A stretch of DNA of 64,000 bases, from assembly GCF_016907235.1 (NCBI RefSeq), contig NZ_JAFBBO010000001.1, forward strand, positions 434,001 to 498,000. Direction: 5' to 3'. Source of the stretch: Oerskovia jenensis. Lineage in GTDB: Bacteria > Actinomycetota > Actinomycetes > Actinomycetales > Cellulomonadaceae. The position numbers and the translations under genes were made by a program. The notes below the pieces were generated by a model. That model worked only from the letters and a program-made list of their open reading frames with translations, was not told the DNA's origin and did no database searches. Below, one piece after another: positions 1-64,000 of the stretch; within the stretch, counting starts at the first letter, position 1; each line of letters opens with the position of its first letter.

Positions 1-2768
1 AGGATGTTGTGCGTCGCCTCGCGGATGTCGCTGACCGCCTTGGCCGACGTGGTGTCCCCGAGGGACTTCGACGGCTGGAAGGTCAGGGTGAGGTCCGTAC
101 CGGCGCTGATGCTCTGGTTCGGGTTCATGTAGGGGTACAGGTTGAAGTCCGAGATCGCGAAGCCCTCGAAGCCCCACTCGGTGCGCAGGACGTTCGTCAT
201 GAGCGCCTCGGAGCCGCCGGCCCACGTGGCGCCGATGCGGTTGAACGAGCTCATGATGCTGCCCGCACCGATCGTCGTCTCCGAGATCGTGCCCTCGTCG
301 TCGGACACGTACTGCACGTCCATGGTGATGCCCTTGACGGCCATCTCGAACGGCTTGAGGTAGATCTCCCGGATCGTCTGCTCGGTCGCCCAGGTGGCGA
401 TGCCGTTGTTGACGCGGTTGGTCTCCTGCTCGTTGAGCGCGAAGTGCTTGAGCGCGGTGTAGACGCCCTTGGTCGCAGCACCGTTGGCCACCGAGGTCGC
501 CATCGCGCCGGAGAGGAACGGGTCCTCCGAGTAGTACTCGAAGTTGCGCCCGCCGAACGGTGAACGGTGCAGGTTCATCGCGGGTGCGTACCAGCCGTTG
601 ATGCCCTTGAACATCGCCTCGTTGCCGAGCATCTCTCCCATGGCCGCACCGAGCTCGACGTCCCACGTCTGCGCGATGAGGAACTCCGAGGGGTAGGCCA
701 CCCCGTTGATGGAGGAGTTGATGAAGGACGAGAACCCGGCGGGGCCGTCGGGCTCGACGGTCTGCGGCTTGGCGATCGAGCCGATCGCGGCCGTCTGGTA
801 GGCGCCGTTGAGCAGCATGGACGTCATGTCACCGACCGAGACGGCGTCGAGCAGCTCGTCCCACTTCGGGTCGTCCTTGGGCAGACCACGCATGTCGACG
901 AGCGTCAGCTCGGTCGGCGCACCCGTCGTGGGCTTCTCGCCCTCGAACGCCGCAGCGGCTGCCTCGAGGTCCCAGGGCTCGAAGCCCTTCTGGACGGCCT
1001 CGTCGGCGACGAGCAGGTCCGCGGTCGGGGCCTTCGGGAACGTCCCGGCGAAGTCCGCGCGGGACATCGACAGGATCTTGCCGTCGGTCGGCTCGGCGCT
1101 GAACTGCGCCGAGACGTCGTCGAACTGGTTGGTGACCTCGGCGAGGTCCGTCGCACGGTGGTCGTCACCCGAGTACACGATGTCGGAGTCCACCGTGTAG
1201 ACGATGGGCTCGGTGCCCGGGGCGACGGTGTGGGAGTCGGTCCGCAGCGTGATGTCGTAGGCGCCCGCCTCGAGGACGTACGCCTTGTTGCCCAGGTGGT
1301 CGTAGGACGCCATGTCCTCGACCGCGAGGTCGATCGTGACGGTCTCGCTCGCACCGGGCTCGATCAGCCCGGTCTTGGCGAATCCGCCGAGCACGACCTC
1401 GGACTTCTCGATACCGCCCGCCGTGTAGGGAGCGGAGTAGTAGAGCTCGACGACGTCCTTGCCCGCGGTGGCGCCCGTGTTCGAGACCTCGACCGTGACG
1501 GAGATCTTCCCGTCGACCTCACCGGCCTCGGTGCTGACGACCTTCCAGGCGAAGTCGGAATAGCTCAGGCCGTACCCGAACGGGTAGACGACGGCCTGGT
1601 CGTAGTCGATGAAGCCCTCGGCCGCCGCGGTCTCGTAGTAGCGGTAGCCGAAGTAGATGCCCTCGGCGTAGTTCACGAACGGCGCGTCGGACGTGAGCGT
1701 GGCGTTGGAGGTTGCCTTCTCGATCGCGGGGACCGGGAAGGACGCCTCGATGTTGTCGTAGACGAACCCGCCGAAGTTGGCGAAGGTCGGGTCGGCCGTG
1801 AAGTCGGCCGCCCAGAGGTCCGCGGTACGGCCCGACGGGTTCACGTCGCCCGCCAGGATGCGCCCCAGGGCGCTGAGGCCCGTGGCGCCCGGCGAACCGG
1901 CCAGCAGGATCGAGTCGATCTCGGGGTCGTCCTGCAGGGCGCCCATCTCGATGGTGGTCGAGGAGTTGACCACGACGACCACGTTCTCGAAGCTCGACTT
2001 CGCGAGCTCGATCATGTCCTTCTCGTCCTGGTTCAGCTCGAGCTGGTGCTGCCCGGGTGCGGCGTTCTCGTCCCAGCCGGTCATGTCCTGCGTGAGGTCA
2101 CCGCCCTCACCGCCGGGGCGTCCGACGAACACCACGGCAGCGTCCGAGTAGTCGGCGAACGACGCGGACTGCGCCTCGTACTCGCCGACCGGCAGCTCAC
2201 CGATGTAGTAGGTGGAGATGTCGGGGCGGTCCATCTCGATGTAGCCCCGGGGGTTCTCCGCAGCGAACGCCTCGATCGTGGTGAAGACCTGGTCGTTCAC
2301 CTCGAAGCCGGCGTTCTCCAGCCCGGCGCGGGCCGTGACGGCCGAGTTCGTGTCGACCGAGCCGGAGCCCGAGCCACCGAACACGGGGTCCGCGGCCGAG
2401 CGACCCAGCATCGTCACGCGCGAGCTCGTCGCGAGGGGAAGCGTGCCCGCCTCGTTCTTGGCCAGGACGATGCCGCCTGCGGCGATCTCCTCGACGAGGG
2501 CCTTGGCTGCCTCGTCGACCTCCTCGATGCTGCCGAAGTCGGACGTGTAGTACTCGGTGTCCCAGCCGGCGGACTCGGCCGCGTTCGTGAACTCGTACGT
2601 GCCGGAGCCGAACTGGGACGCGACCCAGCCGCCTGCGACGTTGAGCGCGACGTTCGCGACGACCGTCACCACCGTCACCGTGGCGAGGGCGGGGGCCCAG
2701 ATCCACAGGTACTTCTTGTTCGACATCGGCTTCTTCTGCCGGTCGGCGTTGTTCGCCTTGGCGTTCAC
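1..2768 (-). CDS. GH3 beta-glycosidase with swapped domain order, membrane-anchored; 3' end beyond the window edge
   Basis: Partial gene of about 922 codons; its end lies outside the window. GTG at 2768 is preceded by GGAGGA with suitable spacing. The ATG at 2773 hits TGA after two codons, so GTG is the start. A hydrophobic segment (about residues 20-45) suggests an N-terminal membrane anchor or uncleaved signal. The order of GH3 parts is inverted. The (alpha/beta)6 sandwich comes first (GRPGGEGGD near residue 216), then a fibronectin-like part. The TIM barrel follows, with FGGRNFEYYSEDP near 740, KHFALNEQE near 774 and the putative nucleophile Asp in GFAISDF near 873. This inverted order is known for some Ruminococcus and Butyrivibrio beta-glucosidases. 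Expected role: exo-acting hydrolysis of beta-glucosides or xylosides outside the membrane; substrate not determinable. Confidence 0.88.
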   Translation of the reverse strand, partial: MNAKANNADRQKKPMSNKKYLWIWAPALATVTVVTVVANVALNVAGGWVASQFGSGTYEFTNAAESAGWDTEYYTSDFGSIEEVDEAAKALVEEIAAGGIVLAKNEAGTLPLATSSRVTMLGRSAADPVFGGSGSGSVDTNSAVTARAGLENAGFEVNDQVFTTIEAFAAENPRGYIEMDRPDISTYYIGELPVGEYEAQSASFADYSDAAVVFVGRPGGEGGDLTQDMTGWDENAAPGQHQLELNQDEKDMIELAKSSFENVVVVVNSSTTIEMGALQDDPEIDSILLAGSPGATGLSALGRILAGDVNPSGRTADLWAADFTADPTFANFGGFVYDNIEASFPVPAIEKATSNATLTSDAPFVNYAEGIYFGYRYYETAAAEGFIDYDQAVVYPFGYGLSYSDFAWKVVSTEAGEVDGKISVTVEVSNTGATAGKDVVELYYSAPYTAGGIEKSEVVLGGFAKTGLIEPGASETVTIDLAVEDMASYDHLGNKAYVLEAGAYDITLRTDSHTVAPGTEPIVYTVDSDIVYSGDDHRATDLAEVTNQFDDVSAQFSAEPTDGKILSMSRADFAGTFPKAPTADLLVADEAVQKGFEPWDLEAAAAAFEGEKPTTGAPTELTLVDMRGLPKDDPKWDELLDAVSVGDMTSMLLNGAYQTAAIGSIAKPQTVEPDGPAGFSSFINSSINGVAYPSEFLIAQTWDVELGAAMGEMLGNEAMFKGINGWYAPAMNLHRSPFGGRNFEYYSEDPFLSGAMATSVANGAATKGVYTALKHFALNEQETNRVNNGIATWATEQTIREIYLKPFEMAVKGITMDVQYVSDDEGTISETTIGAGSIMSSFNRIGATWAGGSEALMTNVLRTEWGFEGFAISDFNLYPYMNPNQSISAGTDLTLTFQPSKSLGDTTSAKAVSDIREATHNI

Positions 2769-2871
2769 TGCATTCCTCCTCGAGTGCGGGCAGCGATCAG
2801 GTCATGGGGTGACCGACGGCACGTGCCGCGGACGTGACGCACTGCCAGCGTCTCGTCGTGATTGGTCGACG

Positions 2872-2909
2872 GCCCGGTCCCGCGGACGTCGTCTGGCCAG
2901 GGACCGGGC
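2872..2909 (-). terminator. Hairpin downstream of the small lipoprotein gene
   Basis: A perfect 10-bp inverted repeat (GCCCGGTCCC / GGGACCGGGC) with an 18-nt loop lies 14 nt past the stop of the lipoprotein gene and before the GH3 start at 2768. There is no T-run. Probably an intrinsic-type terminator separating the two genes. Confidence 0.5.
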
Positions 2910-2923
2910 GGTGCTCCGTGGAG

Positions 2924-3337
2924 CTACTCCGACACCTCGGAGATCTTTCCGTCCTGGTCGATCTGCCAGGTCTGGCCGGTAGCGGCCGAGTCGCCCTCGA
3001 TCGTGAACTTGCCGTCCTTGATGTCGACCGTGCCCTGCACGCGCGACGCGGCGTCCGAGGCCGTGTAGGGCACCACGAGGAGGCCGTACTTGACGGTCGG
3101 GGCCTTGACGTCGCTGGCAAGCATAATCTGGGCCCAGGAGTCGTCCTCGGCCAGGGCGTCCGTCACGGCCGTCTTGGCGTTCTCGAGGTCTTCCTTGATG
3201 TCGACGTCCGCTGCCTGCTCCGCGGAGGCGTTCGCGCCGGAGTCGCTGTCGCCGCTGCCGCAGGCCGTGAGGCCGAAGAGCCCCGTCAGGCCCAGCACGA
3301 CGCCGAGGCCGGTGGTCAGCACCTTGTTCTGCTTCAC
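2924..3337 (-). CDS. Small putative lipoprotein, function unknown
   Basis: 137 aa. GTG at 3337 has AGGAGC 5 nt upstream; the longer in-frame ATG at 3451 lies in the hairpin region and would give an unlikely N-terminus. The N-terminus is a lipoprotein signal: a KQNK basic part, a hydrophobic stretch, then the lipobox LTAC. After Cys come a Gly/Ser/Asp linker and an acidic Ala-rich segment. The C-terminal half (SAATGQTWQIDQDGKISEV) looks like a small beta-rich extracytoplasmic domain. I recognise no family. It lies between two GH3 genes on the same strand, but hairpins on both sides suggest separate transcription. It may be a surface accessory protein; this is inference. Confidence 0.8.
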   Translation of the reverse strand: MKQNKVLTTGLGVVLGLTGLFGLTACGSGDSDSGANASAEQAADVDIKEDLENAKTAVTDALAEDDSWAQIMLASDVKAPTVKYGLLVVPYTASDAASRVQGTVDIKDGKFTIEGDSAATGQTWQIDQDGKISEVSE

Positions 3338-3389
3338 TTCTGCTCCTTGATGAGTTCTGGCTGCGAGCACGTCCCGCAGCCTTACGGGA

Positions 3390-3453
3390 GTACCGGGGCG
3401 TCCGCAGGACGCCCCGGTACCGGGTGACCGCCGGCTCGCGCCGCCGGTCACCC
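3390..3453 (-). terminator. Two consecutive hairpins after the GH3 lipoprotein gene
   Basis: The first hairpin on the minus strand, 3453-3422, pairs GGGTGACCG with CGGTCACCC and begins 11 nt after the GH3 stop. The second, 3420-3390, is a perfect 14-bp inverted repeat (GTACCGGGGCGTCC) with a 3-nt loop. Neither has a T-run, as is usual in high-GC actinobacteria. Together they probably end the GH3 transcript before the small lipoprotein gene. Confidence 0.55.
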
Positions 3454-3464
3454 GTGCGTTGCCG

Positions 3465-5876
3465 TCAGTCCGTGATCGGCCCCGCGTAGTTCAGGCCGAA
3501 GCCGTAGTCGTACGAGCTGCCCGCGGTGTCCGTGTAGGGCGTCATGTCCTTCGAGACGTCCTCGAGCTGGGCCTCGACCGTGTTCATGTCCTTCGGGAAC
3601 TGGATCGGCAGGCGGCCCTGCGGCTCGTAGAGGCCGAGCGCGACCTCGATGAGCGCCTGGTCGCTGACACCGAAGCCCACGACGATGGCGTCGGACTTGC
3701 CCTCGAACTCGGACGGGACGACCGGGTTGATCGCCTTGAGGACCGTGATCACGGGGATGTCCTTGCCGGTGGCCTCGACGGCTGCCGTGGCACGCTCGAA
3801 CGCGTCGAGGTCGGACTCGTTCGCGATCTTCGAGGTGTTGCCGAAGTACGAGCGGTTCTGCTTGGTGCCGTCGGCCAGGATGTCGCCCGAGAGCGAGACC
3901 TTGCGGACGTGCTCGCCGTCCGCCGTGTACGGGCGGTACTGCAGCGACAGCGGGTACCAGGTGTCGTTCTCCAGGTTGTGACCGATGTTGGAGAAGTTGC
4001 CTCCGTTGTCCGGCGAGTCCATGCCCACGAGGACGACGTCGACGTCGGCGAGGTCGGGAGCGGTGTAGCTCGTCACGACGCCCTCGGCGTCGGTCACGGC
4101 CTCGTCGGTGACGACCTTGCCGAAGTACTTCTCGGCGGTCTCGACGTCGATGCTCGGTGCCTCGGTGTACTCACCGGGACCGAACGCGCCGGGGAAGCCG
4201 GTGTTGAAGTTGCGAGGGATGTAGGCGGTCTTGTCCTTCCAGTCCGCGGCGTCCGCGGCCGAGATGGTCTCACCGTCGTTCTTGACCATGACCACGGAGT
4301 CGAGCTGGGCCGCGTAGCCCGCCTCGACCTTGTCGTCGCTCGCGAGGACCGACTTGGACTGCTCGAGGTCGAGGAACGGGTTCTCGTACAGGCCCGGGTT
4401 GAAGAACATCGTCAGGATGCGTGCGCCCGACTCCTGGAAGCGGGTCTGCGCGTCCTCCTCGAGCTCGCCGGCCTCGAACTTCTGCTGCCACAGGTCGGCA
4501 GCCTCGAGGATGTGGGTCGCGTCGTTGACGCCGCCGAACATGTCGTGACCGGTACCCAGCACCTTGAGGTAGCGCTCGGCCGGGGTCAGGTCCTCGGCCC
4601 CCCACGCCATGCCGAACATCTCGCCCTCGTCGTCGGCGCCGCTCATGACGCCCCAGTCGGTGACCACGACGCCCTCGTACCCGGCATCCTTGCGGAGCTG
4701 GTCCATGCGGTCCTGGTCGTACGCCGTGCCCGTGCGGTCGGTGAACATCGGGTCACCGTTCGCGTCGAGAGCGATCGAGTACGCGGTCATGACCGCCGCG
4801 GAGTCGAGCGACCCGAGGAACGCCTGCTGCTGCGCCGCGATGTTGTCACCGGGGTACACGCCGTACTTGCCCGCGTCGGTGTGACCCTCGCGGCCGCCCT
4901 CGCCCGGACCGTCGCCGGACCAGTGCTTGATCATCGCGTTGACGGACTCCGGACCCCACTGGTCCGTGCCCTCGCTGCCCTGGTAGCCGTCGACGTAGGC
5001 CGCGGCCAGCTCGGTGTTCTGGTCCGCGTCCTCGCCGAACGTGCCACCGACGCGCAGCCAGCGCGGCTCGGTCGCGAGGTCGATCTGCGGCGACAGGGCC
5101 GTCGTCAGGCCGAGCGCCCGGTACTCCGCCGAGGACATCTCGCCGAAGTTCTTGGTGTGCTCGGGGTTGAACGTCGCGGCGAGGCCGAGGTTGGACGGCC
5201 AGCGCGAGATGTCCGCACCCTCGGCGTTGTAGCCGCCGGATCCCGCGGTCGAGCGCGGGTCGGAGGCGAAGTTCACCGGGACGTACGGGGTGCCCTCGGC
5301 CGCGAGGGTCTCCGTGTACGCCTGCATCGCGTTCGCCCACTTGACGGTCGCCTCGGCGTCGCTCGCGCCGGCGTGCAGCACGTTGCGCAGGTCGGAGTCC
5401 TTCAGGTACTCCTTCTGCGCGTCGGTGAGCCCGTCGACCTGGGAGCGCTCGTGCGAGCTGAACAGCATCAGGCCGGCGATCTGCTCGACCGACATCTCCT
5501 GGGCGAGGTCTGCCGCGCGGTCCTTGGCCGGGACGCGCCAGTCCTCCCACGTGTCCAGCGTGCCGTTGCCGTTCATGTCCTTGAACGCGGACTTCTTGCC
5601 GTCGACCTCCTCGGTCAGCAGCTCGATCCCGCTGTCGGCGCCGTACGAGAGGACCGGGCCGTCTCCGGGGTTCGTGACGACGACGAAGTCGGTCTTGCCG
5701 TCGGTGACCTCGCGGGTCGTGAAGGCCTTGGAGTCGTTCGCGGACTCCTCGTCAGCGGTGCCGCTGGTGCACCCTGCAACCGCGATCAGGGCGATCGCCG
5801 AGAGCGCTGCCGCTCCCTTGGCCCCTCTGGTCATCCTCTGGCCTCGTCGGGCCGTAGCCGTAGTCTTCATCGACAT
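3465..5876 (-). CDS. GH3 beta-glycosidase, lipoprotein
   Basis: 803 aa from ATG 5876, or 801 from ATG 5870; the second ATG overlaps the stop of a short upstream frame. The N-terminus has RRGQR, a hydrophobic stretch and lipobox AVAGC, so the enzyme is probably tethered to the outer membrane face. Domain order is the usual one: TIM barrel first (FASDPRS, KHWSGDGPGEGGREGHTDAG), with the putative nucleophile Asp in GVVVTDWG near residue 404. The (alpha/beta)6 domain follows (VVLVGMDSPDNGGNF). The KHWSGDGPGEGG style is typical of large secreted actinobacterial GH3 exo-beta-glycosidases. Substrate unknown. It is transcribed from the repeat-containing upstream region at 6066-6140 that it shares with the gtrA operon. 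Confidence 0.9.
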   Translation of the reverse strand: MSMKTTATARRGQRMTRGAKGAAALSAIALIAVAGCTSGTADEESANDSKAFTTREVTDGKTDFVVVTNPGDGPVLSYGADSGIELLTEEVDGKKSAFKDMNGNGTLDTWEDWRVPAKDRAADLAQEMSVEQIAGLMLFSSHERSQVDGLTDAQKEYLKDSDLRNVLHAGASDAEATVKWANAMQAYTETLAAEGTPYVPVNFASDPRSTAGSGGYNAEGADISRWPSNLGLAATFNPEHTKNFGEMSSAEYRALGLTTALSPQIDLATEPRWLRVGGTFGEDADQNTELAAAYVDGYQGSEGTDQWGPESVNAMIKHWSGDGPGEGGREGHTDAGKYGVYPGDNIAAQQQAFLGSLDSAAVMTAYSIALDANGDPMFTDRTGTAYDQDRMDQLRKDAGYEGVVVTDWGVMSGADDEGEMFGMAWGAEDLTPAERYLKVLGTGHDMFGGVNDATHILEAADLWQQKFEAGELEEDAQTRFQESGARILTMFFNPGLYENPFLDLEQSKSVLASDDKVEAGYAAQLDSVVMVKNDGETISAADAADWKDKTAYIPRNFNTGFPGAFGPGEYTEAPSIDVETAEKYFGKVVTDEAVTDAEGVVTSYTAPDLADVDVVLVGMDSPDNGGNFSNIGHNLENDTWYPLSLQYRPYTADGEHVRKVSLSGDILADGTKQNRSYFGNTSKIANESDLDAFERATAAVEATGKDIPVITVLKAINPVVPSEFEGKSDAIVVGFGVSDQALIEVALGLYEPQGRLPIQFPKDMNTVEAQLEDVSKDMTPYTDTAGSSYDYGFGLNYAGPITD

Positions 5877-5905
5877 CCCATTTCGTCGCGCTTGCGGGTG
5901 TACAC
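5867..5905 (-). CDS. Possible 12-aa leader peptide upstream of the GH3 lipoprotein
   Basis: GTG at 5905 sits 8 nt after a strong AAGGAG, and the 12-codon frame ends in TGA overlapping the ATG at 5870 (ATGA). The 21-nt stretch around this Shine-Dalgarno site (5904-5924) is identical to 11421-11441 upstream of the gtrA operon. The AAGGAG is too far from the GH3 start to serve it directly, so translational coupling through the short frame is an inference. The peptide is Arg/Lys-rich. Confidence 0.35.
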   Translation of the reverse strand: MYTRKRDEMGCR

Positions 5906-5924
5906 GTGTGTGTCTCCTTCGACT
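5904..5924 (-). promoter_or_regulatory. Conserved 21-nt leader element with Shine-Dalgarno, copy 1
   Basis: Read on the minus strand it contains GTCGAAGGAGACACACACGT, and it is identical to 11421-11441. Sequence on both sides is also similar, for example the GTCGG-type stretches near 5988 and 11503. The two upstream regions are therefore homologous over about 240 bp. Confidence 0.6.
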
Positions 5925-6065
5925 CTTCAAGTGCTGCCGCGCTGCAGATGCCCCCTTGCGGCACCATCGATCGTGCGGACCTGGCCGACATCGGAGTCGG
6001 TCCTCGTCCGTGCAAGGCTGTGCTGCCCGTGGTACACGTGGTGTCCCATCACCGAAGCCCAGCGG

Positions 6066-6140
6066 ACTCATCACAGCGCGCTTCACGACGGGCTCCCGCC
6101 CGTTCTGCACAACCTGTCGATTTGAGTGCACAAACTGTCG
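6066..6140 (-). promoter_or_regulatory. Putative operator: twin 14-bp direct repeats plus GCGCTGTGATGAGT box, copy 1
   Basis: On the minus strand CGACAGTTTGTGCA (6140-6127) and CGACAGGTTGTGCA (6119-6106) are tandem direct repeats exactly 21 bp apart. 26 bp further on is GCGCTGTGATGAGT (6079-6066). The same three boxes with identical spacing occur at 11591-11665. Two-turn spacing suggests a dimeric or cooperative regulator; none is encoded next to it. The rest of 5925-6376 holds only the GGCCA repeat and the terminator listed separately. Confidence 0.65.
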
Positions 6141-6262
6141 CCGCGGTCGCCCCCGGGAGCACCGGTGCTCCCGGCACGCAGGCGCTCCACGGTGTCCGGC
6201 ATGCGGTCGCCGTCCATGTCGGGCGGTCGCGCAGACGTGGCCGCAGACGCTCGCACGACGAC

Positions 6263-6300
6263 CGGGCCGGGCCAGGCCGGGCCAGGCCAGGCCAGGCCAC
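6263..6300. repeat. Short GGCCA/GGCCG tandem repeat
   Basis: About seven consecutive 5-bp units of the form GGCC(A/G) lie in the non-coding stretch between the glycosyltransferase terminator and the GH3 regulatory region. It is probably a slippage-prone microsatellite. No coding function is seen. Confidence 0.6.
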
Positions 6301-6327
6301 TGAGCTCGCGCGCCGGTGCGCACACGA

Positions 6328-6358
6328 GAGGCCCGGCACCGTAGCGGTGCCGGGCCTC
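6328..6358 (-). terminator. Strong terminator hairpin of the gtrA-GH3-gtrA-GT2 operon
   Basis: A perfect 14-bp inverted repeat (GAGGCCCGGCACCG) with a 3-nt loop lies 18 nt after the glycosyltransferase stop. It is the last element of the operon. Confidence 0.75.
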
Positions 6359-6376
6359 CCGGGGTGGTGCTGTGGT

Positions 6377-7405
6377 CTAGTTGAAGCCGATGACGCGTTG
6401 GGCGGTCTTGTAGGCCAGGACGGACAGGTGGCGTCCAGGTCTGCCGGGGAGGTGGGAGATCTGGTGCAGGGTGGTGCGGCGTAGTCGCCGGTACAGGGCG
6501 GGGTCGTGGGCGGCGACGTCGGCCCAGAACTCGTCTCTCTTGCGCAGGGCGTCGTGGGTGCCGGCGCGGACCAGGAGCATCGAGGAGACCAGGGACACGA
6601 TGTCGAGGTAGTGCAGCATGTAGCGCTTGAGGGCGCGGGGGGTGGCGGGGTTCGCGCGGGCCGCGGACAGGTGTTCCATCATGGTGCGGTTGATGCGTAG
6701 CTGTTGGTCCACGCGCGAGATCATCACGGTCTCGTTGACGGACTGGTCGGCGCGGCCGATGTAGTACCGGTAGAGGTCGACGTTGAGGTAGTACAGGCGC
6801 CGGACCGCGGGCAGGGGTGCGTAGGCGTAGAGGTTGTCGACGTAGAAGGTGTGCTCGGGCAGGACCAAGGCGACCTCGCGCAGCAGGTCGGTGCGGTAGA
6901 TCAGGGAGTGCATGAGGATGTACTGGTTCTTGCGCAGTCGCCCGACCTGGTCCCAGCCCAGGACCCGGTCCTGGGGCAGGGCGTTGGTGTAGCGCACGGC
7001 CCTCTTGTTGCGCTTGTCGACCTTCTCGTAGACGAAGTTGCTGATCAGCACGTCGATGCCGGTCTCGTGGGTGACGAAGGACTCCAGCAGGTCCAGGACC
7101 TTGGCGTAGGCGCCGGCCTCGAGCCAGTCGTCGGAGTCCACGATCTTGATGAACCGCCCGCGCGCGTTGGCCAGGCCCGTGTTGATCGCGGCCCCGTGGC
7201 CCCCGTTGGGCTGATGGATCGCGCGCACCACCCCCGGGTGGGCGGCGGCGTACCGGTCAGCGATCTGGGCCGTGTCGTCCCAGGACCCGTCGTCCACGAT
7301 CAAGATCTCCACCCGCGCACCACCGGGCAGCAACGAGTCGATGCTGCGGTGCATGTACGCCGCGGAGTTGTAGCACGGCACCACGATCGTCAACAGCTTG
7401 GACAT
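6377..7405 (-). CDS. Glycosyltransferase family 2
   Basis: 342 aa. The N-terminal GT-A fold has TIVVPCYN, EILIVDDGS (nucleotide binding) and IVDSDDW (metal-binding DxD), followed by about 220 residues typical of single-domain actinobacterial and lactobacillal GT2 enzymes. There is no membrane segment, so it acts at the cytoplasmic face with a nucleotide-sugar donor. It follows gtrA by 11 nt and is last in the operon. GtrA proteins flip or partner polyprenyl-phosphate sugars, so this enzyme may glycosylate a lipid-linked or wall glycan. Acceptor and sugar are unknown. ATG at 7405 has no strong Shine-Dalgarno, which fits coupling to the gene before it. Confidence 0.9.
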   Translation of the reverse strand: MSKLLTIVVPCYNSAAYMHRSIDSLLPGGARVEILIVDDGSWDDTAQIADRYAAAHPGVVRAIHQPNGGHGAAINTGLANARGRFIKIVDSDDWLEAGAYAKVLDLLESFVTHETGIDVLISNFVYEKVDKRNKRAVRYTNALPQDRVLGWDQVGRLRKNQYILMHSLIYRTDLLREVALVLPEHTFYVDNLYAYAPLPAVRRLYYLNVDLYRYYIGRADQSVNETVMISRVDQQLRINRTMMEHLSAARANPATPRALKRYMLHYLDIVSLVSSMLLVRAGTHDALRKRDEFWADVAAHDPALYRRLRRTTLHQISHLPGRPGRHLSVLAYKTAQRVIGFN

Positions 7406-7416
7406 CAGCGCACTCT

Positions 7417-8118
7417 TCAGACTTCCTGGCCCGCACGGGCCGACGACGAGGACTCCCCCGCACCCCCGGCCACCGGCACACCCGCCACCTGAGCAGGGCC
7501 GGGCGCCTCGGCCTGCTCGGCCTGGACCTCGGGGTCACGCTTGAAGATGATCTTGAAGATCGGGAAGAACACCCAGAACGATAGAGCACTGTTGATGATC
7601 ATCGTGACCATGTCGGCCGCGGTCTCACCCGTCTTGCCCCACCCCCACGTGTCGATCAACAGTTCGTAGATCGGCGCCTTGTACACGCCCTGCAACGCCG
7701 CCGCCGCGAACGTGATCACCACATAGGCCACCACGTACCAGAACGCCGCCCGCCAGATCGAGGTGTTCGACTTGAACGTCACGTTGCGCTGAGCGAAGAA
7801 GTTGATCACCTGCGCGATCAACAACGTGATCTGCACCGCCAAGAAGTACGCCAACCCACCCCCACCCTCAGGCAACGCCCCCGCCGCGTAGTCGAACACG
7901 AAGAACGACGACCCATCCGGATTCGACCCCACCGGCAACACCTGAAAGCTCGTGTCCACCAACCCCGTCAACCCGAACGCCGCCTTGAACGCCGGCATCA
8001 ACGCCAGCTGCAGCACCGTCACACCATTGCTCAACAAGAAGAACAACAAGAACTGCGCCGTCCCCGGACGCCGCTCAGCAAACCCCGACCACGCCTGACC
8101 AATCCGACCGAACATCAC
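7417..8118 (-). CDS. GtrA-like membrane protein, copy 1
   Basis: 233 aa from GTG 8118 (ATG at 8115 is nearly equivalent). GtrA/DPMS-synthase-associated family: about four membrane helices with the family pattern LLIAQVINFFAQRNVTF in the middle. Members are proposed to flip undecaprenyl-phosphate sugars or to help polyprenyl glycosyltransferases. A hydrophilic tail rich in Glu, Ala and Pro follows the last helix. It is clearly paralogous to the protein at 10663-11295, sharing LAYFLAVQ, NVTFKS, FAAAALQG and the C-terminal IIFK block. The GH3 gene ends 41 nt upstream and the GT2 gene begins 11 nt downstream, so it is part of a four-gene operon. Confidence 0.88.
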   Translation of the reverse strand: MMFGRIGQAWSGFAERRPGTAQFLLFFLLSNGVTVLQLALMPAFKAAFGLTGLVDTSFQVLPVGSNPDGSSFFVFDYAAGALPEGGGGLAYFLAVQITLLIAQVINFFAQRNVTFKSNTSIWRAAFWYVVAYVVITFAAAALQGVYKAPIYELLIDTWGWGKTGETAADMVTMIINSALSFWVFFPIFKIIFKRDPEVQAEQAEAPGPAQVAGVPVAGGAGESSSSARAGQEV

Positions 8119-8159
8119 ACACTCACTCTCAGGAAGAAGGAACGAACCGGGCGCGCGCC

Positions 8160-10553
8160 TCAGCGCGCGAGCTCGGCCCGCATCCGACGGGTGGAGCGGC
8201 GGTTGCGGAAGAATCCGGCGATCAGGGCCCCCGTCCCACGGAAGAAGTGGCCGTTGACGATCGTGAGGAGGCCCTCGGCCATGTCCATGCTCATGGCGCC
8301 GTTCGTCATCTTGGCGATCGCCCGGAAGGGCATGCCGCGCAGGAACAGCAGGTTCAGGTCAGGGGTGCCCTTGGCCTCGGCCCGGGCGATCCGCCGAGCG
8401 AGCTCGCGGTACGCGAACCGGGCCAGCGGGCTCCGGGCGTGCTCCATGTCCGACAACGGGCTGTTGACGCCGAGTGGCCCGGTCGCCCGGCCGCGCGGGG
8501 CCAGCGGGCGCCCCAGGAGCGCCGCGAACGCCTCGTCGGAGACGTCCGTCACGTGGCCGGTACGGTACTCGTCCGGCACCGCGTCGAGACCGGCAGCGGC
8601 GGTCCCCGCGACGACGTGCTCGGCGGTCAGCAGCACGGTCTCCACGTCGGAGCCCACGGCGAGCGTCCACGCGCCCCCCTCGGTCTCCCACGTGCCCGTC
8701 GCCGTCGAGAAGTGCCGGAAGGTGAACCGGTCGAACCCGATGTGCACGCGTCGGGACTCCCCCGGAGCGAGGTGCACCTTCGCGAAGCCCTTGAGCTCAC
8801 GCACCGGCCGGTGCACGCCCTCCGTCCCCTCGCGTCCTACGTAGAGCTGAGCGACCTCGGCCCCCGCGACGTCACCCGTGTTGGTCAGGGTGAACGTCAC
8901 GCCGTCGGCGTCGACCGCGAGGTCCGTGTAGGCGAACGTCGTGTAGCTCAGGCCGAACCCGAACGGGAACGCGACGGGGACGCCGACCGTCGAGTAGTAG
9001 CGGTAGCCCACGTAGGGGCCCTCGCGGTACTCGGCGTCGACCCCTTCGCCCGGGTAGTACCGCACGTTGGGCACGTCCTCGAGCCGGACCGGGTAGCTCT
9101 CCGCGAGGCGTCCCGACGGGTTCACCGCACCTGTCAGGACCCGCACCACGGCCTCGGCGCCGCCCTGGCCGCCCAGGTAGCCGTGGACCAGCGCCCCGCA
9201 CTGCGACAGCCACGGCACCTCCACGACCGAGCCCGCGCTCAGCACGACCACGATCCGGCTCGTGACCGAGGAGAGCCGCGCCAGCAGCTCGACCTGGCTC
9301 TGCGGAAGTCGCAGGTGGCTGCGGTCCTGCCCCTCGGACTCGCTGATCTCGTCCAGGCCGAGGTACAGCAGCACCACGTCCGCCGCGCGCGCCGCGTCGA
9401 CGGCCTCCGCGACGAGCGCGGGGTCCGAGGACCCGCCGCGCGTGAAGCCCTGCGCGGTCGCCACGACCTGCAGGTCCGAGGCGCCCAGGGCATCCAGGGC
9501 CGTCGTGAGCCGGGTCGGGTTGACGACCGAGGAGCCGGCACCCTGGTAGCGGGGCGTCGCGGCGAAGTCGCCGACGACCGCGACCCGGGTCCCCGACGCC
9601 AACGGCAGGAGGTGGTCCTCGTTGCGCAGCAGCACCGCGCTCTGCTCGGCGACGGTGCGCGCCAGCTCGTGGTGCGCCTCGAGGTCGACCTCACGTCCCG
9701 CCCCACCGATGCGGCTCCCGAGGACCTTCATCTCCTCGACCCGCGCGTCCAGGTCGGCCATGTCCAGGTCGCCCCGCTCCACGGCGGCCACGATCTGCGC
9801 GGCCGAGTCGAGGCCGGGCGAGGGCATCTCGAGCGTGCCGCCACGGCGGACCGCCTCGACCGCGTCGTTGCCGCCGCCCCAGTCCGTCACGACCGCGCCG
9901 TCGAAGCCCCACTCGTCCCGCAGCACCTGCTGGAGCAGGAACGGGTTCTCGTTGGCGTACGTGCCGTTGATCAGGTTGTAGCTCGACATGATCGAGAACG
10001 GCGAGGACTCGCGGACCACGACCTCGAACCCCGTCAGGTAGATCTCGCGCAGCGTCCGCTCGTCCACCACGGAGTCGCTCGTCATGCGGCGCAGCTCCTG
10101 GCTGTTGGCCGCGAAGTGCTTGGGGCAGGCCGCGACCCCGCGCGACTGGATCCCCCGCACGTAACCGGCGGCCAGGCGCCCGGAGAGCAGCGGGTCCTCG
10201 GAGAAGTACTCGAAGTTGCGGCCGCACAGGGGGCTGCGCTTGACGTTGAGACCCGGGCCGAGCAGCACGTCCACGCCCTGGTCCGCGGCCTCGGCGCCGA
10301 GCGCCTCCCCGACCGACAGCGCCAGCTCGGGGTCCCAGCTGTTCGCGACCGTGGCCGCCGTCGGGAAGCAGGTCGCGGGCTGCGACGCCCCCAGGCCGAG
10401 GTGGTCGGCCGAACCCGTCTGCTTGCGGATCCCGTGCGGGCCGTCGGACAGCCACAGCGTCCGGATCCCGTGCCGAGGTACCGCGCGCGTCTCCCAGACG
10501 CTCTCCCCGCTGAGGAGCGCGGCCTTCTCGAGCGTGGTCAGTTCTTCCGTCAT
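8160..10553 (-). CDS. GH3 beta-glucosidase, cytoplasmic
   Basis: 797 aa. ATG 10553 follows GGAAG with a 7-nt gap. There is no signal peptide. Canonical GH3 order: TIM barrel (LWLSDGPHGIRK, RNFEYFSEDP, KHFAANSQE, putative nucleophile Asp in GAVVTDWGGGND near residue 222). The (alpha/beta)6 domain carries SEGQDRSHLRLP near 407, where the acid/base Glu is expected. A fibronectin-like C-domain (VRELKGFAKV) follows, then an unusual extension of about 90 residues rich in Arg and Met. It lies between two gtrA paralogues, so its substrate may be an imported beta-glycoside or a product of the GtrA/GT2 pathway. The placement is unusual; cytoplasmic location is inferred from the missing signal. Confidence 0.92.
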   Translation of the reverse strand: MTEELTTLEKAALLSGESVWETRAVPRHGIRTLWLSDGPHGIRKQTGSADHLGLGASQPATCFPTAATVANSWDPELALSVGEALGAEAADQGVDVLLGPGLNVKRSPLCGRNFEYFSEDPLLSGRLAAGYVRGIQSRGVAACPKHFAANSQELRRMTSDSVVDERTLREIYLTGFEVVVRESSPFSIMSSYNLINGTYANENPFLLQQVLRDEWGFDGAVVTDWGGGNDAVEAVRRGGTLEMPSPGLDSAAQIVAAVERGDLDMADLDARVEEMKVLGSRIGGAGREVDLEAHHELARTVAEQSAVLLRNEDHLLPLASGTRVAVVGDFAATPRYQGAGSSVVNPTRLTTALDALGASDLQVVATAQGFTRGGSSDPALVAEAVDAARAADVVLLYLGLDEISESEGQDRSHLRLPQSQVELLARLSSVTSRIVVVLSAGSVVEVPWLSQCGALVHGYLGGQGGAEAVVRVLTGAVNPSGRLAESYPVRLEDVPNVRYYPGEGVDAEYREGPYVGYRYYSTVGVPVAFPFGFGLSYTTFAYTDLAVDADGVTFTLTNTGDVAGAEVAQLYVGREGTEGVHRPVRELKGFAKVHLAPGESRRVHIGFDRFTFRHFSTATGTWETEGGAWTLAVGSDVETVLLTAEHVVAGTAAAGLDAVPDEYRTGHVTDVSDEAFAALLGRPLAPRGRATGPLGVNSPLSDMEHARSPLARFAYRELARRIARAEAKGTPDLNLLFLRGMPFRAIAKMTNGAMSMDMAEGLLTIVNGHFFRGTGALIAGFFRNRRSTRRMRAELAR

Positions 10554-10662
10554 GGTTCTGCTTCCGTTCCCCCACGGAGGTCTTCTCACGTGGGTGCACT
10601 GGTGTGGATCTGCCTGCCCGACCGGTCCGACGGGCTGCGTTGCTCTGGGGCAGGTGTCGCGG

Positions 10663-11295
10663 CTAGCGCGCCGCCTCGGTGACCTGCTCGGGGACGATCG
10701 GTTCCGGGACCTGGCCGCCGTCGGGCCCGGGCACCTGCTTGAAGATGATCTTGAGGATCGGGAAGTAGACGACGACCGAGATGAGTGCGTTGATGATCAT
10801 CGTGACGAGGTCGGCTCCGACCTCCCCGGTGCTGCCCCAGCGATCGACCATCCACTGGTAGATCGGCTCCTTGTAGAACCCCTGCAACGCCGCGGCCGCG
10901 AAGGTGATCAGCACGTACGCGACGGAGTACCAGGCCGCGGCACGCCAGATGTTCGTGTCCGACTTGAACGTGACGTTGCGCTGGAGGAAGAAGTTGATGA
11001 CCTGAGCGATGAGGAGGGTGACCTGCACCGCGAGGAAGTACGCCAGCCCCCCACCCCCCGTGGGCAGGGCACCCGCCGCGTAGTCGAAGAGGTAGAACGG
11101 GGAGCCGTCCGCGTTCGTGCTCACCGCGAGCGCCTGGAACGTCTGGTCCACGAGCGGGGTCAGGTTGAAGATCCCCTTGAACAGCGGCATCAGCGCGAGC
11201 TGGAGCACGGTCATCCCCGTGCTCAGGAGCGAGAACATGATGAACTGCGCGACCGTGGGGCGCCGCGCGGAGAGGTCAGCCCAGGCCGTGCGCAC
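10663..11295 (-). CDS. GtrA-like membrane protein, copy 2
   Basis: 210 aa. Start GTG 11295 is chosen because AAGGAGG lies 5 nt upstream and the N-terminus then aligns with the paralogue (RRPTVAQF versus RRPGTAQF). The longer ATG-started frame adds an Arg-rich, low-complexity N-terminus. About four membrane helices; the conserved block LLIAQVINFFLQRNVTF is nearly identical to copy 1. It is first in the operon, 109 nt before the GH3 start. Proposed role: membrane partner or flippase for polyprenyl-linked sugars. The two copies flanking one glycosidase suggest gene duplication followed by divergence. Confidence 0.88.
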   Translation of the reverse strand: MRTAWADLSARRPTVAQFIMFSLLSTGMTVLQLALMPLFKGIFNLTPLVDQTFQALAVSTNADGSPFYLFDYAAGALPTGGGGLAYFLAVQVTLLIAQVINFFLQRNVTFKSDTNIWRAAAWYSVAYVLITFAAAALQGFYKEPIYQWMVDRWGSTGEVGADLVTMIINALISVVVYFPILKIIFKQVPGPDGGQVPEPIVPEQVTEAAR

Positions 11296-11422
11296 GTGCG
11301 CCTCCTTCAGGCTCGGAGAAGGTCGTGCCGGAGCGTCGGAGGCTCGCGCTGCCCGCCTGCGGGCCGGCCACGCCATCGCTGCGCACGGCCTCGGGTGCGG
11401 CGGGATGCATGCGTGGGTCCAC
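11276..11422 (-). CDS. Possible 48-aa leader frame overlapping the gtrA start
   Basis: GTG 11422 lies 8 nt after AAGGAG within the conserved 21-nt leader element. The frame runs 48 codons and stops 20 nt inside gtrA. Start context matches the short frame at 5905 upstream of the GH3 lipoprotein, but the peptides share nothing beyond the first residues. It could couple or dampen gtrA translation, or be chance. Confidence 0.25.
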   Translation of the reverse strand: MDPRMHPAAPEAVRSDGVAGPQAGSASLRRSGTTFSEPEGGARAHGLG

Positions 11423-11441
11423 GTGTGTGTCTCCTTCGACT
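11421..11441 (-). promoter_or_regulatory. Conserved 21-nt leader element with Shine-Dalgarno, copy 2
   Basis: Identical to 5904-5924. It contains GAAGGAG followed 8 nt later by GTG. It lies 126 nt upstream of the gtrA start, so it cannot be that gene's ribosome binding site. Confidence 0.6.
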
Positions 11442-11590
11442 GTCCAAGAGCTGTCGCCGACGCGGGGCCGCCCCGCCTCACCGTCGACCTCGTGGGTTCG
11501 GGCGACGTCGGAGGTCGAGGACCGCGACTGCGGAGGGCAGCGACGCCCGGGTGGTCCGTGGCAGTGGTGCCGCTCGCCGTGTGATAACGA

Positions 11591-11665
11591 ACTCATCACA
11601 GCGCACCACCGGCGAGGCGAGCGGTCGGTTTGCATAACCTGTCGGTTCTGGCGCACAACCTGTCA
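11591..11665 (-). promoter_or_regulatory. Putative operator: twin 14-bp direct repeats plus GCGCTGTGATGAGT box, copy 2
   Basis: Minus-strand boxes TGACAGGTTGTGCG (11665-11652) and CGACAGGTTATGCA (11644-11631) are 21 bp apart. GCGCTGTGATGAGT (11604-11591) follows at the same distance as in copy 1. It heads the gtrA-GH3-gtrA-GT2 operon. The rest of the gene-free stretch 11442-11836 contains a repeated GGACCGCAGCCGG (near 11746 and 11787); I see no gene in it. Confidence 0.65.
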
Positions 11666-11836
11666 CCGCTCCGCGAGACCGGTGCCGTCCGGGGCCAGCA
11701 CGCTGCGGTGGGACGTGCGCGAGGTGGGCGTCCTCGTCCGACCGGCGGACCGCAGCCGGTGGCACGGCCCGGCCGACCACCTCCCCCGGACCGCAGCCGG
11801 CGGGCCGCAGCCAGCGGGCCGCGCAGGGTGGTCGAG

Positions 11837-12460
11837 CTAGAGCGGGAGGTCGTCGACCCGGGTGGGCACCCCGGGCAGCCGTGTCGTCGCCGGTGCCCGC
11901 AGCCCGTCGAGGACGAGCGCGTGCGCACGGGCATAGGCGTTGGCCGCCCTGTCCGTCCCGCTGGGCAGCCCGCGGCTCACGGCCGCCATGAGCAGGATCA
12001 CGTCGCCGGTCGCGACGTCGGTGCGCAGGCTCCCCTCGCGCTGCGCCGCGACGACGAGTCCGTCGACCAGCTCGACGAGCTCGTCCCGGACCCGGGTGAG
12101 ACCGGCGTCGCGCGCCAGGCCGGCGGACTCCGCGACCGTGACGGTGCCGGCCAGCGCGAGCACGACGCGCAGCCTGTGCGACCAGCCGAGCGCTCCGACG
12201 AGCGCGTCCCATGCCGTCGCCTCGTGGTCCCGCGCGCGCATGTCGGCGAGGAGACCGTCGAGGGCGTCCTGCAGGACCGCGTGCAGGAGGGTCTCGCGGT
12301 CGGCGAACCGACGGTAGAGCGTGCCGATCCCTACGCCCGCCTCGCGCGCGACGGTCTCGAGCGCGACGTCCGGGCCGACGTCGACGAACAGCGACGTGGC
12401 CGCCGCGACGATCTGGTCGCGGTTGCGCTGCGCGTCGGCGCGCAGGACGGGTTCGGTCAT
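11837..12460 (-). CDS. TetR family transcriptional regulator
   Basis: 207 aa. ATG 12460 follows GAGGGGGAACCG. The N-terminal TetR helix-turn-helix is clear (ATSLFVDVG, VAREAGVGIGTLYRRFADRETLL, residues about 15-60). The remainder is an all-helical ligand-binding domain of the type with a C-terminal SBP-like region. It is divergent from the flavoprotein dehydrogenase gene at 12579, with a 17-bp palindrome between them. It probably represses itself and that gene and is released by the dehydrogenase substrate or a related compound. The ligand is unknown. Confidence 0.92.
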   Translation of the reverse strand: MTEPVLRADAQRNRDQIVAAATSLFVDVGPDVALETVAREAGVGIGTLYRRFADRETLLHAVLQDALDGLLADMRARDHEATAWDALVGALGWSHRLRVVLALAGTVTVAESAGLARDAGLTRVRDELVELVDGLVVAAQREGSLRTDVATGDVILLMAAVSRGLPSGTDRAANAYARAHALVLDGLRAPATTRLPGVPTRVDDLPL

Positions 12461-12518
12461 CGGTTCCCCCTCGGTCGGCCTCTTCCGCTGCAGCGTATCG
12501 CCCGCTACATTCTCAATA

Positions 12519-12535
12519 CGGAGGATTATCCTCCG
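12519..12535. promoter_or_regulatory. TetR operator candidate CGGAGGAT-T-ATCCTCCG
   Basis: A perfect 8+1+8 bp palindrome lies between the divergent tetR start (12460) and the dehydrogenase start (12579). Size and symmetry are typical for a TetR dimer. Confidence 0.75.
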
Positions 12536-12578
12536 CTTTCGCCGAGGGCGTGCAGGTCGCGCGTGAGAGGAGGCCGCG

Positions 12579-14240
12579 ATGGAGCGGTCGTGGGACGACG
12601 AGGTCGATGTCCTGGTGGTCGGGACCGGCGCAGCAGGACTCTCGGCGGCCATCGCCGCCGCCGACGCGGGGGCGAAGGTCCTGCTGGTCGAGGGGACGGA
12701 CCGCTGGGGCGGCACGACGATGCGCAGCGGCGGTGGTCTGTGGATGCCCACGAACCCGCTCATGGCGCGCGACGGCGTCGAGGACTCGGTCGAGAAGGCG
12801 CTGACCTACCTGGACGCGGTCGTGGAGGACGCCGGTCCCGCGACGTCGCCCGAGCGCAAGCGCGCCTTCGTCGAGGCCGTGCCGGAGGTCGTCACGAGCC
12901 TCGAGAGACACGGGGTGCGATGGGTCCGGGCCACGGACTATCCCGACTACTACCCCGAGCAGCCCGGCGGCATGGTCGGTCGCAGCATCGAGGCTCAGGC
13001 CTTCGACACCCGCCGGCTCGGCACCTGGATCAAGTACTCGCGCATGACCGACGGAGGGATGCCCCTCCCGCTCCGCACCGACGACGTGTGGCTCCTCGCC
13101 CGGGCCTGGTCCTCCCCCAGCGGGTTCGTCCGCGGCGCGCGCTTCGTGGGTCGCACGCTCGGGGCGCTGGTGCGCGGCCAACGTCCCGCGGGCATCGGGG
13201 CCGCGCTCGTCTGCTCGCTCATGCAGGTCGTGCGCACCCAGGGCACGCCCGTGCTGCTGAGCACACCGCTCGTCGAGCTCGTGGTCGAGGACGACGTGGT
13301 CGTCGGAGCGGTCCTCGGCGGGCCGACCGGGCCGCGGACGGTTCGCACCCGAGGCGGCGTGGTCATCGCCGCCGGGGGCTTCGCCCACCGCACCGCGTGG
13401 CGCGAGAAGTACCACGGGGTGCCCGGGTGGAGCGCGGCCGCCGAGGGAGACCTCGGGACCGGGATCGAGGCCGGGGTCGCAGCCGGAGGAGCCGTGGCCC
13501 TCATGGACGACGCCTGGTGGGGAGCCGGGGTCGCGATCGAGGGCGGCATGAACGGCTTCGTGCTGAGCGAACGCAGCATGCCGTACAGCATCCTGGTGGA
13601 CCAGAAGGGCCGTCGGTACACCAACGAGTCGGCGAGCTACATCGACTTCGGGCACGCGATGCTCGAGCACGAGCGCACCGCGCCGTCGATCCCGTCCTGG
13701 CTCGTCATGGACGCGCGGGCGCGGCGCAGGTACCTGTTCACGATCGCGCCGTCGGGCACCAAGAAGCTCGAGAAGGCGGGGACCCTCGTCGTCGCCGACT
13801 CGCTCGACGACCTCGCCCGCCTGCTGCACATCGAGCCTGCGGACCTCGCGGCGACCGTCGACCGGTTCAACGGGTTCGCCCGCACGGGCGTCGACGAGGA
13901 CTTCCACCGCGGCGACTCGCTCTACGACCGCTACTACGGCGACCCCGGGGTCGGGCCGAACCCCAACCTCGGTCCGATCGAGAAGGGACCGTTCACGGCC
14001 GTGAGGATCGTCCCGGGCGACCTCGGGACCAAGGGCGGCCTCCTCACCGACGAGCACGGCGCCGTCCTGCACGAGGACCTCACCCCCGTCCCCGGGCTCT
14101 ACGCCGCAGGGAACTCGTCGGCTGCCGTGATGGGCCGCACGTACCCGGGGCCCGGCTCGACGATCGGGCCGGCCGTCGTGTTCGGGTACCTCGGCGCCCG
14201 GCACGCCGCGGCCCGCGCGGTCGTGACCGCCGTCCGCTGA
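12579..14240 (+). CDS. FAD-dependent dehydrogenase, 3-ketosteroid-delta1-dehydrogenase-like
   Basis: 553 aa with GAGGAGG before ATG 12579. FAD_binding_2/fumarate reductase flavoprotein fold: the Rossmann motif GTGAAG at residues 15-20, then WGGTTMRSGGGLWMPTN. The C-terminal GRTYPGPGSTIGPAVVFGYLGA is the pattern seen in KstD-type enzymes that introduce a 1,2 double bond into 3-ketosteroids. The family also includes broader 3-oxo-acyl or terpenoid dehydrogenases, so the steroid substrate is not proven, and no other steroid catabolism gene is nearby. It is controlled by the divergent TetR gene and followed by a hairpin. Confidence 0.85.
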   Translation: MERSWDDEVDVLVVGTGAAGLSAAIAAADAGAKVLLVEGTDRWGGTTMRSGGGLWMPTNPLMARDGVEDSVEKALTYLDAVVEDAGPATSPERKRAFVEAVPEVVTSLERHGVRWVRATDYPDYYPEQPGGMVGRSIEAQAFDTRRLGTWIKYSRMTDGGMPLPLRTDDVWLLARAWSSPSGFVRGARFVGRTLGALVRGQRPAGIGAALVCSLMQVVRTQGTPVLLSTPLVELVVEDDVVVGAVLGGPTGPRTVRTRGGVVIAAGGFAHRTAWREKYHGVPGWSAAAEGDLGTGIEAGVAAGGAVALMDDAWWGAGVAIEGGMNGFVLSERSMPYSILVDQKGRRYTNESASYIDFGHAMLEHERTAPSIPSWLVMDARARRRYLFTIAPSGTKKLEKAGTLVVADSLDDLARLLHIEPADLAATVDRFNGFARTGVDEDFHRGDSLYDRYYGDPGVGPNPNLGPIEKGPFTAVRIVPGDLGTKGGLLTDEHGAVLHEDLTPVPGLYAAGNSSAAVMGRTYPGPGSTIGPAVVFGYLGARHAAARAVVTAVR

Positions 14241-14247
14241 GCCGAGC

Positions 14248-14280
14248 CGGTGCGCTCCCGTCCCGCCCGGGAGCGCACCG
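14248..14280 (+). terminator. Terminator hairpin after the dehydrogenase gene
   Basis: A perfect 13-bp inverted repeat (CGGTGCGCTCCCG) with a 7-nt loop starts 7 nt after the stop. Confidence 0.7.
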
Positions 14281-14376
14281 TCCGCGCCGCACGCCGTCCG
14301 GCACCCACGAGCCGGCGCGCCCCGACGGTCGGTGATCACCAGATGGTCCCCGCCCCCACGGCGCACCCGCCGCTGC

Positions 14377-14382
14377 GACACT
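14377..14382 (+). promoter_or_regulatory. Possible -10 box (GACACT) of a leaderless LysE gene
   Basis: GACACT lies 6 nt before ATG 14389, with no Shine-Dalgarno. It matches the leaderless arrangement seen repeatedly in this window. No clear -35. Confidence 0.4.
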
Positions 14383-14388
14383 CCCGCC

Positions 14389-15036
14389 ATGTCGACCACG
14401 CAGGCGCTGCTCTCCTTCTCGCTCGTCGCCCTGCTCCTGACGATCATGCCCGGGCTCGACACCGCCCTGGTGCTGCGGACGTCGATCGTCCGCGGAAGAC
14501 GGCACGCATGGGCCGCGGCGTTCGGCATCGGGGCGGGCTGTCTCGCGTGGGGGGTCGCCGCTGCGGTCGGCGCGTCGGCACTCCTCGCCGCGTCTCACAC
14601 CGCCTACCGCGCGCTCACGCTCGCCGGGGCGCTCTACCTCGTGACGTTCGGTGCACGCCTGCTCTGGACGAGCCTTCGAGGGGCGCCCGCCGCCCAGCTC
14701 CAGGTCGACGATCGCCGCTCGGACTCGTCACCTCGCTCGCTGATGGCCACCTTCGCCGCAGGCACCGGCACCAACCTGCTCAACCCCAAGATCGGGGTCT
14801 TCTACGTCGCGACCATCCCGCAGTTCATCCCCGACGGGTCGCCCCACCTGCTCATGGGGGTGCTGCTCGCCGTCGTGCACAACGTGATCGGCCTGCTCTG
14901 GTTCGCCGCCGTCATCGCGGGCACCCGCCGGGCGACCCGATGGCTCGGCGGACCCTCGGTCGCGCGCGTCACGGACCGGGTCACGGGTGTCGTCCTGGTG
15001 GGGTTCGGGATCAGGCTGGCCGCGAGCGCGCGCTGA
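14389..15036 (+). CDS. LysE/RhtB family amino-acid exporter
   Basis: 215 aa. Six predicted membrane segments with the family motifs MPGLDTALVLRT near the N-terminus and GTNLLNPKIGVFYVATIPQF in the middle. It probably exports an amino acid or derivative; substrate not determinable. ATG 14389 is preferred over 14332: translation from 14332 adds an Arg/Pro-rich stretch before an otherwise typical N-terminus. It is separated from the dehydrogenase by a terminator and probably transcribed alone. Confidence 0.88.
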   Translation: MSTTQALLSFSLVALLLTIMPGLDTALVLRTSIVRGRRHAWAAAFGIGAGCLAWGVAAAVGASALLAASHTAYRALTLAGALYLVTFGARLLWTSLRGAPAAQLQVDDRRSDSSPRSLMATFAAGTGTNLLNPKIGVFYVATIPQFIPDGSPHLLMGVLLAVVHNVIGLLWFAAVIAGTRRATRWLGGPSVARVTDRVTGVVLVGFGIRLAASAR

Positions 15037-15134
15037 CGACACCTCCCCACTGCGGCACGGGACCTTGTGCCCTGGCACGCCCGACCGGGAGCGGTGTGGA
15101 CTGGAGGGTCCCCCGACCTGAGGAGCGCCACCCC

Positions 15135-15662
15135 GTGCCCGACGCCGCCCGTACCGTTCCCCCTTCTGTCGCAGGGGGCCCACCCGGGGGGCCGGGAACC
15201 CCCGGGTCGGTGAGCCCCGTGCGGACGGTCGTCTACTTCTCCTCGTCGGCGTCGGGCATGGTGCGCTCGTTCGCGCACCGTCTGGGACGCGAGGCGTTCG
15301 ACCTGGGCGACCGTGAGGTTCGCCGCTCGGTACCGGACGGACCCTGGGTGCTGCTCACGCCGTCGTACACGACGGGCAACGTCGACAACGACACGATCCC
15401 CGAACCGGTACGGCGTTTCCTGAAGAACCCTGCGACCCGGCGTCGCCTCGTGGGGGTCATGGGATCTGGCAACAGGAACTTCGGCGCGTACTACCAGGCA
15501 GCGTGCCGCCAGATCTCTCGCGCCTCGGGGCGCCCCGTGCTCTTCGAGTTCGAGCTGCAGGGAACCGCGTGGGACGTCGAGGAGGCACGCGCGGTGCTCG
15601 ACGAGCTCGACCGGGCCCTGGCCGCGCAGCGGACCGCTCACGGTGGCACCGGACGCGGGTAG
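15135..15662 (+). CDS. nrdI: NrdI, flavodoxin-like ribonucleotide reductase activator
   Basis: 175 aa from GTG 15135 (AGGAG about 10 nt upstream); GTG 15210 would give 150 aa, the usual NrdI length, so the first 25 residues are uncertain. The fold is marked by TVVYFSSSASGMVRSF (FMN phosphate loop), LLTPSYTTGN and VMGSGNRNFGAYY. NrdI reduces or oxygenates the Mn2-tyrosyl centre of class Ib ribonucleotide reductase (NrdEF). nrdH, nrdE and nrdF usually sit beside it but are absent here. It is an orphan locus in this window, followed by a strong hairpin. Confidence 0.85.
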   Translation: MPDAARTVPPSVAGGPPGGPGTPGSVSPVRTVVYFSSSASGMVRSFAHRLGREAFDLGDREVRRSVPDGPWVLLTPSYTTGNVDNDTIPEPVRRFLKNPATRRRLVGVMGSGNRNFGAYYQAACRQISRASGRPVLFEFELQGTAWDVEEARAVLDELDRALAAQRTAHGGTGRG

Positions 15663-15680
15663 CCAGGGAGAGCATGGCAC

Positions 15681-15722
15681 CGGCGCCTTCCGGGGACCCC
15701 CTGCTCCCCCGGAGGCGCCGGG
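15681..15722 (+). terminator. Terminator hairpin after nrdI
   Basis: CCGGCGCC...GGCGCCGG arms extended by TCCGGGG/CCCCGGA, one base bulged, starting 18 nt after the nrdI stop. Confidence 0.65.
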
Positions 15723-15829
15723 CGATCGCGCTCGGACGGGACGCACGACCCCCAAGGCCTCGACCGTCACGAGCACGACACTCGTACTCTACTGAGGGCA
15801 ATGCGGCCGGGACGGCGAAGTTCCCGTAG

Positions 15830-15845
15830 ATGAGAGAGCTCTCAT
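15830..15845. promoter_or_regulatory. Inverted repeat ATGAGAG-AG-CTCTCAT upstream of the XRE cassette
   Basis: 7-bp perfect arms with a 2-nt centre, about 200 nt upstream of the XRE regulator start. The stretch 15723-16041 has no supportable gene. This palindrome is the only symmetrical candidate site I see there. Confidence 0.35.
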
Positions 15846-16029
15846 GTGAACTGCACCACACGTGCGCGCCGGTCACACGACGCCGCCACAAGCGGATCCT
15901 CGCCCGCCCTCGCTCCCGCCACCAGGCCCACCACCCCGCCCCCGGGCCGCCGCCGGGAGAATTGCACCGACGCGCGGGGCCATCCGTGCCGTCCGTGCTC
16001 CATCGCTACCACCACACCTCTGGTCCTGG

Positions 16030-16035
16030 GACAAT
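16030..16035 (+). promoter_or_regulatory. Possible -10 box (GACAAT) of the leaderless XRE gene
   Basis: GACAAT lies 6 nt before GTG 16042, with no Shine-Dalgarno between. Confidence 0.45.
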
Positions 16036-16041
16036 CGACGA

Positions 16042-16479
16042 GTGACGACACAGGAGACTCCCCCGGGCGAGCGGCTCAGCCGCGCGTTCCAGCACCGGCT
16101 GAACGAGCTGTTCGCGAACAGGCAGCGTGCCGGACGCGGCGCGACCAACCGCGAGGTCGCGACCTGGATGACCGAGCACGGCTACGCCGTGAAGGAGGCA
16201 TACCTGAGCGCGCTGCGCGGCGGCCACCGCACCTCGCCCTCGCTGCGCATCATCGAAGGCCTCGCGGCGTACTTCGGGGTCGAGCCCAAGGACCTGCTCG
16301 ACACCGGCGAGGACCCCAAGAAGGAGCTGCGGCTCGCACTGTCGGACCACGGCGTCGAGGCCTTCGCGATGCGCGCCGAGGGCCTCTCGGCGGAGAACGT
16401 GCGTGCAGTCACCCAGCTCCTCGACCAGATGCGACGCATGCAGTCACTGCCTGCGGTCGACTCCGACGAGGAGCCGTGA
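16042..16479 (+). CDS. XRE-like helix-turn-helix regulator
   Basis: 145 aa. A helix-turn-helix domain covers about residues 15-80 (TNREVATWM, AYLSALRGGHRTSPSLRIIEGLAAYFGV), the type that precedes ImmA/IrrE peptidases in actinobacteria. The C-terminal 50 residues are helical and probably dimerise. Its stop overlaps the next start by 4 nt (GTGA), so both are cotranslated. By analogy with ImmR/ImmA and DdrO/IrrE, it would be a repressor cleaved or antagonised by the peptidase. The GTG start is supported by a -10-like box at 6 nt. Confidence 0.85.
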   Translation: MTTQETPPGERLSRAFQHRLNELFANRQRAGRGATNREVATWMTEHGYAVKEAYLSALRGGHRTSPSLRIIEGLAAYFGVEPKDLLDTGEDPKKELRLALSDHGVEAFAMRAEGLSAENVRAVTQLLDQMRRMQSLPAVDSDEEP

Positions 16480-16892
16480 CCGACCATCGCGCCTGGCTGG
16501 GCGCCGCCGGACTCGACCGCGCACGCAGCATCGACGAGGCGCGGGCGATCGTCGCCACCCGGCGCGGGCGACCCGTCGACGTCGTCGACGGCCCGCTCGG
16601 CGAAGGCGTCTCGGGGATGTGGCTCAGCCTGCCGGAGAGCGAGAAGATCCTCGTCAGCTCCGAGGCCGCCCTCTCCGCCCACCACCGCGGGCACATCATC
16701 GCCCACGAGCTCGTCCACATACTCGACGCGTGCGAGGACCCCACGGCACCCGCCCCCGGTCCGCAGCTGCGCAACCGCTACGAGGACCCGGTCGAGCACC
16801 GCGCCGAGTCCCTCGCGAGCGAGCTCATGATGTCGATCGAGGCGACAGGTGGTGTCGCGCACCGGCTCGCCGGGATGGAGCGGTACCGGTGA
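16476..16892 (+). CDS. ImmA/IrrE-like zinc metallopeptidase
   Basis: 138 aa. HIIAHELVHIL near residues 73-83 contains HExxH; a Glu in EHRAESLASELM further on is a plausible third zinc ligand. The length fits the minimal ImmA/IrrE peptidase. It overlaps both the XRE gene before it and the membrane protein gene after it by GTGA. In ImmR-ImmA or DdrO-IrrE systems such peptidases cleave the partner repressor in response to stress. Here the third gene could be the sensor or target. Such proteins are often annotated as toxin components; no toxin activity is evident. Confidence 0.82.
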   Translation: MTDHRAWLGAAGLDRARSIDEARAIVATRRGRPVDVVDGPLGEGVSGMWLSLPESEKILVSSEAALSAHHRGHIIAHELVHILDACEDPTAPAPGPQLRNRYEDPVEHRAESLASELMMSIEATGGVAHRLAGMERYR

Positions 16893-18022
16893 CCTACCTC
16901 GCCTTCCTGCTCTTCGCCGGGGCTGCGGGGTGGACCGCGCTGCGGCACCGGTCGCACCTCGACGGCGACCGCGGGCTCACCTGGGGGCTCGGGCTCGTGG
17001 CGGCGGCCTCCGCGCTGCGGATCGACGCCGTCGAGTCCTTCCTGCTGACCAGCGCCCCGGCCGGGGTCCACGAGCTCGCGAAGCACGCCCTGCTCGTCGC
17101 CGGCTGCCTGTGCATCGCAGCCTGGGTCCAGGGGACCCAGGGGCGGCGCCCCCGGCCGCGGCACGTCGTCGTCGGTGTGGCCTGCGTCGTGAGCGTTCTC
17201 GTCGTGGTCTTCGTCCTCAACGGGCCGTGGGAGCGGCGGGACTTCGACTTCCAGACCGCGGGCAAGCCCTGGATGGCCCTCTACTGGGCGACCTACTACG
17301 GCGCGTTCTGGTGGGCCACCGCGACGTTCGGCATCTCGACCCTGCGGGCCCGCGACGAGAGGCCCCGCGGCGCCCGCTGGGGCATGGACCTGGCGGCGGC
17401 CGGAGCGTTCGTCGGCGTCCTGTGGGCGCTGCTCAGCGCCGTCAACATCGTCCTGCAGGACCCCGAGGCCACCGAGCAGTTCCGCCTCCTGGGCGTGCGC
17501 ACCCGGTACCTCATCGCGGCGTCGAGCCTCCTGCTCACGATCGGGATCATGGGGCACCTGCTCACAGCAGCCCGGACCCGACGGCGACGACGCGCCGACC
17601 TCGGCGCCCTGCACGCCCACCTCGTGGACGCGGTGGCCGAGTCGCGGCTGCCCGCCGTCCGGCCCGAGGTCGCGGAGTACCACCGCACCATCGAGATCAT
17701 GGACGCGCTCGCGACCCTCGCCCGCTACTCCGCGCCACGCGACGCGGAGCAGGTCCGATCGCTGGTCGGCCGAGCGCCCGAGCCGGTGCTGCGTGCCCTG
17801 CAGATCGACGTCGCGGCGACCCGTCGCGGGATGGACGAGCGCCCACCGGTCCCGGCGGACTGGAGCGACTGGGTCACCGACGACCAGGCGCTGCGCGACC
17901 TCGGCCGCGCGTTCCGTGAGCAGACCAGCGAGCGGCGGGCGAACGTCCTCGTGGCCGTCCTCGGGCACGACGGCACGCTCGACCCGGACCCACCCGTCGA
18001 CGTCCGCGCCGACAACTCCTGA
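16889..18022 (+). CDS. Seven-helix membrane protein with cytoplasmic C-terminal domain, resembling the MAB_1171c family
   Basis: 377 aa from GTG 16889, overlapping the peptidase stop by 4 nt. About seven membrane segments in the first 230 residues (for example HALLVAGCLCIAAWVQG, YWATYYGAFWW, YLIAASSLLLTIGIMG). A soluble, mainly helical domain of about 140 residues follows (VAEYHRTIEIMDALATLARY). This resembles the family called putative MAB_1171c-like transporter, found in actinobacteria beside XRE and ImmA-like genes. No transport motif is evident. Coupling suggests it senses a membrane or small-molecule signal for the peptidase/repressor pair; this is inference. Confidence 0.7.
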   Translation: MTYLAFLLFAGAAGWTALRHRSHLDGDRGLTWGLGLVAAASALRIDAVESFLLTSAPAGVHELAKHALLVAGCLCIAAWVQGTQGRRPRPRHVVVGVACVVSVLVVVFVLNGPWERRDFDFQTAGKPWMALYWATYYGAFWWATATFGISTLRARDERPRGARWGMDLAAAGAFVGVLWALLSAVNIVLQDPEATEQFRLLGVRTRYLIAASSLLLTIGIMGHLLTAARTRRRRRADLGALHAHLVDAVAESRLPAVRPEVAEYHRTIEIMDALATLARYSAPRDAEQVRSLVGRAPEPVLRALQIDVAATRRGMDERPPVPADWSDWVTDDQALRDLGRAFREQTSERRANVLVAVLGHDGTLDPDPPVDVRADNS

Positions 18023-18052
18023 CCTCGCCCCCTTCGCACACCCCGGAGCCTC

Positions 18053-18682
18053 ATGCCCCGTCCCGCCGCTGCCGCCCCTCCCGCCGACGCACGGTCCGAC
18101 GCTCCCGTCCCCCGGTGGGCCGTCCTCGTGACGGAGGTGCTCGCCCCCGGATACACGGTCGCGGCCCTCGTCCTGGCGACCGCCCTGTACGCCTCGCCCG
18201 GCGCCTCCGGCCTCGGGCACGTCGCCCTCGCCGTGCTCCTGTGCGGAGGGCTGCCCTACCTGTTCGTGCACGGGCTGGCGCGCCTCGCGGTGCTCGAGTC
18301 CCGGCACGTGCGGCCCCGGGCACAGCGCATGGTCGTCTTCGCGGGGCTCGTCGTGATCGAGGTCGTGGCGATCGTCGTCCTGCACCTCACGGGGGCGCCG
18401 CCGCTGCTCACCCAGCTGCTCACGGCCTACCTCGCAGGCGTCGTGGCCCTCGCGCTCGTCACGCCCCTCGTCCGCGCCTCGGTGCACACGGGCGTGTTCT
18501 CGGTCGCGGCAGGCGTCGCGACCACGGTGTCGTGGTGGCTCACGGCCGGGCTGCTCGTCGTGGCCGTCGTCGTGGGCCTGGCCCGCCTCGGCGTGCGCGA
18601 CCACACGCGGACCGAGGTCGTCACGGGCCTCGTGCTCGGCGCGGTCGTCGGTGCGGTCGCGGCCAGGCTCCTGATCGGCTGA
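18053..18682 (+). CDS. PAP2-like membrane protein, possibly degenerate
   Basis: 209 aa; GGAG 4 nt before ATG 18053. Hydrophobic throughout with about six membrane segments. SVHT and RDHTRTEVVTG recall the second and third motifs of type-2 phosphatidic acid phosphatases (SxH and R-x5-H-like), but no KxxxxxxRP first motif is visible. It is therefore either a divergent lipid phosphatase or a non-catalytic relative. It starts 30 nt after the seven-helix protein and is probably the fourth gene of the cassette. Confidence 0.6.
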   Translation: MPRPAAAAPPADARSDAPVPRWAVLVTEVLAPGYTVAALVLATALYASPGASGLGHVALAVLLCGGLPYLFVHGLARLAVLESRHVRPRAQRMVVFAGLVVIEVVAIVVLHLTGAPPLLTQLLTAYLAGVVALALVTPLVRASVHTGVFSVAAGVATTVSWWLTAGLLVVAVVVGLARLGVRDHTRTEVVTGLVLGAVVGAVAARLLIG

Positions 18683-18769
18683 CGACGGACCTGGGAGCCG
18701 CTCCCGGGCGAGCGGCGCCGTCGGTCCGGGCTGGGCGGGTGGGCGAGCGCGCGGGCGAGTCCTGAACGC

Positions 18770-18799
18770 TTGACGTCCCCGCCGTCCCGGGGCGATCCT
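18770..18799 (+). promoter_or_regulatory. Promoter TTGACG-18-GATCCT of the leader frame/LysE unit
   Basis: TTGACG (18770-18775) is a good -35 with an 18-nt spacer to GATCCT (18794-18799). ATG 18806 follows 6 nt later, so the transcript probably starts at the ATG. Confidence 0.55.
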
Positions 18800-18805
18800 C
18801 GACCC

Positions 18806-18904
18806 ATGTCGACGACGCCCGCCCTCCGCCCGCTCGCCGCTCCCGCGCGACCTGCCGGCCGACAGCAGGGCCTGCGCCCGCGGCGACCTCACCGGGTCCG
18901 ATGA
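18806..18904 (+). CDS. Arg-rich 32-aa leader peptide coupled to a LysE exporter
   Basis: ATG 18806 is placed as a leaderless start 6 nt after a -10 box. The frame has 8 Arg in 32 codons and ends in TGA overlapping the exporter ATG (ATGA). The exporter has no Shine-Dalgarno of its own, so reinitiation is expected. No homology is recognised, and high GC makes Arg and Pro codons common by chance. Confidence 0.4.
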   Translation: MSTTPALRPLAAPARPAGRQQGLRPRRPHRVR

Positions 18905-19530
18905 CGGCCGCGCTCGTCGCGGGCCTGGTCGCCGGGTACGCGATCGCGATCCCCGTGGGCGCCATCGCGGTCTACCTCGTGACGCTCACCGCGCGCACCC
19001 GCTTCGCCGTGGGAGCCGCGGCGGGTCTGGGTACGGCGACCGCGGACGGCATCTACGCGACGGTCGCCGTGGTCGCGGGGGCCGTCGTCGCGCCGCTGGT
19101 CGCGGCCGTCCGCACCCCCCTCACGTGGGCGTCCGTCGCGGTCCTCGCGTTCCTCGCCTGGCGCACGTTCCGTCCGGCCCTCCAGCGCGTCCTGCCCGAC
19201 GGCGCCACGCCCCGCCCGGCGACGAGCGACACCACTCCCGTGCGCGCCTGGGCGACGCTGCTGGGGCTGACCCTGGTCAACCCCGCGACCGTGATCTACT
19301 TCGCGGTGCTCGTCGCGGGCGGGGCACTGAGCCCCGACGCGACCGGACCCGAGCGCGCGGTGTTCGTCGCCGCGGCGTTCGTCGCCTCGGCGAGCTGGCA
19401 GATGGTCGTCGCGGGCGGCGGCGCGGTGCTCGGGCGTGCCCTGACCGACGACAGGGGCCAGCGGGTCACGGCGGCCGTCGGCGGGCTCGTGATCCTGGGG
19501 CTCGCGGTGCACCTGGCGCTCGGGGCCTGA
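18901..19530 (+). CDS. LysE family exporter
   Basis: 209 aa, six membrane segments. Motifs: IAIPVGAIAVYLV at the N-terminus and GLTLVNPATVIYFAVLVAG in the middle, typical of LysE/ArgO-type exporters of basic or other amino acids. There is no ribosome binding site before ATG 18901; instead it overlaps the stop of a 32-codon frame. It is convergent with the nucleotidyltransferase gene. The last codons of both genes form an inverted repeat. Substrate not determinable; the Arg-rich leader hints at basic amino acids only weakly. Confidence 0.87.
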   Translation: MTAALVAGLVAGYAIAIPVGAIAVYLVTLTARTRFAVGAAAGLGTATADGIYATVAVVAGAVVAPLVAAVRTPLTWASVAVLAFLAWRTFRPALQRVLPDGATPRPATSDTTPVRAWATLLGLTLVNPATVIYFAVLVAGGALSPDATGPERAVFVAAAFVASASWQMVVAGGGAVLGRALTDDRGQRVTAAVGGLVILGLAVHLALGA

Positions 19531-19557
19531 CCAGTCCAGGGACGTCAGGCCCCGAGC
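19518..19557. terminator. Inverted repeat spanning both stop codons of convergent genes
   Basis: GCTCGGGGCCTGA (19518-19530) and TCAGGCCCCGAGC (19545-19557) are perfect 13-bp arms with a 14-nt loop. Each arm contains the stop codon of one gene, so a bidirectional terminator is built from the coding ends. Confidence 0.65.
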
Positions 19558-20396
19558 CGCACCGGGGCGTACCTCGCGACCGCCGACCGGAAGAACTCCG
19601 CGGCGCGCTCCCGAGCCTCCGTGCGGTCCCCTGTCACCGTGGGCTCACCCGTCCCGGCGGAGGCACCCGACCACGCCCCGACCTGCCGGGCGAGCTCGAG
19701 CTCGTCCGCCACGAACCGCGAGATCACCTCGGGGACCGCACCCGAACCCATCTCGCGCGTGACCGCCTTGAGGGCCACGAGCTCCTCGACCGCGTCCCGG
19801 AGCCCGACCGGCGCCTCCCCCTGCGCGAGCAGCGTCCGCAGGTCCATGGGCGGCATCGAGCCGGGATGGACCCTCAGCCAGCGCAGCACGGCCGCCGGCC
19901 GCAGCGCGTAGAACGCCTTCTTCAGGCCACGTCCACCGTCGGCCCAGCGCGCATGCTGCCCCGCACCGACGTGCGCGTAGTGGCGCACCAGCGCGGCGCG
20001 GTCGACGACGTCCCGCGCGAGCGCCAGGAGCTCGTCACGGAGCTCGGCGTCACCCCGGTACACGATCGGGGAAGCCAGCCACTCGACGAGCGTCGCGTTC
20101 CCTTTCACGAGGAGCCGGACCGCCTTGACCAGGTCCCACCCGTTGACGTCGAGCACCGGGTCGAGCGGCGTCTCGATCACATCGCGCCGCGGCCACGGGT
20201 CGAGGTAGTCCTCCGCGGTGCGCACGAAGACGAACCGGCAGTCGTAGTCGCTGTCGGGTGACGGAAAGCCCCATGCCCTGCTCCCGCTCTCGACCGCCCA
20301 CACGATCGCGACGCGTTCGCGGTCCGAGACCGCGTCGAGCCGGTCGTCGATCGTCGCGACGACGACGGGGTCCAGGGACGAGGGGATGGTGCGCAT
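19545..20396 (-). CDS. RlaP/YcgL-like predicted nucleotidyltransferase (COG3541 type)
   Basis: 283 aa. Polymerase-beta-like nucleotidyltransferase with ESGSRAWGFPSPDSDYDCRFVFVR: the GSRAWG loop and metal-binding DSDYD are at about residues 37-52. RlaP-family proteins occur beside RNA ligase/RtcB RNA repair genes or alone; no rtcB or ligase is nearby. The substrate nucleotide and target are unknown. ATG 20396 lacks a Shine-Dalgarno but lies 6 nt after TAGTCT, so translation is probably leaderless. Confidence 0.82.
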   Translation of the reverse strand: MRTIPSSLDPVVVATIDDRLDAVSDRERVAIVWAVESGSRAWGFPSPDSDYDCRFVFVRTAEDYLDPWPRRDVIETPLDPVLDVNGWDLVKAVRLLVKGNATLVEWLASPIVYRGDAELRDELLALARDVVDRAALVRHYAHVGAGQHARWADGGRGLKKAFYALRPAAVLRWLRVHPGSMPPMDLRTLLAQGEAPVGLRDAVEELVALKAVTREMGSGAVPEVISRFVADELELARQVGAWSGASAGTGEPTVTGDRTEARERAAEFFRSAVARYAPVRLGA

Positions 20397-20402
20397 GCGA
20401 GG

Positions 20403-20408
20403 AGACTA
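20403..20408 (-). promoter_or_regulatory. -10 box TAGTCT of the leaderless nucleotidyltransferase gene
   Basis: TAnnnT hexamer with 6 nt to ATG 20396. Confidence 0.5.
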
Positions 20409-20511
20409 GCGACGCGGTCGCCCGGCGGGCCAGTGCTTTGCCCCGGGTCCGCCACGACCCCCTGCTGCGGCCCCTCTCCGGGGTGAGCGCCGTCGTCGGG
20501 CAGGAACGACG

Positions 20512-20560
20512 AGGCCCCGGTGGCCGGTCGCGCGAGGAGCGCGGCCGGCCACCGGGGCCT
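20512..20560 (-). terminator. Terminator hairpin after pyruvate kinase
   Basis: A perfect 16-bp inverted repeat (AGGCCCCGGTGGCCGG) begins 25 nt after the pyk stop; inner bases may extend it. Confidence 0.75.
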
Positions 20561-20585
20561 TGCGTCGATCAGAGGTCAGCGCGGA

Positions 20586-22010
20586 TCAGACGTCCGTGCT
20601 GTCACCGATCCGGTGCACGAGGATCGAGTTCGTCGTGCCGGGCTGGCCCACGGGCGCTCCCGAGACGACGACCACGAGGTCGCCCACCTCGGCGAGGCCG
20701 TTGGCCTGCAGGGTCGTGTCGACCTGGCCGACCATCGCGTCGGTGTTGTGCACCTCGGGCACCTGGTACGTCTGGGTGCCCCACGTCAGCGACAGGACGT
20801 TGCGCACGTGCTCGCGCGGCGTGAACGCGAGCAGCGGGATCGACGAACGCAGACGGGACATGCGGCGAGCCGAGTCCCCCGACTGCGTGAACGTCGCGAG
20901 GTACTTCGCCCCGAGGATCTCACCGATCTCGGCAGCGGCACGCGTGATGGCGCCACCCCGCGTGTGCGGCGTCGAGCCGAGCGGAGCCATGCGCTCACGG
21001 CCCGCCTCCTCGGTCGCCACGATGATGCGGGCCATCGTCTCGACCGTCAGGATCGGGAACTCGCCCACGCTCGTCTCGCCCGAGAGCATGACCGCGTCGG
21101 CACCGTCGAGGACGGCGTTCGCGCAGTCGGAGGCCTCGGCGCGCGTCGGGCGCGGCGAGTTCGTCATCGACTCGAGCACCTGCGTCGCGACGATGACGGG
21201 CTTCGCGTTGCGGCGAGCCATCTCGACGATGCGCTTCTGCACGAGCGGGACCTGCTCCAGCGGGAGCTCGACCGCGAGGTCACCACGCGCGACCATGACA
21301 CCGTCGAACGCGTCGACGATCTCGGCGAGGTTCTCGACGGCCTGCGGCTTCTCGATCTTCGCGATGACGGGGACCGTGCGGCCCTCCTCGTCCATGATCG
21401 TCTTGACGTCGTCGAAGTCCGCCGCGGAGCGGACGAACGACAGCGCGATCAGGTCCGCGCCCAGACGGAGCGCCCAGCGCAGGTCGTCACGGTCCTTCTC
21501 GGACAGCGCCGGCACGGAGACCGCGACGCCCGGGAGGTTCAGACCCTTGTTGTTCGACACCGGGCCGGCGACCTCGACGCGCGTCACGACGCGCGGGCCC
21601 TCGACGGCGGTGACGCGGACGAGCACCTTGCCGTCGTCGATCAGGATGGGGTCGCCGACGCGCGCGTCGCCCGGCAGGCCCTTGTGCGTCGTGGAGACGA
21701 GCTCCTTGGTGCCGACGACGTCCTCGGTCGTGATGGTGAAGACGTCACCCTCGTTGAGCCAGTGCTTCTCGTCGCCGCCGAAGCGGCCCAGGCGGATCTT
21801 CGGCCCCTGGAGGTCGACGAGCACCGCGACGGAACGGCCCGACGCCTCGGCGGCATCGCGCACGCCCTGGTAGACGGCTGCGTGCTCCTCGGCGCTGCCG
21901 TGGCTGCGGTTGATCCGCGCCACGTCCATCCCGGCGTCGACGAGCGCCCGGAGCTGCTCCTTCGACTCGGTCGCGGGTCCGATGGTGCAAACGATCTTTG
22001 CTCTGCGCAT
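20586..22010 (-). CDS. pyk: Pyruvate kinase
   Basis: 474 aa; ATG 22010 is preceded by GGAG, and the protein begins RRAKIVCTIGPAT, the usual pyruvate kinase N-terminus. Visible motifs: INRSHGSAEEH near the N-terminus, VIAKIEKPQAVENL with the catalytic Lys, and MVARGDLAVELPLEQVP (metal and phosphoenolpyruvate binding). Catalyses phosphoenolpyruvate + ADP to pyruvate + ATP in glycolysis. The C-terminal domain is present, so allosteric control is possible. It follows gltD by 118 nt with a hairpin between, so its expression may be partly independent. Confidence 0.97.
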   Translation of the reverse strand: MRRAKIVCTIGPATESKEQLRALVDAGMDVARINRSHGSAEEHAAVYQGVRDAAEASGRSVAVLVDLQGPKIRLGRFGGDEKHWLNEGDVFTITTEDVVGTKELVSTTHKGLPGDARVGDPILIDDGKVLVRVTAVEGPRVVTRVEVAGPVSNNKGLNLPGVAVSVPALSEKDRDDLRWALRLGADLIALSFVRSAADFDDVKTIMDEEGRTVPVIAKIEKPQAVENLAEIVDAFDGVMVARGDLAVELPLEQVPLVQKRIVEMARRNAKPVIVATQVLESMTNSPRPTRAEASDCANAVLDGADAVMLSGETSVGEFPILTVETMARIIVATEEAGRERMAPLGSTPHTRGGAITRAAAEIGEILGAKYLATFTQSGDSARRMSRLRSSIPLLAFTPREHVRNVLSLTWGTQTYQVPEVHNTDAMVGQVDTTLQANGLAEVGDLVVVVSGAPVGQPGTTNSILVHRIGDSTDV

Positions 22011-22084
22011 TTCTCCAGCCTCGTTGTTCCTTCGTGTCCGGCGGAACCGGACCGCTTCGGGCCCCTGCCTGGGCCCCGTCTCCA

Positions 22085-22111
22085 CCCCGACGTCCTGACC
22101 GGACGCCGGGG
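22085..22111 (-). terminator. Hairpin between gltD and pyk
   Basis: CCCCGACGTCC pairs with GGACGCCGGGG (one mismatch, 5-nt loop), 17 nt past the gltD stop. Confidence 0.5.
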
Positions 22112-22128
22112 CGCGTCTCACTCCCCTG

Positions 22129-23587
22129 TCATGCTCTCAGCGACACGGTCGACGCGCGCACCGGAGCGGGCAGCTCGCTGCTGCCCTGCAGGTACGCGTC
22201 GACCGACGCCGCTGCGGCACGCCCCTCGGCGATCGCCCACACGATGAGCGACTGACCCCGGCCGGCGTCGCCCGCGACGAAGACGCCGGGCACCGTGGCC
22301 GCGAAGTCGTCGCCGCGCGCCACGAGCCCGCGCGTCGTCAGCTCGATGTCGGACTGGTCCGCGAGCGTCGCCGTCTCCGGCCCCGTGAAGCCCATGGCCA
22401 CGAGGACGAGATCGGCAGGGATCTCCTTCTCGGTGCCGGCCTTCGGGACGCGTCGCCCGTCCGGGAGGTACTCGGTCTCGGCGACGACGAGTGCCCGCAC
22501 CCGACCGTCCTCGTCCGCGAGGAACTCGACGGTCGACGCCAGGTAGGCACGGTCACCGCCCTCCTCGTGCGAGGACGAGACCTCGAAGAGGATCGGGTCG
22601 GTCGGCCAGGGCTGGCTCGCTGCCCGCTCGCGCGGCGGCTGCTTGCCGATCGCGAGCGTCGTGACGCTCGCGGCCCCTTGACGGAGCGAGGTGCCCAGGC
22701 AGTCCGAACCGGTGTCGCCGCCACCGATGATGATGACGTCCTTGCCCGTCGCGAGGATCTGGTCCTCGACCGTCCCGCCCGCGACCACCGTGTTGGCCTG
22801 GTGCAGGAACTCCATCGCGAAGTGCACGCCGTCGAGGTCGCTGCCCGGCACCTGGAGCGCACGCGGGATCGTCGCCCCCGTCGCGAGCACGACGGCGTCG
22901 AACCGGCGCCGCAGCTCGTCCCAGGTGATGTCCACGCCGATCTCCACGCCCGCGCGGAAGCGCGTGCCCTCGGCCTCCATCTGCGCGAGCCGGCGATCGA
23001 TGTGCACCTTCTCGAGCTTGAAGTCCGGGATGCCGAACCGCAGCAGACCGCCGATCGCGGCGTCGCGCTCGTAGACGACGACCGTGTGTCCGGCCCGCGT
23101 GAGCTGCTGTGCCGCGGCGAGTCCCGCCGGACCCGAACCGACGACCGCGACGGTCGAACCCGTGAGCCGCTGCGGCACGTGCGGCGTGACCAGACCCCGC
23201 GCGAAGGCCTCGTCGATGATCGAGACCTCGACGTTCTTGATCGTCACGGCCGGCTGGTTGATGCCGAGCACACAGCTCGACTCGCACGGGGCCGGGCACA
23301 CTCGACCCGTGAACTCCGGGAAGTTGTTCGTCTCGTGCAGCCGCTCGCTGGCCTCTGCCCACTGGTCGCGCCACACCAGGTCGTTCCACTCGGGGATGAG
23401 GTTCCCGAGCGGGCAGCCCTGATGGCAGAACGGGATGCCGCAGTCCATGCAGCGCCCCGCCTGCTCCTTGAGGAACGGCTGTCCCTCGACACGGTGCTCG
23501 TGGACGTCGCGCCAGTCACGCAGACGGACCTCGACCGGGCGGTTGGGCGGGAGCTCACGCTCCCGCACCTTCAGGAATCCGCGGGGA

Positions 23588-23595
<8 letters not shown>
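22129..23595 (-). CDS. gltD: Glutamate synthase small subunit
   Basis: 488 aa from GTG 23595 with GGAGG upstream, overlapping the gltB end by 8 nt. The N-terminal Cys-rich Fe-S region [17 protein letters not shown] is at about residues 49-66. The FAD fold has [14 protein letters not shown] and the NADPH fold [12 protein letters not shown]. It supplies electrons from NADPH through FAD and Fe-S clusters to GltB. Overlap with gltB ensures paired synthesis of the two subunits. Confidence 0.97.
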
Positions 23596-28147
<4,552 letters not shown>

Positions 28148-28167
28148 CAACACCGTCCTCACAGGCG

Positions 28168-28184
28168 CCCGGCCATGGGCCGGG
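28168..28184 (-). promoter_or_regulatory. Hairpin in the gltB 5' region
   Basis: CCCGGCC-CAT-GGCCGGG, perfect 7-bp arms, sits just upstream of the gltB ribosome binding region and could affect initiation. The preceding stretch to 28238 is AT-richer than its surroundings and includes CACAAT-like sequence, probably the gltB promoter; no exact start assigned. Confidence 0.35.
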
Positions 28185-28238
28185 CTTTGATCCAACTTGG
28201 GGGATTGTGGGACTTCATCGGCCCAACGGACATGACTG

Positions 28239-28266
28239 AACCTGCTGGATGGTTGTCCAGCGGGTT
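28239..28266 (-). terminator. Hairpin between lgt and gltB
   Basis: AACCCGCTGGA / TCCAGCAGGTT arms (minus strand, one G-T type mismatch) with a 6-nt loop, 22 nt after the lgt stop. Confidence 0.5.
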
Positions 28267-28288
28267 CGCCTATGAAAAGACGGATGCC

Positions 28289-29209
28289 TCAACGACCTGG
28301 GTCGGGTCTGGCAGCATCTGCCTGCTCGGGCTCCGCAGCATCGAGCGATACTGTCTCTTCGCGCCCTGGGTTTCGGCGCCCGACAACGATAAACGCAATC
28401 AACGCACCGACTCCGACCAGGATGGAGGTCCAGACGTTCAGTCGGAGACCGAGCACCAGCTCGGCGTCGTCGATGCGCAGCATCTCGATCCACACCCGGC
28501 CAAGCGTGTAGAAGAGAACGTACAGCCAGAATACCCGACCGTGACCCAACCTGAAGCGACGGTCGAGGTAGATGAGGAGGAAGGCCGCTGCGACGTTCCA
28601 CAGCATCTCGTAGAGGAACGTCGGGTGGAACAACGTACCGGCCCCACAGGTGAGGCCGGCGTTGCTGCACACGTAGTCGGCGATGCCCGGGTCGACCTCG
28701 AGACCCCACGGGAGCGTGGTCGGGCTGCCGAACAGCTCCTGGTTGAACCAGTTGCCCAGCCGGCCGATCGCCTGGGCGAGCAGGAGACCCGGGGCCAACG
28801 CGTCCGCGAAGGCCGGGAAGCTCACCTTCTGCCGGCGGCACCCGATGTAGGCGCCCACGGCACCCAGGGCGATCGCGCCCCAGATCCCGAGGCCGCCGTC
28901 CCAGATGCGCAGGGCCTTGATCGGGTCGCCGTCAGGGCCCCAGTAGGCGTCGGGCGACGAGATGACGTGGTAGAGGCGTCCACCGACGATGCCGAACGGC
29001 ACGGCCCAGAATGCGATCTCGAGGACGTCGTCGGCGTCGCCGCCACGCTCGACCCAGCGCTTGCGCGTGAGCCACACCGCGACCGCGATGCCCGCGAGGA
29101 TCGCGAGCGCGTACGCGCGCAGCGGGAAGGGGCCGAGGTACCACGTGTGCTCGGAGGGGCTGGGGATCGCGGTGACCAGCGGCCCGACGGCGGAGACCAG
29201 GCCGTTCAT
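28289..29209 (-). CDS. lgt: Prolipoprotein diacylglyceryl transferase
   Basis: 306 aa. ATG 29209 overlaps the trpA stop by 4 nt (ATGA), which fixes the start. Integral membrane enzyme, about seven helices, with the family signature AIGRLGNWFNQELFG and GGRLYHVISSP. It transfers diacylglycerol to the lipobox Cys of prelipoproteins, including at least three encoded here (small lipoprotein, GH3, FKBP). The tail after the last helix is hydrophilic. Coupling to trpA is common in actinobacteria. Confidence 0.96.
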   Translation of the reverse strand: MNGLVSAVGPLVTAIPSPSEHTWYLGPFPLRAYALAILAGIAVAVWLTRKRWVERGGDADDVLEIAFWAVPFGIVGGRLYHVISSPDAYWGPDGDPIKALRIWDGGLGIWGAIALGAVGAYIGCRRQKVSFPAFADALAPGLLLAQAIGRLGNWFNQELFGSPTTLPWGLEVDPGIADYVCSNAGLTCGAGTLFHPTFLYEMLWNVAAAFLLIYLDRRFRLGHGRVFWLYVLFYTLGRVWIEMLRIDDAELVLGLRLNVWTSILVGVGALIAFIVVGRRNPGREETVSLDAAEPEQADAARPDPGR

Positions 29210-30069
29210 GCCGTCACCTGCCCGGTGGTCGCGTCGCTCGCGCGAGCCGTACGGACGCCTTCCGCCAGGTCGCGCGTGACCGCGCGCAGGTTCTCGAGGC
29301 GATCCTCCCAGGGCTCGTCGCCGAGGAGGGGACGGACGAAGGCCGAGCCGACGATCACGCCGTCGGCGTAGCGGCCGACCTGGGCCGCCTGGACCCTCGT
29401 CGAGACGCCCAGGCCCACGCACACGTGCTCGGCGCCGGCGGCGCGGGTCGCGGCGACCAGCTCCTCGGCCCTGCTGCCGACCTCGGCGCGGACTCCCGTC
29501 ACGCCCATGGTCGAGGCCGCGTAGACGAAGCCGCGCGAGGCGGCGGCCGTCAGCCGCAGACGCTCGGGCGTCGAGCTCGGCGCGACGAGGAAGACCTTGT
29601 CGAGACCGTGCGCGTCGGCGGCAGCGATCCACTCGTGGGCCTCGTCGGGGATGAGGTCGGCCGTGATGAGCCCGGCTCCCCCGGCCGCTGCAAGGTCGCG
29701 GGCGAAGGCCTCGACGCCGTAGCGCAGCACGGGGTTCCAGTAGGTCATGACCAGGACGGGGACGCCGAGCGACGCGACTGCTTCGACCGCGGTGAACACG
29801 TCACGCACGCGCGTGCCGGCCGCGAGCGCGTGCTCGACCGCACGCTGGATGACCGGCCCGTCCATGACCGGGTCCGTGTAGGGCAGGCCGAGCTCGATGA
29901 TGTCGACCCCGGACTCGACCAGCGCGGTCGCGGCCTGGACGGTCCCCTCGACGCTCGGGTAGCCGACGGGCAGGTAGCCGATGAGCGCGGCGCGCCCCTC
30001 CGCCGCCAGCTCGTCGATCCGCGCCGACGTCGCGTGGGGGGCGCGCACGCCCCCGACGGTCCCGCTCAC
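29206..30069 (-). CDS. trpA: Tryptophan synthase alpha subunit
   Basis: 287 aa from GTG 30069, overlapping the trpB stop by 4 nt (GTGA). TIM-barrel enzyme: [12 protein letters not shown], the catalytic Glu in [17 protein letters not shown] and the phosphate-binding region [10 protein letters not shown]. It splits indole-3-glycerol phosphate to indole and glyceraldehyde 3-phosphate and passes indole to TrpB. Confidence 0.96.
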
Positions 30070-31322
30070 AGGCTGCTCCCTTCGCCGTCGACCACGGTGT
30101 CCGCGTCGATCAGGTCGAACCACCGCGCCGCGGTCGCGACGTCCTTGTCCCCGCGGCCCGAGAGGTTCACCAGGATCACGGTGTCCTCCTTGCCCGCGGC
30201 CTGCGCCTCGCGGCCGATCCGCAGCGCACCGGCCAGCGCGTGCGCCGACTCGATCGCGGGGATGATGCCCTCGGTGCGGCACAGGAGGCGGAAGGCCTCC
30301 ATGGCCTCGACGTCGGTCACGGGCTCGTACGTCGCCCGGCCGAGGTCGTGGAGCCACGAGTGGGCCGGCCCGACGCTCGGGTAGTCGAGCCCTGCGGAGA
30401 TCGAGTGGCTGGGAAGCGTCTGCCCGTCCTCGTCCTGCATGAGGTAGGAGCGTGCGCCGTGCAGCACGCCCGGGGCGCCACCGCTGAACCGGGCCGCGTG
30501 CTTGCCGGTCGGGACGCCCTCTCCCCCGGCCTCGAAGCCGTAGAGCGCGACGTCCTCGTCGTCGAGGAACGCGTTGAACAGGCCCAGCGCGTTCGACCCG
30601 CCGCCCACGCACGCCGCGAGGGCGTCGGGCAGGCGGCCGATCCGGTCGAGGATCTGTGCGCGCGCCTCCTCACCGATGATGCGGTGGAAGTCGCGGACCA
30701 TCTCGGGGAACGGGTGCGGCCCCGTGACCGTGCCGAGCAGGTAGTGCGTGGTGTCGACGTTGGCGACCCAGTCGCGCAGCGCCTCGTTGATCGCGTCCTT
30801 GAGGGTGCGCGAGCCGATCGTGACCGGGACGACCGTGGCACCGAGCAGGCGCATGCGCGCGACGTTCAGCGCCTGGCGCTCGGTGTCCTCCTCGCCCATG
30901 TAGACGACGCACTCGAGGTCCATGAGCGCCGCGGCCGTCGCCGTGGCCACGCCGTGCTGCCCCGCGCCGGTCTCCGCGATGACGCGCTTCTTGCCCATGC
31001 GCTTGACGAGCAGCGCCTGGCCGAGCACGTTGTTGATCTTGTGCGAGCCGGTGTGGTTGAGGTCCTCGCGCTTGAGGAAGACGCGCGCGCCCCCGGCGTG
31101 CTCCGCGAAGCGCGGCACCTCCGTGAGGGGGTTGGGGCGCCCGGTGTACTCGCGGTGCAGCCGGGCGAGCTCGTCCTGGAACGTCGGGTCGACGACGGCC
31201 TTGCGGTACTCGGCCTCGAGCTCGTCGAGAGCGGCGATCAGGGCCTCCGGGACGAAGCGTCCGCCGAAGTCCCCGAAGTAGGGGCCCTGCTGGTCCTGCA
31301 GGGAACGTGTTGCGTCGGGCAC
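30066..31322 (-). CDS. trpB: Tryptophan synthase beta subunit
   Basis: 418 aa. GTG 31322 lies 9 nt after AGGAGG. It has the PLP lysine in [10 protein letters not shown], the phosphate loop GGGSNALG and the conserved [13 protein letters not shown]. It condenses indole with serine to tryptophan. It lies 47 nt after trpC and overlaps trpA, so C-B-A form one unit. Length and motifs are those of the standard TrpB1 type. Confidence 0.97.
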
Positions 31323-31369
31323 GCGGCCTGACCTCCTCGGTACGGGATCTGGGGGTGTCGGGGGCTTGC

Positions 31370-32182
31370 TCAGTGTCGGACGGACCACAGGGACGGGTGC
31401 GAACCCGCCGCGACGAGGTCGGCGACCGACGCGCGCGGCGCGGCGTCCGTGACGAGGGCCTCTCCCACGAGGACGGCGTGCGCGCCGGAGCGCGCGTAGT
31501 CCATGACGTCGTGCGGGCCGCGGACGCCGGACTCCGCGATGCGGACGTACTCGTCGGGGATGGCCGGGGCCAGCCGCGCGAACGTCGTGCGGTCGACCTC
31601 GAGGGTCTTGAGGTCGCGAGCGTTGACGCCGATGACGCGGGCGCCGGCGTCGATCGCCCGGCTGACCTCGTCGAGCGTGTGCACCTCGACGAGCGCCGTC
31701 ATGCCGAGCGAGTGGACGCGCTCGACGAGCGAGGTCAGGACGGTCTGCTCGAGCGCCGCGACGATGAGCAGGACGAGGTCCGCGCCGTGGGCGCGGGCCT
31801 CCCACACCTGGTACGGCGTGACGACGAAGTCCTTGCGCAGGACCGGGATGTCGACCTTGCCCCGCACGGCGTCGAGGTCGGCCAGGCTCCCGTTGAAGCG
31901 CCGCTGCTCGGTCAGGACCGAGATGACGGCTGCTCCGCCCTTCTCGTACTCCGAGGCGAGCGACGCAGGGTCCGCGATGGCCGCGAGGTTCCCCTTGCTG
32001 GGGCTCGAGCGCTTGACCTCGGCGATCACGGCGACGGCGTCCTCGGCCTTGAGCCTGCTGATGCAGTCGAGTGCGCCGTGGACGCGCGAGGCGCGTTCCT
32101 TCAGCTCGTCCAGGGTGGTCTTCGCCTGGCGCTCCGCAAGGTCCTCGCGGACTCCCGCGACGATGTCCTCCAGAACCGTCAT
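31370..32182 (-). CDS. trpC: Indole-3-glycerol phosphate synthase
   Basis: 270 aa; GGGGAGA before ATG 32182. TIM-barrel motifs: [12 protein letters not shown] (catalytic Lys), VLRKDFVV and [14 protein letters not shown]. It converts the ribulotide CdRP to indole-3-glycerol phosphate. No trpD or trpF is in the window; in actinobacteria trpD is usually elsewhere and PriA covers the TrpF step. A 195-nt gap upstream may hold its own promoter. Confidence 0.96.
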
Positions 32183-32303
32183 GTGCTGTCTCCCCGTGCT
32201 CGTCGTCGACTCCGTGCCACCAGAGGTTCGCTTCCGTCCACCGGGACCGTGACGGGTCACCCGCAGCATCTCTCCGCGAACCATTGACAGGGAGATACCT
32301 GCC

Positions 32304-32309
32304 ATCGTA
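32304..32309 (-). promoter_or_regulatory. Possible internal promoter before trpC
   Basis: TACGAT on the minus strand is a TAnnnT-type -10, and the palindrome GACACGTGTC (32332-32341) lies about 25 bp upstream. The leader to trpC has no run of Trp codons, so classical attenuation is not seen. Confidence 0.3.
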
Positions 32310-32377
32310 GAGCCGCCCGAGAGTGACCAGGGACACGTGTCACCCCGCGAGACGTGCTCCGGGCCCTCGCCACGACC

Positions 32378-32839
32378 TCAGGCGGGCCCCAGGAACGGCA
32401 CGAGCCCGGGGACGTTCCGGGCGATGCCGAAGCCGACCAGGACCACGAGCCCGACGACCCCGGTCCACGGTGGGACAGCCCTCGCCGTCGTGCCGCGCCA
32501 GGCCCGCCGGACCCACAGCGCCCACGCGACGACGAGGAACGGCACCACCAGGACCCAGAGCGGGTTCATGGCCCACGCCCCCGCGAGGTCGCCCGTCGCG
32601 AGGTCGTGCGTCGCACGCAGGCCGCCGCACGCCGGGCAGGCCCACCCCGTGAAGGCGAGCAGCGGACACAGCGGGTAACCGCCCTCGTGCGGGTCGACGA
32701 GCGCGAGCACGAGCGTCGCGCCCGCCACTCCGGCGCCGATGGCGAGCGGCGTGCGCAGGGCGCGCCGACGCGGTGCGGCGGTCGCGACGTCCTGCGTCGA
32801 CGACGTCTGCGTCCGTGGCGCTGCCGGTCGTCCGGTCAT
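32378..32839 (-). CDS. DUF2752 membrane protein
   Basis: 153 aa, ATG 32839 after GGAGGTGG. About three membrane helices and the DUF2752 signature CPLLAFTGWACPACGGLRATHDL (split here by domain: CPLLAFTG and CPACGG). Members are small Cys-containing inner membrane proteins of unknown function, often near trp genes in actinobacteria. It follows the DUF4190 gene by 32 nt. The Cys pair could bind metal or form disulphides; not known. Confidence 0.85.
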   Translation of the reverse strand: MTGRPAAPRTQTSSTQDVATAAPRRRALRTPLAIGAGVAGATLVLALVDPHEGGYPLCPLLAFTGWACPACGGLRATHDLATGDLAGAWAMNPLWVLVVPFLVVAWALWVRRAWRGTTARAVPPWTGVVGLVVLVGFGIARNVPGLVPFLGPA

Positions 32840-32871
32840 CGGTCCACCTCCCGCCGGCCCCTGATCCGGCC

Positions 32872-33438
32872 TCAGTAGTAGTTCGAGCGGAAGTCGTCCG
32901 ACGCGAACCCGATGATCGCCACGACCACGAAGAAGATGATCGCGAGCAGCATGAGCGCCGACGCGACCCACCCGAGGATGACACCGGCCTGCGCGAGCCC
33001 GCCGTTGTTCGCCTCGCCCGCCTCGACGGCACGCTTGGCCTTGGTCCCGAGGATGATGGCCGGGATGCCTGTGAAGAACCCGCAGGACAGCACGAACGAC
33101 GCGATGCCCAGCACGAGGGCCCAGACGCCCAGGTCGTTGCGGGGGAAGTAGCCGTAGCCGCCCGGAGCGGGATACGGGGAGGCTCCGTACGGTGCCTGCG
33201 CCGGCGCACCGTAGGGCGGCTGCGCGGGCGGCGGGTACGGCGCGTATCCGCCCTGCTCCGCACCGTAGGGGGCCGGACCCGGAGCGGGCTGTCCCGGCGG
33301 CGCCGGGTACGGCGTGCCGGACGGCGCCTGCTGCCCGGGGTAGGCCGGGCCCGGGGGCATCGGCTGTGCGGGCTCGCCCTCGGGCTGCTCGCCCTCGGGG
33401 CGGTAGGGGTCGTTCGGCGGGACGGGTGGGTAGCTCAT
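32872..33438 (-). CDS. DUF4190-like membrane protein with Pro/Gly/Tyr-rich N-terminus
   Basis: 188 aa, ATG 33438 with AGCAGGT upstream. The first 110 residues are low-complexity Pro/Gln/Gly/Tyr and probably disordered. Two membrane helices then flank a short cytoplasmic loop (LGVWALVLGIASFVLSCGFF, GTKAKRAVEAGEANNGG), the pattern of DUF4190/CD225-like proteins. Function unknown. The Tyr/Pro repeat region often mediates protein contacts. It is part of the trpE-trpC gene string. Confidence 0.82.
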   Translation of the reverse strand: MSYPPVPPNDPYRPEGEQPEGEPAQPMPPGPAYPGQQAPSGTPYPAPPGQPAPGPAPYGAEQGGYAPYPPPAQPPYGAPAQAPYGASPYPAPGGYGYFPRNDLGVWALVLGIASFVLSCGFFTGIPAIILGTKAKRAVEAGEANNGGLAQAGVILGWVASALMLLAIIFFVVVAIIGFASDDFRSNYY

Positions 33439-33571
33439 GGTGCGACCTGCTCTCTGGGAGACGACCGAGGGCCCGGTGAGGCGGGACCTGCTGCCGGTGA
33501 GACGACACGCGCCACGCACCGGAGGGGTGCGCGGCGCGTGGAGGCACGTCCGGGCTCGCGCCCGGGAGGGG

Positions 33572-33847
33572 TCAGTGCTGCGTCGTCGTCCGGGGCGTGA
33601 CCCCGGGCTTCGGCTGGCCGTACCCCATGTTGCGCAGCACGCCACCGCCGACGAGGGCGAGGGCCACGACACCCATGCCGACCCAGAAGAGCCACACCAG
33701 CGCCATCGCGACGGCGACACCCGCGACGGTCGCGCCCACGATGATGCCGATCATGGTGAACCAGGCCGCGACGGTGTGCCCGTGGTTCGTGGGAGGCGCC
33801 GACGGGGGCAGGTAGGAGATCTCGGTGGTCTGCGGCTTCTCGGCCAT
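33572..33847 (-). CDS. HGxxPAAW-like small membrane protein
   Basis: 91 aa, two membrane helices. NHGHTVAAWFTM just before the first helix matches the HGxxPAAW signature of small actinobacterial membrane proteins found next to trp genes. Start ATG 33847 has AAAGG about 9 nt upstream and TAGGCT further upstream, giving a leader of about 26 nt. Function unknown. Confidence 0.82.
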   Translation of the reverse strand: MAEKPQTTEISYLPPSAPPTNHGHTVAAWFTMIGIIVGATVAGVAVAMALVWLFWVGMGVVALALVGGGVLRNMGYGQPKPGVTPRTTTQH

Positions 33848-33878
33848 GGGGGTGTGCCTTTCGTCAAGATGTGCGTCC

Positions 33879-33884
33879 AGCCTA
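33879..33884 (-). promoter_or_regulatory. -10 box TAGGCT before the HGxxPAAW-like gene
   Basis: Same hexamer as at the recB-like and PAC2 genes, suggesting an internal promoter in the trp gene string. No clear -35. Confidence 0.4.
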
Positions 33885-33926
33885 TCGGACGCAGGTCGGT
33901 CTGTTCCTGCTGGCAGGACGTGATGT

Positions 33927-34697
33927 TCAGCGGTCGGTGGGGTCCTCGCCGCGGGTCAACGAGTCCCACGTCTCCTGCTCGTCCGGCCCCTCGTCGCCGG
34001 GGTCGACCCCGGCGTCCGTCCCGGCGACGGTGGCCGTCGACGTCCCGGTGGCCGGGCTCGTCGCCTCGGCCGGGACCTTCGCCGACCCGCCGTGCGGGGC
34101 CGCGGACGGCGCAGCCTCGGGTCGGACGATCTCGTGGCGGGTGGAGACCCGTACCCAGGACGGGGAGGACACGGCTGCCCAGAGGGCGACCAGGACCACG
34201 AGCACGCCCACGGCGCAGGCGACGTAGGACCAGGGGGTGAGGACGATGTCGCTCGTCATGTCGGTCACGCCGGTCGCCTCGGCGACCGCGGTCCGGGCGG
34301 CCTGCGTGGGGTCGCGCAGGACCGCGGCCGCCGAGGCGGCGACGACGACGCCGCTCGCTGCGGTCACCAGGAGCACGAGCCACCGACCGATCCTCCCCAC
34401 CAGGCCGAGGGCCAGCGCGCTCGCCACCACGACCAGCGCCCCGGCGCCGACGCCCGGTGCGGCGGTGGTGCCGGCGACCTGGACCAGGACGTCGGGGTCG
34501 AGCGGCGTGGCGCCCGAGGTGCGCAGCCAGGTGGGGGCCGCGGCCGCGAGGGCGCCGCCCCCGAGGAGGAGCAGCAGCAGGATCGAGCTGCGGCGCGCCA
34601 GACGCCACGACCGTGGCGACCGGGCAGCCTCAGGAGCAGCCCCTGCGTGCCCTGCCCCGGAGCCGGCAGCGCCGGACGGACCGGTGGCCCCGGTCAC
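33927..34697 (-). CDS. Trp biosynthesis-associated membrane protein (TIGR02234 type)
   Basis: 256 aa. GTG 34697 overlaps the trpE stop by 4 nt (GTGA). Four membrane helices (SILLLLLLGGGALAAAAPTW, GALVVVASALALGLVG and two more) and the position right after trpE are those of the family called Trp biosynthesis-associated membrane protein. The C-terminal 80 residues are acidic, Pro/Ala-rich and probably disordered. Biochemical role unknown. Confidence 0.87.
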   Translation of the reverse strand: MTGATGPSGAAGSGAGHAGAAPEAARSPRSWRLARRSSILLLLLLGGGALAAAAPTWLRTSGATPLDPDVLVQVAGTTAAPGVGAGALVVVASALALGLVGRIGRWLVLLVTAASGVVVAASAAAVLRDPTQAARTAVAEATGVTDMTSDIVLTPWSYVACAVGVLVVLVALWAAVSSPSWVRVSTRHEIVRPEAAPSAAPHGGSAKVPAEATSPATGTSTATVAGTDAGVDPGDEGPDEQETWDSLTRGEDPTDR

Positions 34698-36280
34698 GAC
34701 AGGCTCCGCAGGCGGGCGGCGAGCTGGACGGCGCGCACTGCGGCGGCCGCCTTGTTGCGCGACTCCTCGTACTCGAGGGCCGGTACCGAGTCCGCCACGA
34801 TCCCGCCTCCCGCCTGCACGCTCGCCCGCCCGTCCCGGATGAGGGCCGTACGGATCGCGATGGCCATGTCCATGTTCCCGTCGAAGTCGAAGTACCCGAC
34901 GGTGCCGCCGTAGATCCCGCGCGACGCAGGCTCGAGCTCGTCGATCAGGGCGATCGCGCGGGGCTTGGGCGCGCCCGACAGCGTGCCCGCGGGGAACGTC
35001 GCGCGGAGCACGTCGAGCGCCCGAGCACCCTCGCGGAGCGTCCCGACGACGGTCGAGCACAGGTGCATGATGTGGCTGAACCGCTTGGTGGCCATGAACT
35101 CGACGACCTCGACCGAGGCGGGCTCGCACACCTTCACGAGGTCGTTGCGCGAGAGGTCGACGAGCATGATGTGCTCGGCCCGCTCCTTGGGGTCGGCCAG
35201 CAGCTCCTCGCCCAGCGCGACGTCCTGCTCGGGCGTCGCGCCGCGCGGGCGCGACCCGGCGATCGGGAACGTGACGACGTGCCCGTCGTCGACCTTGACG
35301 AGCGTCTCGGGGCTCGACCCGACCACCGCGAAGTCCGCGCCGTCCGCGTCGGTGAGCTGGAAGTAGTACATGTACGGGCTCGGGTTGATGGTCCGCAGGG
35401 CCCGGTACACGTCGAGCGGCGGGGCCGGGCAGTCGAGGTCGAGCCGCTGGGAGATGACGATCTGGAAGACCTCGCCGTCGCGGATCGCCTCCTTGCCGGC
35501 GAGCACCGCGTCCTCGAACTCCTCGCGCGTCGAGCGGAACTCGAGCTCGGGCTCGGGGACGTCCGCCACGACCGCGGTCGACGACCCTCGGCCCGTCCCG
35601 GCCACGAGCTCGCCCTGCATCCGGTCGAGGCGCGCCACGGCGTCGGCGTAGGCCTCGTCGACGCGCTCGTCGGTGTCGTCGAAGTTGATCGCGTTGGCCA
35701 CGAGCCACACGCTGCCCTCGCGGTGGTCGACGACCGCGAGGTCGGTCGCGAGGCACAGCGTGACCTCGGGGACCCCGAGCTCGTCGGGTGCGTCCGCGGG
35801 CAGCGTGGGCTCCCAGTGACGCACGACGTCCCACCCGAGAGCGCCGGCGAGCCCGCCCGTGAGGGGCGGCAGGCCGTCGATCGCCGGGGTGCTCAGCGCG
35901 TCCAGCGTCCGTTCGAGGACGTCCACGACGTCCCCCGAGGTGGGGACCCCCGCGGGGACGTCTCCGGTCCACACGGCCTGGCCGTCGCGCGCGGTGAGCG
36001 TCGCCCGCGAGGAGACGCCGACGAACGAGTAGCGGGCCCACGAGCCGTCGACCTCGGCGGACTCCAGGACGAACGTGCCCGGTCGCCCCTGGGCGAGGGT
36101 GCGGTACAGGCCGACGGGCGTGACGTCGTCGGCGAGGAGGCGGCGGACGACCGGGATCACGCGGCGCGAGGTCGCGAGCGCGCGGAAGCCCTCGACCGCG
36201 GGCCAGGTCTCGCCCCACGGGAGGCCCGCGGCGGGCACGACGGGGACGGGCGGGCTGGTCACGGGGGTCGAGCCGGTCAC
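34694..36280 (-). CDS. trpE: Anthranilate synthase component I
   Basis: 528 aa from GTG 36280, overlapping the hisI stop (GTGA). The N-terminal half is the regulatory domain, where [16 protein letters not shown]-like sequence carries the Trp feedback Ser. The chorismate-binding half has [38 protein letters not shown] and LSGAPKPRA. With a TrpG glutaminase (not in this window) it makes anthranilate from chorismate. Expected to be inhibited by Trp. It lies in the hisI-trpE-TIGR02234 string. Confidence 0.97.
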
Positions 36281-36849
36281 TGCGTCTTCTCCTCGGTGGT
36301 CTCGGTCTCGGGGCGGTGCCCGACGACGGCGCCCAGGTCGCCACCCGTCTCGAAGCACGTGCGGGCACCGGTGTGGCAGGCCGCACCCACCTGGTCGACG
36401 CGCACGAGCAGCGCGTCGCCGTCGCAGTCGATCGCGACGGACCTGACCCACTGCGCGTGGCCCGACGTGTCGCCCTTGCGCCAGTACTCCTGCCGCGAGC
36501 GTGACCAGAAGGTCACGCGGCCCGACGTCAGGGTGCGCCGCAGCGCCTCGTCGTCCATCCAGCCGAGCATGAGCACCTCGCCCGTGTCGTGCTGCTGGAC
36601 GATCGCGGCGACGAGACCGTCGGCGTCGCGCTTGAGCCGCGCGGCGAGGGTCGCGGGCAGCTCGGCCGGAGGAGCGGTCGCGTCGGCGACGGCCGCCCCG
36701 TCGGAGATCTTGTCCGCACGGACGGGCTGGTCGGCGGTCGGGGAGGTGTTCTGGGCCACCCGAGAATCCTGCCAGATCCCCGGGGTTCCCTCGTCCGTCG
36801 TCCGCGCCTCGGCCCGTCCGGGCTCGACGACCTCCCCGCCGTCGCTCAT
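36277..36849 (-). CDS. hisI: Phosphoribosyl-AMP cyclohydrolase
   Basis: 190 aa from ATG 36849, which overlaps the ABC exporter stop (ATGA); a GTG about 35 codons later would give the usual shorter protein, so the N-terminus is uncertain. Core motifs: [16 protein letters not shown], the metal-binding CDGDALL and the zinc motif CHTGARTCF. It opens the purine ring of PR-AMP in histidine synthesis. Only HisF of the same pathway is also here, 5 kb away. Confidence 0.93.
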
Positions 36850-38750
36850 CGCGTCTGCGCGACCCAGGACGCGTGCATCGAGGCGTAGACGCCGCCCGCG
36901 GCCGCGAGCTCGGCGTGCGGGCCGACCTCGACCACGTGCCCCGCGTCGACCACGACCACGAGGTCGGCGGCCTCGGCCGTGGAGAGCCGGTGCGCGATCG
37001 TGATGGTGCTGCGGCCCGCGGTGAGCGAGTCGAGGGCGCGCGCGATGCGTACCTCGGTCGCGGGGTCCACGGCCGAGGTCGCCTCGTCGAGCACCAGGAG
37101 GTCGGCCTCGGCCAGGTAGGCGCGCGTGATCGCGACGAGCTGCCGCTCCCCTGCGGACATGGCCTCACCGCGCTGCCCGACGGCGGAGCCCAGCCCGTGC
37201 GGCAGGTCCGCGACCCAGTCGGTCAGGCCGAGCTCGGCGACCGCCGCGTCGATGCGCCCGGCATGCCGGGCGGCGGCCTGGGCGGAGGTCTCCTCCGCGG
37301 TGCCCGACGCGTCCCGCACGCCGTACGCGATGTTCTCGGCGAGCGTGCCGTCGAACAGGAAGCCCTCCTGCGGCACGAGGACCACGCGCTCGCGCAGGCT
37401 CTCGGCCGACAGGTCCCGCAGGTCCACGCCGTCGAGGCGGACCGCGCCCGACGTCGGGTCCATGAGCCGGGTGACGAGCTTGGCGATCGTCGTCTTGCCC
37501 GAGCCCGTGGCGCCGACGACCGCGACCGAGGTCCGCGCCGGGAAGTCCAGGTCCACGCCGTGCAGGACCTCGGGGCCGTCCGGGTACGCGAAGCGCACGT
37601 CCTCCAGGGTCACGTGGGCGGGGCCGCGCGGCGAGCGCACGCCCTCCTCGCCCTTGTCGACGACCTGGATCGGGGTCTCGACGACCGCGAGGACCCGGCG
37701 CCAGCCCGCGACGGCGTTCTGGAGCTCGTTGAGGATCTCGGTCGCCATCTGCACAGGCCCCGTGAAGAGCTGCACGAGGAAGAGGAACGCGAGCAGCTTG
37801 CCGGCCGTGATCGACCCGTCGATGCCCAGGAGCGTGCCGACGACCACGACGACCGCCAGGACCAGGTTGGCCACGAGGACACCGCTCGAGAAGACCGTCG
37901 AGACGAGCTTCTGCGCCCGGACCATGCCGGTGCGCGTGCTCTCGACGGCCGCGTCGATCCGGCGACCCGTGCGCTCCCCCACGCCGTACGCGCGGATCGT
38001 CTCGGCGCCCACGACCGACTCCGAGATGGCGCCGAGCATCGCGCCGACCCGCTCGCGCAGCGCGGTGTACGCGCCGTTCACGTGCTTCTGGGCGGGGCGC
38101 AGGATCAGGAAGAGCGGCACGAAGCACGCCCACACGAGCAGCGTGAGCTGCCACGAGTAGAACGCCATGAGGATCGTCGCGGCACCGATCTGCAGGACCG
38201 AGACGAGCAGCATGATGCCACCCCACTGGACGAACAGCGAGATGGTGTCGACGTCGCTCGTGACGCGCGAGACCAGGGCGCCGCGACGCTCGGTGCTCTG
38301 CGTGAGGACCGACAGGTCGTGCACGTGCCGGAACGCGCGCACCCGGAGGCTCGCGAGCCCGGCCTCGGTCGAGCGGAACAGGCGCACGTTGACGAGCGCC
38401 GAGCACAGACCCGCGACGACCAGGACGAGGGCCGCGGCCCCCACGAGCAGCGTCACGCGGCTCATGTCGGGACCTCCGGGCGCCATGATGCCGCTGTCGA
38501 CGGTCTGCTGGACCGCGATCGGTACGACGATGCGCCCCAGGGCGGCCGCGACGGCCAGCAGCAGGGTGATCCACACGCCCTGGAGGATCTCCGGGGACAT
38601 CTGGACACCCTTGCGCAGCGTCGCGAACACGCCCAGGGCGCTCGCCGAGGCGATCCGTGCGCCGGTCGCGTCCTCGACGACGACCTCGGGCTTCGGGGTG
38701 CGCCCCCGGCGGCGGCGCTCGCGGGGTGGGGTGGTGGTCGTGGTGCTCAC
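36846..38750 (-). CDS. ABC exporter half-transporter with canonical catalytic Glu and degenerate signature
   Basis: 634 aa from GTG 38750, overlapping the partner stop by GTGA. Six membrane helices (about residues 50-340), then the nucleotide-binding domain with Walker A GATGSGKT and Walker [10 protein letters not shown] with the catalytic Glu. The signature is MSAGERQL instead of LSGGQ. Its partner has the opposite set, so this is one half of a heterodimeric exporter of the LmrCD/TM287-288 type. Substrate unknown (lipid, peptide or drug). Confidence 0.93.
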
Positions 38751-40888
38751 TCGGTCACCGTCCCTTCCTCGGCATGACGCACGATCTCGTCGGTCTCCTC
38801 CTGCTCGCAGCGCTCGATCTCCGCGCGCTGCTCGTCCCCCCGGTCGTGCTCCTCGTGCGCGTCCGGCGAGTCGCCGTCGAGCTCGTCGGCCTCCGCGCGG
38901 CGTTCGGCCTCGCGCTGGTAGGCCATCGCGAGGTCGCGGTAGCCCGCGTCGCGCGCGAGCAGCTCCTCGTGCGTCCCCACGTCGACCACCCGCCCGGACT
39001 CGACGTGGACCACCTGGTCCGCGAGCGCGACGCTCGACATGCGGTAGGCGACCATGACGACCGTGGGGTGCTCCGCCGTCGGGCCAGGGTTTGCGGCGGG
39101 TACGGGGCCGTCGCCGCGCAGCCCCGCCAGGATCTGCTGCTCCACCCGCGGGTCCACGGCCGACGTCGCGTCGTCGAGGACCAGCAGGCGCGGGGCGCGC
39201 ACCAGGGCGCGCGCGATCGCGAGCCGCTGCCGCTGGCCGCCCGACAGGTTCGAGCCGCGCTCGCCCAGGGGCGAGTCCAGGCCGCCGGGAAGCCGCGAGA
39301 CGACGTCGTCGACCTTGGCCAGGCGCAGCGCGTCCCAGACCTGCTCGTCGCTCGGGCCGACGCCGGCGTCCGCGAGCGTCACGTTCGAGCGGACCGTGTC
39401 CTCGAAGATGAACGTGGACTGAGCCACGAGCGCGACCTGCGTCGTGAGGTCGGCCGCGAGCGCGTCGCGCACGTCGACGCCGTCGATCAGGACGCGGCCC
39501 CGCGTGGGGTCCGAGAGCCGCGCGAGCAGGGACACCAGCGTGGTCTTGCCCGCCCCGGTGGGTCCGACGACGGCGATCGTGCGGCCGGGGGCCAGGTCGA
39601 GCTCGATGCCGTCGAGCAGGGTCACGTCGCGACCGCCCGCACGGACGTCGACGCCCACGTCCTCGAAGCGCACGTGCGCGCCCCGCGTCGCGACCGGCAG
39701 CCGCTGCTCGCCCGCGACCGGGATGCCCGGGGCGTCGAGCACGCTCGCGATGCGCTCGTACCCCACGAGCGCACGCGGCAGCTCTCCCAGGACCCAGCCG
39801 AACGCCCGCACCGGGACGGCCATGATCGTCAGCAGGTACGCCGCGGTCACGATCTCACCCGTGTCGACGGCACCGGCCGAGACCCGCGCGGCCCCCACCC
39901 CGAGGACCAGGAGCGTGCCCAGCGAGGGCAGGAGCTCGATGACCGGGTCGAAGAACGCGCGGACCACGCCCACGCGGACGTTGGCCGCGCGCAGCTCGTC
40001 GGTGCGCGCCGCGAAGCGCCGCTCCTCACGTGCCTCGGTGCCCAGCGACTTGACCAGCAGCGCGGCCTCGAAGCTCTCGTGCGCGACGTCCGAGACCTCG
40101 GCGCGCAGCTGCTGGGCGTGCGTGATCGCGGGCGACATGTACTTCTGGAAGACGACGTTCACCGCGACCGCGAGCGGGATGACGATCAGCGCGGCGCACG
40201 CGAGCCACACGTCGATGCGGAACAGCATGACCGCGGACACGCCGATCATCACGACCACGCCCAGGGCGAAGGGCAACGGGTTGAAGACGCCCGTCGCGGC
40301 CTCGACGTCCGAGTTCGCGTTCGACAGGAGCTGACCTGCCGGGTGGGACCGGTGCCACGACATGGGCAGGCGCAGGTACTGGTGCGTGACGGCCGTGCGG
40401 TGGCGGGCCTGGATGTTCGCGTAGCCGTAGCCCGCGAAGATCCGTCGCGCGGCGACCGTCAGTGCCAACGTCACGGCGATCCCCACGAGCACGAGCCCTG
40501 CGACCCACAGGTCCTCCCGGGCGCCCGCGTCACCCGCGAGCGCCGGGACCACGACCTCGTCGGTGACCCGTCCGACCGCGAGGCTGATGCCCACGGTCGT
40601 CGCGCCGAACATCGCCGAGGCTCCGATCGCCAGGACGTAGACGCGCCACTCGGAGCGCATGCCGCGCCCCATGAGCTGGAGCGAGCGTCGCGTGCGCGAC
40701 CCGGTCAGGGCGTGGCGCCGCGTGCTCGCCGCCGACGACGAGGGCGCTGGTGGTGCCGTCCGCCCGGCAGATCCTGCGGGTGCGTCGGGGTACGGGTGGG
40801 TGGGCTCCGACCGGCCGGGCGCAGCGTCGGTGCGCGCGTCCTGGGGCCGGGGCGTGGTGTTCGTGGGGGTGCTCCGTCGCGCGGACAC
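38747..40888 (-). CDS. ABC exporter half-transporter with canonical signature and degenerate Walker B
   Basis: 713 aa from GTG 40888; AGGA is 4 nt upstream. A 60-residue Pro/Ala/Ser-rich extension precedes six membrane helices. The nucleotide-binding domain has Walker A GPTGAGKT, signature LSGGQRQ and Walker B LLVLDDATS, where Asp replaces the catalytic Glu. The C-terminus is a 50-residue Glu/Asp-rich tail. It pairs with the overlapping next gene to give one working and one degenerate ATP site. Divergent from the plus-strand gene at 40966. Confidence 0.93.
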   Translation of the reverse strand: MSARRSTPTNTTPRPQDARTDAAPGRSEPTHPYPDAPAGSAGRTAPPAPSSSAASTRRHALTGSRTRRSLQLMGRGMRSEWRVYVLAIGASAMFGATTVGISLAVGRVTDEVVVPALAGDAGAREDLWVAGLVLVGIAVTLALTVAARRIFAGYGYANIQARHRTAVTHQYLRLPMSWHRSHPAGQLLSNANSDVEAATGVFNPLPFALGVVVMIGVSAVMLFRIDVWLACAALIVIPLAVAVNVVFQKYMSPAITHAQQLRAEVSDVAHESFEAALLVKSLGTEAREERRFAARTDELRAANVRVGVVRAFFDPVIELLPSLGTLLVLGVGAARVSAGAVDTGEIVTAAYLLTIMAVPVRAFGWVLGELPRALVGYERIASVLDAPGIPVAGEQRLPVATRGAHVRFEDVGVDVRAGGRDVTLLDGIELDLAPGRTIAVVGPTGAGKTTLVSLLARLSDPTRGRVLIDGVDVRDALAADLTTQVALVAQSTFIFEDTVRSNVTLADAGVGPSDEQVWDALRLAKVDDVVSRLPGGLDSPLGERGSNLSGGQRQRLAIARALVRAPRLLVLDDATSAVDPRVEQQILAGLRGDGPVPAANPGPTAEHPTVVMVAYRMSSVALADQVVHVESGRVVDVGTHEELLARDAGYRDLAMAYQREAERRAEADELDGDSPDAHEEHDRGDEQRAEIERCEQEETDEIVRHAEEGTVTE

Positions 40889-40953
40889 GGACGATCCTCG
40901 TCTTTCCTGGGGGTTGTCACGATCTTCTCACACGGGACATGGCGTGCTCGTGC

Positions 40954-40959
40954 GAGCAT
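40954..40959 (+). promoter_or_regulatory. Possible -10 box (GAGCAT) 6 nt before a leaderless ATG
   Basis: GAGCAT then GGCCGG then ATG 40966. Weaker match than the other leaderless examples. Confidence 0.3.
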
Positions 40960-40965
40960 GGCCGG

Positions 40966-41730
40966 ATGCAGCCCACCGCCTGGCACGCCCACGAGCGCGC
41001 CGCCCTCGTCCACGCCCTCACGCAGGCCGGTCCCGACGCCCCGACCCTCTGCGAGGGGTGGCGCTCGCGCCACCTCGCGGCGCACGTCATCCTGCGCGAG
41101 CACCAGCCCTGGACGCAGGCCGGCGCCAACGGCGGGCCCCTGCACGGCTGGTCCGAGGGTCACCTCCAGCAGCTCGCTGCGACCGCGCTCGAGCCCGGCG
41201 GCTATGCCGCGCTCCTGGCCCGCGTCGAACAGCCGCCCGCCGCCTGGAGCCCGTGGTCCTGGGCCGGAGACCTCGTCAACCTCGCCGAGTACTTCGTGCA
41301 CACCGAGGACGTGCGGCGGGGCACGTGGGCGGCGGGGCCCGTCGCAACCGGGGGCGTCGACGGTGCCGACAGTGCCGAAGGTGCCGAAGGTGCCGACGCC
41401 TCGCAGGTCGCCGACGCACGCGCGCGCGACCTGCCGCCCGGCCTGCGCGACGCGCTCTGGGCCCAGCTGCGCCGCGCCGCGCCGCTGTTCTTCCGCCGGT
41501 CCCCCGTGGGGGTCGTGCTCGTCGTCCCCGGCGGGCAGCGCCTGGCGGTCAAGGCACCCCCGTCACGTCCGGCCGAGGACGGACGCCTTCGGGGCACGGT
41601 CGTCGTCACGGGCGGGGTGGGTGAGCTCGTGCTCCTCGCGTTCGGTCGGGGGCGGCACGCCGGGGTCACGATCCAGGGCGAGGCCGCGGACCGCGAGGCG
41701 CTCGACGCGGTGGTGCCCGGCCCACGCTGA
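40966..41730 (+). CDS. Mycothiol-dependent maleylpyruvate isomerase-like metal-binding protein (TIGR03085 type)
   Basis: 254 aa. It begins WHAHERAALVHALTQAGPDAPTLCEGW, the pattern of TIGR03085 proteins of the DinB_2/mycothiol-S-transferase superfamily. His residues in HLAAH and the FVHTEDVRRG block are likely metal ligands. A repeat of GADSAEGAEGADAS type at 41354-41400 is an in-frame 9-bp unit expansion in a loop. It may bind metal and mycothiol; the reaction is unknown. It sits between hisF and the ABC genes on the opposite strand. Confidence 0.83.
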   Translation: MQPTAWHAHERAALVHALTQAGPDAPTLCEGWRSRHLAAHVILREHQPWTQAGANGGPLHGWSEGHLQQLAATALEPGGYAALLARVEQPPAAWSPWSWAGDLVNLAEYFVHTEDVRRGTWAAGPVATGGVDGADSAEGAEGADASQVADARARDLPPGLRDALWAQLRRAAPLFFRRSPVGVVLVVPGGQRLAVKAPPSRPAEDGRLRGTVVVTGGVGELVLLAFGRGRHAGVTIQGEAADREALDAVVPGPR

Positions 41731-41823
41731 GGCGCGCGCCGTCGTCGGGCCGCGCCCGGGCTCCCCACGCCCGGCCCGGCGCCCGAGGCCGGGGACCCGT
41801 ACCGGGACCGGGGACGGATGGTC

Positions 41824-41849
41824 GGGGCAGGCGGTACGTCGCCTGCCCC
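41824..41849. terminator. Hairpin between convergent hisF and the mycothiol-related gene
   Basis: GGGGCAGGCG / CGCCTGCCCC, perfect 10-bp arms, 6-nt loop, 6 nt after the hisF stop. Usable by both convergent genes. Confidence 0.6.
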
Positions 41850-41855
41850 GGACCG

Positions 41856-42626
41856 TCAACGGACCAGCAGGCCGGCCTCGCGCATGTGCTGCTTGACGTC
41901 GCCGATCGTCAGCGTCCGGAAGTGGAACACGCTCGCGGCCAGGACCGCGTCCGCTCCCGCCTGCGCGGCCTGGGCGAAGTGCTCGGAGGAGCCCGCTCCC
42001 CCGCTCGCGATGAGCGGGACCTTCACCTCGGAGCGCACCGCGCCGAACATGTCGAGGTCGAAGCCGCTCGTCGTGCCGTCGGCGTCCATCGAGTTCAGCA
42101 GGATCTCGCCCGCGCCCAGCTCCGCTGCGCGCACGGCCCACTCGACCGCGTCGATCCCGGTCCCCCGGCGCCCACCGTGCGTCGTGACCTCGAAGCCCGA
42201 CGGCGTCCGCACGTCGCCGGTCACGCGCCGTGCGTCGACCGAGAGGACCAGGACCTGGCTGCCGAACCGGTCGGCGATCTCCGCGACCAGCTCGGGGCGA
42301 GCGATCGCCGCGGTGTTGACCCCCACCTTGTCCGCCCCGGCACGCAGCAGCTTGTCGACGTCGTCGGTCGTGCGCACGCCACCACCGACCGTGAGCGGCA
42401 CGAAGACCTGCTCCGCCGTGCGACGCACCACGTCGTAGGTCGTCTCCCGGTTGCCCGACGAGGCCGAGACGTCGAGGAACGTGATCTCGTCGGCCCCCTC
42501 CGCGTCGTAGCGCGCCGCGAGCTCGACGGGGTCGCCCGCGTCGCGCAGGTTCTCGAAGTTGACGCCCTTGACGACGCGCCCCGCGTCGACGTCGAGGCAG
42601 GGGATGACACGGACCGTGACCGACAT
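41856..42626 (-). CDS. hisF: Imidazole glycerol phosphate synthase cyclase subunit
   Basis: 256 aa, ATG 42626. TIM barrel with catalytic Asp in [15 protein letters not shown] near residue 11 and Asp in [10 protein letters not shown] near 130. With HisH glutaminase (not here) it forms imidazole glycerol phosphate. It starts 4 nt after the FKBP stop and so is coexpressed with the end of the proteasome gene string, which is unusual. Confidence 0.97.
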
Positions 42627-42630
42627 TGAG

Positions 42631-43551
42631 CTACTGACCTTCCGATTCTTGGCCCGGCGTCTCGTCGACGACCGGGAAGTGCGCGTCCAGGATGTCCACC
42701 ACGTACACGAGCGTCTCGTCCGCGTACGGCAGCCCCGTCCCCGCGTAGGCCAGGGCGGGGGGCACGACGAGCAGGACCTGGCTGCCCACGCTCTGCTCCA
42801 GGAGCCCGCGCTCCCACCCCTCGATGATCTGCCCGATGCCGATCATGGTCGAGGCCGGCTTGGTGCCCTTCGGCCAGTTCGAGTCGAAGACCTCGCCCGA
42901 GGCCCACGCGACCCCGGTGAAGCGGACCGTGATGACCTGACCGGCCTCGACCTGGATCCCGCTGCCCCGCACGAGCGGCTGGACGACCAGGTCTCCCGGA
43001 GGGGCCGTGTCCGGGGGGATCGTCACCGTGGGCGCGCCGTCCTCGGCGAGAGACACTCCGGGAAGCCCCTCGACGGGGGCGATGGCCTCCCCCGACGCAC
43101 GCACGGGAAGCACGTCGATGACCAGGACCAGCGGGACGTCGTTCGCCTCCTCGAGGTACAGCACGCGCGCCCCGACCCGCTGTCCGACCAGGAGGTCGAC
43201 GATCTCGGACCCCGCCTCCGCGTCCGTCAGCACGAGGGACGTGGGGGCGTCGGTGTAGGTGTTCTGGAGCACGGTGGCGTCTCGCCCGTCGAGCGCGTAC
43301 ATGTTGACGAGGACGTCCTGGCCCTCGACCAGCTCCGCGCCCGTGCCCGGGACGACGACCTCGCCGCGCTCCTTGGGGACGCTCAGCGGCTGCACGAACT
43401 CGACGACCGGCGGCGCCCCGATCACGCCCGAGACCGCGACCTCGGTGTTCGTGGACCCGTCCTCGCGCTCCGGCAGCTCCGAGCAGGCCGCGGTGGTCAG
43501 CGCGAGCACCACGGCGACGACGACGGACGACCAGTGGTGCTGGCGACGCAC
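42631..43551 (-). CDS. FKBP-type peptidyl-prolyl isomerase lipoprotein with two related domains
   Basis: 306 aa from GTG 43551 with AGGAG 4 nt upstream; a longer ATG frame starts 18 codons earlier. Lipoprotein signal with lipobox TAAC. A first, degenerate domain (about residues 45-150, [12 protein letters not shown]) precedes a complete C-terminal FKBP domain ([47 protein letters not shown]). It probably folds secreted or wall proteins on the outer face. FKBP lipoproteins often follow pafA in actinobacteria; there is no evidence that it acts in pupylation. Confidence 0.9.
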
Positions 43552-43586
43552 GGAACTCCTCAGGACGGGCGGGACGGGGCGCCACC

Positions 43587-43592
43587 ACCTTA
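43587..43592 (-). promoter_or_regulatory. -10 box TAAGGT before the FKBP gene
   Basis: TAnnnT hexamer inside a GCCACC/GGTGGC inverted repeat, giving a leader of about 30 nt to GTG 43551. It suggests an FKBP-hisF promoter separate from the proteasome genes. Confidence 0.4.
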
Positions 43593-43710
43593 TCGGTGGC
43601 CGCACCCCGTCCCCGTCCGTGTCCGGTCCGCGAACCGTCCGCGTGCCCGGTCCTGGCCGGGGACGCCGTCCTGACCGGGGACGCTGCGTGCTCGGCGCAC
43701 GCCGACACGG

Positions 43711-45072
43711 TCACATGGACTCGATGAGCCGCTCGACCCTCTCGTCGACGTTCTGGAACGGGTCCTTGCACAGCACGGTCCGCTGCGCCTGGTCGTTGAG
43801 CTTGAGGTGCACCCAGTCGACCGTGTAGTCGCGTCTGGCCTCCTGGGCCTTGCGCACGAAGTCCCCGCGCAGCTTGGCGCGGGTGGTCTGCGGCGGGATC
43901 GCCGTCGACTCGAACACCTCGAGGTCCGTCGTGATCCGCTCGACCATGCCGCGGGCCGCGAGCATGTTGTACAGGCCGTCGGTCCGCGAGATGTCGTGGT
44001 ACGCCAGGTCCAGGCGGGCGATGCGCGGGTCGTCGAGCTCGAGGCCGTGCTTCTCCTGGTAGCGGCGCAGGATCTTGAGCTTGATGACCCAGTCGAGCTC
44101 GCGGTCGACGAGCGACAGGTCGTCGGTCTCGAGCGCACGCAGCCCACGCTCCCACAGGTCCAGGACCTGCTTCACGACGGGAGTGGGCGTCTCGTTCGCG
44201 TCCACGAACTCCTTGACCCGCTGGAGGTACTCGCCCTGCAGGTCCACGGCCGTCACGGTGCGACCGTTCGCCATCTGCACGGGGTGCTTGCCGGTCATGT
44301 CGTGGCTGATCTCGCGGATGGCCCGGATCGGGTTCTCGAGGGCCATGTCGCGCAAGGGCACCCCTGCCTCGATCATGCGCAGGATCAGGTCGGTCGCCCC
44401 GACCTTGAGCATCGTCGTGGTCTCGGCCATCGAGGAGTCGCCGACGATCACGTGCAGGCGCCGGTACTGCTCGGCGTCGGCGTGCGGCTCGTCACGCGTG
44501 TTGATGATCGGGCGCGACCGCGTGGTCGCGCTCGAGACCGCCTCCCAGATGTGGTCGGCCCGCTGCGAGAGAGCGTAGATCGCTCCCCGCGGCGTCGCGA
44601 GGATCTTGCCGGCCCCCGTGAGCACCTGGCGCGTGATGAGGAACGGCACCAGCACGTCCGAGAGGCGCGCGAAGTCGCCCTGCCGGCGGACCAGGTAGTT
44701 CTCGTGGCACCCGTAGGAGTTCCCGGCCGAGTCGGTGTTGTTCTTGAACAGGTGGATGCGCCCCGGCAGGCCCTCGTGCTCGAGCCGCTCCTGGGCGTCG
44801 GCCACGAGGCCCTCCAGGATGCGCTCGCCGCCGCGGTCGTACGCCACGAGCTGGCGCACGTCGTCGCACTCGGCGGTCGCGTACTCGGGGTGCGAACCGA
44901 CGTCGAGATACAGTCGCGACCCGTTGCGCAGGAACACGTTCGACGACCGGCCCCACGCGACGACCTTGCGGAACAGGTAGCGCGCGACCTCGTCCGCGGA
45001 CAGGCCGCGGCCGTCGTCCGAGGCGCACGTCACGCCGTACTCGGTCTCGAGACCGAAGATCCTACGGTCCAT
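43711..45072 (-). CDS. pafA: Pup-protein ligase PafA
   Basis: 453 aa. Carboxylate-amine ligase fold of the glutamine synthetase superfamily: FGLETEYGV with metal-binding Glu at residues 9 and 11, [35 protein letters not shown]. It attaches the C-terminal Glu of Pup to lysines of target proteins using ATP. Its start overlaps the prcA end by 11 nt. It has no insertion after the first strands, unlike its paralogue Dop. Confidence 0.97.
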
Positions 45073-45802
45073 CCGGAGCCTCCTCGGGCTTCTCCTCGAG
45101 CAACCCGGCCAGCACCGCGCCGGTCAGGCGGCGGAACGCACGCCGGGGGCGGGTGCGGTCGAGCACCGCGACCTCGAGCTGGTTGGCGGGGATGGCCTGC
45201 GCCCCCTCGAGCGCGTCGCGAGCGTCGTGCGCCCCCGCACCGCCGAGCGTCGAGACCGCGAGGCGCAGCACCTCCGGCAGCGTCATGCCGGGGTGCCAGG
45301 CCTCGCCCAGGTCCCGGCCGAGCTGCTCGGCCTGCCCGCCCATGACGACGAAGCCGGTCTCGTCCGCGACCGACCCGTCGTACGACAGGCGGTAGATCTG
45401 GTCCTGGGCCGGGCTCGGCCCGACCTCGGCCACGACCAGCTCGACCTCGAGCGGCTTGGACTCGGTCGTGAAGACCGTGCCGAGCGTCTGCGCGTACGCG
45501 TTCGCCAGGCCGCGCGCGTTGACGTCGGACCGGTCGTACGAGTAGCCACGCAGGTCCGCGTACCGCACGCCCGCGACCCGCAGGTTCTCGAACTCGTTGT
45601 ACTTGCCGACCGCCGCGAACGCGATGCGGTCGTAGATCTCCGAGATCTTGTGCAGCGACCGCGACGGGTTGTGCGTCGCGAACGCGATGCCCTCGTCGTA
45701 GGCGAGCACGACGACAGAGCGACCCCGGCCGATGCCCTTGCGCGCGAAGTCGGCCCGGTCCTTCATGAGCTGCTCGGGCGAGACGTAGAACGGCATGCTC
45801 AT
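45062..45802 (-). CDS. prcA: 20S proteasome alpha subunit
   Basis: 246 aa from ATG 45802 with GGGAGG upstream, overlapping the prcB stop by ATGA (ATG 45796 is an alternative). [23 protein letters not shown] is the alpha N-terminus with the helix that gates the pore. Forms the outer rings of the 20S core and docks ARC. The C-terminal tail is acidic and Pro-rich. Confidence 0.97.
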
Positions 45803-46782
45803 CGTGCGTCACCTCCCCCGTGCTCCCGGCCGGTCGGGTCCGGCTGGTCGGGCGGGATCCCCGGCGGCTCCGGGGCGAGCCCCGCCGAGGGCCGTGCGAT
45901 CCGCACGCGTGCGGCGCGGTTCCCGTCGGCCTGCTCGGTGCGCTCCGCGACGATCCGCGCGGCGACCGTCGCGAGCTCGTCGTCGGGGACCCGGCGGTAC
46001 CCCTCGGCGGTCACCGTGACCACGACGGGCCAGATCTGGCGGACCGCGTCCGGCCCCCCGGTCGCCGAGTCGTCGTCGGCCGCGTCGTACAGGGCCTCGA
46101 CGGCGACATGGACCGCGTCTGCGGTGTCGAGGCCCGGGTGCCAGCGCTTCTTGAGAGACCCGCGCGCGAAGACCGAGCCCGACCCCACGCTGTGGTGGTC
46201 CCGCTCCTCGTAGCGCCCGCCCGTGACGTCGTACGAGAAGATGCGCCCGAGCCCTCGGTCCAGGTCGTAGCCCGCGAACAAGGGCACGACCGCGAGGCCC
46301 TGCATGGCCAGGCCGAGGTTCGCCCGGATCATGGTCGAGAGCCGGTTCGCCTTGCCGTCGAGCGACAGGAGCGCGCCCTCGATCTTCTCGTAGTGCTCGA
46401 GCTCGAGCTGGAAGAGGCGCACGAGCTCGACCGCGATGCCCGCGGTCCCCGCGATGCCCACCGCGGAGAACTCGTCGGCGGGGAAGACCTTCTCGATCTC
46501 CCGGTTGGCGATCATCGACCCCATCGTGGCGCGGCGGTCCCCCGCCATGACGACCCCCGCCCCGGGGGTCCCAGGAGCCCCGAAGGTCAGCGCGACGATC
46601 GTCGTGGCGTGCGGGGCGAGCTGGGCGCCCGCAGCGCCGTGGCCGCCCGCGGCCGCGGGACCCGCGACGGCCCTCGCCGAGGGCAGCAGGTCAGGGGCAT
46701 GGCTCGCGAGGAACTCCACGAAGGAGGACGAGCCCGGCGTGGTGAAGGCGTGCGGCAGACGCCCGGAGTGGTCCATGGTCAT
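45799..46782 (-). CDS. prcB: 20S proteasome beta subunit
   Basis: 327 aa, AGGAG 4 nt before ATG 46782. A propeptide of 59 residues ends at H-A before the catalytic Thr60 in [12 protein letters not shown]. Also visible are [13 protein letters not shown] and [15 protein letters not shown] (conserved active-site region). A C-terminal extension of about 35 residues is Pro/Gly/Arg-rich. It carries the threonine protease activity of the Pup-proteasome. Follows pup by 19 nt. Confidence 0.97.
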
Positions 46783-46801
46783 CAGCTCCTGGCCGGTCCG
46801 G

Positions 46802-46996
46802 CTACTCGCCGCCCTTCTGGACGAACCCTCGGACGAACGACTCGGCGTTGGACTCGAGCACCTCGTCGATCTCCTCCAGGAGCGAGTCGACCTCGGCGTC
46901 CCGGTCCTGCGCCTGGGGTGCGACCGGCGCGGGGGTGGCCGCGTCGTCGTCGGGACGGCGATCCTCGTGCGATGCGCTGCTGCGTTCCTGGGCCAT
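46802..46996 (-). CDS. pup: Prokaryotic ubiquitin-like protein Pup
   Basis: 64 aa, acidic, with the ARC-binding helical part [20 protein letters not shown] and C-terminus QKGGE. Ending in Glu rather than Gln means it is ready for ligation by PafA without deamidation by Dop. The N-terminal half is disordered. It is transcribed with prcB, prcA and pafA; TAGGCT at 47069-47074 gives a likely own promoter. Confidence 0.98.
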
Positions 46997-47068
46997 CTTC
47001 GCCTCCTGGGTGTGCGTGCTGTCCTGCTGATCCGTGGGCGGCCCTGCGCGAGGCCCGCGTCTTCTTGA

Positions 47069-47074
47069 AGCCTA
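47069..47074 (-). promoter_or_regulatory. -10 box TAGGCT upstream of pup
   Basis: Lies in the palindrome AGCCTAGGCT, about 65-70 nt upstream of the pup start and downstream of dop, so pup-prcBA-pafA can be transcribed apart from dop. Confidence 0.4.
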
Positions 47075-47130
47075 GGCTCTTGCGTGCAGTTCGCGAGGTG
47101 CGACGAGCCGCGAGCGCACGGCGGGGCACC

Positions 47131-48789
47131 TCATCGGCTGCCCGCGAGACCCTCGAGGAGCGCGCCCGCGTCCGTGCTCGCGTCGAGCAGCGCGCCGATG
47201 TGAGCCCTGGTCCCGCGCAACGGGTCGAGCATGGGCACGCGCTGGAGCGACGGGGCGCCCACGACGTCGAAGATCACCGAGTCCCAGCTCGCGGCCGAGA
47301 CCTGGTCGCCGAACCGGGCCATGACCTCGCCCCGGAAGTACGCGCGCGTGTCCTCGGGCGCGTGGTGCACGGCCTGGGAGACCGCACGCTCGTCGACCAG
47401 GCGTTCGGCGGCCCCCGCCGCGAGCAACCGGTGGTAGATGCTGCGCTCGGGGCGGACGTCCGACCACTGGAGGTCCATCGCGGCCAGCCGCGGGTGGTCC
47501 CAGTCGAGGTGGTCGCGCCGCCGCAACCGGTCCAGGAGCCGCAGCTTGGCGACCCACTCGACCTCCGTGGCGCACGACGCGGGGTCCGTCCCGAGGCGCT
47601 CGAGCACCGAGTCCCACCGGTCGAGGACCGCTCGGGTCTCGTCGTCGAGCGTGCCCAGGTGCTCGGCCGCGCGGCGCGCCACGTCGGCGTACACACGCTG
47701 GATCTGCAGGGCCGTGAGCCGGCGGCCGTCCGCGAGCAGGAGGGGCGTGGTCAGGTCGAGGTCGCGGCTGACCTTCTGGACGTCGGTCACCGGGTCGTGC
47801 AGACGCAGGGCCGCGAGCTCGGCGCGCAGGGAGGCCGCGGAGGCCCCCTCGACGGTCGCGAGCGCGTCGAGCTGCTCGATCACGAAAAGCACGAGCGAGG
47901 TGGTGCCGAGCTTGAGGTAGGTCGCGACCTCGAACAGGTTCGCGTCCCCGATGATGAGGTGCAGGCGGCGCCAGCGCTGACGGTCGGCGTGCGGCTCGTC
48001 GCGCGTGTTGACGATGGGGCGGCGCAGCGTCGTCTCGAGGCCGACCTCGGCCTCCATGTAGTCCGCGCGCTGCGAGAGCTGGAAGCCCGGCTCCTGCCCC
48101 ACGGCGCCGAGGCCCACGCGCCCCGAGCCCGTGAAGACCTGGCGCGTGACGAGGAACGGCGTGAGCAGCTCGACGATGGTCGTGAACGGTACCTCGCGGT
48201 CGACGAGGTAGTTCTCGTGCGTGCCGTAGGACGCACCCTTGCCGTCGACGTTGTTCTTGTACAGCACGACCTCCGAGCCCGGCACGGCGCTGAGCTCGCG
48301 CGAGGCCGCGAGCATGATGCGCTCGCCCGCGACGTCCCAGCACACCGCGTCGGTGGGGTTCGTGACCTCGGGCGAGGAGTACTCGGGGTGCGCATGGTCG
48401 ACGTAGAGCCGCGCCCCGTTGGTCAGGATCACGTTCGCCGCGCTCGGGTCGTCGTACTCCTCGTGCGTGGGGCGCGCGACCTCCTGGAGCGAGGTCGCCG
48501 CACCGGGGCGCTGTGCCACGGGGCCCGACGGCGCGGGCCGGCTCGGGTCGTCCGTCAGCAGCGAGGGGTGGGCCGCGGCCCGCTGGAGGTGGAACCCCCG
48601 GGCGTCCTGCAGCGGGTCCTCGTCGTCGTAGTCCCACCGTGCCTTGCCGCGAGCGCCGTCGGCACGGGCCGCGAGCGCCCGGTAGGTCGTCACGACCTGG
48701 CTCGACATGAGCATCGGGTTGGCGAGCGGCTTCCCGGGCTGCAGCACGCCGTACTCGGTCTCGATCCCCATCACGCGTCGCACGGTCAC
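47131..48789 (-). CDS. dop: Depupylase/Pup deamidase Dop
   Basis: 552 aa from GTG 48789, 7 nt after TAGGGT (leaderless); GTG 48783 matches the usual RRVMG N-terminus and is also possible. PafA paralogue with MGIETEYGVLQPG, LYKNNVDGKGASYGTHENYL and [17 protein letters not shown]. The Dop-specific loop between residues about 65 and 105 is long and Pro/Ala-rich. It removes Pup from substrates. With GGE-ending Pup its deamidase function is not needed. Confidence 0.95.
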   Translation of the reverse strand: MTVRRVMGIETEYGVLQPGKPLANPMLMSSQVVTTYRALAARADGARGKARWDYDDEDPLQDARGFHLQRAAAHPSLLTDDPSRPAPSGPVAQRPGAATSLQEVARPTHEEYDDPSAANVILTNGARLYVDHAHPEYSSPEVTNPTDAVCWDVAGERIMLAASRELSAVPGSEVVLYKNNVDGKGASYGTHENYLVDREVPFTTIVELLTPFLVTRQVFTGSGRVGLGAVGQEPGFQLSQRADYMEAEVGLETTLRRPIVNTRDEPHADRQRWRRLHLIIGDANLFEVATYLKLGTTSLVLFVIEQLDALATVEGASAASLRAELAALRLHDPVTDVQKVSRDLDLTTPLLLADGRRLTALQIQRVYADVARRAAEHLGTLDDETRAVLDRWDSVLERLGTDPASCATEVEWVAKLRLLDRLRRRDHLDWDHPRLAAMDLQWSDVRPERSIYHRLLAAGAAERLVDERAVSQAVHHAPEDTRAYFRGEVMARFGDQVSAASWDSVIFDVVGAPSLQRVPMLDPLRGTRAHIGALLDASTDAGALLEGLAGSR

Positions 48790-48796
48790 GAGCACC

Positions 48797-48802
48797 ACCC
48801 TA
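48797..48802 (-). promoter_or_regulatory. -10 box TAGGGT of leaderless dop
   Basis: CATAGGGT then 7 nt then GTG 48789. The same octamer precedes the M50 protease start at 53189. Confidence 0.5.
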
Positions 48803-48874
48803 TGCCGGGGCCGCCGCGGCGGGGCGGGCTGTCCACGGAGGGGACCGTCACGACGCACCTGCCCGACCCGTCCC

Positions 48875-48925
48875 GTGCACGACCAGGCCCGGCGGCGGGG
48901 TGCGCCGTCGGGCCTGGTCGTGCAC
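48875..48925 (-). terminator. Terminator hairpin after arc
   Basis: A perfect 17-bp inverted repeat (GTGCACGACCAGGCCCG) with a 17-nt loop, 26 nt after the arc stop. Separates arc from dop. Confidence 0.7.
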
Positions 48926-48951
48926 GGCGGCGCGAGGCGCCGGGACCTGCG

Positions 48952-50643
48952 CTACAGGTACTGACCCGTGTTGGTCACGGTGTCGATGGTGCGCGCCGTG
49001 GCACCCGCCCCGTCGCCCTTCTTCTGGATGATCGTGCGGATGAAGACGATGCGCTCGCCCTTCTTGCCGGAGATCCGCGCCCAGTCGTCGGGGTTGGTCG
49101 TGTTGGGCAGGTCCTCGTTCTCCTTGAACTCGTCGACGCACGCCGCGAGCAGGTGCTCGACCCGGATGCCGCGCCGGCCGGTCGCCAGGAGGTCCTTGAT
49201 CGCGGACTTCTTGGCGCGGTCCACGACGTTCTGGATCATGGCGCCCGAGTTGAAGTCCTTGAAGAACAGGACCTCCTTGTCGCCGCTCGCGTACGTGACC
49301 TCGAGGAACTGGTTCTCGTCGCCCTCGGAGTACATGCGCTCGACCACGCTCGTGATCATCGCGTCGAGGGCCTCCTGCGGGCTCCCGCCGTGCTCGGCCA
49401 GGTCGTCCGGGTGGATCGGCAGGTCCGTCGTCAGGTACTTCGCGAAGATCTCCTTGGCACCCTCGGCGTCCGGGCGCTCGATCTTGATCTTCACGTCGAG
49501 CCGCCCGGGGCGCAGGATCGCGGGGTCGATCATGTCCTCCCGGTTGGACGCACCGATGACGATGACGTTGTCGAGGCGCTCGACGCCGTCGATCTCGCTC
49601 AGGAGCTGGGGCACGATCGTGGTCTCGACGTCGGACGACAGGCCCGTGCCGCGCGTGCGGAACAGCGACTCCATCTCGTCGAAGAACACCACGACGGGGG
49701 TGCCCTGCGAGGCCTTCTCCCGGGCGCGGGCGAAGATGAGCCGGATGTGGCGCTCGGTCTCCCCCACGTACTTGTTGAGGAGCTCGGGCCCCTTGACGTT
49801 GAGGAAGTAGCTCTTCGCGCCGTCCGGGTCCGAGACGACCGGCTCGCCCGCGAGCTCGCCCGCCGCGGCGCGCGCCTTGGCGACCGTGTGCGCGAGGGAG
49901 TTCGCGACGGCCTTGGCGATGAGCGTCTTGCCGCACCCGGGGGGCCCGTACAGCAGGACGCCCTTGGGCGGGCGCAGCCCGTGCTCGCGGAACAGGTCCG
50001 GGTGGCTGAACGGCAGCTCGACGGCGTCGCGGATCTGCTCGATCTGCGGCCCCAGGCCACCGATGTCGGAGTAGTCGATGTCGGGGACCTCTTCGAGGAC
50101 GAGCTCCTCGACCTCGGACTTGGGCACGATCTCGAACACGAACCCGCTGCGCGTGTCGATCGTCAGGGAGTCCCCGACGCGCAGGGGCGAGTCGGCGAGC
50201 GAGCCTGCGAGCCGCACCACGCGCTCCTCGTCCGAGCGCCCCACGACGAGCGCGCGGTCGGAGCCCAGGAGCTCCTTGACCGTCACGAGCTCGCCGACCT
50301 GCTCGTACCCGCCGGCGGCCACGACCGTCATGGCCTCGTTGAGCTTGACCTCCTGGCCCGGCTGCAACCGCGACACGTCGAGGCTCGGGCTCGCCCCGAC
50401 GTGCATCTTGCGGCCCGCCGCGGACACGTCCACGGTGCCGTCGGGGTGCGCGCCGAGGAACAGCGCGTAGGTGCCCGGGGGCTTGGCGAGCTCGTCGATC
50501 TGCCGCTTGAGGTCGATGATCTGGTCCCGTGCGGCCCGCAGGGCCTCGGCGAGCCGTTCGTTCTTCGCGGACAGGATCGCCTGCTGGCGTTCCGCGTCAC
50601 GGCTCGGGGTCTGTCCAGGTGTCAGTCCAGGCGCGTCGGTCAT
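48952..50643 (-). CDS. arc: Proteasome-associated AAA ATPase ARC/Mpa
   Basis: 563 aa from ATG 50643. The N-terminal coiled coil (about residues 15-52, [20 protein letters not shown]) binds Pup, two OB domains follow (about 55-190), then the AAA domain with Walker A GPPGCGKT and Walker [10 protein letters not shown]. The C-terminal GQYL docks into the alpha ring. Unfolds pupylated proteins and feeds them to PrcAB. Confidence 0.97.
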
Positions 50644-50741
50644 CCGGCCTTCTCCCTCTCGCTGGCACCGTCAGGAGGTCGTGCGGTCGACCCCGTCACC
50701 GGTGCGTCACCGATCCCCGGCAACCCGGTGATCGAGGCACG

Positions 50742-50747
50742 ACCTTA
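50742..50747 (-). promoter_or_regulatory. -10 box TAAGGT upstream of arc
   Basis: TAnnnT hexamer about 95 nt upstream of ATG 50643, between the trmI terminator and arc. Confidence 0.35.
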
Positions 50748-50761
50748 CGCACAAGTGTCCG

Positions 50762-50784
50762 CCGGGCGCTGCAGGAACGCCCGG
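50762..50784 (-). terminator. Hairpin after trmI
   Basis: CCGGGCG / CGCCCGG arms with a 9-nt loop, 17 nt after the trmI stop. Confidence 0.5.
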
Positions 50785-50801
50785 GTTGAGACGGTCGCTC
50801 C

Positions 50802-51953
50802 TCAATCGTTGTCGAGCACGTCCGAAACGTCCTGCGTGTCCTGCGCCTGCCCGTCCGGAGCCACGGAGTCCTCGGTGGTCGCCTCGACCGGCTCGAGCGG
50901 CTGGCCCGTACGCGGGTCGAGCTGGGCCCCCTGGCCGACGTCGCGGCGCACGCGGCGCACGCGCTTGTCGGAGACCGACCGCTCGCCCAGGTCCTCGGGC
51001 GTCCACTCCTCGGCCACCGGGTAGGACCCCTTCGCGGGGCGACGCTTGCGCAGGGGCGCGACCGTGCCGTCCGCGAGCCGGCGTGCCGTGAGCAGGAAGC
51101 CCGTGTGCCCGACCATGCGGTGCTGCGGGCGCACCGCGAGCCCCTCGAGGTGCCAGCCGCGCACGAGCGACTCCCACGCCGAGGGCTCGGCGTAGCGGCC
51201 GTCGGAGCGCAGGTCCTCGGCGAGGCGCGAGAGCTGGGTCGCGGTCGCGACGTAGCAGATGAGGACCCCGCCCGGCGCGAGCGCGTCGGCCACGGCGTCG
51301 AGGTTCTCCCACGGCGCGAGCATGTCGAGCACGACGCGGTCGATCGAGCCCTTCTCCGCGACCTGCGGCAGGACGTCCGAGAGGTCGCCGACCGACAGCT
51401 CCCACGCGGGGTGCTCCCCACCGAAGAACAGCTCGACGTTCCCGCGCGCGATCGCCGCGAAGTCCTCACGGCGCTCGATCGAGTGCACGGTGCCCTGGTC
51501 ACCGACGGCGCGCAGCAGCGACATGGTCAGCGCACCCGAGCCCACGCCCGCCTCGACGACGCGCGCACCGGGGTAGATGTCGGCCATCGCGACGATCTGA
51601 CCCGCGTCCTTGGGGTAGACCACGGCCGCGCCGCGCGGCATCGAGAGCACGTAGTCGGCGAGCAGCGGGCGCAGCGCGAGGTACTCGATGCCTGCGGTGT
51701 TGCGCACGACCGAGCCCTCGGGCAGGCCCACCAGGTCCTCGTGGCTGAGGTAGCCGCGGTGCGTGTGGAACGTCGCCCCCGTCGCGAGCGTGATGGTGTG
51801 CAGGCGGCCGCGGGGGTCCGTGAGCTGGACCTTGTCCCCCAGGCGCAGCGGTCCACGCCGCACGTCGGCGCCGGTCGGCGTGGGGGCCTGCGTGGCGGCG
51901 TCGTCGGCCGGGGCGGGCAGGGCGGAGGCGTCGTGCGCGGGGTCGTGGGTCAC
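50802..51953 (-). CDS. trmI: tRNA (adenine-58-N1)-methyltransferase TrmI
   Basis: 383 aa from GTG 51953. The N-terminal beta part (LRLGDKVQLTDPRGRLHTI) precedes a Rossmann methyltransferase with SAM motif VVEAGVGSGALTMSLLRAVG and catalytic Asp region VVLDMLAPW. It methylates A58 in the T-loop of tRNAs as a tetramer. The C-terminal 80 residues beyond the fold are acidic and probably disordered. Neighbour of arc in most actinobacteria. Confidence 0.93.
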   Translation of the reverse strand: MTHDPAHDASALPAPADDAATQAPTPTGADVRRGPLRLGDKVQLTDPRGRLHTITLATGATFHTHRGYLSHEDLVGLPEGSVVRNTAGIEYLALRPLLADYVLSMPRGAAVVYPKDAGQIVAMADIYPGARVVEAGVGSGALTMSLLRAVGDQGTVHSIERREDFAAIARGNVELFFGGEHPAWELSVGDLSDVLPQVAEKGSIDRVVLDMLAPWENLDAVADALAPGGVLICYVATATQLSRLAEDLRSDGRYAEPSAWESLVRGWHLEGLAVRPQHRMVGHTGFLLTARRLADGTVAPLRKRRPAKGSYPVAEEWTPEDLGERSVSDKRVRRVRRDVGQGAQLDPRTGQPLEPVEATTEDSVAPDGQAQDTQDVSDVLDND

Positions 51954-51961
51954 GGGCGACC

Positions 51962-51967
51962 ATCCTA
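51962..51967 (-). promoter_or_regulatory. Possible -10 box TAGGAT of trmI
   Basis: TAGGAT lies 8 nt before GTG 51953; AGGA within it could alternatively be a Shine-Dalgarno. Confidence 0.35.
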
Positions 51968-52019
51968 GTCGGGCGGGACGGGTCTCCCGCCCGGTCCTCG
52001 GACGCGGCCCGGTGACGGG

Positions 52020-53189
52020 TCAGCGCCCGCGGGTCCCCTTGAGCGCCGCGACGACGCGCGTGACGTCCAGGAGCCCGACGACGCGACCGCCGTCGGTCAC
52101 GACGACCACCGGGGCGTCGCGCGTCACCGCGGCCACGGCGTCGAGCATGGCCTGGCCGCGCAGGTGCACGTCGACCCACGCGGTGGGAGGCAGCCCGACG
52201 GCGACGGCCCCGACCGGGGTCAGCGGCGCCTGCGCCGGGGGCACCGCGGCGACGGCCGCGGGGTCCGCGAAGGCCACGGGGTGGCCGTCCGCCTCGACCA
52301 GCACGACGTGACCGGCACCGGCGCGCTGGGCCGACACGACGGCGTCGGCCACCGTGCTGGAGACGGGCACCGCGACGGCCGGGTACGCGAGCGCCGCGAC
52401 CGACAGGCCCGCGACGGCCTCGCGCGTGCGGCCGTTCTTGATCGCGGCCCCCGCGCCGGACCACAGGAAGGCGCCGATGAGCGCGGCCCACGCGACCGTG
52501 AACAAGGACACCTGGTAGCCGTTGAGCTGCGGCCACACGAGCGCCCAGAGGACGACCCCGATCGCCACGACCCGCCCGACCCAGCCCGCGACGATCGTGC
52601 CCGTGGTGCGGGAACCGGTCGCGGCCCAGACCGCGGACTCGAGGATCTGGCCGCCGTCGAGGGGTAGACCCGGCAGGAGGTTGAAGATGCCGACGAACGC
52701 GTTCGAGAACGCCGCCGCGTACAGCAGCAGGGCGGGGATCGTCATGGTCGGCTGCACCTGGAAGACGAGCCAGCACACCGCCGCGAGGAGAAGGTTGGTG
52801 AGCGGGCCGACGACCGAGACGAGGATGCCGTCGAGCGGACGCCTCGACGCGCCCGAGTACGCGGTGTGGCCGCCCCACAGGGTCACGGCGAGCTCCGTGA
52901 CCTGGTGCCCCCGAGCCTTCGCGACCACGGCGTGCGCGACCTCGTGCAGGAACACCGAGACGAACAGCAGCAGCACGAAGACGAACGAGACCAGGTAGAC
53001 CTCGCTGCTGCCGAGGTGCGGCGCGAAGCTGCGCACCGTGGGGACGAACAGGAACGTCAGCACGGCTGCGGCCAGGAACCAGGACGGGGTCAGGATGACG
53101 GGGGCACCCGACACCCGACCGATGATCCAGCCCTTCGTGAGCTGCGGGTCTCGGGGGGCGCGACGTGCCGGTGCCGGGGTGGTCTCCAC
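52020..53189 (-). CDS. M50 site-2 protease with CBS domains (Rip-like)
   Basis: 389 aa from GTG 53189, 6 nt after TAGGGT. The membrane protease has HEVAHAVV (zinc HExxH) near residue 82 and NLLPGLPLDGGQ near 165 with the third zinc ligand Asp. About six helices. The C-terminal 130 residues form a CBS pair (VVLVEADGHPVAFADPA, VVVVTDGGRVVGLLDVTR). It cleaves membrane proteins such as anti-sigma factors; target unknown. Divergent from the RecB-like nuclease gene. Confidence 0.93.
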   Translation of the reverse strand: METTPAPARRAPRDPQLTKGWIIGRVSGAPVILTPSWFLAAAVLTFLFVPTVRSFAPHLGSSEVYLVSFVFVLLLFVSVFLHEVAHAVVAKARGHQVTELAVTLWGGHTAYSGASRRPLDGILVSVVGPLTNLLLAAVCWLVFQVQPTMTIPALLLYAAAFSNAFVGIFNLLPGLPLDGGQILESAVWAATGSRTTGTIVAGWVGRVVAIGVVLWALVWPQLNGYQVSLFTVAWAALIGAFLWSGAGAAIKNGRTREAVAGLSVAALAYPAVAVPVSSTVADAVVSAQRAGAGHVVLVEADGHPVAFADPAAVAAVPPAQAPLTPVGAVAVGLPPTAWVDVHLRGQAMLDAVAAVTRDAPVVVVTDGGRVVGLLDVTRVVAALKGTRGR

Positions 53190-53195
53190 GTCGAC

Positions 53196-53201
53196 ACCCT
53201 A
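53196..53201 (-). promoter_or_regulatory. -10 box TAGGGT of the leaderless M50 protease gene
   Basis: CATAGGGT, 6 nt before GTG 53189, no ribosome binding site between. Confidence 0.55.
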
Positions 53202-53262
53202 TGTCGGGCACCTGCGCCTGACCCGTGCTGTGGAACGTCGCGGTCGTGTGGGAGTGGCCACG

Positions 53263-53268
53263 TAGGCT
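53263..53268 (+). promoter_or_regulatory. -10 box TAGGCT of the leaderless RecB-like gene
   Basis: TAGGCT, 6 nt before ATG 53275. Confidence 0.55.
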
Positions 53269-53274
53269 CGACGC

Positions 53275-54321
53275 ATGACGTCCCTCGCCCCCGACCTCGC
53301 AGGCTCCGGCCACACTTCTGGCCGGCCCACCGGGCCCGTCGCGCCCACCGGGTCCGTCGCGCCCGCGGACGCCGCCGAGCCGCTCGAGTCCGTCGAGACG
53401 GCCGAGCTCCTGGGCCACGCTCCTCGCGAGCGCCGTCGGCCCGCGTTGTCGCCGTCCCGGGCGAACGACTTCATGCAGTGCCCGCTGCTGTTCCGGTTCC
53501 GCGTGGTCGACAAGCTGCCCGAGCCCCCCAGCTCTGCGGCCGCGCGCGGCACCCTGGTCCACTCGGTGCTAGAACGCCTCTACGACGCCCCCGTGGGCGA
53601 GCGCACCCTCGCGGCCGCCCAGGCCATGCTGCCCGGCGAGTGGGAGCGGCTGCAGGAGGCCGAGCCGCGGTACGCGGAGCTGTTCGCCGGTGGCGCTGCG
53701 GGGTCTGCGGGCTCGGCCGGTGCGGGTGCAGGCCCCGACAACCCGGCCGACGGCGGGGTGCAGGCCTGGCTCGACGGCGCAGGGAACCTCCTGGGCACGT
53801 ACTTCACGCTCGAGGACCCCAACCGCCTCGAGCCCGCCGAGCGCGAGATGTTCGTCGAGACCCAGCTCGAGGACGGTCCGCTGCTGCGCGGCATCGTCGA
53901 CCGGCTCGACGTGGCCCCCAACGGTGCGATGCGGGTCGTGGACTACAAGACGGGCAAGTCTCCCCGCCCGCAGTACCAGGGCTCTGCGCTGTTCCAGATG
54001 CGCTTCTACGGCCTCGTGCTGTGGCGCGAGCGGGGCGAGATCCCCAAGATGCTCCAGCTCGTCTACCTGGGTGACGGCCAGGTGCTGCGCGCCGAGCCGC
54101 AGGAGGCGGACCTCCGCGCGGTCGAGGAGCAGGTGCGCACGCTCTGGTCGACCATCACGCAGGCCGCACGCACCGGGCAGTGGACCCCGCGCCGGACCCC
54201 GCTGTGCGGGTGGTGCGCGCACCAGGCCGTGTGCCCGCAGTTCGGCGGGACGCCGCCTGAGATCCCCGAGGGCGCGGTCGAGCTCGCGCTCGGCATCGCG
54301 CCGGAGGCCGTGGCGTCGTAG
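53275..54321 (+). CDS. RecB family exonuclease with Fe-S cluster
   Basis: 348 aa. After a 55-residue disordered N-terminus come LSPSRANDFMQCPLLFRFRV (first cluster Cys), RGTLVHSVLERLY, the nuclease motif Asp in RGIVDRLD and the DYKTGK catalytic core, and three further Cys in LCGWCAHQAVCPQF. This is the Cas4/AddB-like PD-(D/E)XK plus 4Fe-4S arrangement. It probably degrades DNA in repair; no Cas or helicase gene is near. A Gly/Ala/Ser loop near residue 145 is low-complexity. Confidence 0.9.
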   Translation: MTSLAPDLAGSGHTSGRPTGPVAPTGSVAPADAAEPLESVETAELLGHAPRERRRPALSPSRANDFMQCPLLFRFRVVDKLPEPPSSAAARGTLVHSVLERLYDAPVGERTLAAAQAMLPGEWERLQEAEPRYAELFAGGAAGSAGSAGAGAGPDNPADGGVQAWLDGAGNLLGTYFTLEDPNRLEPAEREMFVETQLEDGPLLRGIVDRLDVAPNGAMRVVDYKTGKSPRPQYQGSALFQMRFYGLVLWRERGEIPKMLQLVYLGDGQVLRAEPQEADLRAVEEQVRTLWSTITQAARTGQWTPRRTPLCGWCAHQAVCPQFGGTPPEIPEGAVELALGIAPEAVAS

Positions 54322-54384
54322 GACGCGTCGCCCGGCCCCGACGACGCGCGAGCGGAGCCTTGCGTAGCACCCACCCCAGGTGGT

Positions 54385-54400
54385 GTGTTCCGCGGAACAC
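54385..54400. promoter_or_regulatory. 16-bp perfect palindrome GTGTTCCGCGGAACAC
   Basis: Lies in the 209-bp region between the convergent RecB-like and response regulator genes. No gene start is nearby, so role is unclear; it could be a repressor site or part of the 3' end structure. CCAAC-AATC-GTTGG lies beside it. Confidence 0.4.
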
Positions 54401-54434
54401 CAACAATCGTTGGCGCTCCGCCGAAGACCACATC

Positions 54435-54451
54435 CCCGGCGTCATGCCGGG
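54435..54451 (-). terminator. Small hairpin downstream of the response regulator gene
   Basis: CCCGGC-GTCAT-GCCGGG, about 80 nt past the stop. Weak candidate. Confidence 0.3.
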
Positions 54452-54530
54452 ATCTGCCTGGCTCAGAGCTCGATGAGGTCCATCACGTCGCTCCGGAAAG
54501 CGTGCACGGAGCCGCTGACCGGGGTCCGCC

Positions 54531-55133
54531 TCAGAGCCAGTCGTGCTCGCGCGCGTAGCGCGCGGCCTCGTGCCGCGTGCGCGTCTGGGTCTTCTGCATC
54601 GCGCTCGAGAGATAGTTGCGGACCGTACCCTGCGCCAGGTGCAGCCTGGCCGCGATCTCGGCGACGGAGAAGCCGTCGCGCGTGACGCGAAGCACGTCGA
54701 GCTCGCGGTCCGTCAGTGGCACGTCGTCCATGAGCGCGGCAGCGGACACGTCGTGGTCGATCCAACGCCGCCCCTGGTGCAGCGCCGCGATGACGGTCGT
54801 GATGTGGCTCGGCTCGGCGGACTTGCTCACGAAGCCCTGCACGCCGAGCCGCAGCGCCTTGCGCAGGACGCCTGGACGGGCGTGGCGCGTGAGCATGAGG
54901 ATCACCTGGTCGGGCGCGACCCGCCGGATCCGGGCGACCGCCTCGAGCCCGTCGACGCCAGGCATCTCGAGGTCGATGACGAGCACGTCAGGGCGGTGCG
55001 CGAGCGTGGCCTCGACCGCCTGCGCCCCGTCGGCTGCCTCCGCCACGACGATGACGTCGCCCTCGAGCGGGAGCAGCGCAGCAAGGGCGCTGCGCAGGAG
55101 GACCTCGTCGTCAGCCAGCACGATCGTGGTCAC
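54531..55133 (-). CDS. NarL/DesR-type response regulator
   Basis: 200 aa from GTG 55133, overlapping the kinase stop by GTGA. Receiver domain with Asp pair LADDEVLL, phosphoacceptor Asp in DVLVIDLEMPG near residue 53 and Lys in FVSKSAEP. C-terminal LuxR helix-turn-helix LTDRELDVLRVTRDGFSVAEIA. It probably controls the divergent ABC exporter genes at 56528-58195. Confidence 0.93.
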   Translation of the reverse strand: MTTIVLADDEVLLRSALAALLPLEGDVIVVAEAADGAQAVEATLAHRPDVLVIDLEMPGVDGLEAVARIRRVAPDQVILMLTRHARPGVLRKALRLGVQGFVSKSAEPSHITTVIAALHQGRRWIDHDVSAAALMDDVPLTDRELDVLRVTRDGFSVAEIAARLHLAQGTVRNYLSSAMQKTQTRTRHEAARYAREHDWL

Positions 55134-56368
55134 GGGCCCTGCCCCTCGCTCCTCGGACCGGTGCGCTGTCCCGGAACCGAGAACGTGGCCGCAGTCCGGA
55201 AGAGCCCGTCGGCGACCTCGACAGTGAGCTCGCCGCCCGCCTCCGACACACGCCTTGCGAGGACGGCCAGGCCGTGGAGCGTCGGGCTGGTGGCGGGAGC
55301 GCCGTCGTTGACGACGGTGATGCCGTCGGCCGTGAGGAGGACGTGCACGAACGTGGCGCGCGAGTGACGCAAGACGTTGGTCGTGGTCTCACGCAGCACC
55401 TGCGCGAGGAGATCTCCGAAGTGCGCGCCCAGCTCCGCCGGGCGGTCGACGCGCACGCGGATACCCGCGGCCTCCAGAAGGCGCCGCGCGTTCTCCAGCT
55501 CTGCCGAGAGGTTGGGACGGCGCTGCCCGTACGCGAGCTCCTTCGCCTGCGCGATCGTGTCCCCGACCAGTGCGTACGTCTCGCGCAGCTCCCGCTCAGC
55601 CGCCGACGTGTCGGTCCGGACCAGCTTCTGCGCGAGCGCGATCTTGAGCTTCACGACGTGCAGGGTGTGGCCCTGGATGTCGTGCAGGTCGCTCGCGAAC
55701 CGCATGCGCTCCCTCACGACCGCGAGCTCGGCCTCGCGCTCCCGTGCCTCCTCGAGCTCGGTCATGACGTCGTAGAAGCCCTTGTGGGGGTAGCGCATGC
55801 CGATCAGGACCACCGTGATCCCGGTCGGGACGAGGACGTACGCGACGAGCCCCGCGGCGTCGACCTTCCCCGACGCGACCAGGCCCCAGACGCCCACCGC
55901 GGCGACGTACCCGGCAACGCCGACAGCGGCCGCCGCCCGGTGGCGGGACAGCTCGGGGACGACCAGGCTCCCGACGATCGCGAGACCGTAGTACGCGGCC
56001 TCGGGACCGGGTTCCACCACGAGGACGCCGTAGGGCCATACCGCCGCGGCGACGACCAGGCAGGGCACCTGCACGCGCACGAGGTCGGCCGCCGTCCACC
56101 GTTCGAAGGCCAGGAGGGCCGCTGCGGTCCCGAGAGCCAGCACGACCGCCTGCACCGCGTCCTGCGCCTGCACCGCGACGAGATAGGCGCCGACGAGCGC
56201 GAGCACGGGCAGGAGGGCGAGGAGGTTGAGCCGCCGGAAACGGCGGCGCGACGCCTCCGACGTGCGGGTCGCGCGGGAGCCCCACGGCGACCTGTACGGC
56301 GACGGACGCGCCGTGACGCGCTCGCGGGGCGCCGTCGGGACCTCCGGCGCGGAGGGGCGTGCGTCCAT
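55130..56368 (-). CDS. DesK-like sensor histidine kinase
   Basis: 412 aa. Five or six membrane segments (residues about 45-200) form the sensor. The HisKA_3 box FASDLHDIQGHTLHVVKLK has the phosphoacceptor His. The ATPase domain has RETTTNVLRHS and LHGLAVLARRV. Its arrangement with a LuxR-type regulator and a two-gene ABC exporter resembles systems that answer membrane or antibiotic stress. Signal unknown. Confidence 0.92.
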   Translation of the reverse strand: MDARPSAPEVPTAPRERVTARPSPYRSPWGSRATRTSEASRRRFRRLNLLALLPVLALVGAYLVAVQAQDAVQAVVLALGTAAALLAFERWTAADLVRVQVPCLVVAAAVWPYGVLVVEPGPEAAYYGLAIVGSLVVPELSRHRAAAAVGVAGYVAAVGVWGLVASGKVDAAGLVAYVLVPTGITVVLIGMRYPHKGFYDVMTELEEAREREAELAVVRERMRFASDLHDIQGHTLHVVKLKIALAQKLVRTDTSAAERELRETYALVGDTIAQAKELAYGQRRPNLSAELENARRLLEAAGIRVRVDRPAELGAHFGDLLAQVLRETTTNVLRHSRATFVHVLLTADGITVVNDGAPATSPTLHGLAVLARRVSEAGGELTVEVADGLFRTAATFSVPGQRTGPRSEGQGP

Positions 56369-56433
56369 GGGCAGCTCACTGGTTCGGCGACGGTCTCAGA
56401 GTCAGTATCCGGCCGGGGCAGGACGGAGACCAG

Positions 56434-56469
56434 TGACACCACGTCATGCGTGTCCTCCGCAGACGTCAT
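56434..56469. promoter_or_regulatory. Candidate response-regulator sites between desK-like and ABC genes
   Basis: TGAC-ACCAC-GTCA (56434-56446) is an inverted repeat. ACGTCAT occurs twice (56441-56447 and 56463-56469), 22 bp apart, about two helical turns. They lie between the divergent starts at 56368 and 56528. Confidence 0.45.
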
Positions 56470-56527
56470 ACCGACCCCTGACGCCACGGCACTGGGAGCG
56501 CGGACTGCGCGCGGCTGAGATGGTGCC

Positions 56528-57439
56528 ATGACCTCAGACCCAGTGATCGACGTCGAGAACCTCGGCGTCGTGTACGGCGGCTTCCATGCCGTGAAGGACC
56601 TGTCGTTGCGGGTGGGACGCGGTGAGCTGTACGCACTCCTCGGCACCAACGGCGCCGGCAAGACGTCGGCCCTGGAGGTCGTCGAGGGCCACCGCGCAGC
56701 AACTACGGGAACGGTACGCGTCTTCGGTGAGAGCCCGGAGAATCGCAGTGCGGTGCGTGCCCGGACCGGCATCATGCTCCAGGAGAGCGGCTTCTCTCCC
56801 GATCTCACCGTGGCAGAGACGGTCGGGCTCCTCGGCCGCCTCTCCGGGCGCACGGACTCGGTGGACCGCGTGCTGGGTCTCGTCGACCTTCGGCACAAGG
56901 CGGACACGCGGGTGACCCAGCTCTCGGGAGGTGAGAAGCGGCGACTCGACTTCGCTACCGCGGTGTACGGCAGGCCCGACCTCGTCTTCCTCGACGAGCC
57001 CACCACCGGTCTGGACATCGCGTCCCGTGACGCCCTGTGGGAGACCGTCCAGGACCTGCGTGACGAGGGGACGACCGTCGTCCTCACCACCCACTACCTG
57101 GAGGAGGCGCAGCAACGTGCCGACCGCATCGGCCTGATGCACCGCGGCACGCTCCGTCGGGAGGGCACGGTCGACGAGCTCACGCTGGCCCTGCCGGCCT
57201 CGATCCGTTTCTCGCTCCCGCTCGGCGCACCGGCCCCTCCCGAGCGATCTCTCCCGCAGGACGACCGGACCTGGCTCATCGAGACGTTCACGCTCCAGCG
57301 CGACCTCAAGCAGCTCCTCGACTGGGCCGAGGACCACGTCGTGGAGCTCCAGGGGTTGTCCGCGGCCCCGACGCGTCTGGACGACGTGTTCCGCGCCGTA
57401 GGCAGCGACGACGGACCCGACCCGTCCCCGCACCACTAG
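56528..57439 (+). CDS. ABC transporter ATP-binding protein, DrrA-like
   Basis: 303 aa. Walker A GTNGAGKT, Q-loop QESGFSPD, signature LSGGEKRR, Walker B LVFLDEPTTGLD, and H-loop TTHYLEE. A C-terminal extension of about 80 residues is of the DrrA/CcmA type. With the permease gene 36 nt downstream it forms an exporter. Regulated probably by the divergent two-component system. Confidence 0.93.
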   Translation: MTSDPVIDVENLGVVYGGFHAVKDLSLRVGRGELYALLGTNGAGKTSALEVVEGHRAATTGTVRVFGESPENRSAVRARTGIMLQESGFSPDLTVAETVGLLGRLSGRTDSVDRVLGLVDLRHKADTRVTQLSGGEKRRLDFATAVYGRPDLVFLDEPTTGLDIASRDALWETVQDLRDEGTTVVLTTHYLEEAQQRADRIGLMHRGTLRREGTVDELTLALPASIRFSLPLGAPAPPERSLPQDDRTWLIETFTLQRDLKQLLDWAEDHVVELQGLSAAPTRLDDVFRAVGSDDGPDPSPHH

Positions 57440-57475
57440 ACCTTCCGCAGAGCCCGCCCCCGAGAGGAAACCCTC

Positions 57476-58195
57476 ATGCTCCCCATCGCGCACAGCGAGC
57501 TGGTCCAGCTCTTCCGCAACCGTGCCGTGCTCGTCACGAGCCTGGTCATGCCCGTCGCCGCGGCCGTGTTCTTCATCAGCTTCCGCGACGTCTTCGCCAG
57601 GATCGGCAGCGTCGGTTATGTCGCGGCCGTGCTCGTGTTCACCATCGCCGCGTTCAGCCTCTACGCGACCACGGTGACCACGCTCGCCGCCCGGCGCCAG
57701 GACCTGTTCCTCAAGCGGCTGCGCTCGACGGCTGCGAGGGACGCGAGCATCCTCACGGGCCTCGTGCTCCCCGTCTCCGTGATCGCCCTCGTCCAGGTGG
57801 GCGTGATCCTGGGCGTGTTCGGTGCCGTGGGCGGCGGTCCGGCCGCCCCGGTAGTGCTCGTGCTCGCGGTGCTCGCGACGTTCGTGATGATGCTGGCCTT
57901 CGGGATCGCGACGGCCGGGGTCACGACCTCGCCCGAGCATGCCCAGGTCACCAGCCTGCCCCTGAGCCTGGGCGTCGTGGCGGTCGCCAGCTGGGTCGGC
58001 ATCACCGGAACCGACAGCCTCGCGCTGCTCAAGCGGCTCCTCCCCGGGGGCGCGGCCACCGAGCTCGTCGTGAGCTCCTGGCAGGGAGGGACCTCCGTCT
58101 CCGAATCGCTCCTCCTGCTCACCCCGACGCTCGCCTGGGTGGGCGTGGCGGTGGCCGTCGCCGTACGGGTCTTCCGCTGGGAGCCTCGACGATGA
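57476..58195 (+). CDS. ABC-2 type permease
   Basis: 239 aa, GAGAGGAAA before ATG 57476. Six hydrophobic segments with the ABC-2 pattern: FRNRAVLVTSLVMPVAAAVF, LFLKRLRSTAARDASIL and the late helices. Pairs with the ATPase before it for export of an unknown compound, perhaps an antimicrobial peptide or lipid. Confidence 0.9.
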   Translation: MLPIAHSELVQLFRNRAVLVTSLVMPVAAAVFFISFRDVFARIGSVGYVAAVLVFTIAAFSLYATTVTTLAARRQDLFLKRLRSTAARDASILTGLVLPVSVIALVQVGVILGVFGAVGGGPAAPVVLVLAVLATFVMMLAFGIATAGVTTSPEHAQVTSLPLSLGVVAVASWVGITGTDSLALLKRLLPGGAATELVVSSWQGGTSVSESLLLLTPTLAWVGVAVAVAVRVFRWEPRR

Positions 58196-58287
58196 ACGCG
58201 CGCACCGACCCGCGCGGGACCACAAGGCCCCGCGGACGGACGTCCTGCCCGCGGTACCCGGCACGCTCGAGGGCTCCGTGGGGTGTG

Positions 58288-59031
58288 TCAGCCCTCGAAC
58301 AGGTCGATCACTTCGCCCGCGAGGATGCGCGAGAGCATGTCGACGTCCACGAGCGCGAGCGACGGCGTCCGGCTCAGCCCGGGCAGGACCGGCACGGGGA
58401 CCACGGCCTCGACACCGAGCGTCGCCGCGCCGGCGGCCTGCGCAGACCCGATGCCCGTGGGCGAGTCCTCGATCGCGACGCACCGCGTCACGTCGACCCC
58501 CAGGCGCTCTGCGGCCACGAGGTACGGCTCGGGGTGGGGCTTGCCGTGCGTGACCTCGTCCCCGCACACGAGCGTCTCGAACGACCCGGGCGGGGTCATC
58601 CCGACGACGGGCTCGGCGAGCGAGCGGTACGACATGGTGACGAGCGCGCACGGCACCCCGCGCTCGCGCAGCTCGGCGAGGAGCTCTCGCGCGCCGGGCT
58701 GCCACGGGACCTCGACCTCGACCTGCGCGATCACGCGCGAGATGAGGAAGTCGATGATCTGCTCGGCGGGCAGGTCGACGCCCTCTGCCTGGAGGATCCT
58801 GGCCGACTCGACGAGCGGGTTGCCGACCATCTGCATCGCCTGCTCGTGCGACCAGGTCCCGCCGTGCGCCTCGACGAGCTCGTGCTCGGCGGCGATCCAG
58901 TAGGGCTCGGTGTCGACGAGCGTGCCGTCCATGTCCCACAGGACGGCCTGCGGCAGGACGAGCGCCTCACGAGCGGCGGTGTCGGGGCGTGCGAGAGCGG
59001 GTGTTTCCAGGGGGTTCAACGAGTACTCCAT
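58288..59031 (-). CDS. HAD family hydrolase (subfamily IA, phosphatase/phosphoglucomutase-like)
   Basis: 247 aa from ATG 59031. Motif I LWDMDGTLVDTEPYW with the nucleophile Asp near residue 33, motif II ALVTMSYRS, motif III KPHPEPYLVAAERL and motif IV AIEDSPTGIGSAQAAG. Cap domain between motifs I and II. Probably a sugar-phosphate phosphatase; substrate unknown. Convergent with the ABC permease gene and divergent from the PAC2 gene. Confidence 0.93.
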   Translation of the reverse strand: MEYSLNPLETPALARPDTAAREALVLPQAVLWDMDGTLVDTEPYWIAAEHELVEAHGGTWSHEQAMQMVGNPLVESARILQAEGVDLPAEQIIDFLISRVIAQVEVEVPWQPGARELLAELRERGVPCALVTMSYRSLAEPVVGMTPPGSFETLVCGDEVTHGKPHPEPYLVAAERLGVDVTRCVAIEDSPTGIGSAQAAGAATLGVEAVVPVPVLPGLSRTPSLALVDVDMLSRILAGEVIDLFEG

Positions 59032-59062
59032 GCTTCGGGGAACGGTTCGTGGCCGTCCTGCC

Positions 59063-59068
59063 ACCCTA
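59063..59068 (-). promoter_or_regulatory. -10 box TAGGGT of the HAD gene
   Basis: TAnnnT hexamer about 30 nt upstream of ATG 59031. Confidence 0.4.
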
Positions 59069-59163
59069 GCTGGCGACCCTGCCACGGCCCACGCGCGCCT
59101 CCCGGCGGGGACGGGCGAGGGCCGCACCGGGACTCCGCGTCGGCCGCCGGACCTTCGGCGTCC

Positions 59164-59169
59164 TAGGCT
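59164..59169 (+). promoter_or_regulatory. -10 box TAGGCT of the leaderless PAC2 gene
   Basis: TAGGCT, 6 nt before ATG 59176, no Shine-Dalgarno. Confidence 0.6.
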
Positions 59170-59175
59170 GGGACG

Positions 59176-60084
59176 ATGAACGAGACCAGGGAACCGCTCG
59201 ACCCGGCCGACCTGCCCGAGCCGACACTCCCGGCCGAGCCGGCCGAGCACCGCCAGACGGTCATGCTCGCCGCTTTCGAGGGATGGAACGACGCCGGCAG
59301 TGCCGCGACCGCGGCGCTCCTGCACCTGCACGACCTGTGGGACGCCCAGGACCTCGCGGAGCTGGACCCCGAGGAGTACCACGACTTCCAGGTCATCCGC
59401 CCGGTCGTCACGACCGGGGAGGACGGCCGCCGCGAGATCACCTGGCCGGCGACCAGGATCGTCGCGGCCACGGCCCCGGGCAGCGGCAGGCGAGTCCTGC
59501 TGGTGCACGGGATCGAGCCGTCGATGCGGTGGCGCCGGTACTGCCGCGAGCTGCTCGACCTCGCCGAGCGCGAGGGGGTGACCACGGTCGTCACGCTCGG
59601 CGCGCTGCTCGCCGACGTCCCGCACACGCGGCCCATCCCCATGACGGCCACGTCCGAGAGCGCTGGCCTGCGTGCGGTCCTCGACGTCGAGCCCAACTCG
59701 TACGAGGGGCCGACGGGGATCGTGGGCGTCCTCCAGCACGCCGCCGCGGAGCGCGGGATGCGGTCCGTGTCGTTGTGGGCCGCGGTGCCGCACTACGTCG
59801 CCAACCCGCCCTCACCCAAGGCCACGATCGCGATCCTGTCGCGGGTCGAGGAGCTGCTGTCCGACCCGATCCCGCTGGGCGACCTCCCCGAGGAGGCCGA
59901 GGCGTGGCAGCACGGCGTCGACGAGCTCGCCGCGGAGGACGAGGAGATCGCGGAGTACGTCCACCAGCTCGAGGAGGCCAAGGACACGGCCGAGCTGCCC
60001 GAGGCGAGCGGTGAGGCCATCGCCCGCGAGTTCGAGCGCTATCTCAAGCGCCGGGACGACGGCACGGGCGGCCCGCTCGCCTGA
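59176..60084 (+). CDS. PAC2 family protein (proteasome assembly chaperone-like)
   Basis: 302 aa. Family motifs: LAAFEGWNDAGSAAT near residue 30, VLLVHGIEPSMRWRRYC, TLGALLADVPHTRP and WAAVPHYVANPPSPKAT. Members resemble eukaryotic PAC2 that assists 20S assembly. It may assist the PrcAB core encoded 13 kb away; no direct proof, but retention in Pup-proteasome bacteria is suggestive. The C-terminus is charged and helical. Confidence 0.9.
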   Translation: MNETREPLDPADLPEPTLPAEPAEHRQTVMLAAFEGWNDAGSAATAALLHLHDLWDAQDLAELDPEEYHDFQVIRPVVTTGEDGRREITWPATRIVAATAPGSGRRVLLVHGIEPSMRWRRYCRELLDLAEREGVTTVVTLGALLADVPHTRPIPMTATSESAGLRAVLDVEPNSYEGPTGIVGVLQHAAAERGMRSVSLWAAVPHYVANPPSPKATIAILSRVEELLSDPIPLGDLPEEAEAWQHGVDELAAEDEEIAEYVHQLEEAKDTAELPEASGEAIAREFERYLKRRDDGTGGPLA

Positions 60085-60128
60085 GCACCGGGTCGGCGCC
60101 TCCCGTGGGGCCCGGTCCCGCACGACGA

Positions 60129-60164
60129 ACGGCCCGTGGCCCCACCGAGGGAGCCACGGGCCGT
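60129..60164. terminator. Bidirectional terminator between PAC2 and mshC
   Basis: ACGGCCCGTGGC / GCCACGGGCCGT, perfect 12-bp arms, between convergent stops. Confidence 0.75.
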
Positions 60165-60195
60165 CGTCGCAGGCAGGGGTGGGTGGGCGACGGGG

Positions 60196-61470
60196 TCAGA
60201 GCCGCACCCCGAGGAGCGCGTTGACCGCGCGCGAGATCACGCCGGGCGCGCCCTCGGTGTCGGCCGAGGTGTCGCGCCCGTCGGCGAGCGAGACGTCGGC
60301 CCACGCGTCGACCGCGGCGAGCGCGGCGGGGGCGTCGAGGTCGTCCGCGAGCGCCGCGCGCACCGCTGCGAGGGTCGCGTCGGCCTCGGGTCCGCCGTTG
60401 CCGGACACGGCCGAGCGCCACCGCTCGAGTCGCTCGACGCCCGCCGGGAGGTCGGCGTCGGTCCATTCCCACTCGGAGCGGTAGTGGTGCGCGAGGAGCG
60501 CGAGGCGGATGGCCATGGGGTCGACGCCCGTGGCGCGCAGCCGCGAGACGAACACGAGGTTCCCCCGTGACTTGCTCATCTTCTCGCCCTGGTAGGCGAC
60601 GAGACCCGCGTGCACGTGGTTGCGTGCGCCGAAGCCGTGGTCGAGCAGGCGGTCGTGCGAGGTCGACATCTCGTGGTGCGGGAAGAGGAGGTCCGCTCCG
60701 CCACCCTGGATGTCGAAGGGCAGGCCCAGGCCGTCGCGTGCGATGACGGCGCACTCGATGTGCCAGCCAGGGCGCCCGGTGCCGAGGCTCGCGCCGTCCC
60801 AGGTGGGTTCGCCCCTGCGTTCGCGCCGCCACAGCAGCGGGTCGAGGGGGTCCTTCTTGCCGTCGCGGTCGGGGTCTCCCCCGCGCTCGCCGAAGAGCTT
60901 GAGCATGTCCTCGCGGCTGAGCCGCGACACGGCGCCGAAGCGCGCGTCGGCGCTGAGGTCGGCGTACACGTCCCCGAGATCTGGACGGTCACCGCCCGCT
61001 CCGGGCTCGACGGGCACGCGGTACGCGAAGCCGTCCTCGATGAGCGCTTCGACGGCCGCCACGACGTCCGGGATGGCCTCGACCGCCCCGCGGTACACGT
61101 CGGGGGGCACGACGCCGAGGGCCGTCATGTCCTCGGCGAGCAGCGCCGTCTGCTCGACCGCGAGGTCCCACCAGTCGACGCCGGTCGCGGTCGCACGCTC
61201 GAGCAGCGGGTCGTCGACGTCGGTCACGTTCGAGGCGTGCGTGACCTGGTGCCCGGAGTCGCGCCAGGCGCGGTTGAGCAGGTCGAACGCGACGTAGGTC
61301 GCGGCGTGCCCGATGTGGGTCGCGTCGTACGGGGTGATCCCGCAGACGTACATGGTCGCGGTGTCCCCCTGCGCGGCGACGACGAGCTCCCCGGTGGTGC
61401 TGTCGTGCACCCGGATCGGGAGTCCTCGGCCGGGCAGGGAAGGAATCTGAGGCATGGGCCAGCTGTGCAC
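60196..61470 (-). CDS. mshC: L-cysteine:1D-myo-inositol 2-amino-2-deoxy-alpha-D-glucopyranoside ligase MshC
   Basis: 424 aa from GTG 61470, 6 nt after TAAGGT. Class I cysteinyl-tRNA-synthetase-like core: [17 protein letters not shown] with HIGH, zinc-binding [10 protein letters not shown] and the KMSKS motif in [10 protein letters not shown]. The short C-terminus without anticodon-binding domain distinguishes it from CysS. It joins Cys to GlcN-Ins in mycothiol synthesis, the actinobacterial glutathione substitute. Confidence 0.94.
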
Positions 61471-61476
61471 GCGACA

Positions 61477-61482
61477 ACCTTA
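61477..61482 (-). promoter_or_regulatory. -10 box TAAGGT of leaderless mshC
   Basis: TAAGGT with 6 nt to GTG 61470; this supports the GTG over ATG 61455. Confidence 0.55.
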
Positions 61483-61598
61483 GCCGCGAACGGGCGCGGG
61501 GTCCTCGACCGTCCTCGCCGCGGGACACTCCGCGTCGACGCCGGGTGCCCGACGACGGCGCGCCCCCGGTCCTGGGTGGCGTGCCTGCGGCGTCGGGC

Positions 61599-61604
61599 AA
61601 GAAT
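61599..61604 (+). promoter_or_regulatory. -10 box AAGAAT of the CorA gene
   Basis: AAGAAT with 6 nt to GTG 61611. Confidence 0.4.
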
Positions 61605-61610
61605 GCAGGG

Positions 61611-62723
61611 GTGAGCGAACCCACACGTCCTCCCGACCCCCGTTCCCCCGAGCACGACGCCTCCGAGAAGCCGCGCTCGGCGCCCACGCGCTACAAGGAG
61701 CTGTGGGTCGAGGGGTCCGACGGGCGCGTGCGGCCCGCTGAGGGGCGCACCGGACCGGGCGACGTCGCGGACGCGGTCGACCCGGGAGCGGACGACCAGG
61801 GAGCGACCGACCAGGAGAGCGGGGCGCGCTGGTACGAGGTCCGCACGCTCGACGACTTCGTGGAGGCCGCCGAAGCCCTCGGCGTGGGCCTGAGCACCCA
61901 GTGGGGGCGCGGGCACCTGCCCGTGCACGTGCGGCACGTCAAGCACCCCCTCGCGCACGTCGAGCACATCGGCATGGACTGGCTGCTCGTCGTGACCCCG
62001 ACCGTGGCCTTCTCCGAGGACGACCGGCAGGTCAGCACGGGCAGCTTCTGCATCCTCGTCGGACCGGACGTCGTGGTCACGGTCGAGAAGGGCGCCGGGG
62101 GCGTCCACGACCGGATGCGCGAGCACCTGACCGGCCCGTCGCACGGGCGGGGCAAGGGTGTGCAGCACCTGGCGGGCGAGGCCCTGTTCGCGCTCGTGGC
62201 GACCGCCTCCGACGTCGAGCTGGCCCTGGGCGACGCGGTCGCCGAGGTCGAGAAGATCGTGTTCGAGCCCCGACGGAACACCGACCCCGTCCTGCCCATC
62301 TACGACCTCAAGCGCGAGATCACCGAGGCCCGGCGGGCGCTGCTGCCCATCACGGCCGAGCTGCCCGAGCTCGTGTCAGGAAGCGCCCGGTCGCGCATCA
62401 CGTTCGACAAGCGGCTCATGGACCGCCTCGTCTCGACGGTCGAGCGCATCGACCGCCACCTCGACGCGCACGACGACCTGCTGTCCGACATGCTCTCGGT
62501 GCACCTGTCGCAGGTCTCGGTGCGCCAGAACGAGGACATGCGCACGATCAGCGCCTGGGCCGCGATCCTCGTGTTCCCCACGATTGTCGGCGGCGTCTAC
62601 GGCATGAACTTCGACCACATCCCCGAGCTGCACTGGTCGCTCGGCTACCCGATGGCGCTCGCGATCATGGTGGCCGGGTGCGTGGGCCTGTACGGGGCGT
62701 TCAAGAAGGTGGGGTGGATGTAG
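61611..62723 (+). CDS. CorA-like magnesium/cobalt transporter
   Basis: 370 aa from GTG 61611. A disordered charged N-terminus of 75 residues precedes the large cytoplasmic funnel, then the stalk helices and two membrane helices at the C-terminus. The selectivity motif YGMNF lies between them. Pentameric divalent cation channel of the CorA/ZntB superfamily. Convergent with uppP. Confidence 0.92.
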   Translation: MSEPTRPPDPRSPEHDASEKPRSAPTRYKELWVEGSDGRVRPAEGRTGPGDVADAVDPGADDQGATDQESGARWYEVRTLDDFVEAAEALGVGLSTQWGRGHLPVHVRHVKHPLAHVEHIGMDWLLVVTPTVAFSEDDRQVSTGSFCILVGPDVVVTVEKGAGGVHDRMREHLTGPSHGRGKGVQHLAGEALFALVATASDVELALGDAVAEVEKIVFEPRRNTDPVLPIYDLKREITEARRALLPITAELPELVSGSARSRITFDKRLMDRLVSTVERIDRHLDAHDDLLSDMLSVHLSQVSVRQNEDMRTISAWAAILVFPTIVGGVYGMNFDHIPELHWSLGYPMALAIMVAGCVGLYGAFKKVGWM

Positions 62724-62762
62724 CCGGCGGGCCGCGCGACGTGCGCCCGGCCGCGAGGTGCG

Positions 62763-63623
62763 TCAGGCGAGCGGCTGCAGGACCCCGAACGTGAGCAGCA
62801 GCACCACGACCCCGGAGAGCACGAGCCGGTAGATCACGAACGGCGTGTAGCTGAACGTCGAGACGATCTTCAGGAACGCGATGATCACCAGGTACCCGAC
62901 GACGAAGGCGACGAGCGTCGCGATCAGGGTCGCCCCGAACCCGGGAGCGCCCGGCACGGGCTCCGCCGACATCGACTTCGCGAGCTGGTAGAACCCCGAG
63001 CCGAGGACCGCGGGGATCGCGAGCAGGAACGAATAGCGTGCGGCCGCCTCGCGCGTGAACCCCATGAGCAGGCCCGCCGTGATCGTGCCGCCGGACCGGG
63101 ACACGCCGGGAACCAGGGCGAGGGCCTGCGCGAGCCCGAAGCCGACGGCCTGTCGCGGGGTCAGCTCGTCGAGCGTGCGCCTCTTGGCCCCGACCCGGTC
63201 GGCGAGCCCGAGGAGGAAGCCGAACGCGGCGAGCATGAACGCCGTGATGTACAGGTTGCGCAGCGACGCCTCGATCGCGTCCTGGAACGCGAGCCCGAGC
63301 ACCACGATCGGGATCGAGCCGAGTGCGATGAACCAGGCCATGGCGGCGTGGTGGTCGCCCTTGCCCGTCCGTGCGCGCCAGTCGGTGCCGTTGTCGCCCC
63401 GGATCGCCCGCCACCACGCGCCGCAGATCGTGGCGATGTCCCGGCGGAAGTACAGCAGGACCGCGGTCTCGGTCCCGATCTGGGTGATCGCGGTGAAGGC
63501 CGCCCCCGGGTCGGCCGAGCCGATCAGCTCACCCACGATGCGCAGGTGCGCGCTCGAGGAGACGGGCAAGAACTCGGTCAGGCCCTGGACGAGGCCGAGG
63601 AGGACTGCTTCCCACGCATTCAC
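62763..63623 (-). CDS. uppP: Undecaprenyl-diphosphatase UppP
   Basis: 286 aa from GTG 63623, 7 nt after TATCGT; GTG 63632 would add MPF. Eight helices with motifs LGLVQGLTEFLPVSSSAHL and LVPGVSRSGGTITAGLLMG. It dephosphorylates undecaprenyl diphosphate to recycle the lipid carrier for peptidoglycan, the carrier class also relevant to GtrA-type proteins at 7-11 kb. Confidence 0.96.
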   Translation of the reverse strand: MNAWEAVLLGLVQGLTEFLPVSSSAHLRIVGELIGSADPGAAFTAITQIGTETAVLLYFRRDIATICGAWWRAIRGDNGTDWRARTGKGDHHAAMAWFIALGSIPIVVLGLAFQDAIEASLRNLYITAFMLAAFGFLLGLADRVGAKRRTLDELTPRQAVGFGLAQALALVPGVSRSGGTITAGLLMGFTREAAARYSFLLAIPAVLGSGFYQLAKSMSAEPVPGAPGFGATLIATLVAFVVGYLVIIAFLKIVSTFSYTPFVIYRLVLSGVVVLLLTFGVLQPLA

Positions 63624-63630
63624 GAAGGGC

Positions 63631-63636
63631 ACGATA
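63631..63636 (-). promoter_or_regulatory. -10 box TATCGT of leaderless uppP
   Basis: TATCGT with 7 nt to GTG 63623. Confidence 0.45.
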
Positions 63637-63861
63637 CCGGCGCGTGACGGCCGACCATGGCCGGACAGGCCGGATCGTCGAAAGCGTCATCGGGGCGTCG
63701 ACCGACGGCCACCGCGCGGGCATCCACCGGTCACCGTCCGGACACCTGCCGGCCCTCGCGACGAGCCAGCCGTGCCCCCGCGTCCGACCGCGCAGGCGGA
63801 AGCGACGGACCTCACCCTCCCGAGAGCGCCACGTCTCCGGGCACCACGCCCTTTTCGCCGG

Positions 63862-63867
63862 TAACCT
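63862..63867 (+). promoter_or_regulatory. -10 box TAACCT of the aldo/keto reductase gene
   Basis: TAACCT with 7 nt to ATG 63875. Confidence 0.5.
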
Positions 63868-63874
63868 GCCGCGC

Positions 63875-64000
63875 ATGGAACTTCGTCAGCTCGGCCGCAC
63901 CGGCCTTCGCGTCTCGCCCGTGGGCCTGGGGACCATGGCGTGGGGTCGGGACACCGACGAGATCGACGCGGCCGAGCAGCTCCGCGACTTCGTCGACGCC
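63875..64000 (+). CDS. Aldo/keto reductase, 5' part only
   Basis: The first 42 codons are present and the rest is beyond the window. MELRQLGRTGLRVSPVGLGTM with GRTGLRVS and LGTMAWG is the start of the NADPH-binding TIM barrel of aldo/keto reductases. Substrate cannot be told from this part. Confidence 0.85.
   Translation, partial: MELRQLGRTGLRVSPVGLGTMAWGRDTDEIDAAEQLRDFVDA

Follow-up and report, generated by a model that had tools for sequence, protein, structure and literature searches.

The stretch of Oerskovia DNA analysed here (the window, 64,000 nt) carries two adjacent units on the minus strand. Unit 2, with the gene order gtrA1-GH3-gtrA2-GT2, lies directly upstream of unit 1, and the genes of both are as follows (G000:C1 denotes coordinates in the whole genome).

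1..2726 and on to G000:C1:433781, minus strand: membrane GH3, domain order permuted with the GH3 C domain leading, unit 1
2927..3337, minus strand: small lipoprotein, 137 aa, unit 1, kept beside GH3 genes in relatives
3468..5876, minus strand: GH3 lipoprotein, 803 aa, first gene of unit 1, with PF00933 and PF01915 (on the longer frame) and a lipobox-like N terminus by eye
6380..7405, minus strand: GT2 glycosyltransferase, 342 aa, unit 2, PF00535 at 93.5 bits
7420..8115, minus strand: GtrA-family membrane protein 2, unit 2, PF04138 at 25.1 bits, just below the 26.1 cut-off
8163..10553, minus strand: GH3 enzyme, 797 aa, unit 2, with neither TM-like segment nor signal seen
10666..11295, minus strand: GtrA-family membrane protein 1, first gene of unit 2, PF04138 at 31.5 bits (longer frame)

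Beyond the genes named in a sequence-only reading of this DNA, unit 1 holds the small lipoprotein and a third GH3 gene that crosses the left end of the window and whose product has TM-like segments at both ends. The small lipoprotein matched no Pfam or NCBIfam family, and its structure model (mean pLDDT 73) found no match in the PDB library at E <= 0.001. GtrA and GT2 proteins are encoded together, with one of the two GtrA proteins above the PF04138 cut-off and the GT2 matching PF00535. The GT2 has no TM-like segment, and among the genes of the two units and of a third described below we recognised neither a GT-C transferase nor a transporter. The GH3 enzyme at 8163-10553 was considered as an exo-alpha-arabinopyranosidase, and because its NCBIfam score of 712 bits falls below the cut-off of 1300 we rejected this assignment and claim no substrate for it.

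Paired boxes and promoter geometry

Each unit is preceded by a pair of boxes and a -10-like hexamer.

6070..6075, minus strand: site 1 hexamer TGTGAT, -10-like, 31 nt beyond the proximal 12-mer, invariant in 6/6 site-1 loci
6107..6139, minus strand: putative operator site 1, two 12-mers 21 bp apart, from the pattern search
6107-6118, minus strand: site 1 proximal 12-mer, GACAGGTTGTGC
6128-6139, minus strand: site 1 distal 12-mer, GACAGTTTGTGC
11595..11600, minus strand: site 2 hexamer TGTGAT, -10-like, 31 nt beyond the proximal 12-mer, invariant in 7/7 site-2 loci
11632..11664, minus strand: putative operator site 2, two 12-mers 21 bp apart, from the pattern search
11632-11643, minus strand: site 2 proximal 12-mer, GACAGGTTATGC
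11653-11664, minus strand: site 2 distal 12-mer, GACAGGTTGTGC

Boxes of the GACAGGTTGTGC type at an exact spacing of 21 bp had been reported before both units, and the window indeed contains two such pairs, compared with none in 100 dinucleotide shuffles. Lone boxes with up to two mismatches number 9 against 5.1 expected, a count that 8/100 shuffles reach and that is not significant, so the spaced pair is the carrier of the signal. The two sites also share, as had been noted, an identical 14-mer 26 nt past the 14-nt box (6066-6079 and 11591-11604) and a common ribosome-binding stretch, AGTCGAAGGAGACACACACGTG, which is identical over 22 nt and forms part of a longer repeat. The suggestion that the 14-mer is an operator part in its own right was rejected: it contains the -10-like hexamer TGTGAT, and the third site has TTGACT there.

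This third good pair, found by pattern search of the 4.45-Mb genome, lies about 2 Mb from the window, ahead of a nearly identical copy of gtrA-GT2, with glf pointing away on its other side and with genes for a response regulator and a GHKL histidine kinase next to it. The copy, a second gtrA2-GT2 that we call unit 3, adjoins the regulator and glf, and its GT2 (G000:C1:2439986-2441011) is 99% identical to that at 6380..7405. The proposed two-locus regulon thus becomes one of three good sites, and three in 4.45 Mb are no dispersed repeat, as had been expected. A fourth, weak pair at G000:C1:3646475, with two mismatches, was judged a chance match because it lies just beyond the 3′ end of a gene and, by eye, lacks T....T at the -10 position. 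A further match, at 479641, carries three mismatches.

The geometry of the sites can be written as a 9-mer (ACAGGTTGT), 12 bp, a second 9-mer and then 33 nt to the -10-like hexamer. The distance of 33 nt holds at sites 1, 2 and 3 of this genome, site 3 of a second genome (G005) being one nucleotide shorter, and the box-bearing promoters have no recognisable -35. The LytTR repeat consensus is [TA][AC][CA]GTTN[AG][TG], to which ACAGTTTGT (site 1, distal) and ACCGTTCGT (loci L075 and L176) conform, whereas ACAGGTTGT does not do so throughout. Passages of PMC6193735 and PMC2766830 describe LytTR repeats of 9 bp each with 12 bp between them, and the former reports a strong bias to 10 bp before the -35 and tabulates spacers of 13-17, such that a LytTR promoter with a spacer of 17 gives 10+6+17, or 33 nt, as here. 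The sequence-only reading knew of no described system with this layout, but direct repeats paired at a 21-bp period and a set distance from the -10 are the LytTR layout already published in these passages.

Conservation of the boxes within and beyond Oerskovia

At each of the three Oerskovia sites, box 2 is invariant at 14/14 positions (8/14 are fixed by the search pattern, and the remaining 6/6 are invariant too), compared with 0-1 of the 60 nt upstream, consistent with the earlier proposal that the boxes are under selection. The proximal box is likewise invariant in 6/6 site-1 loci found and in 7/7 site-2 loci.

For other genera we scanned with a box profile built from Oerskovia. A first scan of 26 loci at score 11 gave 30 pairs at 21 bp and 37 over other spacings, with some of the 21-bp pairs weak or in coding sequence; the score was then raised to 15 and loci were added, and scores 15, 20 and 24 were tabulated with a reversed control. 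At score 15, the 38 non-Oerskovia loci contain 30 pairs at 21 bp, which are not independent because the loci include close relatives, compared with 17 pairs over 17 other spacings (14 to 31). Reversed sequences give 36 pairs at this score, 2 of them at 21 bp, and at scores of 24 or above all 23 pairs have the 21-bp spacing, with 0 in reversed sequence. None of the 30 pairs falls within a system gene and 29/30 are upstream of one, which is where the sequence-only reading had expected operators to lie in relatives. T....T stands at the exact -10 offset in 26/30 pairs (the next best offset has 9/30) and is missing there in 4/30. No pair was seen in 13/38 scanned loci, in some because the promoter falls outside the fragment. 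The pair at 9784-9818 of L075 has no recognised gene downstream.

Among 12-mer repeats in 47 upstream regions of Clostridia, 21 bp is the commonest spacing only marginally, with 5 regions vs 4 for the next. When a TATAAT-like hexamer is considered together with the repeats, the most conspicuous loci are L096 (at its RR and GH3 promoters) and L099, the combined count being inflated by overlapping windows and most of the 25 loci showing nothing clear.

A candidate LytTR regulator and its gene partners

The gene beside site 3 encodes the candidate regulator.

G000:C1:2437791-2438501: LytTR response regulator (RR), outside the window, beside site 3

The RR matches PF00072 (58.8 bits) and PF04397 (62.8 bits), both above cut-off, giving it a receiver and a LytTR DNA-binding domain. 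The kinase encoded next to it (HK) matches PF14501 (71.5 bits) and has three TM-like segments and a YHDLKHF motif, as in a GHKL-type membrane histidine kinase. Of the residues by which AgrA contacts bases, an alignment shows the His kept in the RR, but Ser at the position presumed to be Asn201. An unlinked regulator had been predicted for both window units, and the candidate, about 2 Mb away, agrees with this. The genome-search patterns found no box pair before the Oerskovia RR gene, leaving autoregulation without support, and no autoinducer peptide gene was noticed in an unsystematic look. A TetR gene just upstream of unit 2 was rejected as regulator, as it neighbours a divergent FAD-dehydrogenase-like frame (by eye) and no link to the other sites was seen.

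Of 150 genomes of the family Cellulomonadaceae, 39 encode the RR (E <= 1e-30). The membrane GH3 (E <= 1e-180) is encoded by 38/39 of these and by 0/111 of the others. The GT2 (E <= 1e-80) is found in 36/150, again all within the 39. The box pair is present in 14/39 RR-positive vs 1/111 RR-negative genomes (Fisher 1e-8, or 1e-4 without Oerskovia), and in the lone RR-negative genome (G019) the matches are overlapping tandem-repeat units. By the same pattern 25/39 RR-positive genomes have no pair, with weaker pairs in several. A backwards-read control pattern gave 27 matches in 22/150 genomes, distributed as 2/39 RR-positive and 20/111 RR-negative; because this control is common, the 11 pattern matches outside Oerskovia (without G019) prove nothing alone, and the box evidence there rests on the tie to the RR and on position. 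GH3, GtrA, GT2 or glf lies beside the RR in loci L025, L074-L077, L109 and L151-L168, the one exception being L159, a contig of 4.6 kb. Most of the relatives examined keep these genes together on one strand as a single string next to RR-HK, compared with three box-bearing units in Oerskovia. LytTR-GH3 neighbours also occur in gut Clostridia.

Proposed control and comparison with known systems

We consider it very probable that the boxes are the operator of the LytTR-type RR, paired with the GHKL HK and controlling the three glycan-gene units. Like operators before GH3, GtrA and GT2 units uphold the original idea of a single regulon with glycan-related targets, and operators, linkage and co-occurrence together suggest that the RR binds the boxes, presumably as an activator rather than a repressor. 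The HK would sense an envelope signal and then phosphorylate the RR, a dimer of which would bind the two direct repeats and recruit RNA polymerase to promoters with a fixed-distance -10 and no -35, and units 1, 2 and 3 would be switched on together. The output would be synthesis and trimming of a surface glycan, which perhaps includes galactofuranose given glf in the locus, and one glycan-remodelling pathway is plausible.

The same LytTR control could instead serve the breakdown of external plant glycans, as in polysaccharide utilization loci, a possibility that we regard as real but doubtful. It would suit the three GH3 enzymes, most of whose structurally solved relatives bear the name beta-glucosidase, the GH2-like gene seen by eye beside RR-HK in some gut Clostridia loci and the assignment of Butyrivibrio LytTR-GH3 pairs to such loci in a section of PMC2914790, but the three Oerskovia units have no transporter, the conserved partners GtrA, GT2 and often glf point to the making and export of a glycan, and GH3 recurs together with GT2 and glf in Clostridia locus L098. 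As to the binder, the genome encodes two LytTR proteins besides the RR. Direct repeats two helical turns apart are also used by AraC-type and SARP families, so one of these two proteins or a direct-repeat regulator of another family might occupy the boxes; we think this improbable, as neither other LytTR gene is near a box pair, the RR adjoins site 3 as well as the same genes in other genera and occurs in each of the 38 genomes that encode the membrane GH3, and the +33 distance to the -10 is that of LytTR promoters. Very unlikely indeed is that the boxes are no more than a remnant of promoter duplication from the time the gene string broke up, never an operator or no longer used. Most other genera examined have the single string, so the promoters may be of common descent, and the ribosome-binding stretch is common to sites 1 and 2 as well, but box 2 is invariant at all three Oerskovia sites against an almost wholly variable upstream 60 nt, and boxes with this spacing and this distance to the -10 are found again in other genera.

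Extending the proposed LytTR control, we tentatively speculate that a membrane-anchored permuted GH3, a GHKL kinase and a LytTR regulator form a cross-phylum module that senses and remodels a self-made GtrA/GT2/Glf surface glycan in Cellulomonadaceae, Microbacterium, Nesterenkonia, Bifidobacterium and gut Clostridia (Faecalibacterium, Gemmiger), with an operator sequence that shifts between phyla while its geometry stays. Genes otherwise known only by their domain names would thereby gain a regulator, an operator and a place in a coherent target set, across Cellulomonadaceae and perhaps in gut Clostridia, and the near-perfect co-occurrence of RR and membrane GH3 invites a direct test of which surface glycan depends on the RR.

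The type of switch is already known, and the apparently controlled gene set was not found described in the literature searched. AgrC is a GHKL kinase partner, as is the HK here. The LytTR systems HdrR/BrsR, SilA and AgrA share the LytTR domain, the 9-bp repeats with 12 bp between and the fixed promoter distance, whereas here the putative targets belong to an actinomycete and encode glycosidases, GtrA proteins and GT2 enzymes, the box reads CGAC(A/C)G-T--TGC and no pair is seen before the Oerskovia RR gene. The gsf cluster of Actinoplanes missouriensis (GtrA-dependent extracellular glycosylation, in passages of PMC13390465) likewise has GtrA together with GT2 enzymes; in contrast to gsf-type systems as described there, the units here include GH3 and LytTR, a GT2 without TM-like segment and no recognised GT-C. 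Among passages of PMC6193735, PMC2766830, PMC5320581, PMC13390465 and PMC2914790, a LytTR-GH3 link is stated only in the last, from 2010, whose section on Butyrivibrio proteoclasticus describes, in PULs 7, 21 and 33, a LytTR RR encoded near a secreted GH3 that carries a TM helix at its C terminus. A C-terminal TM-like segment is likewise seen in the membrane GH3 here. No operator is named in that section, and the Oerskovia system adds GtrA, GT2 and glf, in Actinomycetota and across three units.

Paired boxes ahead of three glycan units

In the window, unit 2 (gtrA1-GH3cyt-gtrA2-GT2) and then unit 1 (GH3lipo-lipo-GH3mem) lie consecutively on one strand, and each stands behind a pair of boxes (domain names are from a Pfam scan, in which some scanned frames were longer than the genes):

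11632-11664, minus strand: site 2, 12-mer pair GACAGGTTGTGC/GACAGGTTATGC, 21-bp period
10666-11295, minus strand: GtrA protein 1 (Pfam GtrA)
8163-10553, minus strand: GH3 enzyme (Pfam GH3)
7420-8115, minus strand: GtrA protein 2 (Pfam, slightly under the GtrA cut-off)
6380-7405, minus strand: GT2 (Pfam)
6107-6139, minus strand: site 1, 12-mer pair GACAGTTTGTGC/GACAGGTTGTGC, 21-bp period
3468-5876, minus strand: GH3 lipoprotein (Pfam GH3)
2927-3337, minus strand: 137-aa lipoprotein, next in unit 1
start 2726, extending beyond the window, minus strand: membrane GH3 of unit 1, 982 aa

The membrane GH3 has TM-like segments at each end and a permuted domain order (C domain 111-414, Fn3-like 449-523, N domain 701-911, in scanned-frame numbering). 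The pair pattern matches the window only at sites 1 and 2 and never in 100 shuffles, whereas lone boxes are not significant (9 found vs 5.1 expected). The sequence-only reading had placed the 14-mer GCGCTGTGATGAGT at equal distance past both pairs, which the window sequence bears out. Its two units behind 21-bp box pairs likewise stand, but its limit of two loci does not, as a scan of the whole genome (G000; 4.45 Mb, one contig, C1) found a third good pair at C1:2442018-2442050. This site 3 precedes a second gtrA2-GT2, with glf (UDP-galactopyranose mutase) in divergent orientation, and adjoins genes for a response regulator (RR), which combines a Response_reg with a LytTR domain, and for a GHKL histidine kinase (HK). 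The genome has three LytTR genes, and only this RR is near a box pair; another (L026, C1:170798-171082), followed by a small membrane-protein-like frame and with no box pair nearby, on visual inspection resembles a LytTR regulatory system.

Several further features surround these sites. A hairpin, CCGGCACC-GTAGC-GGTGCCGG (6333-6353), directly past the GT2 gene and in the gap that separates unit 2 from the site-1 promoter, resembles a terminator but lacks a T run, and short GGCCA/GGCCGGGCCA repeats (6263-6299; repeat D14) lie upstream of site 1. After the ribosome-binding stretch shared by sites 1 and 2, a GTG opens a 12-codon frame, VYTRKRDEMGCR (5867-5905, minus strand), whose TGA shares bases with the start codon (ATG) of the GH3 lipoprotein gene; a 12-codon frame is found in all six Oerskovia site-1 loci, and translational coupling is possible. 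At site 2 (11276-11422, minus strand) the same stretch opens frames of 46-48 codons in 5/7 loci, overlapping gtrA1 in the window, and runs directly into the gtrA frame in the other two (G001, G004). The two gtrA2-GT2 copies of the genome (window 6380-8115 vs L023 7987-9722) are 99.4% identical over 1765 bp and those of G005 99.94% over 1760 bp, while corresponding regions diverge by ~6-8% from one species to the other, which points to concerted evolution through gene conversion.

Conservation of the predicted operator and its tie to the RR gene

Within Oerskovia (6, 7 and 7 loci for sites 1, 2 and 3), all 14 positions of the proximal box, the one nearer the gene, are invariant at each site, as are 12, 12 and 14 of 14 in the distal box, against 1, 0 and 1 of the 60 nt upstream. 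The locus-finding pattern fixed 8/14 positions per box, and the six pattern-free positions of the proximal box are likewise invariant. The downstream hexamer is invariant (6/6) at sites 1 and 2; at site 3 only 2/6 columns are, because L020 is one nucleotide shorter (by eye). Six of the seven genomes carry three pairs. G001 carries two; the contig that holds its membrane GH3 ends 2.6 kb from the start of that gene, so site 1 may lie outside it. The RR is 93% and 89% identical in Oerskovia loci L071 and L072.

Among 150 Cellulomonadaceae genomes, the RR is present in 39 (E <= 1e-30), and the membrane GH3 (38; E <= 1e-180) and GT2 (36; E <= 1e-80) occur exclusively in these. The sole RR-positive genome without a GH3 match at threshold, G009, has a 38% relative adjoining its RR (L183), and GT2 is missing from three RR-positive Oerskovia drafts (G002, G003, G006), where we suspect collapsed repeats. 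The box pattern (at most one mismatch) occurs in 14/39 RR-positive vs 1/111 RR-negative genomes (Fisher, 1e-8; 1e-4 without Oerskovia); the lone RR-negative match is a tandem repeat and was discounted. Read backwards, the pattern gave 27 matches in 22/150 genomes, by our count 2/39 RR-positive and 20/111 RR-negative, so chance matches of so loose a pattern are common, and support comes from the tie to the RR and from position, not from number; in narrower scans (G000; the Oerskovia genomes) the backwards control gave no matches.

A profile of eight Oerskovia box variants was run on 38 non-Oerskovia loci (644 kb); as the loci were picked for having an RR or boxes, and close relatives are among them, the scan speaks to spacing and position and not to how rare such pairs are across a genome.

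Box pairs by summed profile score
Score >=15: 30 at 21 bp vs 17 over 17 other spacings; reversed sequence, 36, of which 2 at 21 bp
Score 20: 25 at 21 bp, 5 at other spacings; reversed, 1, at 21 bp
Score 24: 23/23 at 21 bp; reversed, none
Score 11 (earlier scan, 26 loci): 30 at 21 bp vs 37 elsewhere

None of the 30 pairs falls within a system gene and 29 lie upstream of one (GH3mem 12, GH3lipo 10, GtrA 4, GH3cyt 2, GT2 1). T....T stands at the exact -10 offset in 26/30 (next best offset, 9); hexamer position was not a selection criterion. No pair was found in 13/38 loci, some of which stop short of the string's first gene. In L075 a strong minus-strand pair (9784-9818) close to the RR gene is not followed by any recognised gene.

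Gene order in other genomes

In most other Cellulomonadaceae loci, and in Microbacterium and Nesterenkonia, all or part of GH3lipo-lipo-GH3mem-GH3cyt-gtrA-GT2 runs on one strand beside RR-HK, often with glf. Oerskovia has three units (gtrA1-GH3cyt-gtrA2-GT2, GH3lipo-lipo-GH3mem and gtrA2-GT2), each with a predicted operator, and G098 (L154) has GH3cyt-gtrA-GT2, GH3lipo-lipo-GH3mem and gtrA-glf at one place adjoining RR-HK, each after a box pair. In G153, two different RR copies flank one HK and glf (L156, 9447-13691). Among 25 more distant loci (L078-L101, 24 Clostridia-type or Bifidobacterium, and L108; L110-L150 lay outside the scan), 21 carry an RR relative (~33-45% identity) and a membrane-GH3 relative on the same stretch; the latter is absent from six further RR matches (L102-L107). 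The Clostridia locus L098 reads GH3-GT2-glf-RR-RR-HK-GH3. In L096, repeats of a different sequence but with the 21-bp period stand 31 nt ahead of TATAAT in both the RR and the GH3 promoter, and L099 resembles it, which is no more than suggestive of like control beyond Actinomycetota.

A predicted LytTR regulon and its known relatives

We assign the regulon to the RR as a strong prediction. Most likely, a signal at the envelope would be sensed by the kinase, and the RR, once phosphorylated, would activate all three promoters. GtrA, GT2 and glf argue for the building of a surface glycan, and the GH3 enzymes for its trimming or the recovery of sugars; the main functional rival is that the pathway's output is plant glycan breakdown. 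Our searches of open-licence PMC turned up no description of this regulon, of its operator or of GtrA, GT2 and glf as partners.

The geometry resembles that of LytTR promoters. Taken as 9-mers (ACAGGTTGT), the boxes form a 9-12-9 arrangement, and a hexamer follows after 33 nt: TGTGAT at both window sites, TTGACT at site 3 and TTGGCT in G024. LytTR promoters have 9-bp repeats spaced mostly by 12 bp, according to passages of PMC6193735 and PMC2766830, and the former describes a strong bias to 10 bp ahead of -35, with tabulated spacers of 13-17; 10 bp, the 6-bp -35 hexamer and a 17-bp spacer would give 33 nt to -10. The GC-rich gap ahead of the -10-like hexamer holds nothing that we could recognise as a -35, which would fit a promoter needing an activator. 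Operator type and regulator family are already known, and a passage of PMC2914790 states a LytTR-GH3 link for Butyrivibrio proteoclasticus.
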